This document shows, in pieces, positions 1 through 64,000 of a stretch of 64,000 nucleotides of DNA. The number at the start of each line of letters is the position of its first letter. Position 1 is the first letter of the stretch. Both the position numbers and the translations under genes were made by a program. This DNA is from Bryum argenteum (Eukaryota; Streptophyta; Bryopsida; Bryales; Bryaceae): positions 2,296,501-2,360,500 of the forward strand of contig CM073325.1 of NCBI GenBank assembly GCA_037043015.1, given 5' to 3'. The notes under the pieces are model-generated. The model saw only the letters and a list, made by a program, of their open reading frames with translations. It searched no databases and was not told the origin of the DNA.

Positions 1-1656
1 AGTCAAGGACTTCAAAAGTCAAGTGCTGATGCAAATCTCTACTTTTATGAATCACAAGGCAAGTTAACACTTCTTCTGCTTTATGTAGATGATGTGTATT
101 TGACAGGGAGCGATACCGTCCACATTGACCTTATTCGCCAAGCCATTCAAACCGAATTTGAAATGAGTGATCTTGGACTTTTGTCCTTCTCTTTAGGCCT
201 TGAGTTTCTTTTCTCTGATTCTGGAATCCGCATTACTCAAAGGCAATACGTCAAAGATATGTTGATTGAGTTTGGGATGAGTGAGTGTCGACCGGCTGCC
301 ACTCCCATGGCGGAGAAACAACAACTCTTACCAGATATGAAGGCTGCTGCTGTCGACTCAGTTCAATACCAGAGAATGGTAGGAAAACTTATTTTTCTTA
401 CACACACGCGTCCCGACATTGCGTATGCTGTGAGTGTTGTCAGCAAATTTATGGCCGCCCCGCAGGTCCCCCATGCGCAAGCTGTTAACCCCTAAAGATC
501 CAAGAGGACCAAATCGGGCTTTTGCTATTTTGGGCAGCTTAGATGAATAGGTTAAAAGTAATACTTTTGCCTAAATTTTTTAATGGGTGCTCCCTATACT
601 GCAAAGTGTACGTGGTAAAATTTACAAAGCCAAATTCCAATTTTTGAGTCTTCTACAACAATTCTTGGTTTGCGAGCCGAACTGGGGCAGTTTAAATTTA
701 GTATTTTTTGGAGATTTTTTTTTGGAAATATGTTCATGACCAAATCACTACTTAAGTTCCAAAGGGCCCCAAGTCAAAAAGAATACCAATTTTACAAGGG
801 CAGCCTCCAAAAGTGTAAAAAATAATCTCAACAATGCCCAAAAAAACTTCATAGACAAACTTTGGATGTTATAATCTCTCAAATGGTAAACATCCAACGG
901 TCAATTTTTATATCAGATACTGAAAATTGGCTTAGGTACAAGATCTTACGGTTGGAAGTTAAGAAAAGAATAAAAAAATTGTTTCACACCCCTTGAAGTG
1001 CATAGAGGTAGAGAATTGGAGTTTTGAGGTTTTAAGCTCCCAAAAACACCCAAGGATCTTTAGGGGTTAAGCATCTCTACCGCTACCTCCAAGGTACCAT
1101 CGACCTTGCACTCTTCTATCGGCGAGGGGAGGATGACGTACTTTACGGCTATACAGACGCCGATTGGGCCGGAGATGCATATGACAGGCGATCCACAACT
1201 GGATACATTTTTATGTCAAGAAGCACGCCGGTAACGTGGAACAGCAAGAAACAACCAACTGTTGCCCTTTCCTCGACTGAATCAGAATACATGGCGGTAA
1301 CAGAAGGAACTAAAGAAGCTGTGTTGTTGCGAAGACTCTTTGGCGAGCTCAAAATCCAAGACTCAAGGGTTCCAACGACAATTCATGGAGATAACCAAGG
1401 AAGTCTCAACCTTGCCCACAACCCAGTCTACCATGGTCGCACCAAACACATTGAGGTAAAGCACCATTTCATTAGAGAAAAGATTCTCTCAAAAGAAATT
1501 TGTTTGGAGTACATACCTACTAGCGAGCAGCTAGCAGACATTTTGACAAAAGCTCTAGGAAGAACTGCGTTTGAACGATTGAGAAGCCAGTTGGGACTTG
1601 TGTTCATTGATACGAAGAAGCCATCACACCTCATCACCGAAAGCATAAGTTCATGA
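1..1656 (+). pseudogene. copia pol: reverse transcriptase and RNase H, split by an insertion
   Basis: Frame 1 is open from base 1 to the stop ending at 495. It includes the RT catalytic box YVDD at about 82-93, followed by VYLTG, and ends in the conserved HTRPDIAYAVSVVSKFM region. The same frame resumes at 1071 with KHLYRYLQGT. It then carries the RNase H core: TDADWAGD (first Asp), SSTESEYMAV (Glu), DNQGSLNLAHNP (Asp) and RTKHIEVKHHFIRE, and stops at 1656. The two halves are collinear with copia pol, and the gap is exactly the 485-1070 insertion. In a working element the enzyme would copy the RNA genome into DNA and degrade the template. Here the polyprotein is cut between RT and RNase H. 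Confidence 0.92.
485..1070. mobile_element. TTAA-flanked MITE-like element inserted in copia pol
   Basis: TTAA occurs at 485-488 and 1067-1070. Just inside are inverted termini: CCCCTAAAGATCC on the left and GGATCTTTAGGGG on the right. The interior is AT-rich and has no ORF of note. Removing one TTAA copy plus the interior (582 bp, a multiple of three) rejoins the pol frame without loss, so TTAA is the target duplication (or TA within it). That is typical of piggyBac-, Kolobok- or Sola3-like non-autonomous elements; I cannot tell which. The part from about 830 to the right end is shared with a fragment at 8015-8246. Confidence 0.88.
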
Positions 1657-1735
1657 ATCTCGACCAAATCGACATTGTGACATCAACTTGACTTATGCGC
1701 TCCACAAATGTATCCATGCTTGGAGCGAAGGGGGG

Positions 1736-1983
1736 TGTTGGAGAAACGGTCAAGTTATTATGTCGATATGTACAAGCACAACGTTGCAATAATTGTTCGC
1801 ACTAAGGGAGTTAGCTAGGCTTATTAGTGGAGTATTGAATCTCCACTAATTATATTAGGTAGACTTTATTGACACAAGTAGTACAAGTAGTGCTCTCTCT
1901 TCGAGAGAGCAATATAAGCCGTTGGGTTCTGTACTCCTTGTTATCTGTCTTTTGACAACTCCGGAATAGAGCAATTTCCTACA
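1736..1983 (+). repeat. copia 3' LTR
   Basis: It starts TGTTGGAGAAAC directly after the G-rich polypurine tract and ends near ATTTCCTACA, giving the usual TG...CA termini and a length of about 248 bp. Inside is a short perfect hairpin (GCTCTC TCTTCGA GAGAGC, about 1891-1910) followed by AATATAAG, a possible TATA element. The end could be two bases further on. Confidence 0.75.
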
Positions 1984-4646
1984 CAGTTTTCAATCGAAGG
2001 GATCCGTCACAACTAAAGCTCAGTGTCACTCAGTATGAAGTATGAAGGGACTTGCATTCCGAATGAAGAGCGAAGCTCGGTGTTCCAGGAAAAAACGCAA
2101 TCAAAATCGTTCGAAATCTGGTATCCTCTTGATCTGAATGAACCTAGATGATCGTAAGTTTATGCTTCAGCTTGAACCAGACTGCATCTCTACTATTCAA
2201 ATCTGCTAGCAGAGCTTGTCGGATGCGATACATAGAATTCGTTCGGTACGGTCAGATACACAACTGTATAGTCAGTGCCTAAATTTCAACTTTGCGAAAT
2301 TCAGTGAAACTCATCGACGTTGCGAATTCAACCAATACGCACCAAACTCCGGACGTGGATTGTAAGCCAGCCTGGACGTCACAACAAAAATCATATAACC
2401 CATTACGGAAAGCGCTGGTGAAGAAGCTTTCGCCCTTGTCGATTCTCACAGACCGAAATGGTTTGAAAGGCCCTTTTAATCGCATGTCAACGGATACAGC
2501 AGCTTCTTCTGCAATCGAAAGTACTCCTCGTGCCCTCGTCGGTAGGTTCTACTGACAAACGAGAGTCGATCTGTTGGTAGCTCCATTCAAACATCGATGT
2601 CTTTCTACCTACTCTTCATTCCTAAGTCAACATTAGGACATGCTCCCTACTCTACCGCACAATATTCTATAAAGTACAAGTCATCCTATAACTAATGATA
2701 TGCGGCGTATCACTAGATATTCTACTCGAGCATGCTATTGCCATAAAAGTGACCTTGCATTTCAAGATTCTAGGAATCTTCCGGAAGTTCGACAGCAACT
2801 TGAAGCTCGGCCAGTGACAGCTCTTTCAGGGATGATTAGTCAACAAACCAGACATGATCTTCAATTAACACGAACCCATGACGGTTAGAGGAAGTTTCCT
2901 GTCGTTTACGTCGCCAACGATGGTCCACGTACGTTCTCAGTCAAGGTTAAAAAGTGTTCCTCGTGTCGGTAACGATTATTATTTAGTGACGTCAGCTGTG
3001 TTGTACTAAATCCCACCGAAAGAATACAACATTTCTGATCTAGTACAGTACTGTCTATAGAAAGTACACAAAACCTCGATCTAATACGTAGCTTTTTTTC
3101 GCTTCCCGATCCACCACGATTATCATTCAGCATTCAAGTTAGAATAGTGCTCAGAGTAAGGACATTTGTGACTTCTCATTCGATAGCATAAGCACATTCA
3201 GTCGTACGATGATCAGGAGGTTCGACAGAGAAAACCAGTTAGAGATACATCATTGGATTGAGGAGAGCTGGATAAACTTACTTTGTCGTGTCCAGTGTCG
3301 CAGTCGAGGCTGATGATTGATTGCTCAAGTTCGATAGAATCCATTTGAAGAAGCCGAAATCATGGTCGCTTTATACGTAGCCTGGGTTGACGTAGATTCA
3401 AACAATGTTAGCGTGCAGATACGCAAGTCCGGGTACATGGGTTGAAAATTAGCCAGGTGTTAGACCACAGGCAGGTGCTGCACCTCAACTTGTCGGCTAA
3501 GCGAGCAAGCTCAACTACCTGGCTAGCTACGCTCGCAGTTATTGAACACCGCAGAGGTCCCCTCTTTGAGAACAAGAATGAACGAATGAAAACAGAATAT
3601 TTTCAGAATATTAAACTCTCCACTCAATACCAACTGCAGGCTCACTCTAGCTTACTGCGCATGAGACCTATTAATGTTCAAGAGTTGTTGAATGTGACCG
3701 GGTACTCCCTTCCTCGAACGGAGTAACCGTTGACACATGCGTAGTTACGTATCCTGGTCACTTCAAGTGCAGGCTTGGATAGCGTCAAAATCTCCTATCG
3801 ATTGCGTCATTCTCTTGAATCATTCTCTTGCGTCATTCTCTTGAATCATTCTCTTGCGTCATTCTCTTGCATCACTTTGAATCTCCAATCACTTGTGTTA
3901 CTGTCTGTAATCACTTTCGAGCATGCATGCATGTTCGAAGCAAGACATCTGTCCACAACCAATTTACTCCAATTTGGTATACGCATCGTCAGTCAGTTTT
4001 GGATAAGTGCTAGTGTGGTGGCTCGTGGGCGCGCGAGGTTGATTACTATCCTCAATTCCTTTCTTTCAAACTGGCGGTTTAAGTTGGCGATTAATTAAGT
4101 TGGCTGCATACTGTTAGTAGTTGAAACCGCAAACATGCCCAGTTGAAAAGAAGGAAACATGGTGGATTCCGTAGTAGTAAGTAAAACGGATTCACGTTAT
4201 AATCAATACAATCACCAAGATTGAAATAGGCACGTTCATATTTTCCTGTTGTAGAAAGGATCGGATGCGTGCACATTCCATCGGCTGATGAAAGTCCAAG
4301 TAAAGCCGGCAGTGATTGACAACTGATTAACAACGTGCGGGTAGCTGACGGAGATCTATCGACCGACTTCCGAATTTAGTAGCCGAGTCCTCACTCAGGT
4401 TCACCAGATGGTTCTGCAGCCGTTGCTTTTGCTTAGTTTCGACCAGGAAAGATAAATTTTATACTGCAAATGTACGCGGTGGAGGGCCATGATCACATTG
4501 GCTAGATGCTAAGATTGGTCTATTTTATAGCTAAAGCTGGACTTTGATGAGAGCATGCCCAGCAAACTATGTCGAAGTATAATATGGGTTACAGAATTTT
4601 ACAAAAAAAAACAAAGAACTCGTGTGAAGCACTTGTGTCTCTGCAC
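1984..4646. other. intergenic, no gene recognised
   Basis: Only short ORFs without recognisable domains occur on either strand. The one local structure is a 13-bp tandem array around 3808-3865. I see no promoter or RNA gene that I can defend. Confidence 0.5.
3808..3865. repeat. 13-bp tandem repeat
   Basis: About 4.5 copies of a unit like CATTCTCTTGCGT or CATTCTCTTGAAT, the two variants alternating at the last bases. It is a simple minisatellite with no sign of function. Confidence 0.8.
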
Positions 4647-4718
4647 TATCAGAGCGAGGTTTCGATCCTCGGACCTGTGGGTTATGGGCCCACCACGCTT
4701 CGGCTGCGCCACTCTGAT
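4647..4718 (-). tRNA. initiator tRNA-Met (CAT)
   Basis: Read on the minus strand the gene is 72 nt with no intron. The acceptor stem ATCAGAG pairs with CTCTGAT, followed by discriminator A and the A1-U72 pair typical of initiator tRNA. The D arm contains TGGCGCAGCCGAAGCGTGG, close to the box A consensus. The anticodon arm is GTGGG-CCCATAA-CCCAC with anticodon CAT (complement at 4684-4686). The T arm CGAGG-ATCGAAA-CCTCG has the initiator-type AUCGAAA loop in place of TUC, and is box B. CCA is not encoded, as expected for a nuclear gene. It stands alone in repeat-rich DNA. Confidence 0.95.
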
Positions 4719-4974
4719 CGAATCAGATGGATGGATGAAAAACACTGTACAGTTTTCATATCTATAGTAGTAATTATGCAGAAATGCTGCGTGGTGGATG
4801 AAAGGTTGGCCAAGAGGGTGGACGTTCCCTGGATTATAGCTCGCCATAATTCCAAGTTTTATTCACAGGTTGGACAGCTTCTCATGCCTAAGTTTTATCT
4901 TGTGGAGTCATTATTCTACTAACTCTTACTACTTTGTGACTCTTTGCCAAGTGCCCGAACTTAACGTCTAAAGG

Positions 4975-5091
4975 TGACCAACCTCAAAACAGCCAAAAAC
5001 TCTCAAAACTTGACCAACCTCAAAATAGCGAAAAACCCTCAAAACTCTCAAAACTTGACCAACCTCAAAACAGCCAAAAACCCTCAAAACT
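4975..5091. repeat. tandem repeat, unit about 36-45 bp
   Basis: TGACCAACCTCAAAA recurs at 4975, 5011 and 5056. Each is followed by runs of CAAAACTCTCAAAAC-like sequence, so units are made of a shorter nested repeat. Confidence 0.8.
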
Positions 5092-5118
5092 GCCCTCTTT
5101 TGATGCAAGATGTAAATT

Positions 5119-5184
5119 TTTGAATTTGGAGAAGTTGGATAAATGTTTGAATTTGGAGAAGTTGGATATATGTTTGTATTTGGA
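5119..5184. repeat. 26-bp tandem repeat
   Basis: About 2.5 copies of a unit beginning TTTGAATTTGGAGAAGTTGG, starting at 5119, 5145 and (partial) 5172. Confidence 0.8.
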
Positions 5185-6481
5185 AGTATGTAACCATAGG
5201 ATCTAGTACCGAACTTGTACATGTACATGTATACCAAATCTTAAATTCAATTTTGGTGAGACCGTAACGTTCAAAGTTGAAAACGGAAGTTCTTTTCCAT
5301 GTTGTAGAATGGCAAAGTAATGTTTTGGGGGCCAAAAAAACCATTTTTAAAAGGAAAGTTGACATGAAGCTCTTTACATTATGTTCCTAGGTGAGTTAGG
5401 GACATGTCTATGCAATTTTTACCCTCATGCGTGCTATAAAACCTAAAGAAATGCTTGATCTTTCATGTGGAGGTATGCTAAAACTTAAAATACAAACTAC
5501 AAATGCCCATGTTCAACAATTAAAAAGGCGTGTAAAGTATTATTGGATTGAATATCCAAACAGTAAGATCATGCCTTACCACCTTTTCTACATGTACAAA
5601 AAACAAAACTTGGAAAAAAGTAAAATCACAATTTTTTGTGAATTTTTGAAGTTGTTGCGTTTAGATCAATTTTGGAGAGCAGTTTGGGCACTTTTAAGCA
5701 AATTTCATATAATATTATCAAACTTTGACCGTGAATATTTTCTAAAGTTTGAGGAAGTTAGAAGCATGAGATGACTTTTGAAAAGATATGGAGAAACAAT
5801 GACTTTTCGGAAACGTATCGAAAAACTCTACAACTGGTCATAGGTTTCAACCTCATGAGATCTATATTCAATTAGGCATAGGCTAACCAAAAGCAAAACG
5901 ACCCGGTTCAAGCATTCTTCAACTTTAGGGGTCACGGTCGATGTTTTAGTGACCATTATGAGATTATGCCTCATGGTCACATAGGAGGCACATAGAAGGA
6001 AAGGAGCATCAGTTAATGAACTCCTTCTAGAGGGTGCCACATGGATTCCCTTGTAGTTGTGCCACATGGCACTTATGAATTATAGCAAACTTATGGGAAA
6101 ATGTGAGAGTCACAGTCGGGTAGGATGAGCAAAGTGTGCCAACCTAACCGATCCGTTTAATCTTTTCCGCCCACAACTCACACTTTATATACTTTCCTCA
6201 CCTCCTCCGCATCCTCAAACTATACGGGGCAAATCCCTAGTTTATCATACCCTCCAACCCCCTCACCACACCAAACCCCTCATTTTTCAATAATGTGCAT
6301 GGGTCCATTAATTGATTAATGCTCATGTCCACTTGTAGTGAATTTTGGATTTTGGTGTCATAGTAACTTCTAAGATTGGCAAGCTTGTTAGGGTGTGGCT
6401 AGTGGAGTAATAGAATCAATTCTGCACAAAAAGTGCAAAAAATGTAGGAATTTAGATTAACTATAATCAAAAAGTTTAAAC

Positions 6482-6747
6482 TTAACCTGACTCTCCTTAA
6501 AACCTGAAACGGGTTTTGGAGGTTCCCGCAGGAGAAAAACTCAGCCAACTTTGATCATTATAATCTCACAAATGAGAAAGAATGAACGGTTCAAATTTGG
6601 TATGTGAGAAAAATGTCAAGTGAACTTTGAAATCTTACGGTTGAATATTCTAAATAAGGCTTAGATTGGGATTTTCTGAGCTTTATTTAAAGGAAGGTCA
6701 AGTTTTGTGACTTAGACCGTTTTGCAACAAGGAGAGTTAGGGGTTAA
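6482..6747. mobile_element. TTAA-flanked MITE, short family, copy 1
   Basis: TTAA at 6482-6485 and 6744-6747 encloses about 258 bp. The right terminus reads AAGGAGAGTTAGGGG and the left CCTGACTCTCCTT, a decayed inverse of it. The interior is closely similar along its whole length to the copy at 7731-7998, including GAAACGGGTTTTGGAGGTTC and the sequence around 6580 (AATGAACGGTTCAAATTTGG). Confidence 0.85.
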
Positions 6748-7730
6748 TGCGACATTGATCCAAATCCGAACTCATTGACGAAATCCAAATCAGAGAAGAT
6801 TCGGATTTTCTAATTTCATAAAGTGATACTTATGCTAACTAAAAATCAACTTGGGGGGATTTGAGTATCTTTAAACTCTTGTAGAATCCCTTGAATCTAA
6901 TGTTTAATCTGGTTCATTTTTGTGTTCACAAAGCCATGAGGGGAGCCCTTGATGTGTTACTTCTAAACTGCTCAAATGTGGCATCTTATCTTGAACTAGT
7001 TGTGAATTATAAAAGTAAAACTCACGGTTGAAACCATTCAATTTAAATTGTACATTTTGGGTACATCAAATTCTGAAGAGGAAGTTATAATTTATGTTTT
7101 GCTTGGAGAGAGAAAGATTTTTGGGTATAATATAGGAAGCTCATTATAAAGAGTAATAATGCATTAGGAAGCTTAACTTCAAAACGTCCTAACCCAATTT
7201 AGCTAAAACACAAATCCTCAAAAACATCCATAGACAAAAATGTAGGTAAGCTATTTAGATCTCAAGGGTGCAATCTTGTAGTAGACTTAGTGTAAGTTAT
7301 GTGGACCAAAACTTGAGTCATGAAACCTCATAAATTGCTAGATTACAACATATTAGTACTCAAAACTAAATATAAAATATTATCATCTTCACTTTAGAAT
7401 GGAAATTCTAATGAAGTAGCTACTACAATGAAATAGCTCCAAAGAGAAAGTTTTTCACCTTCTTTTCTAAAACAACCTTGTACAAAAAAAAAAATATCTT
7501 CAAAAAAATATCTTGGCTAAAATAATAGCTTCGTAATTGTGAAAACTGCCAGAAAAAATTACAAAGAAAGAATAGTCTAAAACTAGACCCTTACATCCAT
7601 ATCCATACCTTATCCTCTAAATAACTTCACTTTAGTCAAAATGACCACCATTGAAAGCTAAAAACCAAAATATTTGAGCTATTTAATATCTATGTCTGGG
7701 GACACAATCATCAGCTTGTCCTTTGCACCA

Positions 7731-7998
7731 TTAACCCCTAACTCTCCTTAAAACCTGAAACAGGTTTTGGAGGTTCCCGCAACAGAAAAACTCAGTCAAC
7801 TTTGACCATTATAATCTAACAAATGAGAAAGAATGAACGGTTCAAATTTGGTATGTGAGATGAATGTCAAGTGAACTTTGAGATCTTACGGTTGAATCTT
7901 TCAAATAATGCTTAGATTGAGATTTTTTGAGCTGAATCTAAAGGAAGGTCAAATGTTGTGACTTAGACCGTTTTGCAACAAGGAGAGTTAGGGGTTAA
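7731..7998. mobile_element. TTAA-flanked MITE, short family, copy 2
   Basis: Complete copy. TTAA at 7731-7734 is followed by CCCCTAACTCTCCTT, and AAGGAGAGTTAGGGG is followed by TTAA at 7995-7998, giving perfect 15-bp terminal inverted repeats. It is close in sequence to the copy at 6482-6747. Confidence 0.9.
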
Positions 7999-8014
7999 AA
8001 ACACACATCTTGTG

Positions 8015-8246
8015 CAATGCCTAAAAATAATTTTGCTACAACTTTGAACGTTATAATGTCACAAATGACAAACATCCAACGGTCAATTTTTTAGCAAGAC
8101 CTAAAAATAGGATTAGGTACAAGACCTTAAGGTTGGATGTTTAAAAAAGTGTAAAAGATTGTTGCATACCCTCGAGAGTTTGTAGAGGTTGAAAATCACG
8201 GTTTTGAGGTTTCAAGCTTCTAAATACACAAGGAAATTTAGGAGTT
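8015..8246. mobile_element. fragment of the longer TTAA MITE
   Basis: Matches the right part of the 485-1070 element, including ACATCCAACGGTCAATTTTT and the GGTTTTGAGGTTT... stretch. It ends in ATTTAGGAGTTCA where the intact element has CTTTAGGGGTTAA. The left end is missing and the right end has decayed. Confidence 0.75.
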
Positions 8247-8599
8247 CATATCATAATTATGTAGAGAATAATCATGAAAAAGAATTTGTTGATCCCACAT
8301 TATTGGCTCACATTGGTAAAACAAGCCTAATGTTTGAAAATCAAAAAACAAGAACATTTTTCACTAGATTTCATGCTAGTAGTTCATAATTTATTGTATA
8401 AGTCTACAATTTCTACCACACAAACTTAACTTGATTTGAAACCCACCCAAGTAGTCTCATCAAAAACAGTCTTCGAATGAAAAACTTATGGCTCTTCAAA
8501 GTTTTAGTCCTTCATCCAATACGTTGTTTTTTGATACCAAGGATGTTTAAGAGTTGAGATGTAGTTCCAATCACAAAAGTAAAGCTCACTAGAACCATG

Positions 8600-9514
8600 G
8601 CAATTCATTTTTGACTACTGTGCATACTTCATCATAAAAAAGTATGATAAAAAAATCAATTAATAGTCATACACCAATAGGAATACAATCCAAAAATGTT
8701 CACTAGAATCACATGTGTGAAATGGCATAAGAGATTTTTGTCCGAAATGGCATAAAACCATGTCATTATCAATAGACATTATTATATTTATAACTAGAAT
8801 GACAAATTTTTATGTCATTTTCGACACATCATCCCCGTCAACAATTTTAGATACAATTTTGGACATTTCAGTATCAGCCTACTAGTAATAGCAAAAGAAT
8901 CTACATCAACTATTTTGTTGAAAACTAAATAGGCTTGAAAAAAACATTCTTTCTCTTTCAAGTTATAAAGTACTACGTAGCTTCATCGTTGAACTAGAAT
9001 TGCGGCGACGACTAGTGTTGTATATAGGAAAGTCATTGCGCAAGTGCTCAATACAAGAATCAAAATTCTTCATGTTTGTGAGTTAGCAGATAGTCAGAGA
9101 GCAAAGTATGAGCACGAGACTCTTCAAAGCAAACTAGGATAAGTCTCAAATCTTTGCCATTGTGTACGAACGTGCTACTTTATCAACCATTTTAAAGTGT
9201 TCATTTTAATAGTAAGGTTCCAAATGACAAAATCAACATATTAAATGCACCAAGTCAACTATAAATGAAAAAAGCACACTCTGACCTTCAATAAAGAATG
9301 TGGGCGCAACATTTAATGACCACCCAAGTTGCTTTTGGTGCAACACCCAAGGAACATTCACATCTCCCCTTTTGATGAAAAAGCAAAAACTCATGTACTC
9401 CACCCACTGTAATTTGTAATTAGTGTGGTATGACGTCTAATTCAAAGCCAATGACACGTGATTGTGGACATGCATCATCACTAGTCAATGGATCCCCAAT
9501 GAACTTTTACCCTT

Positions 9515-9556
<42 letters not shown>

Positions 9557-10200
9557 AATGATATTCAATATTTTAATTATTTGATACTTGATTTCCACAC
9601 GCATCTCTAAAGCATTTGCATGCATCTTCTTTCCTTTCTACTTGCGCGTAAAATTTGAACCGTCGATTCTTTTTCATTTGTGAGATTTTAATGGTCAAAG
9701 TTGGTTGATATTTTTCCGCTGATGGAACCCCAAAAAGCTATTTCGGCTTTCTTAAATCTTTGAGGCTACGTTCCGAGTGTTGAAAAACAAAATTTTGGAT
9801 GGAAGGCTGAAACTTGGAAGAGTCATATCTTCTCCATCCTACATGTCATTTTCACAAAGTAAATATATGTTTTGTTGTTTGATAAAATTGAGAACGGTAA
9901 TATGGGGTGGCTTTTTGGCAAAAAACACCAAAAAAATGAGGAAATTGAACCTATAACATCCTTTCTAAGATGGTTTTTTTTTTTTTTTTTTAAATCTCAT
10001 AGATGATAATAGAGATGAGCTATGTATTTACTTCGTATATGATGGATTTATCTCGATTTGTATTTATTGATTTATTAATGGGATCTCGGGGACCTCCGAT
10101 CAAATTGGGGTCAATGAAAGCGAGTAACTTACTAAGTTAAAAGTTTTTCTTACTTTTAAGTTTTATAAGGGGTACGCAATGTAGGTTTTATAGTTGTAGG
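8600..10200. other. AT-rich intergenic with a repeat fragment and poly-A tract
   Basis: Contains a 29-bp A run at 9525-9553 and a reverse-oriented fragment of the MITE family at about 9650-9790. The fragment is recognisable by TGAACCGTCGATTC, TGAGATTTTAATGGTCAAAGTTGG and TTTCCGC. No gene seen. Confidence 0.55.
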
Positions 10201-10227
10201 GTTGTAGTAAGTAGCTTCATATTTGAA

Positions 10228-10562
10228 TCTTTATTAGTGCTCTAATACCGAGGTTGTGGGTTCTATTCCCCATGCTGGCGTGGTGCTCACCTCTATAGTC
10301 CACCCAACTATTGTGGGGGGTCTTTGGACCTTGTTGTATGGGTACCTCAAAGCCCTTTGGGGGGATACTATGTCAAGTATCTTCAAGGCACTTCTAACTA
10401 GCTAAAAACTAGCGTAGTTATAGTGTCCACCCTCGAGAGGGGGAAGTAGTATTGTTCCAATTTCCCCTTGTCCGGTGGCCATCGGAATATTAGCATTACG
10501 AACGGACACTTCATTCACGCTGGCCCCTGGAAGGGACCGGAGTTTCTATCTATCTATATGCT
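10228..10562 (+). mobile_element. SINE-like repeat, copy 1
   Basis: A block shared with 17.14, 19.13, 26.40 and 27.54 kb. It has a box-B-like GTGGGTTCTATTCCCC at about 10256-10271, a body including TTGGACCTTGTTGTATGGGT, and the tail CGAACGGACACTTCATTCACG...GACCGGAGTTTC followed by (TCTA)n. The box-A-like segment is best seen in the 19.1 kb copy. A tRNA-derived SINE is the most economical reading. No flanking duplication was established. Confidence 0.65.
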
Positions 10563-11830
10563 CTAATACCTCTTGCATTAGCAATAACAAAGAACCTACT
10601 CCAAATTCCTATCTTCCTCTGGTCCATTCCATTGCCTTTATGATAAAAGTACATTCCTATTCTAAGATTTTATTATGTAATGTTGAAATTTTACACAAAG
10701 TGATAGTTTGTTTTATAGCAAAGATAAATTGAGTCGAAGATTGATAGTTTGTAATAACTAGAATAACATTGCATTGACATTCAAAATTTGGAACGAATAT
10801 GTCTTCCAATATGATGTACTACATACGACCATGGAATAAAAACATACGTACCTTGTCTTTTTCCTGTGAAGTGGCATATGGCTATGAGCTTAACACTTAC
10901 AGATCCTTGATGCAAAATTGCCTAAATTGTTATAAATGACTTTCTACTTCACAACCAATAAAACTTGAACTAAGAATTATTCAAAAAATACCAACAATAG
11001 GATCCATAGTTAACATGATCTTCTACTCACAAATAAATTCAAAACATTAATTCTTCTTCACTTGTGAGATTATAACAGTCTGCTTGTCTTTCCTGAAGAA
11101 ACCCTCAAAATCCATTTTGGGTTTTAAGAATCTTTAGGGATTCATTCATGGATCTCCAAGTTTAGGATTGATACAAAGACTAAATTATAATCTCTTCTAT
11201 ATCTAATATCTAAATCTGCATAACACTTCAACCGATTCTGAGTAGCCCACCAATTTAAAAACTAAACCATTTCGTAAACAAGTAAAGAACTTTCCTTAAC
11301 CTTAAAAGTCCCTTGGGGATAGTATGTACGCTTGGGGATAGTATGTACGCTGTCGTATAATTAGGATTTGCTACCAACAAGAAACTCTAAACTAGAATCG
11401 TAATAGCTCACTAGAACCGCATTAATTCAAATGTCAACTTCTTCTTTGAACTCAAACCCATTAAAGGTGTGCATTCACTCCAAATACAACCAAAATACAC
11501 CGTATTCTATTGGTCGCCACGGCACGCTCAGGCCTTTAAGGGTTAACTTCTAAGTTATAACATTAAGAAGCTATTTCTCATACATTATTCACAGCTTCAG
11601 GTTGTTCAGTTGAGTCCTATGCAGCATGGTGACTATTTCAATGTATCCATTGCTTTCTACATGAATCGTAGCTTTAATTTGATGAATTCTTCATGAAAAG
11701 TTACAACTTCTAACAGTCACGGTTATCTCTTAAAAGAGATGTGAACAGAGAGACAATCCATTCTTCAAAATGTTTGAAGTTCCAGAACCCGAGCAATAAA
11801 ATACAAAAGAATGTACAACAAACCGGAGAC
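10563..11830. other. intergenic and probable 3' flank of the NPH3-like gene
   Basis: No gene. A 22-bp direct duplication (CTTGGGGATAGTATGTACG) lies at about 11309-11352. A MITE fragment lies around 11046-11120. A possible TTAA end (CCTTTAAGGGTTAA) lies at 11533-11546. Confidence 0.5.
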
Positions 11831-14800
11831 TCAGGCAGTGCTAAGCCGAAGCTGCTGCTTCATGGTCATGATCTGCGACGGAGTTTCAGGGCTAACAGAA
11901 GAATCAGAGCTGGAGATGAATCCCCTCCTGCTGCCGCTACTGCTGGCGAACAGCTTGTTCAGCAGCTTCTCGGGTTTCAAGGCAGCCAACACTCCTCCAC
12001 CTGCTTTGCCTTTCACCACTTGCTGATCATCTGGTGGGAAGCAGCGGTCTAGTCGAGCTTCAGCTATGCGTAGCTTAATGCTTGCTAAGTCGCTCTTCAG
12101 AGCTGTGAATTGGTGATGCATTGTTTCCCAGTTCTCACTGGTAGATTCTGTGTGAGTGGTTTCTTCGTTCTGCTCTGATTGCTGTGTGCTTTCAGATTGG
12201 AGGAGACCCCCTGTTCGCATTTGATCACAGAATAAAACCTGCAGATGAAGAATAAAGTAACCTGCTTAATAATGGCTCTGTTTGATCTGTAAGATTCAAA
12301 TTGATTACGTAATCTGAAACAGTGGAAGCAAATTTTATGCATGGAAAAGGATTATCATTCTTGAACTCTTTTACAATTTGCTATGAATCTTTTATGCTGT
12401 TTCTGAAATGATATCCTAGAATGCTCCAATTTTGAGCACTCTATCTTGGTAACACGAAGATGTATATATGATTATCCTTGAGATATCAAAATGAGTCGGA
12501 GCTTTAGTACTTGCCCGTTGAAGAACCCACATCGGGACAATGGTAGATGGAAGAACTGACCTGGACCATGACTCGGAGAGGAAGACGTTCATTCTGGGCT
12601 GCATGCTTGCAAGCTTCCACCGACAGCTTTTTACAGTCCATCAGTCTGCATATCTTCTTACGTTCGCTCTTAGTCAGCTGCGGATGTTCCTGCAATTATC
12701 CAAGTCCCAGCATTTTAGTGTTGCAAGAGATCGTCAATACCTGACTCCCTGCAAATTTCAGTCTAATAAATATCAATCTAGGGATTGTTTTGTAGACCTG
12801 AGTGTAGGATCTGGAAATTAACCTCATTTACCGATCACGTTTCGATTTTCAATTGTGAATTCTTATTTGATTACGGAGATCATAATGTTGAAAGCGGGTG
12901 AAAATAGGCTTTCGATTTGGATTTGCTACTAGATAACCCTGACAATAACGATAATGGTTTCTGGATGAGAATAAGACGAACCTTGAGATACATGTCAATG
13001 GCGCGATACAAAGCATCATGAACAGGTCGTGCATCATCCGGCACAGATGCAGAAAGCTGAATAAACTTCGACAGCGGCATCTTCGCATCTCGTGCTATCT
13101 CCGCAAGGTACCGATCGATAACCTTGGCCACTTTGAACAGAGGATCCTGCCCACTTCGGTGAAGAGAGCTATTTGGCTCACCGTCAAACTGGCTCATATA
13201 CTGCTCCACGATTTGGAGTATCAAATCAACATCACAAACAGTATCACTCGCATAGGATACCGACGGAATCATCAAATCATGTAGGGAGGCTTCATCCAAC
13301 TGCAAGCCAACCCGTTTCACAAGCTCGGATTTAGTGGCCGGAGATGCGTGCTGGAGCATCGCAAATTTCAGCAACCGGAACATGAAGCTACATGAGCTGG
13401 TGCCCTTTTCCTCTGGTAAAAGGTTTACGACTGTCTCGAGAATGTGAGTGTCTATGTTTTCCGAGTTTGACTGCAAATGCTTGAGAGTGTACACTCTGAT
13501 GGATTCGGCGATGACTTCCTGTGCACCATGTTTGGATTTGATGGCCTCGATCACCCTCCTGTAGAGATCGATGGGTAAGTCGCTTATGTCTTCTACCCAC
13601 CAGTCTTCTGGTGCCGGTACTGAAAGCTTGCGAGTGCTGTAGGAGATGGGACTGCCTGATGCGTTTCGTCTAGAGTAGGTGAACGACCAGTTCACCTCGT
13701 TCGTGTCCATACACGCTTTTGATGAAATCGATTTTATACACCGCTCGATGATCTGTTGCAAGTAAAAATCGTTTAAAATCCGACATAAAAGCTGCAGAAG
13801 TAGAGGATATTGATCACAACTTCGCTCTCCAATGGACATCCCATCATTGTCCCCAAAATAGCTCTTGTGAATAAGCATAGAGACAAGGAGGGTGATCCAA
13901 CAAAATTTTCTAGTTTTGTGCATTTGATAGATTTTATAACAACGAAAGGAGGAAAGCTCCTCGATGAGCCCTTTCTGCATAGAGTGTATGCTGAGTGAAA
14001 CACTATCACTGTACAGTATAAGTACATGAAGTTCATCCCAGTAGCAAATTCCTCGTGTTGCTTTTTGAGCACTCTACGCTTCAACTGTAGAGGTCGGTTT
14101 CTGGTACTGTGTTACCTTATGTCTACTGCTGTTAGAATAGGAATTAGGTTGTCCATTATATCGTTCCGTGCACTAACTATGGTATACGATGTTACTCATA
14201 ATATCTCTCTAGGAAGGCAATGAAGGTAAATATCTCTACCAACAGCATAAGAGAACTTCATTAGGCAAGAGTTGTATACCATAATGAGCTACTACATTCC
14301 AGTTACTAGAATCGCATAAGAGAAGTGATCAAATTTTGAGGTTGAAGTGACAGAGGTAGGCTGACCTTGAGGTCTTCGGACCAGGGCGAGTGGGCATAAC
14401 TAGCTTTCAGGCAGATGATAGAATCCTTCCACCCCTGAAGAATCGAGGAATTGAAAAAGACTTCAATCTTATAAATGAGGTTGCTCTTCTCTGTCAGTTC
14501 GGTCATCAGCAGAAACTCAGCGCCGCAACGCACCATGCCCACATTGTGAGGGCTCACAGTCACGGCGATGCCGTAGCAATACTTGGCACACATCTCGAAG
14601 CATGCTACTCCGCCCGGAAATCCCTGAATCACCACTTCCTCCTCACTTTCTTCCGAGTCCGCTATCAACTTGTTGAGGCGCCCCCATTTTGCTAACAGCG
14701 GAAACTGCCAAAAAATGAACAATCAGACCTCTTAACCCGAAGCATTCATCAACCAGCTTAATCTCTACATCAACCAGCTTAATCTCTACATCAACACATT

Positions 14801-15182
14801 GAGAAGATTCGAACCTAAAAACATAAGCTACATCAGTCAAACGAAAGATTCGATCCACTCTGTAGCACTAGAATCACTGAACAACTGCGCCGAAGCACTT
14901 GACAAATAAAAGAACTGATTGTAGTCTTGAAGGAATACCTTGTGAAGGTGGAATTTATGGCCATCAACATCGAAAGTTATATCACTTGGGAGGTCGGAGG
15001 CAGCCAAACTGCACCCAAAGACCAAACATCAAACTCAATGCAGCCACTTACATACAAAGTACTGTACGCTTCCTCACTCTAATACCAGTAGAATTTCGGT
15101 GCCAGAGATTGAAGGTCACGTACGTAGAGCTGCCGCAAACAGTGAAGATGTCCGGTTTGGATCCCAACTTCATAAACTTCAT
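11831..15182 (-). CDS. BTB-NPH3 domain protein (NPH3/RPT2-like), gene A
   Basis: Six exons join in frame to about 591 aa: 15182-15124, 15008-14939, 14704-14366, 13752-12982, 12689-12561 and 12238-11831. The protein starts [13 protein letters not shown], the family's classical N terminus. A BTB fold follows ([19 protein letters not shown] ... [10 protein letters not shown] ... RCGAEFLLM, about residues 25-130). Then comes the NPH3 domain: [84 protein letters not shown], and the invariant [21 protein letters not shown] short coiled coil follows near [20 protein letters not shown]. The C terminus LRLSTA has an Arg-x-Ser near the end, as in phototropin-regulated NPH3. Family members act at the plasma membrane as CUL3 substrate adaptors or phototropin partners; which role applies here is unknown. 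The gene is a tandem paralogue of 20239-24638. Confidence 0.93.
14751..14792. repeat. 21-bp direct duplication in intron 2 of NPH3-like gene A
   Basis: AACCAGCTTAATCTCTACATC occurs twice in tandem within the intron 14705-14938. It lies away from both splice sites and is probably neutral. Confidence 0.8.
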
Positions 15183-17140
15183 TGTAGCAATCTACGCTTG
15201 ATTACTCCTCCACTACACAACAATACATTCCTTCCTCCACTCCAAATACTCCCACCCTCAGCGCTCCGAACAATTTCGCTCCCGCCATAGCTTCTACGCA
15301 AGAGCATCAAGGACGGTTAACACTGTTGGGGGGCCTCACTTTGAATTAATACTGTGGGCTGTCACCCTAACTGATGGCAGAGAAGAAGGGGCGGGCCCTA
15401 ATCTCAAGTGAGTCTCAATTCTCTAATGCAATGCCAATTGTGGAGAGGAGCATGATCACATGGGGGGCAGCAGGGGTTGGTCCATGTACCACTGACGGCT
15501 TCTGGAGCTGACATTGCCGTCATTGCGATTGGAAGTGACAGGAGGAGGGTTGTCGTACTCGGAGCTTCGCACGAATCGCCATGGGAATAGCAGCAGAAGC
15601 AGCAGCAACAACATCAACAACTTTCACTGACTAGCTTGCATGCTAGCTAGCTAGCTACTGACAGAATGTGATCCACAGAGTACCGAAATAAGCAAAGCTC
15701 TTGAAGGTGAATGGAGTGGGGCGCCGCATTGGGTGGAAAGCCCGCAAAGGCGAGTTTGAAGGCGAAGCTTGTAAGCCTGGATTCCTGGTTTGAACGGACA
15801 TGGCTTCGAGTGTGGCTTTTGTTCCCGCCCTGGATTTCGAACGCGACCATGATCATGGGTTTTACTCCAGGTTTGTCTAGTCGCATGCCACACTAAATCC
15901 AAGGTTACTGGAGTACAAGAATATTCCTGTATTTTCAAATTTCAGCTTGGTACACTACATACGAGGTTACCAGAGTATGGGAATATTCCTGTATTTTCAA
16001 ATTTCAGCTTGTTACACTAAATACAAGGTTTCTGGGGTATAGGAATATTCCTGTATTTTCAAATTTCAGCTTGTTACACTAAATACAAGGTTTCTGGGGT
16101 ATAGGAATATTCCTGTATTTTCAAATTTCAGCTTGTTACACTAAACACAAGGTTACCGGAGTACATGAATATTCCTGTAATTTCAAATTTCAGATTGGTA
16201 CAATAAATACAAGGTTATCCGAGTATAGGAATATTCCTGTATTTTCAAATTTTAGCTATGTATTTCTTGCTGAATTTTTTCACGTACTCACATATTATTA
16301 TTTTTTTGTACATCATCACAAGATCCTAAATATTTAAGAACTATGCACTTTTTGTATGTATGTCAACTCCTAAGAGCGCAATCAATCAACCATTTTATGG
16401 TTGATTCCGAATTTTGAGTAGTTGTATTTGGATTTCAAGAAAATATTTTTTTGGATTATTTTTTTTGTTAACATTCTAGAAGTTTGGTGATTTAGGAACC
16501 AAATACAATTTACGAAACCTCGTTTGAATTCATAGATTGTTCATAATCAGCCTTCAAACAAAGACGAGGCAAGGTTTTGGTATTTTAAGAACACTTACAA
16601 TTTTGGGAAAAGGATATGGCTCTTAGTATGTGGCCTCTCTCCATTTTATCGAATAATATGTGATTTTAGCCAATCATATCAGTTTTCCAATTACTAATAA
16701 TAGAAAGTACATTATATATTAAATATTTTTCAAAGTTTTACTCACTTGAATTTATTATAGAACAAACACCTATTTTAGGAAATTCAAGCGTGTAGATCTA
16801 ATTGGGTTTGAGGTCTTTATACCATCTTTAAAGCGCTACATCAAAAGGGATACAAAATCCATATTTTATAACACATCTAAGCTTTTCTTCAAATCTCTCG
16901 GGTTTTCAAGGGTGAAAGATTCATGGAACAAATACAGCATATTCCATGTACTCTGGTAACCATGACTAAATAGTGAGACTAGCTTGTTTGGATAAATTAA
17001 ATGGCATTTCACGAATATACAAATGTATTCTTATAGTGTGGTACATTTCATGCCTACACGAATCTACTTACATTTTAGAGCGAGTAACCCATTCTACGCG
17101 AACGTCTTATTCATGATCAATAATAGTTATGTCAATGTCA
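15183..17140. other. spacer between NPH3-like genes: 5' flank of gene A and minisatellite
   Basis: Upstream of gene A the sequence holds CAG/CAA-rich and GCTAGCTAGCTAG-like simple sequence around 15590-15660, which may be 5' UTR. The 62-bp minisatellite is listed separately. No ORF with recognisable content. Confidence 0.5.
15889..16256. repeat. 62-bp minisatellite, 6 copies, with an internal palindrome
   Basis: ATATTCCTGT recurs at 15921, 15983, 16045, 16107, 16169 and 16231, an exact 62-bp period. Most units contain GGAATATTCC, a perfect palindrome, and the run ATTTTCAAATTTCAGCTTG. Copies 3 and 4 are almost identical, so the array has homogenised recently. Confidence 0.92.
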
Positions 17141-17372
17141 TAAGGTAAACCCAACCATGGTGGGGGTTCTTGGACCTCGTTGTATGGGTACCTCAAAGCC
17201 CTTTTCGGGGATACCGTGACGGGGTATCTCTAAGGCACTAATGGCTAGGTAGGAACTAACATAGTGTTGAGCCCGAGAGGGGTTAGTAGTTCCACCAGTG
17301 GTGTGATGACCTCGGGGCATATATCCAAAGATAGGTCGAACGAACACTCTCTTCAAACCCTTGCGAGAATTT
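17141..17372 (+). mobile_element. SINE-like repeat, copy 2 (5' truncated)
   Basis: Shares the body with copies 1 and 3: TTGGACCTCGTTGTATGGGT, ACCTCAAAGCCCTTTT, GAGAGGGGTTAGTAGTTCCA and GAACGAACACTCTCTTCA. The tRNA-like head is absent. Directly downstream (about 17395-17468) ATCATGGCTCTTGTAGACTA is repeated in tandem. Confidence 0.6.
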
Positions 17373-17468
17373 CCTTTGAAAGATGAAGACAAAGTGGAAG
17401 ACCAGACTTCGTATCATGGCTCTTGTAGACTACATATCATGGCTCTTGTAGACTACCCATCATGGCTC

Positions 17469-17690
17469 TTAACCCCTAAAGGTCCTTGATACAGATTATC
17501 AAAACGAAACTTCTTCTACTTCAGGTGCAAAGAAACTCAATCTAAGCATTGATTAGAAGATCTAACCGTAGGATCTTGAAGTTAACTTGACCCTTTTCTC
17601 AAATGTCAAATTTGAACCGTTAAATTTTCTCCAGTTTTGAGATTATAATGGTCAAAGTTGGCTGAATTTTCTCCCTGCGGAATATATCAT
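17469..17690. mobile_element. TTAA MITE fragment (left end only)
   Basis: TTAACCCCTAAAGGTCC at the left edge matches the terminus at 485. The interior has TTTGAACCGTTAAATTTTCTCC and TGAGATTATAATGGTCAAAG, as in the other family members. The right terminus is missing. Confidence 0.7.
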
Positions 17691-19127
17691 GTACTCACGA
17701 TCAGCACAACAATAAACTTGTCGTGCAATGATTCGCAATATTCAAATATCCATCGCGTGCACATTTCAAGTTTATTTCGGTGACCATTTGTCTGGTCTAC
17801 ATAAAACACTAATGCGAACGACGTCAGGAACCACAATCATCCCCAACTACTTTACATGGCGTACATCATCGTTAATAAATGTTGACATCCTTTACTATTC
17901 TTGTATTCTTTTTACTGTTTGTTATATGACCCTTTTCCAATATAATTTGGCTGATGTGCGATTCAAGATTTACCACATGTGTGAGTGAAGCCCATGATGG
18001 ACGGGCAGAAAAAAAGCCATCATCGTGTCAGCGCAATGGATGTGATCGAGCTCGTGCGCAGTTGTGCGCAATACTTATTCGTCGTCTTCAGTTCTGAAAA
18101 AGCAGGGTTCGTTGTAATCTAACTTCTAAAATTCGGTCTTTTATGGTATGACATGCATCATTGGATTTCATACAAAGTTTGGGTATTATGATTATTTTTC
18201 AAATTTTGAATTCGTATCGCATTCGAGTACGTGAATGACCGATATGTGGCCTTTTATGAGGGAAGGATCCAAATCAAGCATGCCAAATTTTCTTCAATGC
18301 GGTCCCAATCTGCATCATTGCACTCGAAAATCGTAAGTTCCGGTTTCATTTGAAAATAACTTTTGTTTGGACTCTCTTTCCTGTTTCTGGATTTTTTTAG
18401 TTTTTGGGAACAAGCATCAATGCATCATTTGAAGGATACATTGTGAACAAGAGCAACAACAAATCTTACAAATGATTTGTCACTTTGGTGTTTTAGTAAA
18501 GAATGCCTTGACAAAGATCATGAATATTATGGTTGTTGGGCAACATTCAAGAAAATAATTGTCGGGCAACATTCAAGAAAATAATTGTCGGGCAACATTC
18601 AAGAAAATAATTGTCGGGCAACATTCAAGGAACGAGAGAACACCTTAGTTCCTTCTAGGTGTTGTAGGGCGCCCCTTTTTGCATCCCCACATGACTAGAG
18701 TACCCAGCAAGAGAGATATGGACAACTTGCAGATTGCCAAAAACAAGGTGAACTTGAGGTGGATGCCAAAAATTATGTATTTCATAAAATTATACGAGGC
18801 TCTAGGAGCAGATACATGTAGGTGTTGTTTCCAAGTAGCGAAGGTTAAACTAATTTAATTGAATGAGTAACCGCATTTCAAAATTTGGAGTCTTCATAGG
18901 GTTTTTGTTCGAAAATGCATGTGTCCATATCTCTATTGCCGGGCACTGTACAACAATCATGCCGACAATATTCTAACTAATGGAGGTGCTCACCATTGGC
19001 ACATCCCCACCCATGTATTGCAATGGTTCTTTCTTACAATTAGCTGGCAGCACCCCGAAAAATGCAAATTGATCCCACTCTATTTGGATGTTGTTCAACT
19101 GCTTGAGTATTCTCAGGCACTACAATC
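17691..19127. other. AT-rich spacer, no gene recognised
   Basis: No ORF with recognisable content. A 26-bp tandem array lies inside, at 18538-18630. Confidence 0.5.
18538..18630. repeat. 26-bp tandem repeat, about 3.6 copies
   Basis: GGGCAACATTCAAGAAAATA begins at 18538, 18564, 18590 and 18616. The units are virtually identical, so it is a young minisatellite. Confidence 0.9.
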
Positions 19128-19460
19128 CTTGGCTTGGTGGTTAGGGCTCATAGACCCCAATGAGGAGGTCGTGGAATCACTTCCCCATGTCAGCATGGTA
19201 CTCACCACCATGGTCCACCCAATTAGGGTCGGGGGCACTTGGACCTTGTTGTACTATGGGTACCTCAAAAACCTTTGGGGGAATATCAAATCAATTATGT
19301 ATAAGACACTAGTGGCTACATATGAACTAGCATAGTGCTCACCCAGAGAAGGGTTAGTAGTTCGCCATTGGTGTGATGAACTCCAAAATGCATTCAAGCA
19401 TAAGACAAACGAACGCTCTATTCACGTCGGCCTCTGAATAGGTTGGAGTTTATCTTCTTG
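19128..19460 (+). mobile_element. SINE-like repeat, copy 3 (with tRNA-like head)
   Basis: The head reads TTGGCTTGGTGGTTAGGGCT at about 19129-19148, very close to a pol III box A/D-arm (TGGCNNAGTGG). Some 30 nt later comes GTGGAATCACTTCCCC, in the box B position. The family body (TTGGACCTTGTTGTACTATG, ACCTCAAAAACCTTTGGGGG, GAAGGGTTAGTAGTTCG) and the tail AACGAACGCTCTATTCACG follow. An open frame of 138 codons crossing this block is judged fortuitous. Confidence 0.65.
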
Positions 19461-20238
19461 TAGTATTTTCTACATAATATGAATACCAAGTCTAATGACT
19501 AGAGCCCTTGAAAATAAACACTAATTTCAAAGCACAAGGGAAATTGCATGTGTGTTGTAAGATGTTATTTAAGCTACTTTGATAGCATCAACAATAGCTT
19601 CATGACCTGTTGTGGTTGACATGATGTGACATGGAATTCAAAACCTTTGTAAAAACTACAACTGACACTACCTTCTCCATGTACTAGTATACATGAGAGG
19701 GTACAAATTTAAATGCTGGAAGATACATAAGTATAAGGTGCACACTTGTTTAACATCTTATAGAGAACTATCTTTGACAAACATTTTTGAATTTCGACAG
19801 GTAAGAATAAAACTGATAATTAGTTCTACAGGTCCATATTCATCAACTCAATACACCAGTAAAAAAGCTCTACATGTTCGCTCTCAGCAATACAATAATA
19901 AAATACTTCACCTCATCAGAAACAAAATGTAGTTGATTATCCTCGGAGCAATATCAACACCAGTCGTAGTCACAGAAGCATCAGAACCCAAAAATTGCAG
20001 ACAATCACAAAAAGCAATTTCAAACTGATACAAGCTAGAGATGATGTTACATAAGTGACCTGCATGTTCTAAACCTAAGCTTTTAGGCAGCTGCCAACAA
20101 AACTGGCCTTGAAAGAATGTACAGACACCAGTTTCTAAGCTACATACCACCAAGTTCGAGATGAGTAGCCAGCAAACACAATATCCCATATCTGTACTCA
20201 GGAATTGATGAATGCACGAAAGGGTAGAAATGGGAGAG
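19461..20238. other. spacer and probable 3' UTR of NPH3-like gene B
   Basis: No gene recognised. The last few hundred bases before the gene B stop (minus strand) are likely 3' UTR, but no clear poly-A signal can be assigned. Confidence 0.45.
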
Positions 20239-23200
20239 TTAACCAGCCATGGAGTGACGACGTGCTCGTCGTGATGTTGCCTTGGCCGTACTAGGCTTGG
20301 AGAAGCTCTGTGTCTCGGACTCCCGGGACGAGGCGAAGTTGGACACCTTCTTGCTGAACAGCTTCTGGAAGAAGGTCTTAGGCTTTGAGAATAAACCTTG
20401 TTTGGCTTTGGTTGGTGGTATAGAAGTGAATGAATGATGACGCTCCCGTTCCGTTGGCAAAGTCGTACTCCGATTCTTCCTGTCACCTGATATTAAAGAT
20501 GAGTATTCTGGGTGCCATGCTAGTGCACCGGGGATGTGAGACATCGATGGTATTCTTCTGTGCTCCTCGTCACCGGAATCTGAAGCTAAAAGTGCTCGCA
20601 CATTGCTTGGCATGTCCATCGAAGAAAAGCCTCCTGTTGCTGCTGACCGAACTTGCTCGAAGAATAGCACCTGCACACACACCGAATATATTTTATGTAC
20701 TGCTTATTATCATGACCCTTATTTCTGAGAAAAATAATAGTTGTTAAAGAATCAAGAGGGACTTTAGAGAAGACGATTCTGACTCAAAATTAGTAGAAAG
20801 TTTTGTTTATTGAAAGTGATGTACTCAACTTCAGCGATTCTTTACCTCTAAGTCCTCCGTAAGGTGATAATACTTTGACTCATTTACCAAAAAGTTATGT
20901 CATACAAGCTCATTTCGGTAAAATTCTAATTCTCTGAGCTATAATCTGCCTTATCACATGCTCGAGTTTCAAAGGATACGAATGTCACCATGCATGTCGA
21001 TTATTTCGGCGTGGATAAGATGGGCGTATTTGTAAATTTCAAAATATTATCTTGGCAGCGGGATTAGTGCGCCTACCTGTACAACAGTACGTAGAGGGAG
21101 GCGATCATTTTGGGCAGCGTGCATACACGCTTCTATCGACAGCTTCTGACAGTCCAGCAGTCTGCATATACTTTTGCGGTCACCCTTTGGTAGCTCTGGA
21201 TGCTCCTGCCACATCAATACTCAATCGTGAGCTAAAAAAATCAGAGTTGAACTTCAGCTGTCTACGTCCCACTTCGAGACAGGAATGCATAGTCATCGAT
21301 AACTGACTGTAGCTGCACTAATTGGACATTTCTAGAGACAAAGGTACCAAAGGTTTCTTTTACACCGCAGTTATTCATATTCGATATAAATACAGTGATA
21401 CCATTCACGTAATTAGATCTGCTGCTGACCTTACGCTGTAGTTTTATTCCCGAGGGCTCGACTGTATGACTTCTTTCAAAGTAAAATTCGAGGCAATGTT
21501 ACGTGTGGTTGATCAAGTTGAGATACGATGATTTAGGCAATGGTACTGACCTTCAGATACATGTCAACAGCACGATACAATCCATCGTGAAACGGGCGAG
21601 CGAAATCTGGAATGGACTCCGCCAGTTGCAAGAATTTCCGAAGCGGCAAGTTGGGGTCCCGAGCAATTTCAGCCAAATAACCATCAATCAACTTAGCCAC
21701 TTTCAGTTTGGAGGCATGAGTCACCCCAGTGGCGCAAGAGCGTCGGCCTTCAGTAAATTCAATGTGGTCTGCAGACAGCGACCTTCGCCTATGCTCCAGC
21801 TTGTAAGTCAAAACCTGTACAGGGGAAAAAAATTTATATGTTAATTGCACAGTTAGTCCTGAAAACATCAGCCAAATCCGCTACTTGAAATATGTCAAAC
21901 TGAGCCATAAAAATTTGATGTACCTGTGGGCTAAGCGGAGGGGTCTGGCTCTGCAAGAGGTAGTGCTCCATGATCCTCATCACCGAATCAACATCGTACC
22001 ATTCCGATTCATTGGCAGATGGCAGCAACAAGTCAAGAACGGAAGCGTCCTCTAGTTGCAATCCAATTCGTCGAATCAAGTCTGCTCTCAGAGATACGGA
22101 AGCGACGTTCAAGACAATGGCTGCCTTGAGGAGTTTCAGTAAGAAACTGCAGTGCGCAGAACCCTTCTCAGCTGGAAGCAGACTGACGATCTTCTCTAGC
22201 CTTTGCCGGTGCTTCTGCGTTGTCTCCAAATCCTGCGCATGATGACCCAACTTTGTGAAAAAAGCATCTCTAAAATCACAATCTGGTGTGCACATATAAT
22301 TTCGCAACTTTCAGATGCCAAGTTCTGAATGCAAGTAGTCGGGATTTTTGAAATTCCAGATAGGAATTGTAGAAATTAACTCTCTAAAATACTGAACCGG
22401 ATACCACGGATTAAAATCCACCGATTTAACATACCAAAAAGTTGCTTAGATAACCTCGCCTTTCAGAGTTCCTCGTGTGAATGATATGCATAAAAAGCAA
22501 GGCTCGACATTGAACCTACTACATCAAACTTCGAGAGTTCGAATTTGTTAAACAGAGTCCAGATAACATACATTTCAGTACATCGACACGTCCTTTTGAA
22601 GATGATGTCAAAGGTCTACTCCGAACAGAATAACGTTGAGAGACTAGTCAAAGGGCAGAAAATGAGTTGAGTTCCATACCCTGATGGACGGGTCTACTTC
22701 AGTTGCTTCAGGTAACCAGCGGATAGTGAACACTCTGAGTGCCTCTCCCACAAGCTCATTCGCCACACCTTTAGCTTTCACGGCCACCATGACTCTCCAG
22801 AACAGGGAGATGTCGAGGTCGCAGAGGTCTTGGACCCACCAATCAGCGGGGACAGGGGAAAGGAGCCATGGACATCCCTGCTGCACTCCGTTCCAAACGG
22901 CTGGACTTGTGGATTGGCTTACTGACACATGATCCATTGCGGCCATAGCCTTCGTGTAGGAGAAAGACCAGTCCACCTTGGCTGGATCCACCATCACTTT
23001 GGTGGAGATTGCCTCGATGCAACGATCGATAATCTGGTGTCACACCCACTTGTCAATTGAAGGGCGTTGCAATCGAACAGGATTCTACTGAATTCATCCT
23101 TGAGTTCATCCATGACTGAATTGGTAAGAACATATCACACTCGCTTATGTCACAGGAAGTTGCGTGCAAATGTGGTAATCAGGAGAATGGTCACAACCCC

Positions 23201-24638
23201 AAGCACATGCAACAATTTTGAATGCCCCAACTTTTCGACACTCCATAATTTTGTGATGTGAAATTGAAAAGGTTATAATGTACATGGGAATGAGGACTTA
23301 CTTTTAAATCTTCAGTCCAGGGCAAATACTCCTTGCTGCTGTGCAGGCAGATGATAGAGTCCCTCCAGCCTCGCAAAATAGATGTATTCAAAAAGACCTC
23401 CACCTTGTAGATGAGGTTGCCCTTTTCGACCCTCTCTGACATGTTGAGAAACTCAGCTCCACATCGAACCTTACTTACATTGTGTGCATTCAGAGTTGTG
23501 AGAACGCCATAGCAGAACTTCGCACAAACTTCAAAACTTGCCGCGCTTCCTGGGAAGTCCTCCAGCTTGACTTCATCCTCACCAGCTTCCACTGCGTCCG
23601 TCACGATTTTACTGAGGGAACCGCACTTAGCCAAAAGAGGAAACTGCCATCGCCATAGCCATCAAAGTTATTGACTAAGTTAATCAATCCATCGTCTTCT
23701 TGTAATTTTCCCTCTAAATCGCTCAATTAAATTACTTCAATTCACTCAATTCAACGTAAGGTATCGTCCATAATCCCTATGCCCCCAGTCGATACGTAAT
23801 ATACTTCCACTTGGAAGCTAATAGTCAGTTACAATGACTTATCTAGCATAAGTCTATCGTCAAATGATGTAGAGGATATTGTTGTATTTTTGAGCTTCCT
23901 CACTTTCTCTGTAAAATACACAGAATCAGCCATTCTATCTACTAAGTGGTGATTACAGCAGCTCTATTTACCATATAGCTTCGACAAAACTGACAATAAC
24001 AACACTTACGACATTGTTGCCAGGGAGAACTAAAATTATCCTACCCCTGATTTTCATTGATCATACAATTATCTTGAACTGTAAAAAAAAGCAACTCAGA
24101 TAGTGCAGGGAGGCACTCTTTTGATGCGTTTGTTCATGAAATTCAGTTTGCTGATGACAGGACAAAAGTGGGGAGTGAAAAATTCACAGCAGTGCATACC
24201 AAGTGAAGGTGAAACTTATGCCCATCCACATCCAGAACAATGTCGCTGTCGAGTTCCGATACTGCTGTCCTGCTTTACGACAAGCATCATCACTGTCTCA
24301 GTTAGAACCACAATCTTGACGTGGTGATGCCTCTGAAAGGCCATCTAAGAACCCACGCCTAGCATAGATTGTGACCATCTTCAGAATTAGCCCCTGAAAT
24401 CCTAAGAGACCAGAAATGACTACATATTTCTATTTAATGAGTATGAGTACATTATTCTCGAATTCATCCTAGAGTCAAGCTCGTCACCAAGCTGCTACAC
24501 AGCTGCTGCATTCGCAAGAATCACGACAAATGGAAACAAATAGATATCTACTAAAAAGCTGGAAGGACTGCCTGCTTACGTGACGTTGCCGACAGTTGTA
24601 AAGCAGTCCGGCCTTGATCCCAACCTCATGAACTTCAT
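20239..24638 (-). CDS. BTB-NPH3 domain protein (NPH3/RPT2-like), gene B
   Basis: Eight exons give about 652 aa: 24638-24580, 24269-24200, 23643-23302, 23033-22680, 22232-21924, 21814-21551, 21205-21077 and 20670-20239. The start of exon 5 is the least sure (another acceptor lies upstream). The N terminus [13 protein letters not shown] and BTB segment ([17 protein letters not shown]) precede the NPH3 domain: [86 protein letters not shown] and [20 protein letters not shown]. The tail is basic and Ser-rich and ends [10 protein letters not shown], a good 14-3-3/basophilic-kinase type site near the C terminus. The BTB helix ends HLHL where gene A has HLHK. It has two introns that gene A lacks, within the NPH3 domain. 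Likely role as for gene A. Confidence 0.92.
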
Positions 24639-26400
24639 TGTATACCAGCTGCTAAATTCTCCTAACACCTATGCTTCAAACATCCCGATCTGTGATAATG
24701 TTGCTCATTGTCTAAGAGAATCACCATCGCCATAGCCATAGGTCAACAGGGGAGAAATCCATCCCTCCAAATTCTGAACACTACAGGGCCTTACAGTGAT
24801 TGAGCCAACTGCAGAAGCTGCTACTTTCCTGGAACGAAAGGAAACAATGGGGCTTGCAAAGGGAGACACCCTGCCTACTTCGCAAGTGCAAGCACATTCA
24901 CATCCTGGCAGAGCAGCATCTTTGATCCCATAAGAGCATGAACATCCCACAGCATTGGCACCGCATTGGTTTGCAGCAATGTCAAAAATGGCTGCTGGAC
25001 TTGTCATGAGGAGCAGCCAGACTATGATAATCTTCAAATCCACGTCCCTGGCTAACGGTTCCGCATCAGCAAGTGGTCATACCCCCAGTCTGCGCTGTGC
25101 AACAAGTGCATCGCCATGCGTTCAAGTGGTACGAGCTATGTAATCCTGCACGGTCGGAAAAAAATCAGCGAAGCAACCAGCTAACGTATGATGAAGGAGC
25201 TCACTGGTTTCTCACGTGGACGATAGGGCAGCTCTCGAAAGCAAAATAGGCATAATTCGCAAATTATGCGAGACAGGAGTAAGACACAAGATCCAGAGTC
25301 ACAAGCTGATTCGCGGGGTCAGAGATGCAGGGATTGAACAAGTAGCACAGTTCGACAAGATCCTGCGAGCTGCCAGCCAGCGGGGCACGAATAGGACCCA
25401 ACGTGGAACGTACTCTGCATGTGGCAGAAAGGAAGGGATGGAGTGACATAAAGGGGAAGGGGAGCAAGACACTTCTGGCGTGCTGGTCGATTAGGTACAC
25501 GCCATCGAAGCCACAGTATGGAGATCCCAGGCTTGCACTTGAGTAACACACTACTCAGGAGCAAGCAGCCAGCACCAAGCACTACTCGCGCTGTCAGAGC
25601 TCCCTTACCGACCTTTAAAGCTGTGCAGCCTGGCGACGTCAGGGTTATGCCGGACTGCCGGCAAAAGCTGCAGCCTCTGTCGGTCCCTCTAATCCGAACA
25701 TGAATTTTCCACTCACTGTAACATTCCTCCGCAGCTGCCTTCAACAAAAAGAATCTAGTTGCTCTCCGTAACACCCTTTAAAAAGGAATATCTACATTCT
25801 TTTAAACATTCTTTTAAGCTTCGACTGCCCTGAAACAAGAAGTCAGGGCCACTCAACACGCATCATGCGTGTGTGTCAGCCTTTTGCGTCTGATTCTTGT
25901 TTCCATCTACATTACAGTGTGAAAGGTTGAATTCCTCACAACGGGAGTGTTATGATTGCTGGCTTCTCCCACCTAAACATGCGAACTATCACCGCTACCC
26001 GGTAAAGTCTTTCCACTGAAGTTTCTTCCTCACTGTTCCAAAATGATGAATACTCCCGACAGTGTGCAGTGAAAGGTTCCATCATTGAGCTCCTCAAAGA
26101 GGTTGGCTAAATGCACCTAAAGTTTGAAGTGTTATTAAACAAACCCTGAAAGCGCGGGCACGAAACTGGTTCGAAAATCTTCAACATCGCAGTCGCCCGC
26201 TTCAATTCCTTCATAACAATGTGAACCTTAAGGTGTAATGAAGCTGATTGGCGTACCTTAAAAGATTCATTCAATTGCTCGACGTCTCTTTCTGGTGTCA
26301 GTATGCTCGTGACTCTGTCTCGAAAAGGTGAATGCAGTCACATGCTCATAGCTACCTTGATTGCTGGTCTCCAGCAATATGAACAGGGACGTGAAACTCA
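24639..26400. other. 5' flank of NPH3-like gene B and spacer
   Basis: No supported gene. A 112-codon minus-strand frame (24705-25043) is hydrophobic then Cys-rich, but opens with GTG and has no early ATG, so it is not called. Promoter elements could not be identified with confidence. Confidence 0.45.
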
Positions 26401-26401
26401 A

Positions 26402-26490
26402 TAATGATAGATAGATAGAAGATAGATAGAAACTCCGGTCCCTTTCTAAGGGGCCGGCGTGAATGAAGTGTCCGTTCGTAATGCAACTCA
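26402..26490 (-). mobile_element. SINE-like repeat, copy 4 (3' end only)
   Basis: On the minus strand it reads TTACGAACGGACACTTCATT, then CACGCCGGCCCC, GGGACCGGAGTTTC and a (TCTA)n tail. It is nearly identical to the 3' end of copy 1. A 3'-end-only copy with a simple-repeat tail fits 5' truncation during retroposition. Confidence 0.65.
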
Positions 26491-27535
26491 ATAATGATAC
26501 CATATAATTCACTTGTTGCTCTCCTTCAACCTCGAGACAGGAGCGCCAAGAAATCACGAAGTGTAAGAGCTTTTCCTCAAAGCCAAACCCGGTTGCTGCA
26601 TCATTCACCCTCTCCAAATGCCGAAAGGCTATTCCTTCGTGGTTGCTTGACTTACAATGCTTACCATCATCACTACTTTTCGAGAGGAAGATGCGAATGG
26701 GACACTGCGTCATCAGCCGTTGTCGTGGCACAAAAAGGATGCGACACAGATGTGGCATCAAATTAGAAAGAAAAACTCCTGGTTGTCATAAAAGAGATTG
26801 CGGCGAGTGTCCGTATTCTAAAGCGCAATCTACAGTGACTTCCTTTTGCCGTTTCTGGCGGTCGGGCGGTAGTGTCGTGGCAGTGTCCTCTCAAGCGGCG
26901 TGAGCCGCAGCTAAAAATAGCCGAGTAGCGGCCATCTCATGGCTATCAACGTTTGCCATTATTCCGCGTCTGCCACGGCTGCAAATCATTGCGACGACGG
27001 TACAAAAGAAGTGCATTTCTTGCTTTTTTGTTCGGCGTCTGTCCGATAGCGTGTGATTCTTGTGGCTCGAGAGCAGACAACAATGCAAGATAAAAAGGCT
27101 TGCGATGGAATGCTTGACCGGTTTATCGTTATACTGCGACCTCCGACTCCATTGCGTCTTGTTCGTTGGCATTGCGCATTAACTGTAAGCATCTCGCCGT
27201 GCGAGAATGATGTCGCAGTGATCAGTACTACCAGGACAGTGGCGCTCTTTGCATGCGATTACGACCACCGCTGACTTGAACCTCGTAATCTTTCTGCTGA
27301 TTTTGAAAGTGTGTTACGGAGAATGAGTTTTTCGCGCTGTGAGTGTTCGATAGTGCGAGTACACGATTCGTCAAGCAGCAAACCGATCGACTATTAGCAA
27401 CCCTCATCGCCATTCAGAGTAATTGAAACCCTAAATTCTGGATTTGAATTTGTCGGTGGCGCCTTTTCTCACGATACCTTGCAAGTATCCTCATCTTCAA
27501 AACAAGAACACCAATCTTTCTTTGTGAGGTTGGCA
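26491..27535. other. intergenic, no gene recognised
   Basis: Several short frames on both strands, none with recognisable content. Confidence 0.45.
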
Positions 27536-27670
27536 TGTATAAAATGCCCGTTCGTCCAATCTTTCATGACATGCCCACCAGACATAGCAACAATGGCAAA
27601 GGACTACTAACCTCTCTCAGGGTGGACTTACAAATCAACCCTTACGGACACTTGACAAATTCTCCCAGAA
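27536..27670 (-). mobile_element. SINE-like repeat, copy 5 (diverged)
   Basis: The reverse complement contains GAGAGAGGTTAGTAGTCC followed by a GGGCATG... segment and GGACGAACGGGCATTTTAT. It aligns in order with the middle of copies 2 and 3. The ends are not resolved. Confidence 0.5.
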
Positions 27671-27739
27671 GCACTTGTTTACACCAAACCAACAATGAAA
27701 GGCTGTGGTGTTGTGTATACTGTAAAACAAGGTAGTGAG

Positions 27740-28671
27740 GTACTAAGGTATTCAAGGAATGTGGACCTTGATTTGGGTATTAAAGATGATAATGGATACA
27801 TGCTTTTTGAATCTGAACCATACAATCTTGTAGTAAACTCATTGTAGATCGTGTAGACCAAAATTAGTATCTTGAAGCCTTGTGAATTGCCAAATCATAA
27901 TGTATTAGTACCCAAAACAAACTACAAAATTTCATCATATTTACTTTAAAGTGGAGATTTTACCAACAGAGCTACTTTAATGGAAAAAAATTTCATTTAG
28001 AAAGTTGTTCATCTCAATAATACCCTTTTACCGAAAGTATTCATCAAAATAATTTATTGTCTCAAATAATAGCATTGCAATGGTGAAAATTTTGAAAATA
28101 TCTTTACAGGAAACATAGTCCAAAAATTAGACCCTTTGCACTCAAATCTATGCCTTATCTTCATATCATTTTTAATTTAGTCAAGATTTCAACCACTAAA
28201 ACTAGATAGTGTTAGATTATCTGTGTAACAAAATAAAGTTGAAGGAAGTAAATGAAGGTGATATGGCTCCTCAATAATAATTTATTCTTTCTCATTATTT
28301 ACTCTATATACATCGTAATACCAAATTGTTCGGATCAGAAAATTCCTACTAGAAAGTTTGTCTTCAACGGAACATTATGATCATGTAATTTTTTTGAAAA
28401 TCACTTATTATTTCACATATTAATCTACAATGGTAAAACATGTCCTATGTTCAAAAATCTAAAACCAAAAGTAGTTTTCACAAAAGGGTGCCATTGATTT
28501 ATACTCATTGTACAAGTTTGTAATTCTTAGAGAGAAAGTAGACTCAATTTGGAACCAAACTCAAGAAATTTTGTCAAAAAAGGACTGTGAATGAAGATGT
28601 TATGACTCTTCAAAGTTTCTCCCCTTCAACCAAAATATTGTTTTCTGACATCAAGGACTACTAGGGGTTAA
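27740..28671. mobile_element. ~0.93 kb TTAA-ended non-coding repeat (copy in + orientation)
   Basis: The right end reads GGACTACTAGGGG-TTAA (TTAA at 28668-28671), the same terminal motif as the MITEs. The interior matches 7.2-8.55 kb in the same orientation and 39.40-40.31 kb in reverse. The left terminus is not clear. There is no ORF, so this is a larger non-autonomous relative of the TTAA family. Confidence 0.65.
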
Positions 28672-29637
28672 TAGTAATATAGACTATGTTTTTTGAAGTG
28701 GTACTGATACTAACATTCGTTGAGTTTTGACAAAAGGTTATCGACTTAAATAAATTCCACTACCCTTTTACCTTCGTTGGGTGATCAAAGAGTAAAGGAG
28801 TAGGAACTCTACATGTGTAGGTGATTTTGTTTTGTTTTGTTTTGTTTTTTGATGATATGATCTTAAGGACCCTCAGTTGAATCAAGTTGCATGAGATGTT
28901 GTTGAAAGCAGATGTTTTTTAGGGGTATGGGCAAGGATTGGATCGCGGATGGGGGGATGAATTCGGAGATGTTGAATTCAAAGTAGTTATAACCCCAAAA
29001 ATGACCAAAAATTACAGAAAAATGATTTTATTTTAAATTGAGCAGAAAAACAAGAGAACCTGAACTGTGCAAGTATCTCATCATTTGGAGCTCTGCAAAA
29101 ATTACGAAAAAATAACAACAAGGACCCACAAGAGTTTTTATTTTTTATTTTTTTATTTTTAAAATTTTGACGGTGGCGGGGATGAACATGATTGAAATGC
29201 TTGTGTGAGCGTGGCAATGCCGCACATGCATACTAGTTGGTATACATAATAAGGTGTTCAATAATGACTCAATTTTTATCATAGGAATTCCATAGAGATG
29301 TTACTAGTGCAAGCAATCTTTATCTATGGGAAAAAATACTAAAAAGTTATAGGAAGTCGAATCATCATTTTTGGACTCTTCTACAACCTGTCTAAAATAG
29401 TGCCTTAAAGCGACACCCTACAATGTTTGCAATGAGTACCATGTGAGTAAAAATTCCTAGAGCTCCATTATGTTACCTACTGTATACTAGACCACTCTAC
29501 TTCATTCACTACTTTCTCTATGCAGCAGTACTATGTATGTTCACATGAGAATTGGAAACACGTCATCATAGTAGAGTGGTCTGAAATGGAGCAGGTCACA
29601 GAAGGGAGCTCTAGTATTATCTGATGGCAGCTATCAA
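28672..29637. other. AT-rich intergenic, no gene recognised
   Basis: Simple TTTTG repeats at about 28827-28850 and T/A-rich sequence around 29135-29170. Nothing coding. Confidence 0.5.
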
Positions 29638-31232
29638 TTAGGGTTTAGGGTTTAAAGTGCAATGTGGTCGCTGGCCATGGAGCAGCCCGACTTCGTCGTG
29701 TGATCGTCGCCCTTGCAGCGTGCGACCTTGACCTGGTTTTCTTTGTGAGTTGATTACTTTGAGGCATAGTTTTTGATTCTACTATCAGCATTTTGTCTTC
29801 ATTATTTTCATCATTATCATCATTCTCTTCCTTTATCAGCATCTCAAGTAATAAATTTATCCCTCAAGATTGGCACATTTTCGAGCTCTCCTTTTCACGT
29901 TGTTGCTGAATCGTGAACCCCATGGCTCCTGAGGAGACCGTTCTATGAGAATAACGCACATGGGCTGCCTGGGTTTTAGCCGATTTGGATACCTGAGCAG
30001 ATTCTTTTGTAGGCTGCAGATGTTCGTTTCTCGGGAATTTCGAAATTTAGGGTTTTTATCGGAATGAGGTTTTTCCATCTGATGTAAGTAGATTGCTTCC
30101 TTGACCTCCACATTGCGTCTGCAGGTTTTAATCACAGCTTTCGTTTTGGCCTGAATGCGATTCAGAATTCTACTAGATCAGAATCTGGGACTGCATTTAG
30201 GACGTTCCTTCTACTTTGAATGTGAAGCGATTAAATCTTCTTCAGGTTCCTTGGTCCGTGCGTCACGGGCCTCTGTTGATTCTGTTGCTGTGCTAGAGCT
30301 CGTCTTCGCTTTTCAATCGGTTACGTGCTTGTTGTGCTCCAGGTGATCGCTTGATTGTGCTTGTAAAATGATTTCCGGTGTCATTTGCAATCACTCGGGT
30401 CCCAACATCCTTCACTTTGCTTCTCCACTCTCCTTATGCTCCAGGCTAGTTAGATCTATTAGGCGTAGCAGCCAATAGGTTCACAGAGTTGAGGTCATGT
30501 CTCTGCGAATTTAGTACAGGGTTATGCTCCCTGGAGGGAAAAACGAGAAAATTCAGGGTTCCTGGTGTCGTCTTCAATATCGTGCACCAGAAGTCAGATT
30601 TTATAGTTTGTACTCTGCAATCTTTTCGGTTTCTTGTTACGATCGGTTTGGGATCGTAATGAGATTCCCCCATTAGATTTGCTGTAATGTACATGGTGAT
30701 ATTGATTTATAGAAGTCCTTTTCTGTAGCTCGCGTTTTAATCAGTTGGCATCTTCGAAGCCCGGTACTGAATGGGGATGACAATGTGAAAATGCGTTAAC
30801 AATCCGTCGGATATTGGTCACTTTTCCAGTGTTAAGAAATCTGCAAGGAAGGCCGACTGTCCGGTCTGGCTTCGATCGGACAGAGCTGAAAACCAGTATG
30901 TTTTCTAGGTCACGGCGTTCAGATTCCAGTTTTTAAATCATTAGCTTACTGCAAGGACTCTTACTTCCTAAAAGAAAATCACAAAATGATGTTACCCGCT
31001 TGCTCGAGAACACCTCTTCGAGTTGCACGGTCATTAGCGTGCCACTGGTATTTGATAGTGGATATCATTGGCATTCTATCTGTTGCTTTTGATGTACTTT
31101 TTTAAGCTGGTTTTTTGTGATAATAAGTCAATCTCAAGTGACAGCTTCGCTGCCTCATGTCATTGCCATCCTTATCGAGAAAAGCTTGACCATTTTCTTG
31201 GGCTCGCAGGGCGCACGAGTGATGCAGGTTAG
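29638..31232 (+). promoter_or_regulatory. upstream region and probable 5' leader of the maturase-like gene
   Basis: Two joined telo-box motifs (TTAGGGTTTAGGGTTT) lie at about 29638-29653; telo-boxes are common near transcription starts of plant housekeeping genes. TTTTCTTGGGCTCGCAG ending at 31209 looks like a splice acceptor, suggesting a 5' UTR intron that ends 23 bases before the start codon. An overlapping upstream ORF follows. The transcription start is not determined. Confidence 0.4.
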
Positions 31233-31251
31233 ATGGCGTCTCGGCTCTTGA
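31222..31251 (+). other. upstream ORF overlapping the maturase-like start codon
   Basis: An ATG at 31222 opens a 9-codon frame (MQVRWRLGS) ending in TGA at 31249-31251. It is out of frame with, and overlaps, the main ATG at 31233. If it is in the mature mRNA, it would lower initiation at the main start. Confidence 0.55.
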
Positions 31252-33119
31252 GGGTCCTAGCGCGTGATGTGACCCGCGCAGGGAGAGGAGGAGGCCGAGA
31301 TGTGGCCCGCGCAGGGAGAGAAGGAGGCCGAGGTCTGCCACTTCACAATCGAATCCTCCTTTCGCAGAAACAGACTCCTCATATATCATCCTCTCTTTCA
31401 AATAATAGTCTGTCCTCTCCATGGCCAGTGAGAGGAGCAGCGAACAACGCATTAAACATTGTTCGCTACTTGGAAGGAATCGACGACGAGAACGATGACC
31501 CTCCACATCTTGAAAGCTCCGATGCAGACGAACCAGTAGAAGATCTCGGAAGCCCTACCAGTACAGACGAGGAGGCAGCCGATGACGTCGAAGCAGAGCT
31601 AAGCGAATTGGAATACGATAGTGAACAAGATGAAGAATTTTTTGAAGAGAAATCCAGTGATGGGGAAGAGATGGGGAGGGACAGCGATCTGGAAGGCTGG
31701 GAAACTGCTGCAAGGTTGAAACCACATGCAGATGGAATGTATAGACACGTGATAGACACAATAGCAAATCCAGATGCCTTGTCCTTAGCCTTCGATAACA
31801 TCAAGAAAAAATACGGGAAACTGATATTCCGGTCACAGGAAAGCATCGACTGGCGATGGTGCGAGGAGACAGCCGATGCATTACGATCTGGAACATACGC
31901 ATTCCACCCCGTAAGACACATAAACGTTCCCGTCCTTGGTCAATCAGAGAAAATGAGATCAATCAGGGTCGTCAGCCCGAAGGACCAGATTATACTCGAG
32001 GCTTTTCGAGCTGCTTTAGACAAAATCTACTCCCCTTTAGCCTCCCCGTACGTTCACAGCTCCAAACACACCGCACTTGAGCAGGTGAAGTACACTTGGC
32101 GAGGCACCTCATGGTTCCTGGAGTTTGCCATCGACAAGAGCTACGACGAAACAAACCAAAAACGACTGAAGAACATTCTCTCAGAGAATATACAAGACAA
32201 GAGATTCCTTGATACGTTGTTTCAAATGTGGAACGCAGGAGTCATAGGGCTCGACAAGACTCATATCGAGGAAGGCGGAATACTCTCCTCACTCTTACGT
32301 AACATTTACTATCAGAAGCTTGACGAGGAGATTGAAGCCATCAAGAAAGAATGGAACTCCGGAGTGAAGAAACAGAATATGGACATGGTGTTCGACAAAA
32401 AGACGCTGGCGAGAATAGGAGGAGATCCCGAACAAATGAGGCTTGAGAAGCAGCGTCGTTTGAAGCTCAGTCGCAAACACTTCAACGACCCGGATTTTAC
32501 AAGGGTGCAATACGTCCGGTTTGGGGATGAGTTTCTTCTCGGTCTTGTAGGAAGCAAGGGCACAGCTTTGAGAATAATGAGTCGGTTAACGACGTTTCTG
32601 CAATCGAATTTGCAGCTCCAGTTGGATTCAGAGAAGACGCGCTTGGGTCATGCAGTGTCTGATAAGACTTTGTTCTTGGGAGCTTACATTCGTGTGCAGG
32701 ACCCCAAGGAGTTCCGAGAGGTAAGCTCCTCGTTAACTCGGGCGATAGCTCGCAAGCGAGAGCAAACAATGAGAGTGAAGGAGAAGTTGGAAGATCGGTG
32801 GACAAGGGAATGTCGAAACGTGGTGTTGAAATGTTGGACTAGAGCATACGAGAAGTGGCGTCGTGAGTTGGGTAAAGATGGAGCCAAGAAGAGAACGTTT
32901 GAAGCTGCTACGCGACAGCTGATGTCCTTGCCTGATGAGGAAAGCTCTCTCTGGCGAGAGAAAGCGCAGAATGTGTTGCATGTTTTCATCAATGCTGCGC
33001 TGCGGCAAGGGATGTTTCCTCCGGACGAAGTCGAGAGTTACTATCAAGTGCTCGATAGTCTTGAGAGAAGCTTGTCGAAGGTGCCAGTACCTGACTCTGA
33101 AGATGATCTGAACTTGTAG
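31233..33119 (+). CDS. nuclear group II intron reverse transcriptase/maturase-like protein, mitochondrial
   Basis: Single-exon gene of 628 aa. The first ~75 residues are rich in Arg and Ser and contain a near-duplicated RDVTRAGRGGG/RDVARAGREGG; this fits a mitochondrial presequence. An acidic linker (about 85-145) follows. The group II RT blocks are in order: MYRHVIDTIANPDALSLAFD, SGTYAFHPVRHINVPVLG, IRVVSPKDQIILEAFRAALD, the motif-A equivalent FAIDKSYDETNQ, EEGGILSSLLRNIYYQKLDE, YVRFGDEFLLGLVGSKG and LQLDSEKTRLGHAVSDKTLFLGAYI. The usual YADD box is here FGDE, so polymerase activity is probably lost while RNA binding and splicing may remain. A thumb/domain-X-like tail follows, with no HNH endonuclease. 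The likely origin is a mitochondrial intron ORF moved to the nucleus. Which intron it serves cannot be said. Confidence 0.88.
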   Translation: MASRLLRVLARDVTRAGRGGGRDVARAGREGGRGLPLHNRILLSQKQTPHISSSLSNNSLSSPWPVRGAANNALNIVRYLEGIDDENDDPPHLESSDADEPVEDLGSPTSTDEEAADDVEAELSELEYDSEQDEEFFEEKSSDGEEMGRDSDLEGWETAARLKPHADGMYRHVIDTIANPDALSLAFDNIKKKYGKLIFRSQESIDWRWCEETADALRSGTYAFHPVRHINVPVLGQSEKMRSIRVVSPKDQIILEAFRAALDKIYSPLASPYVHSSKHTALEQVKYTWRGTSWFLEFAIDKSYDETNQKRLKNILSENIQDKRFLDTLFQMWNAGVIGLDKTHIEEGGILSSLLRNIYYQKLDEEIEAIKKEWNSGVKKQNMDMVFDKKTLARIGGDPEQMRLEKQRRLKLSRKHFNDPDFTRVQYVRFGDEFLLGLVGSKGTALRIMSRLTTFLQSNLQLQLDSEKTRLGHAVSDKTLFLGAYIRVQDPKEFREVSSSLTRAIARKREQTMRVKEKLEDRWTRECRNVVLKCWTRAYEKWRRELGKDGAKKRTFEAATRQLMSLPDEESSLWREKAQNVLHVFINAALRQGMFPPDEVESYYQVLDSLERSLSKVPVPDSEDDLNL

Positions 33120-35541
33120 CCTTACCTAATGGTGCTCCTGTGCTGTTCATTCTCACTAATCGAGGTCTATACATGGTGAGTTCTCGCACAGGTTGTCCTA
33201 AACCCTAAACTCCGGTTATGATAATTTCCTTGCGTGTAATGAGGACTGTGTATTTAGCCTGTGTTCTGAGTTCGTTTTCATGTCAGTAGAGTTTGTTTTC
33301 TTTTATTGGTAAGTAAGAATTGGTGTATCTGTTATGTGTAGATTGCGTCAATGGCTTTAAGGCGGTTTGAGCATTGTTAGCTTGCGATGCTCCACTCAAA
33401 GGTAACATGAATTCATGTGTTTTACTTTTGTTTTTTTAGACTTTCCTTTTTATAACATCGTTGCAAACAGGGGCTCCAGCTGGGAAAATGGCATACTGTT
33501 CTGTTTCAGGAAGTGACCAGGATTGCTTACATGTATTCCCTGTTGGTGTTTCTGCAGTAATCGATTGTACGGTGCAGGCTGAGTGTGTTACCTTCCGAGC
33601 TGGACTCGTCAACCATGCGGATGAAAAGTCACCAGTCATATTCAAATTCAAGGTAATAGCTGAGCTGCCAACCTACTATCATATCAATTGCTACCTACAC
33701 TGATTGTTATAACGAGAATGGATGTCTTCGTGTTTGTAGGGTTTCTCCAACTTTGAACATCGCAGTGAATTATAAACACTTCCAGGCACATTTCGATCAT
33801 AAATAGATGATCGTGATTGACCCTCACAGATGCCCAAGGTTGTAATTTACATGCGTTCCTACTTGTGTTGCAGACAATCTTGCTCCTGCACGTTGTTCGG
33901 AGCTGTACGATGTGAGGTGCCCTTAAAAGTGTTGGGAATCTTTTGTGTACGTAAGCTCTCATACAAATTGGTTCGCCGTTTTGGAAGCAACTTTTTGTAC
34001 CACCCCTTATCAGTAAATTGTTGTTAGAAAGCCTGCCGCCTCTTTGGAGGACCGCGCTCCTTGCTCATCAGGATTTCAGTAATACCCATAAATTCATTTC
34101 TTTGTAGCATCATCAGAAAGGATGGATCATCACTGCCCATTTTAATGTCTATTTCCCGGAGCTTTGCGATTCATTGGCATCGGATTGCAGAAATCTTGCA
34201 TGAGCATGCAAACTCTACAAGGATATGACAAGGGCGGGACTACGCTGGTCCCTATATCTGGGGAAGAAATGGACTTCGGACCCACATGATCCCATTCTTG
34301 CTCGTGATTGCTTACAGTTAAATGGCATCAAATCCGTAGATGTGAACAGCCTGTCGATGCAAATTTCTTTGAAATTGAACGCCTGTTGTGTCCATGTTGA
34401 AATTGAAGGCCTGTTTGTGTGGTATACTGTGGATGTGAGATAAGTTTAGACTTACTCACAAGTGCATAACTACCTAGAATGATGTGTCATTATATTAAGA
34501 ATCTAGTTTCTCTATTCCAGTACAGTGTTTTCTGCTGAGACAAATCTATGCTCTCAACACAAATCTTTCATTCTTATTACACTGATAGTAAGTGCAAGTT
34601 TTTCACACATCCGAGATTCGTGACATGGAGGCATTAATCACCAAGAGTACAAACCACTACAACGATTGAAAATTGTCTTTACCTTGTGTGGCTGGAAAAT
34701 ACTAAGATGACAGATACAACAGGAGCGAGTAGAGATGATGAATGCTTCTGAAAGAAGACGGAAGCTTCCGAAAGAAGACGGAAGAAATCATAAGCCACAG
34801 CACCATTGCTTACATCAAAATATGATCTACAATAGAATAGAGAAATGTGCAGTAAAAAAGAGATACGTGCTCTACAGAAACCAAAAGGACGAGCGGCTCC
34901 GTTAGTGTTCGATCATAATAACTTCAGATGCGCAGCGGCAAAGCGGAGCTCTAGTTTCCATAATATCAATGAAGTAAGCTTTTCTATTATACCAAAGTGA
35001 GCATCAGTTGCGATACTTGTGACTATCCTAAAATAGTGAGTATACTGCATCACAAAAGGATGAACTCAAACCCTCTTTAGGTCAATTGTGAACCTATGCT
35101 TGGATGTCAATGCGCACACCAATGAACTCTTAAGCCCTCTGAGGATGAACACTGTATCAGCACTAACTCCTACCTGGTTCCTACGCTGCACTACACTTGT
35201 CTACACCCTTGAACATGAGAAAGATATTCATAGCTGACGCAATTACAATTGTAGCGTCGCATAACGATGGGTTTGTATCAATCCTGCTCTCGATATGTTC
35301 ACATCCCTGCTCGAAGAGCAAACATGTGCACCTCCTGTTCTCCAAAACATTCGTTCATGTTGGTCCTTGCAGAATTCACTATCTGCATTAAAAGAAACAA
35401 CAGTTATAAGCATCAATTTCATACGAATTGAGGCTTAGGTTGTGCAGCAGCTTCACAGATTGCGAGTGAGTGGCTCACCTTGTTCGAGAACGGTGAATTC
35501 GAATGCATGCCTGGTTCGTGAGGAAGTGAAGCTGAGGAATG
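33120..35541. other. 3' flanks of convergent genes and spacer
   Basis: Lies between the maturase-like gene (+) and the RING gene (-). Short frames at 33461-33703 and 34225-34443 have no recognisable content. GAAGCTTCCGAAAGAAGACG is duplicated near 34750-34785. Confidence 0.5.
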
Positions 35542-36315
35542 TTATTCGACATCTTCGTCAAGAATTACTATTGAAGTTTTCGTCTCCTCCACTGTGGCAG
35601 CAGTTTGGGCATCCAGCAGCTGTTGATCATAGAAAGCGATGTCCATTCCAGCATCCAAAAACTTCCAAAGCTCCACAGCAAACATTTCAGCATCCTCGAA
35701 CACAAAAGGTCGCACCGCAGCAGCGACAGAGCTGCACCAATTCTTCCAAGTGGCGTCTTTCGGCACATCAGGTCGAAACATTGAGCTTCGTGTTCGCTTT
35801 TGGAGAGACTCCACCACGCCGACCACATGGTGGGTGACCATGGCGACATCGTCGTCCTGCATCAACGCCTCGAGCTCCCGACGCACCCAGCACGGCAACC
35901 ACTTGTTGGCTTTCACAACCCCGCTCACGCTCCGCGTTCTCGGATTCGGTGTGGGATCGAATTCAGCAGGGGCGGCTCCTTTCTGGTGATACGCGGCCAA
36001 GCGGCGTCGGTGAGCTTCCAGGAGGCGGAACTGGCGGCCGTCCGGTGCGAGCAGGAAGTCGCGCTGAAACTTGGAGCTTGACACTAAGTCGTGCACAATT
36101 GATGTATAGTGCGTCTTGCAAAGGGGACACTCGAGCGGAGGAGCGGACACTCTAGGATTGTTACCGCTCTTCGCCGCGGACGCGGCCAGCACCATCTCCG
36201 ACCATTGCAGAATGCAGTGGTAACAAAAGCGGTGAAAACACTGGTCCAGAAACGCTTCCCCTGAAACAGTCTCTAAGCAAATTGGACACGACTCGGCATC
36301 ACTGCTTCCTGCCAT
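35542..36315 (-). CDS. RING-HC zinc finger protein (probable E3 ubiquitin ligase)
   Basis: Single exon, 257 aa from the first ATG (36315); upstream in-frame GTG codons are not used. The RING lies at the N terminus: C10-x2-C13, C26-x-H28-x2-C31-x2-C34, then a long loop to C63-P-L-C66. Zn ligands are complete, and the loop (W38 onwards, Ala/Ser rich) is longer than usual. The rest has no second known domain. It has basic stretches (EAHRRRLAAYHQKG, WVRRELEAL), a Trp-rich patch (TWKNWCSSVAAAVRPFVFED) and an acidic end (IVILDEDVE). It probably acts as an E3 with an unknown substrate. It is transcribed divergently from the YEATS gene; the start codons are 466 bp apart. Confidence 0.85.
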   Translation of the reverse strand: MAGSSDAESCPICLETVSGEAFLDQCFHRFCYHCILQWSEMVLAASAAKSGNNPRVSAPPLECPLCKTHYTSIVHDLVSSSKFQRDFLLAPDGRQFRLLEAHRRRLAAYHQKGAAPAEFDPTPNPRTRSVSGVVKANKWLPCWVRRELEALMQDDDVAMVTHHVVGVVESLQKRTRSSMFRPDVPKDATWKNWCSSVAAAVRPFVFEDAEMFAVELWKFLDAGMDIAFYDQQLLDAQTAATVEETKTSIVILDEDVE

Positions 36316-36781
36316 CACCACACTCCAAACCCTAGCATCCCATCACCTGTCCTCAAATCCACCACCATACTCAAGCGCAATCCGCTCTATATATACGTTA
36401 TACCGGTTATACGTAGTAGGAATCTGCTACAGTACCGGTACGAACGTAAAAGCAAATTCAGGGGATCAACGCTGGCTATTGCGCTTCGACGCGGGTACAG
36501 TGACGAGCACGAACTTGTAGTCTTTGAGCGAGTTGATTGAGAGAAGAGACGACTGGAAGTGGGATCGTGAGAGAGCTGGGGTTTATAAAGTGAGTTCTAG
36601 ATTTCGGGCAAGAGTGCTAGTGCGAGTGCGAGTGTCGGGATGACTTTTTCCAACAAGGCTAGGGTTGAGAGGAGGATCTTTTAGGGTTTTTTGGGCTAAC
36701 ATCCAATCGAACCAACCGAAAAGTGGAGAGGGGCAAGCTGGGAAAGGGGTGCGCGTGTGGTTGTAACGAACGGTGGTGAGC
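36316..36781. promoter_or_regulatory. divergent promoter between RING and YEATS genes
   Basis: The two start codons are separated by 466 bp. TATATATA at 36388-36395 sits about 70 bp before the RING ATG and could be its TATA box. On the other side TTTTAGGGTTTTTTGG near 36680 resembles a telo-box. The spacer must contain both promoters and both 5' UTRs. Confidence 0.6.
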
Positions 36782-38925
36782 ATGGCCGCGCTCCCGCCAT
36801 CTCCCGCGTCGTCCCTTCAGATTCCTTCGGGGTCCACCACAAGCGCTGGATCCAGCGGCGGAGCCACTGCTTCTTCCAAGCGCAAGCGTCGTCTTCACGA
36901 CCTTTCTACCGATGAGGTAGCGTCCCTCACGGCATCGATCACTTTCTATCAGACCCCTCCCCATCAATCAAAACCTGCACCTCCCTCACAATCAGAAACT
37001 GACAGATCATACGAACAGTTCGTTAGGTTAGGGTTCCTAACGCGAATCATCCTGTTCTTACTCAAACCACTTGGTGTGTGTTTCCGTAGATTAACGAGAT
37101 CGTTGCGCTGAGGGGTAAACTGTCGCAAGCCGTGGTCGGAAAGAAATACGGAATTGAGCAAACGGAAGTGAGCGCCATTCAACGGATGCAGCGCGTTAAG
37201 ATAGCTCGCTTGGTGGATGACAACGAGAAGAAGGTGGCATTTTCTTCTTCAACCAAATTTTGAGCGCATTCCTTTTGTGCCTGTTTCTAAAATTACACTA
37301 GTGTGTGCAGCCAATGGTCGGAAGAGTGAAAGGGGTGGATGTTACGATCCCCATCGTGTATGGTTCCATTGCATTCTGGCTCGGAAAGAAGGCGGCCGAG
37401 TAAGTATACGCCTTCCTTATCTCGGATATCGAACTTTTTGTCTGGTAAACGGATTCATTTGTTGAAGAGCGAGCTCTATTGGCAATCGCAGGAGCACGCA
37501 TAAGTGGACAACGTATGTTCGAAGCGCAAACAACGAAGATTTGAGTGTGCTTATCAAGAAGGTCGTGTTTCAGCTGCACCCCAGCTTTGAGAAACCCACT
37601 CGAACTGTGGAAGCTGCTCCGTTTGAGCTTTCCGAGTCCGGATGGGGCGAGTTCGAAATCGGCATCACTATCTATTTTCACCCGGACGTTGGGGAGAAGC
37701 CTCTGGAACTGTACGTTTACTATCTCTACACAATGCTGACAGTTCAATTTTGAACAACAGCACATTCTGCGGAAACAGTAAACTCCCGAATTCAGCCTTC
37801 CAATCTCTCAATAATTTCTTACAGGATCTTGAAAGACTAAGAGCTCAATCACGAACCATATGACTGAACTGGATTGGGAGTGAACCTGTCTTCACTATCT
37901 CTACACAATCATAGAAGTACAATTCTTGGAGATTACATCTACAGAAACAGAAAACTACCAGAGTGAACCTTCCATTCTCTTAGTGTGGGCTGCCTGGAGA
38001 TTTCTCTACCAAATTCTAAGAGTTTAATTCGCTACATGACGATGCGAACTGGATCCAACAAGTGGGAGTGAGTCTGTCTTTGCTGTTTCTACGCAATCAG
38101 AACAGCAGAATTTTCCAAAGAATCTTCTGATGACCACACTCAAGCTAAGGCACAGTAAACTTCCATACTCACTGTGGGCCGGAGAATCTCTTACAAGATC
38201 ATCATATGTCTATGTCTTAACTGTTGACTGTTGATAAGCAGGTTTCATCATCTGAAACTGTACGCCGACGATGAGTCGATTCCGCAGACCACAAAGAAGC
38301 CTGTTGTGGTGGAGGCTTACGATGAGATAGTGCTGTCAGAGCCCATGGAGGCTTCCTTCGGACGTTTACGGAACCATCCTGTTGCTCGAGTATCGGGGAG
38401 TCCAACTTCGCCGTTTGTTCATCCAGGTTTGCTACTGAGCTGTTCCTGTCGATGTTTCTCTCATATTTCTCTTTTATATTAGAGTTACAATGCATATGTT
38501 GACGTCTTGGTGTAGTTGGCGAGAGCTCCTTCGAGAGAAAAGGAGGAGATACAAAGGATCACCCACTAGCACAGTGGTTCATGAAGCACTCAGAAAGCGA
38601 GGATTTGAGCTTCCTTCAAGCTGCCCGACAGCAGGTATATCTTTTCATCTTTACAAACTTCCAAGCAATCTGTTCAAATCTTTTCGAACTCTGTACTTAT
38701 GAGTATGGATAGCTTACTTGTAAAGATGTTCACCTTGTCATACTCTTCTATGGATAGTACTTCTGAGAATTGAGGTCGATCTTTCACTTTCAGCATTTGA
38801 GCATTGATCTTCGAAGCAGATCTAACTTGTGCTCGTTTCAGGTTTGGGGAGCAATTACGAAGTTGAAGAATGATATAGGTGCAATGGAGAACGAAATGTT
38901 ACGTATAAAAGCTACTACACGGTAG
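36782..38925 (+). CDS. YEATS domain protein, GAS41/TAF14b/Yaf9 type
   Basis: Seven exons: 36782-36916, 37090-37233, 37311-37399, 37492-37710, 38242-38426, 38516-38634 and 38842-38925, all phases matching, about 324 aa. Residues 1-93 form a non-family extension with a KRKRR basic patch. The YEATS domain begins at [20 protein letters not shown]. It has [32 protein letters not shown] and the reader-pocket segment [37 protein letters not shown] and a short C-terminal coiled coil ([20 protein letters not shown]) are typical of GAS41. Members read acylated histone H3 and are shared subunits of SWR1/NuA4-type chromatin complexes. The N-terminal extension is unusual compared with plant homologues I know of (about 270 aa). 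Confidence 0.9.
37711..38241. repeat. degenerate ~180-bp triplication inside YEATS intron 4
   Basis: CTATCTCTACACAAT recurs at about 37726 and 37896, with a diverged third copy near 38086 (TGTTTCTACGCAATC). Each is followed by an AACAG/AAACAG block, a CTTCCAT-like block and an AGATCTT-like block. The intron has grown by tandem duplication. Confidence 0.6.
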
Positions 38926-39403
38926 CATGTATACTTCCGAGGCTGCTTTATAGTCAGATTCTCCTTGTGGGATTTTCAGGTACTGTTCTTAGTTCACACT
39001 AAACTGTATTGTTTTATGACCTTGTTTTCATTGAGCCCATGTAGAAATTGTTTCATTATTGATCGAAGTGGGATGTGGCTCATGGTTGCAGGGAGTGGAT
39101 GCATTCAGATGCGGGAGCTTGCATCTTTTTTTTTGCTTGCTATCTTCCCGAAACAATAACAGTTTAGATTTATGCCCATTTTTTGATGCCTCGAATGACT
39201 TTTCTGTAAATACTTCAGAGTAGGGCTTTGTATCTTAATCCTTTTGTGGTTAGTAGATAATTTGCATGCCATGTGTATGTGCATAAAACTTGTATTTATT
39301 TCGTTAACATCGTCTTCCAGAATTTCTGAACCTCGGTTGTATAAGAGTGATACTTGGTGTATTCGTTTCACTGGTCACTGATCGATTTCGAAGGTAGTGG
39401 GCC
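38926..39403. other. 3' UTR of the YEATS gene and spacer
   Basis: No ORF of note. The first few hundred bases are probably 3' UTR. Confidence 0.45.
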
Positions 39404-40310
39404 ATTCTGGAAACTTTTGAGGAACCCTAATTTCTTCATTCAATGTCCGATTTTGGTAAAATTTGTTGGGTTGAATCACAAATCAAGTTGATCTCTAGTG
39501 TAAAAAATTTCAAATTTGTCTAAGATGTTTCTGAATTTATAGAATGTAATTTAGTGTAAGTAACCTATGTTTTAGGGTTTCTATAAATGGGCCATGATTC
39601 TATTAAAAAATATTATTCATAAAAAACATCTTGTGATTTCCCATAATTGCTTTACAACAGTAAAACATGCCCCACTCGTATGAAAACTCAAAAACAAGAG
39701 CTGCATTCACTAAGACGCATGCCATTTATTCATTCTTCCTTATATGGGCCTGCAATTATTACCACACAATTTTAGACCCAACCCATCTGATCTTAAAATG
39801 AAGGCTAACAACTTTGTAGTTGGAAGATTTTTTGATCCATATAACTTTGGTATTGGATTTGCAATGATGTTTCTACAATGAAAAAAGTGAATAAATGGAT
39901 GATTTTTGAGGAGCTATATCTCCTTCATCGAGCGTTGGATTTGGACTTTGTTTTTTTGGGATGGGTTTTATTGAAAGCCTAGTTTTAGTGGTTTAGTGCT
40001 TTAGTGGTTAACACCTTGACAAAATTGAAGATGAATTGAAGATAAGGCAAAGATTTAAGTGCAAAGGCTTGAGTTTTGAACTATACTTTCTTTGTAAATT
40101 TTTTTGCAGTTTTTACCATCACAAGGCCATTATTTGTGCAAGAAATTATTCTCATGAATTTTTTTTTATTCAAGGGTGGTATTAAAATGAAGGTGAACAT
40201 ATTTGTAGTTGGTGCTTCTTTTATAGCAATAAGTCTTTCACAAAGCATGTTGAACCCAAAATTAGACCCCGAATACCAAGATGCACTCACTTCTTCACAT
40301 TAACATCTAT
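39404..40310. mobile_element. ~0.9 kb TTAA-family repeat (copy in reverse orientation)
   Basis: Aligns in reverse complement with 27.74-28.67 kb. For example, GAAACTTTTGAGGAACCCTA...TCTTCATTCA and CAGTTTTTACCATCACAAGGCCATTATTTG have diverged counterparts there. Ends are decayed: a TTAAC lies near 40300 and no clean TTAA at the other end. Non-coding. Confidence 0.6.
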
Positions 40311-40627
40311 CAAGTTCCCTTCCCGGGTAATATTAAAAACAAGAGAAACCGATACAAAGCCCAGGGCGACAAAATTTTAACAGAGGGATCTTCAGATTAA
40401 CATCTTGGATTAGGTCAAGAAAAGACCACGAAAACTAGAATTCAATGCAAATAGAAATTAAAACGAGACAATGGATGAAGAGACAAGAAAGTTGTGGAGA
40501 TTCATCTCAATTCACACTAATTTACAAATATTCATAAAAATATTTAAAAAAAAAATACTTAAGTTTCAAAGGATGGAAATTGCACAGAGCAGCGGGTCAC
40601 CCGGGGAAACGAGGGGCGCCAGAGAGG

Positions 40628-40677
40628 AAACCCTAAAACCCTAAAGCCCCGAGGCCGCTCCCCCAACCCTCTCTTTT
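40628..40677 (+). promoter_or_regulatory. telo-box and pyrimidine-tract promoter of RPS8
   Basis: AAACCCTAAAACCCTAAAG at 40628-40646 is a double telo-box, a known element of plant ribosomal-protein promoters. CTCTCTTTT at about 40669 is a likely TOP-like start region. Both lie within 100 bp of the start codon. Confidence 0.65.
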
Positions 40678-40723
40678 GGCTTTGCAGTGCGCATCGCAGC
40701 GGAGCGCGGAGCTCGCAAACAAC

Positions 40724-41850
40724 CATGGGTACGTCTCTTTCCTCGTTACGTCCTCGCTCTCTTTCCCCTCACAATCCATCCGAAATGCTAAAAAACGGAG
40801 CTCATTTGAGTAATCTCAAGTTTCCGCATTCGCGCAGGTATCTCTCGGGATTCCACTCACAAGAGACGGGCAACTGGAGGCAAGAAGAAGTCATGGCGCA
40901 AGAAGCGCAAGTACGTACTCTTTCTCTCCATCGATCCTCTCTTTGCCATGGCGCTTTTTGATTTTTGGTCCATTTTAGGGTTTAGGGTTTTGATTGTAGC
41001 TGGCGATGCAATGTAGGTACGAGTTGGGAAGGCAAGGGGCTATGACCAAGCTGTCTAGCAACAAGACTGTGAGGCGCATCCGAGTGCGTGGTGGAAACTT
41101 CAAGTTCCGTGCCCTGCGTTTGGACACGGGCAATTTCTCATGGGGTTCCGAGGCTGTGACTCGGAAGACGAGAATTTTGGACGTGGTGTACAACGCCTCC
41201 AACAATGAGCTCGTTCGTACCCAGACGTTGGTGAAGAATGCCATCATCCAGGTCGATGCTGCCCCCTTCCGTACCTGGTACAGCCAGCACTACGGCCTCG
41301 AAATTGGCAAGAAGAAGAAGGTTGTCAAGAAGGACGCTGAGGTACGTCACCTATTAGGACAACCAGTATTCGTCTGGCTAAGTATCTTTATGGATTTGCA
41401 TTCATTCCCCTGGTTAATCACAATAAAGGATCTGCACTCAAACCTCCGGTTAAGTACGTATAAGGATTGTTATCCATACTTCTGGTTATAAAGGATTTAC
41501 ACTGATACCTTCTGGTGCACAGGACGCTGAAGCCACCGAGGAAGAGAAGAAGAGCAGGAATGTGCTGAGGAAGATCGCCAAGAGGGTGGAGGGCCAGAAG
41601 CTTGACGCTCACTTGGAAGACCAATTCGCCAGCGGTAGGCTGCTGGCTTGCATCTCCTCTCGCCCTGGCCAGTGCGGCCGCTCAGACGGGTATGTACACA
41701 CGAAACTGAGTATGCACAGCCACTGTTGTTTTATTTTGCGGATTTTTGATGTTTGAAATCGGGGGTGTGTGCAGGTATATCTTGGAGGGCAAGGAGCTGG
41801 AATTCTACCAGAAGAAGATTCAGAAGAAGAAGGGCAAGGGTGCCGCTTAA
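40724..41850 (+). CDS. RPS8: 40S ribosomal protein S8 (eS8)
   Basis: Five exons: 40724-40727, 40838-40910, 41017-41341, 41523-41689 and 41775-41850. They give 214 aa with all phases consistent. Exon 1 is only four bases (ATGG), and GTACGT/GCAG sites define it. The protein begins [20 protein letters not shown] and contains the strongly conserved [40 protein letters not shown] and a [20 protein letters not shown] block. It ends in a Lys-rich tail ([12 protein letters not shown]). The length matches the family (about 200-220 aa). It is a structural protein of the small ribosomal subunit body, assembled in the nucleolus. Confidence 0.96.
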
Positions 41851-43801
41851 ATTCAGTATCTTCCTGGTAGTTAGTTGGGTCGTTTGAGATGTTCAAAGCG
41901 CGAGCTGCAAGTGCATGCCTTGCCGAGATTATTTGAATCTGTTGTAATGTAGACCCCATTCAATTTTGCAACAGGCGCATTTTTCAACTGTTTATTGGAG
42001 TCATGATGCTGTCAGATGGGTCCGTGTGGAAGTCCGAATGTGAAGTCGGTATCTTGCGAGTGGGATGAATTTGTGCGTTTAGACGAATGTGTGCTATTTG
42101 TGCCATATTGTTTGTCGGTTTGTGAGATGATCGGAATAAAAAGCCCCTGGCGCACTTGTGTTGTCGTGTTCGTTGAGCCGAGAGAAGGTTAGCATCTCCC
42201 TCGACAAGGACGAGAACAGCCTTCGGGCTTACACATGAGGTTAAGGCTTCCCGTGCCTCGCTAGCACGGATCTCAACCCAATTTTTTCATAGCCATGCCC
42301 AGTAATCTCCAAAAGTTGCACATTCTGCAAACCGGCGTGAAAATTATTACCAAGGCTTGAAACAGTCAATTTCCGGGGTATCTACGCGTGGGCCTCTTGC
42401 CCCGATCGACGATAAATGCACTTGGTTGCACACACAACTCCAAATATCTGTTCTTTTCTTGATATTCTTGTACACACTCAATCTCAAATATATGATTTTC
42501 TCTACATTTCACAGAGGTACTAGGGCATCTTTCTAATGGTCAGAACTTTTGCCTGCTGAATTTCCGTATGTCTTTAATCGTATCAAACCAATTTATGGGG
42601 GATGGTAAGTAACACTCCTATTTCTCCCAAAAAAATGCAAAACACCCCCCTCATCTCAAAACACAACCAACTACTCCACACACCTATCCCAAAATATCAT
42701 CTACATCGTGGAGAGTATTTCGTGGTGTTACCCTATACTTGGATGAATCTCGTCCATGTTGTCCGTTCATTCGTTCAAAGTGTCCGAGTTCGTTATCCAG
42801 GGCTTCAACTTCGCCTGACTGAAGAAGTGCGACGTTGCCGCAAACACTGGCATCCTGTTGCTGCTTCACAGCGCGGTGGAGGATCTCGGCGTGCAAAATC
42901 TGGAGTCTGTCCCGCCGGTGAAATTCCTAATCCGAGGTACAGGATATGTTCCTCTTCTCTGTTAGTTTCAAATCTCTAGTCCTTATCGCGAAATTGCGGC
43001 CAGCTTCCTGCCGAAGTGGGAGCAAATCACGTAATGCAATCTGCATAACAGTACTTCAAGATTATTCGAAAATAATCTTCATCAGATATTTGAGCAGGTT
43101 AAAGATATCTTAGTTTCAATATCCTCGTTGAGCTCTTGAATTGCTAGATTTTGTTGCACATTACGTTGCTTAGAATTTAGGTCATGTGAAAAGAATTGCA
43201 CGTTACATTCGTTTTTTAAATATCTGAGATTGCTCGTTTGCTTAATTTAAGCAATCTAAGAAGTACTTAGCGAGGGAAGCAGTGTTTTCAAGTGTGACTA
43301 TTGTTGCATTTGGCTTTTCTAGACTAGTCCGTTGCCATTAACACTATAGATCAGTCTTTTACAAGCACTGCATTTGAAACTCTGCGCGCTTGAGAAATGT
43401 TCAAGCATTTTCCGTCTATTGCGCATCTTGGATTCTACATTGTGGTGTTGTATAGTTTTTTTTACTCAATCAGCTGTTATATTTGGCGCAATTTAGCTCG
43501 TGGAAAGGGTACGTGCAATCATGCAGTTTGATTCTTCTTCGATTTTTTTCTGAATAAAGTACGACAGTGATTGTTTTTAGGATTGGAGAAACGATGTTGC
43601 TATGGTTACAATGACCTACATCGCATGAGCTTGTGCTATTCTCCTGGGGAGCGTGCTTTGAGTCTTTGCGTGACCGCGGAAGTCACATGATGTACCTACA
43701 TCGTATCCTTGGTTATTGCACCTCGCGATATTGCTTCTGATGAAGCTTTGAAGCTTGTAGTATCTGCTCGAGCTTTTCATTAGAGCTCGCAAGCACTAGG
43801 C
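41851..43801. other. spacer between RPS8 and the TrmH-like gene
   Basis: An ORF at 42602-42979 (+) has no recognisable domain, and its antisense frame is equally open. I see nothing that supports a gene. The end may contain the 5' UTR of the methyltransferase gene. Confidence 0.5.
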
Positions 43802-46645
43802 ATGGCAGCAGCAGCAGCCATGGCGTCCAAGAACTTATCCCGGTGTGCCGAGGTTTCCCTCTCAAGAACTTTGTTAGGAATTGAAGCTCTAGGGTCCCCG
43901 AAAGGTGCGTGGGTATGGCAAAGATGTGTGCGGCTATGTTGGACAAGAAGGAGTCCAATGGTATCGGCTCAGGTGACAAAAAGAAACGACGAGAAGCTGA
44001 TGGTGGGAGAATCGTCCAGGGAAATCACACAATCAAAATTGACAGGAATGCTTGGTCTGGATCTAATCCACAGATCTGGTCGCAACCCGAGGGCCTCAAC
44101 GCAACGAGGTACATGCTTGTGTCTTAAAAATCTGAGTTCCCTGTGATTTATTTAGATATGCAGTTGGTCTTGGTGATAATTCGATCTCCTCTACGAATCA
44201 CTACTGTTACTTAGTACATTCGACTCGTTATGGAGGAATAGACTGAGTTTTACTATTAAACTAGCTGTTGGTCTTCACAACCACGTGAATGCAGGCTGAG
44301 ATAAATGTCTTTTGTTTCTGTGATCAGCAATAACAATACACTCATTGTACTCAAAGGGTTCTATGGCTGTTTTTCTCAGTGTCGGCTTTGTTTGTAATAA
44401 CTCTTGTGCCAGATTTGTTCTAGTTATGGAAAGGTTTGTAGTCCTCAGCCTTATAGTTGTGTTCATTCCAGGAAGACGTTTTCCTCGAAGTTCCGTACTT
44501 GATGGTGAATACCAATTGGCATCAACAAATGGTTCGTCGTCTTCGGAAGCAGCAGGTAGTTTCTGCAAACTTTGTAACTGAGATCTCCTTCTACCTTGAG
44601 CACCCCTGAGCATGACTTCATCATTTATTTGTATAGTGTATTGCCGCTGTATCTCCCCACGAAGACTTGTTCTATCATGATCTCAAGTCTATTACTTCAT
44701 GACTGTGCATCTCAAACTCTGAAAGTTCTATTATCAAAAGAGTCTCTTAGAGAAGCCCATGTGCATCTTTTAGCATCTTATGATTCATTTATGCAGCTTC
44801 AGATTTTTGCCACCATTTTTATCTGTTGTTACTAGAGGTCAACAAAACGAGGTGTATGTGGGTTGCGTCTTTTTCAGGTGTTGACAGGAGCGAAGAAAGT
44901 AAAGAGAGCAATGACGAATTGCCAGGCAGTTTAGCCGTGACTCAAAATACTAGTGCATTAAAGAAATCGAATTTGTCGACTTCTGAGGTTACGCAGCGGT
45001 GGTTTCCATATGACGATTGTTTTAAGCTTGATGAAGACAGGCAACTGACAAGCTCTGAGGTGATCTCCATGCTGTCTCCATTCATTATTGACGAACGCAA
45101 AGAAAGGATGAAGGAAGTTGTTGCGCATCGTACATATTCTGTATGTATCGCAGTTGAGGCGCTTTTGGACTTGGGGAACATCTCTGCCGTCTGCCGTACA
45201 GCGGATGCTTTGGGATTCCAATCCATTCACGTCATAAGCAATGAGACCAAGAGAAAGTAAGCTTCCACTCAACCCAGACTACATGAGCTTGTTCATACGT
45301 CTGTTCAAAACGAGTCGTTCAGGTAATAACTGACACCAAAGCGGTTGTACTACAGTGTAAGAAAGTTTTTAGCATGTTAGCTCTTACTCAACACTGTTGG
45401 ACTCTTATCATCAATTATGCTAGTCTGTTTTTTCATAATACCTTCGTTCGAAGCAAGGAAGCATTCGGGACAAAATATCTTCCATTGAGACCGTAAAGTA
45501 TCGTTCGTAGGGTTACAGGGGCAACAGTCTTCAGGCTTTTCTGTTTAATATGCTGCTCTTAACTCGACAGTGGCTGGGATGTTATGCAGGTATAAGAAGA
45601 ACCGGAAGGTGAGTATGGGTACTGAAAAGTGGCTGGATGCAGAATTGTGGGATAACACAAACGATTGCATTGCCACTTTGCGAAAACGAGGCTATCGTAT
45701 TGCTGTCACACATATCGCCCCTGACACAGTAAGCCTCCATGAAACTGGACTTTATCCGTGACTCTATGACATTATTGACATGGACCATACCAACTGCTGT
45801 GATTTCTCACTTCAATATGGGCATCTCTTACTCACCAGGTGCCTATTCATGACATTGACTGGACCATACCAACCGCTGTGATTTTCGGGAATGAGTTACA
45901 GTAAGTGCACTGATGAATTCCTTGTATCTCTACTTACATCTAGGTATTTTGATGTAAAGTTCATGGTTCAGAGTATCATGCGTACATGGTTCAGAGTATT
46001 ATGCGTACATGGTTCAGAGTATTATGCGTACATCTGTTGTGTGTAGTACAATATCCTTGCTTATGCATTTTCTTGCAACTCACCAGGTCGTGTAAGAGTA
46101 ACACCAATGTTTTACTGAAGAAATCGTTGGGTTTTTCTTAGTGTACCGATCCGTGGTGAAGCTTTTTGCGATTGCTCCTTTTTGCAGGGGTGCTAGTGAG
46201 GAAGCCATAAGACAGTCCGATATCCGATGTTGCATTCCTATGGCGGGCATGGTTGAGTCGTTTAATATTTCAGTGGCTGCCGGAATACTTATGCACCATG
46301 CTACTCGCGATCGGATCACTCGTTCTGTAAGATTACGTCCTTACTAGGAGTTTGAGATACCCCATCGAGTTGGTCTTTCCTCTGACAGTCTCCTCCATGT
46401 AATCTTGTTCTGATATGGTTAGTTTTGACCTGTCATCTTTGTAGGGAACGCACGGGGACATAGCACCACAAGACAGACAAATCTTAGAAGCTGAGTTCTA
46501 CCTGCGACATAACCGTCACACAGTTCCTCTCATAGACTGTCTTCTAGAGAAGAAGGCAAAAGGTGGAGTTGGTCCTCCGATCGAGATATTTAACGAAGAT
46601 TACCTTGCTAGTATGGAAGAGCCAGCGTATTCCCGAAATTACTAA
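43802..46645 (+). CDS. SpoU/TrmH-family RNA 2'-O-ribose methyltransferase, probably organellar
   Basis: Seven exons join in phase: 43802-44108, 44472-44555, 44878-45256, 45590-45728, 45839-45900, 46188-46326 and 46445-46645, giving 436 aa. The first ~130 residues are poorly conserved, start MAAAAAMASKNLSRCAEVSL and are basic, suggesting an organelle transit peptide. The SPOUT fold carries all three motifs. Motif 1 is LGNISAVCRTADALGFQSIH (near residue 230, with the catalytic Arg). Motif 2 is AVIFGNELQGASEEAIRQSD. Motif 3 is IPMAGMVESFNISVAAGILM. The enzyme would methylate a ribose in tRNA (Gm18-type) or rRNA using SAM bound in the trefoil knot. Exon 1 is also open in a second frame; the chosen frame is the one that stays open into exon 2. 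Confidence 0.9.
45962..46032. repeat. 23-bp tandem repeat in intron 5 of the TrmH-like gene
   Basis: CATGGTTCAGAGTATTATGC occurs three times, starting at 45962, 45985 and 46008. Confidence 0.9.
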
Positions 46646-47907
46646 TTCCTGGCAACTACTTTAATTCTAATTGTTCACATAGGCTCCAGGGTCTTTTGCT
46701 AGACTCGCTGCTCAAGTGAGTCTTGGTAGGCTTGCTTGAGATGTCACGTGGTAGCTTAGCCTCCAGAAGGTTGGCTTCCGTGTGTCTTCTTATCACTAAC
46801 ATAGATTTTGGGCCTAGTCTATCGGTCATCAGATCAGGACATCGATCCTCTAATATTTGACAACTTACAAGCTTGAAAGGAAGAATTTTTTATATTAGCA
46901 GAATACTTGTTCAGGTGCATTTTGTGTGGACCACCATATGCTATTTGACTGCATCTCACTTGTAAGATTGAAGTTTGTAGTAATGCTCCTTGCACAAAAT
47001 ATTGCGTGCCAGTTCTTTGTACCATCTTGGATTCCTGAGATTTTTTTCAACACAAAGTAGATTTGATTCGGAGTGTAACCAAATAAATTGTCAGAAATGA
47101 ACACTGGGGGAATAGATCTGGCCCTTCAAAGTTTTTTTCGCATCCAAAATGTTGAATTTGACATTGGGAATGTTATGGGTTAAGTCAATAATCTTCTCCA
47201 TATTTGAGTGTGGAGGTGAGTCTTGTTTATGGCTCGTAGTCACAATGCTGATAATTATGATTGAATCGACATCTATGTGCAAATGGACCCTTATTACCAT
47301 AAGAATTACTTAACATTTGCAGCTCTTCAAATTCCGGACCGACGGACGGAGTTCCTGCGTTATCGGTCGTCCATCATCACTAGAAAGAGAACCCATCCGT
47401 GGAGATACCCATCTTCCTACACTTGTCTTCCAATTATCAAGCGTGTGCCTTGCACATGCAAACAAGTCACAGAACACATCCAACATTTATCATCCAATTC
47501 TTTCCTTATCATCCATGCGTGGCCAGTATCTTTCAAATTTGACCGTAGGATCAACAAGACTCGAAAATCACCACCGTTCAACAGCACCAGAAAGAAAGGT
47601 CAACGTAGCGCAAAAGAAATCACAGGGAACTGTCCGATCACGGGAAGGAAACCATCTTAACCGTTGGATCAAGGTTCATCGATCGATGGAAAGAGAAAGA
47701 GAACAGTAGCGTGAAAGATAACTCGAAGCTCCCATTGCCGCTCAGTCAGCTTCCTCCCCAATTTCGGTGCCGGTGCGATCCCATATTACATTCCAGAGCC
47801 CGAATACCATAAAAGGCTCTCCGCAATTCCATTGTTCCGGTGCTGGTGCATTTTGCAGCTTGCTGAATTCCGTCTACAAGGGTTTGTGGAGTGGTGAATT
47901 TCACTTG
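46646..47907. other. spacer upstream of SDHB
   Basis: Overlapping plus-strand frames of about 127-130 codons at 47277-47709 have no recognisable content. The SDHB promoter should lie in the last few hundred bases, but I could not place a TATA box. Confidence 0.45.
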
Positions 47908-48000
47908 CAGGGTTTGTAGAGTGTTTGCAGGGTTTGAAGAGTGTTTGCAGGGTTTGTAGAGTGTCTGCAGGGTTTGTAGAGTGTTTGCGGGGTTTTGAGA
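47908..48000 (+). repeat. 20-bp minisatellite immediately before the SDHB start codon
   Basis: CAGGGTTTGTAGAGTGTTTG repeats at 47908, 47928, 47948 and 47968, with a partial unit at 47988. It ends 3 bases before the ATG at 48004, so it is almost certainly in the 5' UTR or overlaps the core promoter. Confidence 0.9.
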
Positions 48001-48003
48001 GCT

Positions 48004-49178
48004 ATGGCAGCGATTGCGAGGAGCCCGCAACGGGCGAAGGAGATGGCAGCCTTGTTATCTCGCTCGATTTCATCCTCAGCGCCTCGAACATTGGAATTGA
48101 AGTCGGGTGAGCAGCAATCCGACCCGTCGCCAGGAATTGTCGCAACTAAGGCTCCCGTCATGAAGAAGTTTTCGATTTATCGATGGGACCCCGACCAGAG
48201 CGCCAAGCCCTTTCTGAAGACTTACACGATTAACACGAACGAGTGCGGGCCGATGGTGCTGGACGCGCTCTTGAAGATTAAGAATGAGGTAGACTCGTCG
48301 CTGGCGTTCCGGCGGTCGTGCCGCGAGGGGATTTGCGGCTCTTGCTCGATGAACATCGCTGGCCAGAACGGTTTGGCGTGCTTGACGCCGATTGATAGCA
48401 AGCATCCCGAGACGATTATCTCCCCGCTGCCGCACATGTACGTGATTAAAGACCTAGTGGTGGATATGGCGCAGTTCTATTCGCAGTATAAGAGCATTGA
48501 GCCCTGGTTGAAGACGAAGAAAGCCGCGCCTGAGGGTAAGGAGTATCTCCAGACCACGAAGGATCGGAAGAAGCTGGACGGTATGTATGAGTGCATCTTG
48601 TGTGCGTGTTGTACCACCTCTTGCCCTAGTTACTGGTGGAATCCAGACAAGTACCTCGGCCCGGCTGCTCTTCTGCAGGCTCACAGGTTTGTCTCTTGTC
48701 TCTTGATACTATCTTAAGCTTTCTTTTAACTAAACGTGGTGCTATGTAATTTCAATAAGCATTTGGTTTTGAAGGCTCTTAGTGTTGCAGATCCTTAATC
48801 TATAACCACTTGTTACAATCGGATAAGTTCAAGTACTATACTTAGCTCTTAGTCCTCGTCATCCTCGTCAGCAGTCTGGTATATCAAATTCGATGTTGTT
48901 ACAATTCTGTCTCATCGTCTTCTAGCATCTAGTAAGCAATTAGGGTTTGCAAGCCGGCATCATCTAGAGGCATATCTGACATTGTTATTGTATGTCTTGT
49001 TATCAGGTGGATAGCGGACAGTAGAGATGAATTCACGAAGGAGAGGTTGGAGGCATTAGACGACCCTTTCAAGCTGTACCGTTGCCACACCATCATGAAC
49101 TGTGCAACCGTTTGTCCCAAGAGCTTGAACCCGGGAATGCAGATCGCTGCGATCCGAAGGAAGCAATTGGCGAGATAA
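48004..49178 (+). CDS. SDHB: succinate dehydrogenase iron-sulfur subunit (complex II), mitochondrial
   Basis: Two exons, 48004-48686 and 49007-49178, give 284 aa. The N terminus ([20 protein letters not shown], Ser-rich after) is a mitochondrial presequence. [20 protein letters not shown] starts the ferredoxin-like domain. The 2Fe-2S ligands are in [20 protein letters not shown] plus the following AC. The 4Fe-4S and 3Fe-4S ligands are in [20 protein letters not shown] and [18 protein letters not shown]. The WW after PSY contributes to the ubiquinone site. It passes electrons from SDHA-FAD to ubiquinone in the inner membrane. Being nuclear with a presequence is the normal plant state. Confidence 0.97.
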
Positions 49179-50390
49179 GTGATCATCGCTTTAGTACATT
49201 GATTGATCTGAAGCAGTACAGCTCGATTGCTCATTGTACATGTCTCGAGCATTGTATCCTGGTTTGTTAGCATCCCAGGTTTTTAGGCAACGGTAGCAAT
49301 AATCTCATTGCCTTGTTCATTTGATACTGAAGAATGAGAAGCTGTACTGGTACCGGTTCATGTTGATTGTCGTGCTAGGCTCTTCAGAAGTTCAATTATG
49401 TACTATCTCTGGCAACTACTAAATAAAGCTTTTACAAATTGCAAAAAAAATCCGTTATGGGATGGTCACTTTCTGTTTCTGCAAATAATATGCTTATGGT
49501 AGTATGAAAGCATGATAAGGAACATCGTCCTGGCAGGATCTAGAATGATCTTATTCAAGGCTTTTAAGATCTCGTTGCACATAAATTGCCGAGGATCCAA
49601 CTTGCTTGTGTTCTTGAATTTATCATGATACTGTCCGTGTGGTAGAGTATATTCTCAACCTAAATGACATTCTACCACGCTGGAGTCCTCGTCGACTTCT
49701 TCATAGCATGTCTTGTGTTCACTAATGTAGTGTGTACTTGAATTGTTGAATATATTGTGCGTGGAGCACCATAATGCAGTCTGCAGCAGACGCTGGGTTT
49801 CCGAATGTCTTTACGGACGAAATACAAACTTTCTATCGAACGATGTACAGTAATCAATCAATCATCAATCATCTTGTACTTCTTTACAATCATATCTTTA
49901 CTATTTTTCCCTTTTTAGTGTCCCATATTTTTGGACAGATCAGAATTGTGATTGCAGATAGGGTGACTACAAGGACGAGGGTGTAGAGATTCTATGAAAG
50001 TTTTGAAGACTTTAAACTTTCTTTATTAAAATTTTCTGAAAATATAACTTCCCCTACATTCACCGGAGTGTACGCAAAGAGTGGCGATCAGCCATTTTTT
50101 TATCTTGGACAAGTGGGAGCACTACTGGCTTCCTCCCCATGCTCATATGAGCTCATGTGGCTAATAAGACAAAAAAATAGCCTGGAATGTCAGGCACTGA
50201 AGCGGAAGCTCCGGGGGGTCAATGGCGACAAGGAGTTTTTTTTTTTTTTAATGCTCAAAACCAGAAGCTCTGCCTTTGGCGATTAGCAGGCTTTTCCTTG
50301 TGCACTTGGGGCGACAGGCTCCTCTCCGAAGTATGCACAGTGGCGACTCCTTTGGAAGACGAGGAGCTCGATGGAGCAGCAATGGCTGGC
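49179..50390. other. 3' flank of SDHB and spacer
   Basis: No gene recognised. A 13-14 bp T run lies at about 50236-50249. Confidence 0.5.
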
Positions 50391-50772
50391 TAGTGCTTGA
50401 AGATTGAAGTGAGGATTCTCAAATCGCAGCGTTGTGTGCATTGCGCACTCAACCCAGCCAAAGTAGGAATCCTCACCAAGATCTACTCAAGTTTGATAGC
50501 TTAGAGGCTTGCGGTTAGGTTGATAGTGCTTGAAGATTGAAGTGAGGATTCTTAAATCGCAGCGTTGTGTGCATTGCGCACTCAACCCGGCCAGAGTAGG
50601 ATTCCTCACCAAGATCTACTCAAGTTTGATAGCTTAGAGGCTGGCGGTTAGGTTGATAGTGCTTGAAGATTGAAGTGAGGATTCTTAAATCGCAGCGTTG
50701 TGTGCATTGCGCACTCAACCCGGCCAGAGTAGGAATCCTCACCAAGATCTACTCAAGTTTGATAGCTTAGAG
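50391..50772. repeat. 133-bp tandem repeat, 2.9 copies, each able to form a hairpin
   Basis: TAGTGCTTGAAGATTGAAGT begins at 50391, 50524 and 50657, an exact 133-bp period. Each unit has an outer inverted repeat (GTGAGGATTC...GAATCCTCAC; in the second unit the right arm is GATTCCTCAC). An inner one (GTTGTGTGC...GCACTCAAC) is nested inside, so each could fold into an imperfect stem-loop of about 68 nt. Confidence 0.88.
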
Positions 50773-51095
50773 AGGAGCTCCTTCCTCCGCCGCAATTGAA
50801 TCGGGACTTGCTAGTCGTCTCCCGAGTGTTCTAGTAGGACAGTTACCAAGTACGTGAACTGAGCGGTGAGCGAGGGTGAGCGCTCTTGGTGCGTCACGGA
50901 TTAGGGTTCCTCGTCAAACATGTTGCTGATGCAACTGATCTGCACCCAATTTGAAATCACAATTCTGCTAAGGAGAGTTGAACACCAGCCACGAATAGCC
51001 CCACCCAGTGCGAGTAGCAGACCCACCACCCCACCTTAGTTAGTACTGACAATTAAAATTTGAAATCATAAACTCGCTGTCATGGTGAAAACAGA
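50773..51095. other. spacer, no gene recognised
   Basis: Nothing coding or structured that I can support. Confidence 0.5.
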
Positions 51096-51099
51096 GTGC

Positions 51100-52123
51100 T
51101 ACTGCTCTGCACCCCTTCTCACCGTGTCATCACGCCACGAATCTATGGCATTCAAGAACGGGAAATTCTCCATCGTGAAGAATTTCTGCGCGTACAACTT
51201 CACTCATGCATCCAGGAGACCACCAAGGCGGTTCCGGACCTTAGACTTCATGAAGCTCAGTGTCGAGAATGTTCGTTCCTCTTCTACAACGCCCAAGACA
51301 GCGGTAATGGCACTTCAGGCACACTGAGGATCTCGAGTAGCCCTCTGTAATCGCTAAAGTTCGTCATTGGACGCCCATGGCTAAGGAGGAAGAAGACAAC
51401 TCGAAATTGGATCAACTTCCGACGTTGCTCCTTCCCATCACCAGCCTGTACTCGCTGGACAATTGTATCCCCCGCCCTCCCTTGTTTTGCAAAGTAAATT
51501 TTTTCATTCTTAACATGAGCATTGGAGGATAGAAAGTAAAATTGACCTGCGAGCAATTTTCCATAAGATGCAAGTGCCCTGCGGCGGCCTGCATGCTTCC
51601 AAAGGCTATCAATTTTTGGAACGAGCAGTTTATCACGACCCTCAACTTCAGTACAGATCTTGCATCGGACTTGTCTCACATCACTATTCTCAGACACAAT
51701 GGACTCTGCCCAGGGCAACCTCGCCGCCCACGAATCCTGCCAAACACGGTTTCGTTCATACCCACGTGGCCGTAATCGCGCAAGCTCATGCGCAGGAGAG
51801 GCCTTGATCGGGTCGAGCTCTTCCACCTCCGACCCCACGCCGCGGCGTGCTCGAGCAAGCTCATGCGCCAGGAAAGCTAATTAAACCCGGGTCAAACTCC
51901 TCCACCTCGGACATCGCAGGCACCGCTCGTTTATCTTCCTCGCCGCCAGCCAATGTCGATTGCACGCTAACATCACCCGAGGAGGACTACAGCTGCCATT
52001 GCTCCCTTCCACCTCAGTCGTGTCGAATTGAAGGGAGTGAATCTCGTTTCCAAGGGAGTCCACCTCGTCAACTTCTCCGCTGCCATACAAGAACTTGGTT
52101 AGTATTGACTGCTTGGGCGCCAT
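51100..52123 (-). pseudogene. hAT-like transposase-derived gene, internally deleted and broken
   Basis: On the minus strand a start codon at 52123 opens MAPKQSILTKFLYGSGEVDE, about 50 residues. After a disturbed stretch the frame at 51838-51284 reads RNRVWQDSWAARLPWAESIV, then the zinc-finger-like VRCKICTEVEGRDKLLVPKI, DSLWKHAGRRRALASYGK and GRPMTNFSDYRGLLEILSVP. This N-terminal pattern is one I associate with amplified hAT-like genes of seed-free plants. In another frame, 51279 to about 51125 encodes EEERTFSTLSFMKSKVRNRL and YAQKFFTMENFPFLNAIDSW with a TGA between, which is the C-terminal hAT dimerisation region. The whole catalytic core is missing. The left TIR of the 11.7 kb element lies 70 bp upstream of the start codon. 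Confidence 0.78.
51765..51916. repeat. imperfect ~75-bp tandem duplication in the hAT-like pseudogene
   Basis: On the minus strand CGAGGTGGAGGAGTTTGACC ... GCGCATGAGCTTGCTCGAGC is followed by CGGAGGTGGAAGAGCTCGAC ... GCGCATGAGCTTGCGCGATT. The upstream unit runs into a TGA in the relevant frame. Confidence 0.75.
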
Positions 52124-52192
52124 GAGAACAACGTCAATTGCACAAATTCAACCCTAGTGTCAAAACACCACAGCCAATACAAAAATGCAAAG

Positions 52193-52217
52193 AACACGCA
52201 ATTAAGCAATTATGCAC
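52193..52217 (+). repeat. left terminal inverted repeat (25 bp)
   Basis: Starts AACACGCAATTAAGC and ends AATTATGCAC. It is identical to the reverse complement of 63843-63867. AAAG lies directly outside. Confidence 0.92.
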
Positions 52218-52973
52218 TTTGCCAAGTGCACTCAATGGCATGTCAAAACAACAACATTTTCCTCCAAAATGAAAAAAAACAACAAAAATTCCACACAAAA
52301 AAAAAAAATTTAAATGTGGAGGCACTAAACTTAAACTAACGAGAAATAGTATTTTTTTAATAACAAATTTGTTGCTAAATCATGTTTTATTGCTTTGTAA
52401 ATACTACCAAATTATTATATTCAAATATTGCCAACATCTATTTTATTATTTTGTGTACCATATAAATTTTTGGAATACAAATCCCAATGGATCAATATGA
52501 AGGACAACGTCACGTCTTGGAGTGCAAAATTGAAATTTAAAGAATTTCAAAGATTCAATTTTGTCCTTGAACTTCCTATAGTGTTTCTTTTTAGATTCAA
52601 TGCAATTTTGATTATGAACTTCTACGTTGTACATTGCTATATGACATTTATATACTATTTTTGGCATTTATACAATAGACATACTTTATAAGAGATAAAA
52701 GGCCAACATGTGCTATTCAACGAGAAAATATGTAGCATCTCGCTCTATATTATATGAAAATCCATACATAAAATTCATAAACGTACTTTAGAACTCGATA
52801 GTAAATACTATAATATAACATGCATAATACTATAACCAAACATCTCATACTTTACTCAAACATATCAATCAAACCTAACATGCCACCTAAACATCATATT
52901 GACTTGCTACTTATAAATCTCGATGCTCTAATCATCCTCCTCCATTGTCCTACCTCAGATCGCTTCATAGGCC
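52218..52973. other. left AT-rich non-coding arm of the element
   Basis: A-rich tracts and no supported gene. An 87-codon frame at 52428-52691 has no recognisable content. Confidence 0.5.
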
Positions 52974-54153
52974 TCATGTACCATACGATCCATCTTGCCG
53001 CCCGGCGACACCGGGGATCAATAGAATCTTGAAGACCGATGGACGCAGACTCTCTCGTGATGCGTGAATCGCCCGGCTCACCGTGGCGAGAGTGTACCTT
53101 ATGCCATCGGTGTTATAGTAGAAGCCGTCTCTAAATGTCATCATTGGTGCAAAGGCCTCGTTGAAAGCTATGGTGTCCGCCGATTCCGTAGATTGTGGAA
53201 TGGATGGCACCATTGGTCTCGTTTGAATTGGAGTATCTAGAACCACCTCTGGTATCTCCGATCCTTCCTCAAAGCCATTAGGTTCCACGAGGCGAATGAA
53301 GCCCGTCGTCACATGAGTTATGATCGGGCGAGGTACATCATCTGCCATACTCACGCGGTATGCCGTACATTTGCCAATGTGTATGGTCTTTGGAATAGAA
53401 GTATCCGCTTCATCTCCAAGCTCGTCCTCGTCACTACCGCCTTCCTCTCGAACCTATGTTCATCGGATCTTCACCGGAAATGCCAACGCCGGTGCTCCTT
53501 GTTGCACTGTCATCTCGAGGATCTGAAATTGTCCTTGGAAGTTGTCAAACAACTTTGTATACAAGAAGTTTAGCCTTTCCAGGCTATCGTCAATGACAAT
53601 GATCTCCGATCCATGGAAACCTCCATGAAGGATTGTCGGAATGGCCGTTGTAATGTTATACGCAGACAAACCCCAACCAATTGGCAAATACGCATCCACC
53701 ATCTAGAGAGAGCTCGGATGGCGATCGCCGAGTCTATCACCCTCCGACGGTTGATGTGTGCTCACCCCATTGATCGTGAAATACAAGTGGTAGTGGACGG
53801 TCCCGTAAACATAATTCGGTTTGGGGAAGTATCAACGGTGTTGCATATGAACAACAACACCTCCAAATGGTTCCACCGCTTCGCTTGTCAGAATCGACCA
53901 CCCCGTGTAAAGTTGAGGGCATACTGATCAACCGAGTTTGCGCCAAATGCCCAACATCCATGTCGTTGAGTGCCACCTTCGGGAAGTTTGAGCTTCGCGA
54001 ACAACTCGGCATTAAGAACACGGCCGTGGTGGTAACGAGAATACTGTTCCATCGTTCAACGCCCGTCATCCATGCGACAATTGTGCAATAACTTTGGTGA
54101 ATCGCTTCTTCTTCCTGGGGACCGTCTCCACGCCTTCCCCACCACGCCGACAA
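52974..54153 (-). pseudogene. unrecognised ORF remnants of the 11.7 kb element
   Basis: Three minus-strand open pieces in changing frames: 53737-54153, 53460-53702 (includes YLPIGWGLSAYNITTAIPTI and HGSEIIVIDDSLERLNFLYT) and 52974-53354 (includes FNEAFAPMMTFRDGFYYNTD). In the first interval the alternative frame contains LNAELFAKLKLPEGGTQRHG, which looks more protein-like than the long open frame; frameshifts are therefore likely. I recognise no domain. They continue the coding direction of the ParB-like gene and probably formed its 3' part or separate exons. Confidence 0.5.
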
Positions 54154-54726
54154 TCAACAACCCACAAGTACGATTGTGTCAATCACGGACATCGTCGATG
54201 AAATAATCCTTCCCAAGCTCGAACCATAAGATGATCCGGTGTCTTGTGCGAGTTGGCCTTCGAACTTGTGTAACACCCACTTCCATGTGACGGTAGTGAC
54301 ACCACCTTCATCTGCTGATGCTTCCACTTCTCCATGTGTTCTTGTTGCAATGTCCTGATAGTGAACCTTGATGGAGGTGGGAATAAGTTCACTTATGTCT
54401 GTCAACTTGGACACCTTCTCTCGTGTAGGTTTAGCCCATGCGGCTTTTGTGTCTTTGGCCAAGTCCTTGCCAAATGCATCAATTTGCTCCTTGCCCCCGG
54501 GAAAATAATTCCGTACAGATATGTGGAAGAACTCTTCCATGGAATTAGGTGAGCACTCTTTGTTGGACACCATTAACCAACGAGTGATATTAGCGACCGC
54601 TTCTTGTCTCATGATCCGGTCAACTGCACCTGCAATAGTACGGGGATCCCTAGACGCATCCTCGATGGCGTGAAAGTAATATGATTGTCGAGTCTGCGGT
54701 TGTCCTCCCCACCGGCTTAGCCGCAC
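54154..54726 (-). pseudogene. unrecognised ORF of the 11.7 kb element
   Basis: An open frame of 190 codons on minus, including YYFHAIEDASRDPRTIAGAV, RWLMVSNKECSPNSMEEFFH and TWKWVLHKFEGQLAQDTG. No domain recognised. It lies directly downstream of the ParB-like ORF and may be the next part of the same protein, since the two open frames almost abut (54726/54736) in different frames. Confidence 0.5.
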
Positions 54727-54735
54727 AAGACTTGA

Positions 54736-56296
54736 CTAGCCGTAGATAAGCGGATCGGGAACCACATTGAGCGGCCTCAACCAATTCACGGTCATTCGCT
54801 TCCGACGCTCCCGTACATCCACAGTAGGATCTAGGTTGTTCTTGTCTGCAAACGCCTTCCACTTCTTCTCCTCTTCCTTGCTATAAAAGAGATAGCCATC
54901 TTCGTAGTCCTTGCACACTTGAAGGATAGCTTCGTAACACTCGCGCCGAGGATTCCACGCATGAATGGTCAAGTCATGCATCTGCTTTGCCAACCTCTTG
55001 ATTGTTATACCTTTGTTGCCCTCAACAAGGTTCTTCTGCACTGCATTAGCCGCACACACCAGAGCTTTAGCCCTGCGTTCATCGTCTGCACGAACCAAGC
55101 TATCAGGCTTCCCATACAACTCCCAAATCTCGCGTAGCTTTCTCAAGTCCTCATCCATGGTGGAATATTTTGTCCTATTCCATTCCTTCTTGTTGACCCG
55201 CGCGGACTTCGCTAGGTACAATGCAGGATCATCGTATACGACAAATGTTGCCTCCCGCATTTCAAAGATGTTAACAAACTCAAGATGTGAGTTTGTGTTG
55301 GGCAACCTCTTCCTTCGCAAAATTGCAGGCTGCAACTATGTGTTGTCCATCCACTGGCTCCCAAATGATCCTCTCCTGAAGCCAACACAACTGAGAGTGT
55401 GTTGTACCGTGAATAGACGCTAATCCGTGTGTATCAAATATGCGTTGGAACTCTCGTTGTGCTTCTTTTCGAGGGGAATGACACCTCTTCTCGCCGAACC
55501 ACACCATCGTCGGTAGTGACATCCACAATGTATTGATCGGACGAAGAACCAACTTGCTCACACAAGTCTTGTTCTCCGGATGTCTCATAAAGTCATAAAC
55601 CTCTCTAACTCTCTTTGCAGAGAGTACCCGATGGTTTGTCAAAGGACTCTCCACTTGGATAATCTTGTCGATCTTCACCTCGAATACAATGTCCCCCCAT
55701 AGTGATCCTTTCGCAATTTCTGCTTCAGTAGGTATCGGTGCTAGGAACTTACTTGACGTTGAGGCCTCCAACGCCATCCTCGGTTCCGACTCTGAATCCT
55801 CTTCGTCCTGGTCCGATACTTCTTGAAACTCGTCCTCCACTGCCGATACATTCAGTGAAGAACTCGGTACATAAGCAGATGCTCCATGCTGAGCTGGAAA
55901 CCTCATGGTTGTAGACCCACTACCCCTACCACGTGCCCTCGATCCTCGTCCAGTTGACCTCGCACCACTTGTAGCCACATTCGACGATCGTCCACCTGAA
56001 CCAGATGCTATGTCGCCTCTCTCACGTCGTGGCCGCTTTGAAGGACGTCCTCTTCCACATAGAGGAACACTTCCTACAGGCGGCTCAGTAGTCGCGATAC
56101 GCTGGACGGGCACAGATTGTGCAATCTGCTGAAGTGGCTGGTAATCCAACTCACTTCCAATAACATAACTACGGTGAATTGGATCCGTCTCTTCTGGTTC
56201 AGCTGGTGGACCTTGTGATGTTGCATGTGTTGGATCCGCCTCTAGTAATGCTTCGTACTTAATATGGGCATCCATAAGAACCATTGCGCGCCACAT
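54736..56296 (-). pseudogene. ParB/sulfiredoxin-like domain protein, frameshifted
   Basis: The upstream open frame (56296-55280) has a low-complexity, basic and Gly/Arg/Ser-rich linker (GRGRPSKRPRRERGD, TGRGSRARGRGSGS) and an acidic stretch. Then comes VFEVKIDKIIQVESPLTNHR, REVYDFMRHPENKTCVSKLV and IIWEPVDGQHIVAACNFAKE. The beta-strand, helix and DGQH order resembles ParB/Srx-fold nuclease or CTPase domains, where DG.H lies in the nucleotide pocket. After a frameshift near 55300-55330 the frame 55335-54736 continues with FVVYDDPALYLAKSARVNKK and LRKLREIWELYGKPDSLV, as expected for the same protein. Family assignment is by eye. Its function in the element is unknown; DNA binding is a reasonable inference. 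Confidence 0.6.
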
Positions 56297-56302
56297 CCTC
56301 CC

Positions 56303-56700
56303 GTGATAACCCTAGACAATGTGACATATGCTCCCGCCGTCGCGTCGCGTGCGCAGGAGAGCGATATTCAGCCAAAATTTCTGCAAGGTATTGAGAAATT
56401 TCACGGACCCAGAACTTGCAAGCAAGGATTCTGGAATGGATGCAAGAAGAAGCTGTCTCGACAGAGAAGTCTTCTGCATTGCTTCATCAGCATCTGGGAC
56501 ACACATCACATATATCATGTCAGACGATGGGCGGGTAGTAATTGCTTGAATCTCGCCAAAACGCTTGCCTAACGCTGACGTACGGTCCCTTATTTTAAAA
56601 GGTTGGTGCGTCATCCACAAATAAGGCTTTGAGGGGTCCTCTTCTACAATCCACCATCCGTGCTTCTCCCATGTCTTGTCGATTTTGCAGTTGGTTCCGA
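56303..56700 (-). pseudogene. N-terminal ORF piece of the element's left arm
   Basis: The minus-strand frame includes WWIVEEDPSKPYLWMTHQPF, RFGEIQAITTRPSSDMIYVM and SLLASSGSVKFLNTLQKFWL. It ends at a stop near 56312, just before the ParB-like frame begins. It is probably an upstream exon or a frameshifted 5' part of that gene. No domain recognised. Confidence 0.5.
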
Positions 56701-56730
56701 CGTTGCGGGCATGGCAACCTGATCATCATT

Positions 56731-58230
56731 GGAACACAATATCATAATGGTTAATATGGTGTAATTTAGAGTCTATTTGACAATTGTTTTGATTTCTATT
56801 CAATAAAATATTGATAACTTATACCAAAATTCACCATCCGACCACATGGTTCATGTGAATATAGACAAACATAGGCCATTTTGTTTGTTTTGATTCTAAT
56901 ATGACTCCATGTGGAAGTTGTTTTATGATTGACGACTCTTTAGCCCCGAAAAGCCTAGGCCATTATTCTTCAAGAAACACTTCAAATCAGTCACTATCAA
57001 AAAGTGGCTTCAAAATCTAGTTTTAGAGTGAAATTTAAGACTTCTAATCCTAGAATCTTAAAATAAACATTGATATAAAGCCACCAAATTTTTTAGGCTA
57101 CTATGCATCGGAAGGATTAAAATATTATAGCATTTGAAATCATAAGAATAATTCATTTGCTTAATTGTATTTAGTGGTCTAGCACACTTTAATTTCACTT
57201 GGCTTAAAAAAAATTCACTATACAAGGTCTAACTTCTTTAAAATCATGATTGGTATGATCATGTTGGTTACCTTAAACCAATTTCTAGACATGGAAAAGG
57301 TGTGTAGCATATTCAAAACAAATATACAAAGGATCGAGATTGAAATTATTTGACAAAATTTTATGCCACATTTTAATCTTTTGTGAACTCAACATGCTTT
57401 AGAATGAAAATCCAAAATGATTGATAAGAATTTATTTATCACATAAAATTTTCGCTAGAAAAAAAAAAATTTAAATGAAGATCTATAGGTTTTATGTAGA
57501 AAATAGTATTTTTTTTCTTTCCCTTGACCAAAATGTGTGAACACGTTTGATCAAGTTAAATGCTCTGTTCTGATGAAGACAATTTTAGAAATTTGGAATC
57601 GTAAAAGAAGGTAATATTTTTAGTCTCAAACGATTTGTATGTGAAAGATGTTAGTTCTACAATATCTACATTAATATTTTTACTATCATGTGTTGCTAAA
57701 TGTTTTCATTTTTCTTGTTCTTAAGCAAGTAACTATAATGTATGACGGGTATCAATATGGGCGGGTATCCCTCATAGGCGGCGGTATCGACGTTTGAAAT
57801 GGCTTTAATATAGTAAATGGGATGTTTATTGGAGTTCACTTGGTTGATTGTTTCAGGGTGTGCTTGCACACACCCCTTGCAATCTCTAATTTTTTATTAT
57901 TTTTATTTTTAAAAGATTTTTAAATTTTTTTAGGGTTTAAGGTTTTAAGATTAGGATTTTGGTGGCTTTGGTGGCGGCATGTGGCATGCAACAAAGACCA
58001 CAAAGAGATGAAGGGAGGAAGACGAAGATTTTAACATATCGAGTCAGAGTGGACAACTTGAATAGTAGCGTCACATGCACAAGAGCGAACAAGAACCCAA
58101 AATGCACGCCGCAATGTGAGCAAACAATACCAAAGTGATAGCAATGAGGAATAGCAACAAGATCGTAAAGTAGCAAGCATCGATTCGATAGCAACAAAGA
58201 AGCGCGCGATCTGGTACAATAGCAAGAATG
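56731..58230. other. AT-rich interior of the element
   Basis: No supported gene. Long minus-strand frames at 57937-58578 are mirror images of the Arg/Lys/Glu-rich repeats on the plus strand and are not called. Confidence 0.5.
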
Positions 58231-58365
58231 ATTGGTACTAGAGCAAGCGGCGATTCGGTACAACAAAGAAGAAGCGATAAGGAGAATCGGCAAAAAGATT
58301 TTTGGTTGCAACAAGTCACGAAACTCTCCTAGTGCTCTACTGGATCGTCCTAGCGGCGTTCTTGA

Positions 58366-58495
58366 GAAACACGAGCAAGAGCGGAGGAGGAAGAAAAAAG
58401 GCAATAGCAACCTGCGAGAACACGAGCAAGAGCGGAGGAGGAAGAAACGGCAACAACGACCTTCAAAAACACGAGCGGGCGGAGGAGGAAGAAAA
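58366..58495. repeat. ~60-bp tandem repeat, about 2.5-3 copies
   Basis: ACACGAGCAAGAGCGGAGGA followed by GGAAGAAA occurs twice, then a shortened version (ACACGAGCGGGCGGAGGA). In one frame it would encode Arg/Lys/Glu-rich peptides, but no gene is supported. Confidence 0.8.
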
Positions 58496-58536
58496 CGGCA
58501 AGTGTGCGAGAAGATCGAAGCGGGGAGGTCGGATGG

Positions 58537-58706
58537 AAAAAAGAGAGGAGGTGGTAGAGGTGTTCGCCCGGGTACCACCCGCCCCCCCTGCGCTTCTTTG
58601 GCGGTGACTGCGGTCGAGTGCGGTGCGCGCTGCGCACCTCGACCATGCAGTCACCCGCCAAAGAAGCAGGGGGCCATGGGGTACCCGGCCACCTCTACCA
58701 CCTCCT

Positions 58707-58741
<35 letters not shown>
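58537..58741. repeat. ~180-bp GC-rich imperfect palindrome followed by poly-T
   Basis: The left arm begins AAAAAAGAGAGGAGGTGGTA (58537) and the right arm ends TACCACCTCCTCTCTTTTTT. Inner pairs include CCGGGTACC/GGTACCCGG, GCTTCTTTGGCGG/CCGCCAAAGAAGC, GGTGACTG/CAGTCACC and TCGAGTGCG/CGCACCTCGA. The centre is near 58626-58634. A run of about 31 T follows the right arm to 58741. GC content is far above the surroundings. Confidence 0.9.
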
Positions 58742-58745
<4 letters not shown>

Positions 58746-58973
58746 GAAATAATGTCATTTTTAGTTGAGGATGTCTAATCAAAGGTATTTTTATTGCTGT
58801 ATTATAGCAATTTTGTTGTATGTTAAGTTTTTTAAAAAACTTTCTATAATTATGAAAACAATTGAATGATTTTAGTAGAAGGCTAAATAATGTAATCTAC
58901 AAGTTATTGTTTCACTAAATTCTTGAAATTTTGTTGTATGTTGTGAATCATTTTTTTAATTCTTAAAATTGAC

Positions 58974-59011
<38 letters not shown>

Positions 59012-60195
59012 CCTTTCAAATTCCAAGATGACTCAAAATGTAAGTTACTAGTTGAATAATCTCTAACGCACAAGTGTTTGCATTGCTAAATTCCGGTTTA
59101 TTTGTTGTATGTTTCCAAGTCTATATATTTTACATCTATTGAAGAGCATGTCTAAGAATGGACATGTGGTGTGAACACCACTTGGTTCTAAGCCCTATAA
59201 AGCTAACTCATTGAGGTGGGAATAATTTAGTTCCAATTTGATTTAATATTTTTTGTTCTTCTATAAAACTTTGTTCCTACTTGAGTGCAATTGAATCATT
59301 GATTGCAAGTTTTATTCAACTTTCAATTTTATAATGTAGTAGAAGTTAAAGTTAAAGTTTAAAATTACCATATTTTCCAAACAATAATATATTGCATTCA
59401 TACAAGAACACATGATAATTCTATCCATCGCTATGATAATAGATCATACAATGAATATTGCAAATATTATTTTTTCTTGCAAATTTAATTGAACCTATAA
59501 GTAAGTTGTAACTTTCTATAATCATTGTCATTGCAATAATTATTCCTTTATCCTAAACAATACCACAATCTTTGTGGTTTTATGCACGCTCAAAGCATGA
59601 TGTAGGATTTATAATAGAAATTGCCATAGGTACAAAGTAAATTGACGCCATTTCATGTTGTCATTGTCTTTTTTATTTCAATCAACGATTTTTAGCAATG
59701 TATTATGAAAGCGCAAACAATCCAATTCCTAAGGTGTAACATAGTCTTGGACAAGGTATCAAACATGATTATTGTTATTTCCATGTAATAATCAAAACTT
59801 AGCATTGTATTATTTTATCCAACACAGGTTTGTAGAGGTAGATAAACCGTTAATTTATATATAAATAAAGTACACAAGATAATCCTAAGTAATTTAACAA
59901 CTTTAAACAATCTTAACAATTATATACAATATCATTCTGAACTTAGTAACCAACATTAACAATCATGTTTGGAAGCAAAAATTTATGTCCTAGAATATAT
60001 GTTTCGTTTGAATGAATGATATTTTCTATTGCTTACACACATATTTTCACATGTTTGTAATGTATAGGTTCCTATTAGTTCAACAACGACAATGGGCGTT
60101 TCAATTTTCAAATCCCTTTAGTACATCAAAACACCCAATCTGACGATGTCATTAATCCAAACGGTTCGATGGGAGCGCGATTAATCTGACGGCTC
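58742..60195. other. AT-rich interior of the element with a second poly-T tract
   Basis: Contains a T run of about 31 at 58980-59011 and otherwise AT-rich sequence. No gene seen. Confidence 0.5.
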
Positions 60196-63100
60196 GTGCA
60201 AGGCGGACCGAGATGGTATTACTCGGTCATTTCATCTCAATTGGGAAGGACATTTGAATTGTTATCGAAAGAAGAGAAGTTGTCGGCTTGCACTAGGGAG
60301 TATACATTTGAAATCGGCGCGCAATTGCATGGATCGAAGTTATTCCCGTCCGAGGTGGCGAGACGCATCACTAGGGTAGACGATGCATTGCGTTGGGTGA
60401 GGAGAGATTGTGGGAGAGCGTCTTGGAATGTGTGTTGGATTGATCATCCGTTGGCACAAGTCTTATCTACGTCGATAAGCCGTGGAACCCACCATTCAAA
60501 ATGGCGAGGACGTATTGAATGGGTCTCAAACGCCACCTGTGCGGAGGTTGGCACAAGAATTTGATTTCCATGACAACTTCAAACACACCCTGATCCACCG
60601 ATAGGTCTCGGCCAGCAGTGATAGCTTCAAACCCCGTAGATGAGAACTCTCCATTCTCTCAAAGTCTCCTTCCAACATCCGAGATTTGCCCCATGTAGAT
60701 GGGCTTATTAAATGTCGGAGCGGCCCGACGTCCATATTCTATGCAAAATAGAAGAAGCGAGAGATTCCAGGAGACATCCTCTGAGAGAAGGTATATCTAC
60801 AAAGGTATCTCTTCTAAGCGTCAAGGGGCAATAGGGCGAGGAGGATGCAAACAAAATTGTTTGAGAGACATTCAAAACGGTATCTATTGGACATGCGTTA
60901 TAATGCGTGGGCTTCTACTTATGCAATTCAAATACTTGGATGAGACAAATCTTTCTTTCTTTTTATACACGGACGGAACGTTTCCAACGAGATAAATTTG
61001 TCACAAAGTTAGATGGCAAACAAGTTTGCAATGCTTGTTATCTTTCTGGGCGTTGGATATTCACAAAGACGGTTTAAACAATCAAAGAAGGAGTGTTTAA
61101 TATATGGAAGAGTGGCAGCGATTCACGGTAACAGCCTTTCAAACCCGGTTCGGAAAAGCAATTAGAATGTCGGCGGCGAGGCCTCATTTAAATCATTTGT
61201 GGACGAAGCTGGTTGTCCTCAACCTCATCGTTCAATTTTTCGTAAGGATGACAACGAAGTGGTGCCTCTTATTCTCCTGCCCATGAATACTCAGAAGTCT
61301 GATATATTCAATTACGTGAACGAGGAGGTGAAGAGAGTTTGTAACGGAGAAACCATTTCAATTAGCTCGTTCGGGAGGATGTGGCGCATCGGATATCCTC
61401 ATGTCCGGTACCTCCATTCTCGAGGTTTTCAAAGTGTTATCACTGCTTTGGGAGTATAAATGTGCCGTGGAGGGAACCACGAATGCGGATCTTCGGATCA
61501 AAATAAAAGAGTTGTTTATGATGCATCTGCGTATTCGGATGGAGGAACGGAGGGATTATTGGATATTTAAGAGGTCGTCTATATCAGCCGGAGTTGTACA
61601 TGTGCATCATCGTTGATGGCGTGGATCAAAACACTACCATGGTACCGAGAATCGTCAAACCGTGAAGAACATCGAGTATCGGTTTGTGAAGACCCATTGT
61701 GTGGAGCCCTCGTGCGTGGGATTGGTTTATCTTTGCGATGTGTGGTTCGGCGCGCACCAAAACGTGATAGCAACCAGGTGGTGAAAGCGCATTGTTGCGC
61801 GTGATAGGAGATGTGAAGAGGAGAAAACGCTTTTTGCCTCCAACATTACGTATCCAAGCGGATAACTGCACACGAGAGAATAAAAACATTTACATGTTTG
61901 CTCTATGTGTTTCATTGGTGGGATTGGGTTTTTTTCAAGAGGTGGAGCTCTCTTTCCTTATAGTGGGCCATACACAAGAAGATATCGACCAACGCTTTAG
62001 TTGTATATCTAATGTGTTGAAGAGGTCGGACATCGACTCATTGAAAGAAATGCTTAGTCTAATAGAACAAGGTACATCCATAACAGAGGCGTTTGTTAGC
62101 GCCAGACTCTTAGAAAATGTGTGGGACTGGAAGTCCTTCATAACCCCTCACTTATCGACGGTGGGGGGACTCTTTGGTTGGCATAACCTTTCCGCACCAC
62201 ATGCGATTCTATATGGACAATCGAGAGGGGGTCGGTAAGGTTCGAGTACAACACAAACATTATAGCAAGGATAAATGGGGACCTGAGTTAGGGACAAAGA
62301 CGTTGCAGTCGCTACCAAATAAAGAAGAACGACCATCGTTTGCAAAGGTGTTTGCAGCTGATGAAAGGGAGTTGAAGGCATTGGATGACTTTATTGCATA
62401 CAAAGAAAGGTGCATTCAAAGATTCCAACATCCGGAAAAAATGGTGAAGCGAAAAGAGAGGCCGAACATTTGAAACTATACCTAGCCGAATTTCCAAGCA
62501 AAGATCGTAGCAACGAGCATAGTTCTTCACAGCTTTGGCCTTCAGAGGTATTAGAGACATCACCTACTATAGATGCATCAATAGATGTTATTGACAATCG
62601 AAATGAATCAAACCACGAGATTACTATTGTGGACCAAATAGTGGCGATGCTTCCAAATTCTGAGGCTAGAGGATACTTTGGTCATCGAAGAGAGAGGCCA
62701 CCTAACCAAGCAGTGCGTAGGGCACAAAGAACGGCTCGCAGTCACATCTTTGATGGAACCGAAGAAAGAGCGGTATCAGAAGGTACTGACGATCCTTTTC
62801 CCCAATTTGATCCTCAATCCGATATCCTTTCGGACAATTTGTAGCCCTCGGTGTTGATCGTGCGAGTAGTAGACGAGGTGTTCCATTTTATTTAGGGAAG
62901 GTGATTGAAGACGGAAAAGGCCGGAATAAAATCAAGATGAAAGTTTGTTGGTATTGGCCAATCATACGAGGGTTGTTGTTGATGACCGAGATCCTCTTTA
63001 CAACGGTATCTGTTGTTTGGATTCATTGTGGGAGCCATCCGGGAGAATCACGATTGGATAGAGAAAGAGGCATGTATTTTTTTTCATGGGCGGACGAACC

Positions 63101-63243
63101 GAAAAGAATCATGTCCGGCCATAGACAGGAGAAAACCGCAATGTCTTTGGAGTCAGGGTTCCAAGCAACATTTGCATTATCCAATCTGCGAAGGCCCACA
63201 TATTAGAATATATCGCAATGCAAACCCAAGCTATCGACGATGA
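60196..63243 (+). pseudogene. DUF7869-type putative transposase, multiply broken
   Basis: Coding pieces in shifting frames run left to right. 60196-60564 includes TRVDDALRWVRRDCGRASWN. Around 61100-61459 are YGRVAAIHGNSLSNPV, DEAGCPQPHRSIFRKDDNEV and ISISSFGRMWRIGYPH. 61792-62238 holds LRIQADNCTRENKNIYMFAL and ELSFLIVGHTQEDIDQRFSC, the most diagnostic block. 62410-62844 is a polar C-terminal region. 62845-63243 holds GVDRASSRRGVPFYLGKVIE and DPLYNGICCLDSLWEPSGRI, then TAG at 63059-63061 and a frameshift at a T run before HGRTNRK. The DNC...ENKN and GHTxEDIDQxFS motifs are characteristic of proteins I know as DUF7869, found in multi-copy families. An RNase-H-fold DDD/E transposase is my inference. 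Confidence 0.72.
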
Positions 63244-63842
63244 CCGGTTGCAAGCCGCATTAGATATTAGTACGTAGTCCATGTGTTTTGTGTACACATG
63301 GTGTTTCTAAGTGTATATACGTACTAGATAGTACAAGATTGCAAGGATTATTTTCGGGACGTGTTGTTGCGATGGACATATGGGTTGAATTTAGTTGTAT
63401 TATCAGTTATATACATAACTTGGTATACGTTTAGAATCTGTGTATTTAGATACTTTTCTACCACATATATACAAAGCACAATATAGAGTATATTTTTATT
63501 AAATGTCCATTGGAACAATTTGGTGCCTACTTTTATTAACAGTTTGGTGCTCGCGTCATTTTGCTCACCAAAAATATATTAACTATAATCTACACAATTT
63601 GTAGCATATACTAAGCATTTCAAATATCCCTGGACAAAAATATTTGTATTATTCACATGGATTTATACCAAAAATATGTTCACAATGCCATTAGAAGTCT
63701 TTTTATATTACCACTTCTGACAATACACAATATTCTTTGCAAAACACCTTTTTTTCCAGAAAAAATCAAGTTTAAAAATAAAAAATTCCATTTTTGCAAG
63801 CAATAGCCATCGTAGTACCGAAGTGCACTTTTAAATAGCCGG
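63244..63842. other. right AT-rich arm of the element
   Basis: No ORF. AAGTGCACT at about 63820-63828 mirrors the copy inside the left TIR. Confidence 0.55.
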
Positions 63843-63867
63843 GTGCATAATTGCTTAATTGCGTGTT
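63843..63867 (-). repeat. right terminal inverted repeat (25 bp)
   Basis: Exact reverse complement of 52193-52217. Followed directly by AAAG at 63868-63871. Confidence 0.92.
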
Positions 63868-64000
63868 AAAGGAAAGAGTGAGATTTGAAAGCAATGCCAG
63901 TGGGCTTATATTTGTGGTCATACAAACGTTATTCTCCATCGCTGAGAGGCCGACAAAGTGACGAACTCCTCCGCGCTATTCTCCGTCGCTGACAACCTCT
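63868..64000. other. flank to the right of the element
   Basis: 133 bases to the window edge. TTCTCCATCGCTGA and TTCTCCGTCGCTGA form a short direct repeat (about 63932 and 63979). Nothing else can be said. Confidence 0.5.

Follow-up and report, generated by a model that had tools for sequence, protein, structure and literature searches.

Positions 52193–63867 of a 64,000-nucleotide stretch of Bryum argenteum DNA (assembly GCA_037043015.1, contig CM073325.1, positions 2,296,501 to 2,360,500 of the forward strand; hereafter the window) are one complete terminal inverted repeat (TIR) DNA transposon of ~11.7 kb. Two long open reading frames (ORFs) lie head-to-head within it, one per arm. In our assessment it is likely that this complete ~11.7-kb element represents a young family in which the plus-strand gene (P1) encodes a probable DDD transposase, the minus-strand gene (P2) encodes a large partner protein, and the breaks seen in both frames are mostly base-calling errors. 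DUF7869, an unnamed domain of animals and plants, is thereby tied to a concrete mobile element whose ends, duplications and empty sites are verified, and this provides a function for the domain that can be put to the test. At the same time, P2 exposes a large plant protein family without a recognised domain, adjoining the known theme of transposons that carry ParB–methyltransferase accessories.

Paired ends, target site duplications and empty sites delimit the element

The left TIR (52193–52217, plus strand) and the right TIR (63843–63867, minus strand) are exact inverted matches of 25 bp, complementary at 25/25 bases, which is far beyond chance. Immediately outside them lies the target site duplication AAAG, at 52189–52192 on the left and 63868–63871 on the right, so that the sequence agrees with the initial annotation of this locus, which had described a single 11.7-kb transposon with exact 25-bp TIRs and AAAG on both sides. 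When the source genome, 259 Mb in 25 contigs, was searched with the TIR 25-mer, 343 matches with at most two mismatches were recovered (169 forward and 174 reverse), as compared with none for a control pattern in reversed order. Beyond the TIR the left-end and right-end sequences are distinct, and pairing is of left with right. The extended 39-bp left end gave 119 matches at up to three mismatches, of which 66 were exact, and the extended 44-bp right end gave 83, of which 26 were exact; by hand count, the right-end TIR begins AACGCG, one base off, in 43 of these 83.

Taking 100 of the 119 left ends, those listed, together with all 83 right ends, we found at least 71 inward-facing pairs less than 30 kb apart, whereas 200 trials with randomly placed right ends averaged 0.7 such pairs and never exceeded 3. 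Among the matches listed, at least 59 of the 66 exact left ends were in pairs, and the spans peaked sharply at 11.0–12.2 kb, which accounts for at least 34 of the 71, while at least 16 others clustered at 3–5 kb. The existence of these shorter elements with the same ends is what could be expected if the two ends in the window were separate MITEs facing each other by accident, a reading that the initial annotation had named as one that would overturn its own. However, the excess of inward pairs over chance and the sharp peak in their span both contradict such an accident, as do the consistent pairing of two end types that differ after the TIR, duplications that match across the full span, and the alignment of a further 12 full-length copies with the window across the gene arms. 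The separate-MITE explanation, which we consider to have a negligible probability, is thus refuted by the pairing of the ends.

Target sites were compared across 18 copies, comprising the window copy, the 12 further full-length copies and five short copies. Exact 4-bp duplications, mostly A/T in composition, flanked 16 of the 18 (13/13 full-length and 3/5 short), and the 4-bp duplication noted in the initial annotation therefore recurs at other copies. Other duplication lengths of 2, 3, 5, 6 and 8 bp matched in 2, 1, 0, 0 and 0 of the 18 copies, respectively, and control 4-mers taken 10 bp farther outward were identical in 0/18. The two copies lacking an exact duplication were L065 (GATA/AATA) and L067 (none).

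Empty sites were scored for the flanks of one copy, L032/L033 (duplication TATA), at 40 of 2149 candidate places. The flanks, joined with a single TATA, matched 40/40 of the scored places, at 97–98% identity over 157–160 of 160 bases and uninterrupted across the junction. Diverged empty versions of the same site also occur inside the window, at 7229–7628 and 27784–28206. Because the joined flanks match many uninterrupted places, this copy must have entered a repeat, and the limits of the element are exact. The two comparisons that the initial annotation had put forward as checks, a genome-wide search for TIR pairs and a comparison with empty sites, accordingly both speak for a single element. 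Among the short derivatives, L063 and L067 have kept both ends and have lost most of both genes, and would therefore depend on proteins made elsewhere.

The plus-strand gene encodes a candidate DDD transposase

The arrangement of two divergent gene arms proposed earlier was recovered as two long frames. P1 occupies 60092–63277 on the plus strand (3186 bp, ~1060 aa); its frame is broken in the window copy, and copies L047, L041 and L039 served as the reference for placing its start and stop. P2 runs on the minus strand from 56745 to 52928 (3818 bp, about 1271 aa), with its stop codon at 52928–52930. The minus gene sits on the arm opposite the plus gene in 13/13 full-length copies. Both genes are apparently intronless, since the long frames of different copies overlap in such a way that no introns are needed.

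The part of DUF7869 that can be read in one frame in the window (61789–62169, plus strand) was matched at E = 2.7e-39. Against the Pfam model (PF25273, cut-off 26 bits) this piece scored 135 bits and copy L041 scored 176 bits (E = 1e-51). A total of 107 relatives of P1 were found, those named being from Branchiostoma, Lytechinus, Dreissena, Mercenaria, Mytilus, Darwinula and the liverwort Riccia sorocarpa, with hosts that span molluscs, amphioxus, sea urchin, ostracod and liverwort. The animal and Riccia sorocarpa proteins share with P1 the domain itself, a zinc-ligand-like CxxC and the D-D-D columns described below, although sequence identity is only 24–37%.

Three plus-strand positions are candidate catalytic aspartates (L041 ORF numbering). 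The first, D262 (codon GAT, 61615–61617), is D in 67/67 aligned relatives. The second, D344 (GAT, 61861–61863), lies in a QADNC motif and is D in 92% of 64 relatives. The third falls in the motif GHTHEDID (61981–61989) and may be either D384 (GAT, 61981–61983; D in 97% of 61 relatives) or D386 (GAC, 61987–61989; D in 95% of 60 relatives). D265 is also conserved as D, within 92–97% of the relatives having the column (67 aligned). The resulting spacing of conserved acidic residues, D-81-D-39/41-D, together with the QADNC and GHTHEDID motifs, is as expected for a DDD RNase H-like transposase. Judged from these columns, P1 is most likely an RNase H-fold DDD transposase, consistent with the initial annotation, in which the plus-strand DUF7869 protein had been proposed as the likely transposase.

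Pfam contains transposase models for hAT, CACTA, MULE, PIF, mariner, piggyBac and other families. None of its transposase models matched when 10 P1 relatives were compared with Pfam down to E = 10, where the only matches were to DUF7869 and, as noise, to YajC and NAPRTase_N; this comparison gave no support for membership of P1 in these Pfam-modelled families. A search of solved structures with DUF7869 returned nothing convincing, the primase structures matched (E about 0.3) covering a short zinc-ligand-like stretch, and no paper naming the domain was found in the literature searched. Viral contigs held no DUF7869 relatives among 22 pattern matches. Bacterial and archaeal genomes held two among 13 pattern matches, both on short metagenome-bin contigs on which no P2 relative was found, and these two contigs are presumably eukaryotic contamination.

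The minus-strand gene belongs to a family of large proteins

In the window, P2 is present as 18 in-frame pieces that cover 1100 of the 1271 residues of P0111, an unbroken 1271-aa homolog (source tag lgn, taken to be assembled public reads) with 96% identity to the read-through query from L041. Across the 13 full-length copies, an in-frame match in one copy or more was obtained for 1265/1271 residues of P0111. Three relatives of P2 were detected with a single 588-aa piece and 17 by profile search with a longer read-through, several of them 1,125–1,488 aa long. The family layout consists of an N-terminal block, an RG-rich linker, a TNHRVLS/VDGQHIVAAC block, an IDCRRGGG block and a C-terminal DGFYY...TRHG tail; the segment with the TNHRVLS ... 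VDGQHIVAAC motifs, located by motif only, lies at approximately 55286–55740 on the minus strand.

No convincing domain was recognised in P2 in searches of Pfam, PHROGs and NCBIfam (E up to 5–10). The best model match was to a PHROG of unknown function (0.0018, in 1 member of 14), and neither a ParB model nor an N4/N6 DNA methyltransferase model was among the matches from these three collections. The initial annotation had called this arm ParB-like, a label that can be traced to the single motif VDGQHIVAAC. We therefore treat the ParB identity of P2 as a motif-based lead and not as a finding.

Profile comparisons with hhalign were made against targets drawn from phages (12 regions, of which 5 were fused, 3 ParB only and 4 methyltransferase only), with profiles that were shallow on both sides (Neff about 2.5–3). 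On the 0–100 probability scale, and subject to this shallowness, P2 scored 0.08 against eight phage ParB segments, its C-terminal part scored 0.26 against methyltransferase segments, and P2 segments scored 0.07–0.74 against all ParB and methyltransferase segments. These values support neither the ParB label nor a methyltransferase domain. DPPY is a methyltransferase motif; at the position examined for it, P2 has IDCRRGGG. The idea that the C-terminal part is a permuted methyltransferase without catalytic motifs arose as an impression from its layout, and it too was unsupported by hhalign. Solved structures searched with P2 gave chance-level matches or none, viral contigs yielded 0 P2 relatives among 106 pattern matches, and a phage collection searched with P0111 gave five matches, all at chance level. 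With low confidence, we suggest that P2 probably has an accessory role as a DNA- or chromatin-binding protein.

Differences among copies concentrate at CAG and CTG

An unbroken frame was found for neither gene in any of the 13 full-length copies, although frames much longer than those in the window survive in copies L039, L041, L047 and L059. Where the initial annotation had seen ORF debris, we find two long ORFs whose breaks probably reflect, to a large extent, artefacts of the assembly where CHG sites are methylated. Across the 13 copies, the gene arms differed by 2.4–8.5% substitutions per 500-bp bin, with indel events at about 1–4% per base, whereas divergence was about 0.7–2.5% at the ends and over most of the middle. 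Exceptions within the middle were the palindrome bin (14.9%) and two further bins (3.3–4.5%). In four blocks outside the genes, mean divergence was 1.3% (range 0.65–2.65%), and this low divergence suggests recent spread.

The variant rate reached 30% at CTG and 29% at CAG, and 13% at CCG and CGG, as compared to 5.1% for the coding sequence overall. In the gene arms 640 of 1352 CWG cells were changed, only 67 of these 640 by deamination-type changes (C-to-T or G-to-A), and the commonest changes were CTG to CCG and CAG to CGG. CWG sites outside the genes were also raised, with 15% substitutions and 8% deletions at the centre. By residue, disagreement of the copies with P0111 was highest for Q (0.179), Y (0.136) and H (0.107), and lowest for F (0.011). 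CHG-methylated cytosines disturb nanopore base calling, and a peak of variants at CAG/CTG with few deamination-type changes fits errors of this kind. Other causes remain, true mutation included, since the zone within two bases of a CWG centre, which takes up 6.9% of bases, holds only 27% of the variant letters of the gene arms; sites far from CWG differed at 2.5% in genes versus 1.1% outside. Taken together, these patterns indicate that the frame breaks in the window are probably mainly base-calling errors at CHG-methylated cytosines, with some true mutation, in which case the gene bodies would be methylated in the sequenced tissue.

Alternatively, the copies could be truly decayed, with real mutations having broken the frames of a family that is dead or is moved by a few unseen intact copies. 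Broken frames in all 13 full copies and the indel rate of the gene arms are as this would predict. By contrast, near-identity outside the genes is the reverse of a neutral-decay pattern, the changes cluster at CAG/CTG and are mostly not deaminations, the unbroken homolog P0111 exists, and the host genes NPH3 and SDHB (tested with Pfam) read through long open frames in the same window. We thus regard decay as an unlikely explanation, disfavoured as the chief source of the frame breaks by the CAG/CTG clustering and the near-identity outside the genes. If base-calling errors are indeed the main cause, they call for caution in some plant assemblies, where methylated transposon genes can seem dead and where frame breaks to which a decay analysis would assign an old date may be errors of this kind; the positions of such errors may act as a crude methylation footprint.

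Relation to Sola transposons

Sola is a DDD transposase superfamily, for which a 4-bp target site duplication, as found here, is a necessary feature and not a sufficient one. The three D columns conserved in relatives of P1 are candidates for such a catalytic set. The initial annotation had suggested Sola-like relatives, which is plausible in view of the AT-rich 4-bp duplications and this candidate DDD set. We do not classify the element as Sola, but the balance tips slightly towards its belonging there (Sola1 or Sola2), with DUF7869 as the Sola transposase domain and P2 as a diverged ParB–methyltransferase accessory, the comparison being one with published descriptions. Repbase treats Sola1–3 as a single superfamily (PMC4455052), and a Physcomitrella Sola1 appears in a review table (PMC9033089). 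According to one report, the Sola2 elements of the amoebae Dictyostelium and Polysphondylium resemble the moss element in their AT-rich 4-bp duplications, their short TIRs and the second genes of some Sola2 families, and differ from it in TIR length (12–21 bp there versus 25 bp here) and in having Fanzor1 as the second protein (PMC3627910).

Another parallel, in layout, is offered by Sola1-1_Ec32 of Ectocarpus, described in another report as a large TIR transposon with a second long gene, for an accessory of 1104 aa, on the strand opposite the transposase (PMC12477816). The putative accessory of the moss element likewise lies on the opposite strand and exceeds 1,000 aa (1271 aa). According to the same description, the Ectocarpus element is longer (21.5 kb there versus 11.7 kb here), and its accessory has ParB-like and DNA methyltransferase domains, neither of which is detectable by sequence in P2 (PMC12477816). 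The hhalign values and the presence of IDCRRGGG in place of DPPY stand against that part of the Sola assignment which makes P2 a ParB–methyltransferase protein. The initial annotation knew of no described plant element with this combination of features, which in view of Ectocarpus is too strong as a general statement, although the parallel comes from a brown alga and not from a land plant (PMC12477816).

A possible route of transposition

In the route that we envisage, the 25-bp ends would be bound by P1, which would release the element from its site by cut-and-paste and insert it at A/T-rich 4-bp sites with a 4-bp stagger, which would give rise to the 4-bp duplications. P2 may help in end recognition or may counter silencing, and the internally deleted derivatives of 2.4–5 kb would be moved in trans. 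A wider reading, to which we hold only tentatively and which we think somewhat improbable, is that DUF7869 could be the catalytic domain of an unrecognised, eukaryote-wide group of DDD transposases; that in plants this domain might travel with a new and dedicated partner family, of ~1,200–1,490 aa, which would bind the element and control its methylation or mobility; and that clustered base-calling errors in the assembly might record host marks on both genes and much less on the ends.

A palindrome of variable length lies between the genes

The middle of the element, 3.3 kb between the two divergent genes, contains a GC-rich palindrome (58537–58715, no strand assigned) that was identified by its inverted-repeat match and by DNA folding (z −14.2). 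A palindrome between the arms, as initially annotated, is therefore real. Its block length varied from 69 to 360 bp among the 13 full-length copies, and it is thus not a fixed part of the element.

The source genome (G000) also contains a second, related element family, represented by L064 (C5:467583-471329), L065 (C5:14421259-14425305) and L066 (C8:2942050-2946810). These share ~75-83% similarity with parts of the window element and lack its gene arms, being non-autonomous relatives. Elements of this family measure 3.5-4.6 kb, with TTGGCC following the TIR.

Within the transposon family itself, the right-end TIR (63843-63867 in the window) begins with AACGCG instead of AACACG in 43 of 83 right ends, so that two end variants are in circulation. 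The near-perfect, GC-rich central palindrome (58537-58715), followed by a T run, forms a block of 69-360 bp across the 13 full-length copies and is therefore unstable or difficult to assemble.

At the left flank (52121-52192), the window element lies 66 bp upstream of a minus-strand ATG (ORF 51881-52147; no match in a Pfam search) and may therefore part a gene from its promoter.

DUF7869-like coding stretches with 25% identity were present in L081 (2767-3432) and L082 (5475-6257), both short contigs in Bacteroidetes metagenome bins and probably eukaryotic contamination. Alignment of plant and animal DUF7869 proteins (A1) revealed a common C-terminal stretch of the type PFxIGKV...VxWY, shared with the C-terminal part of the plus gene, which could perhaps represent a separate small domain.
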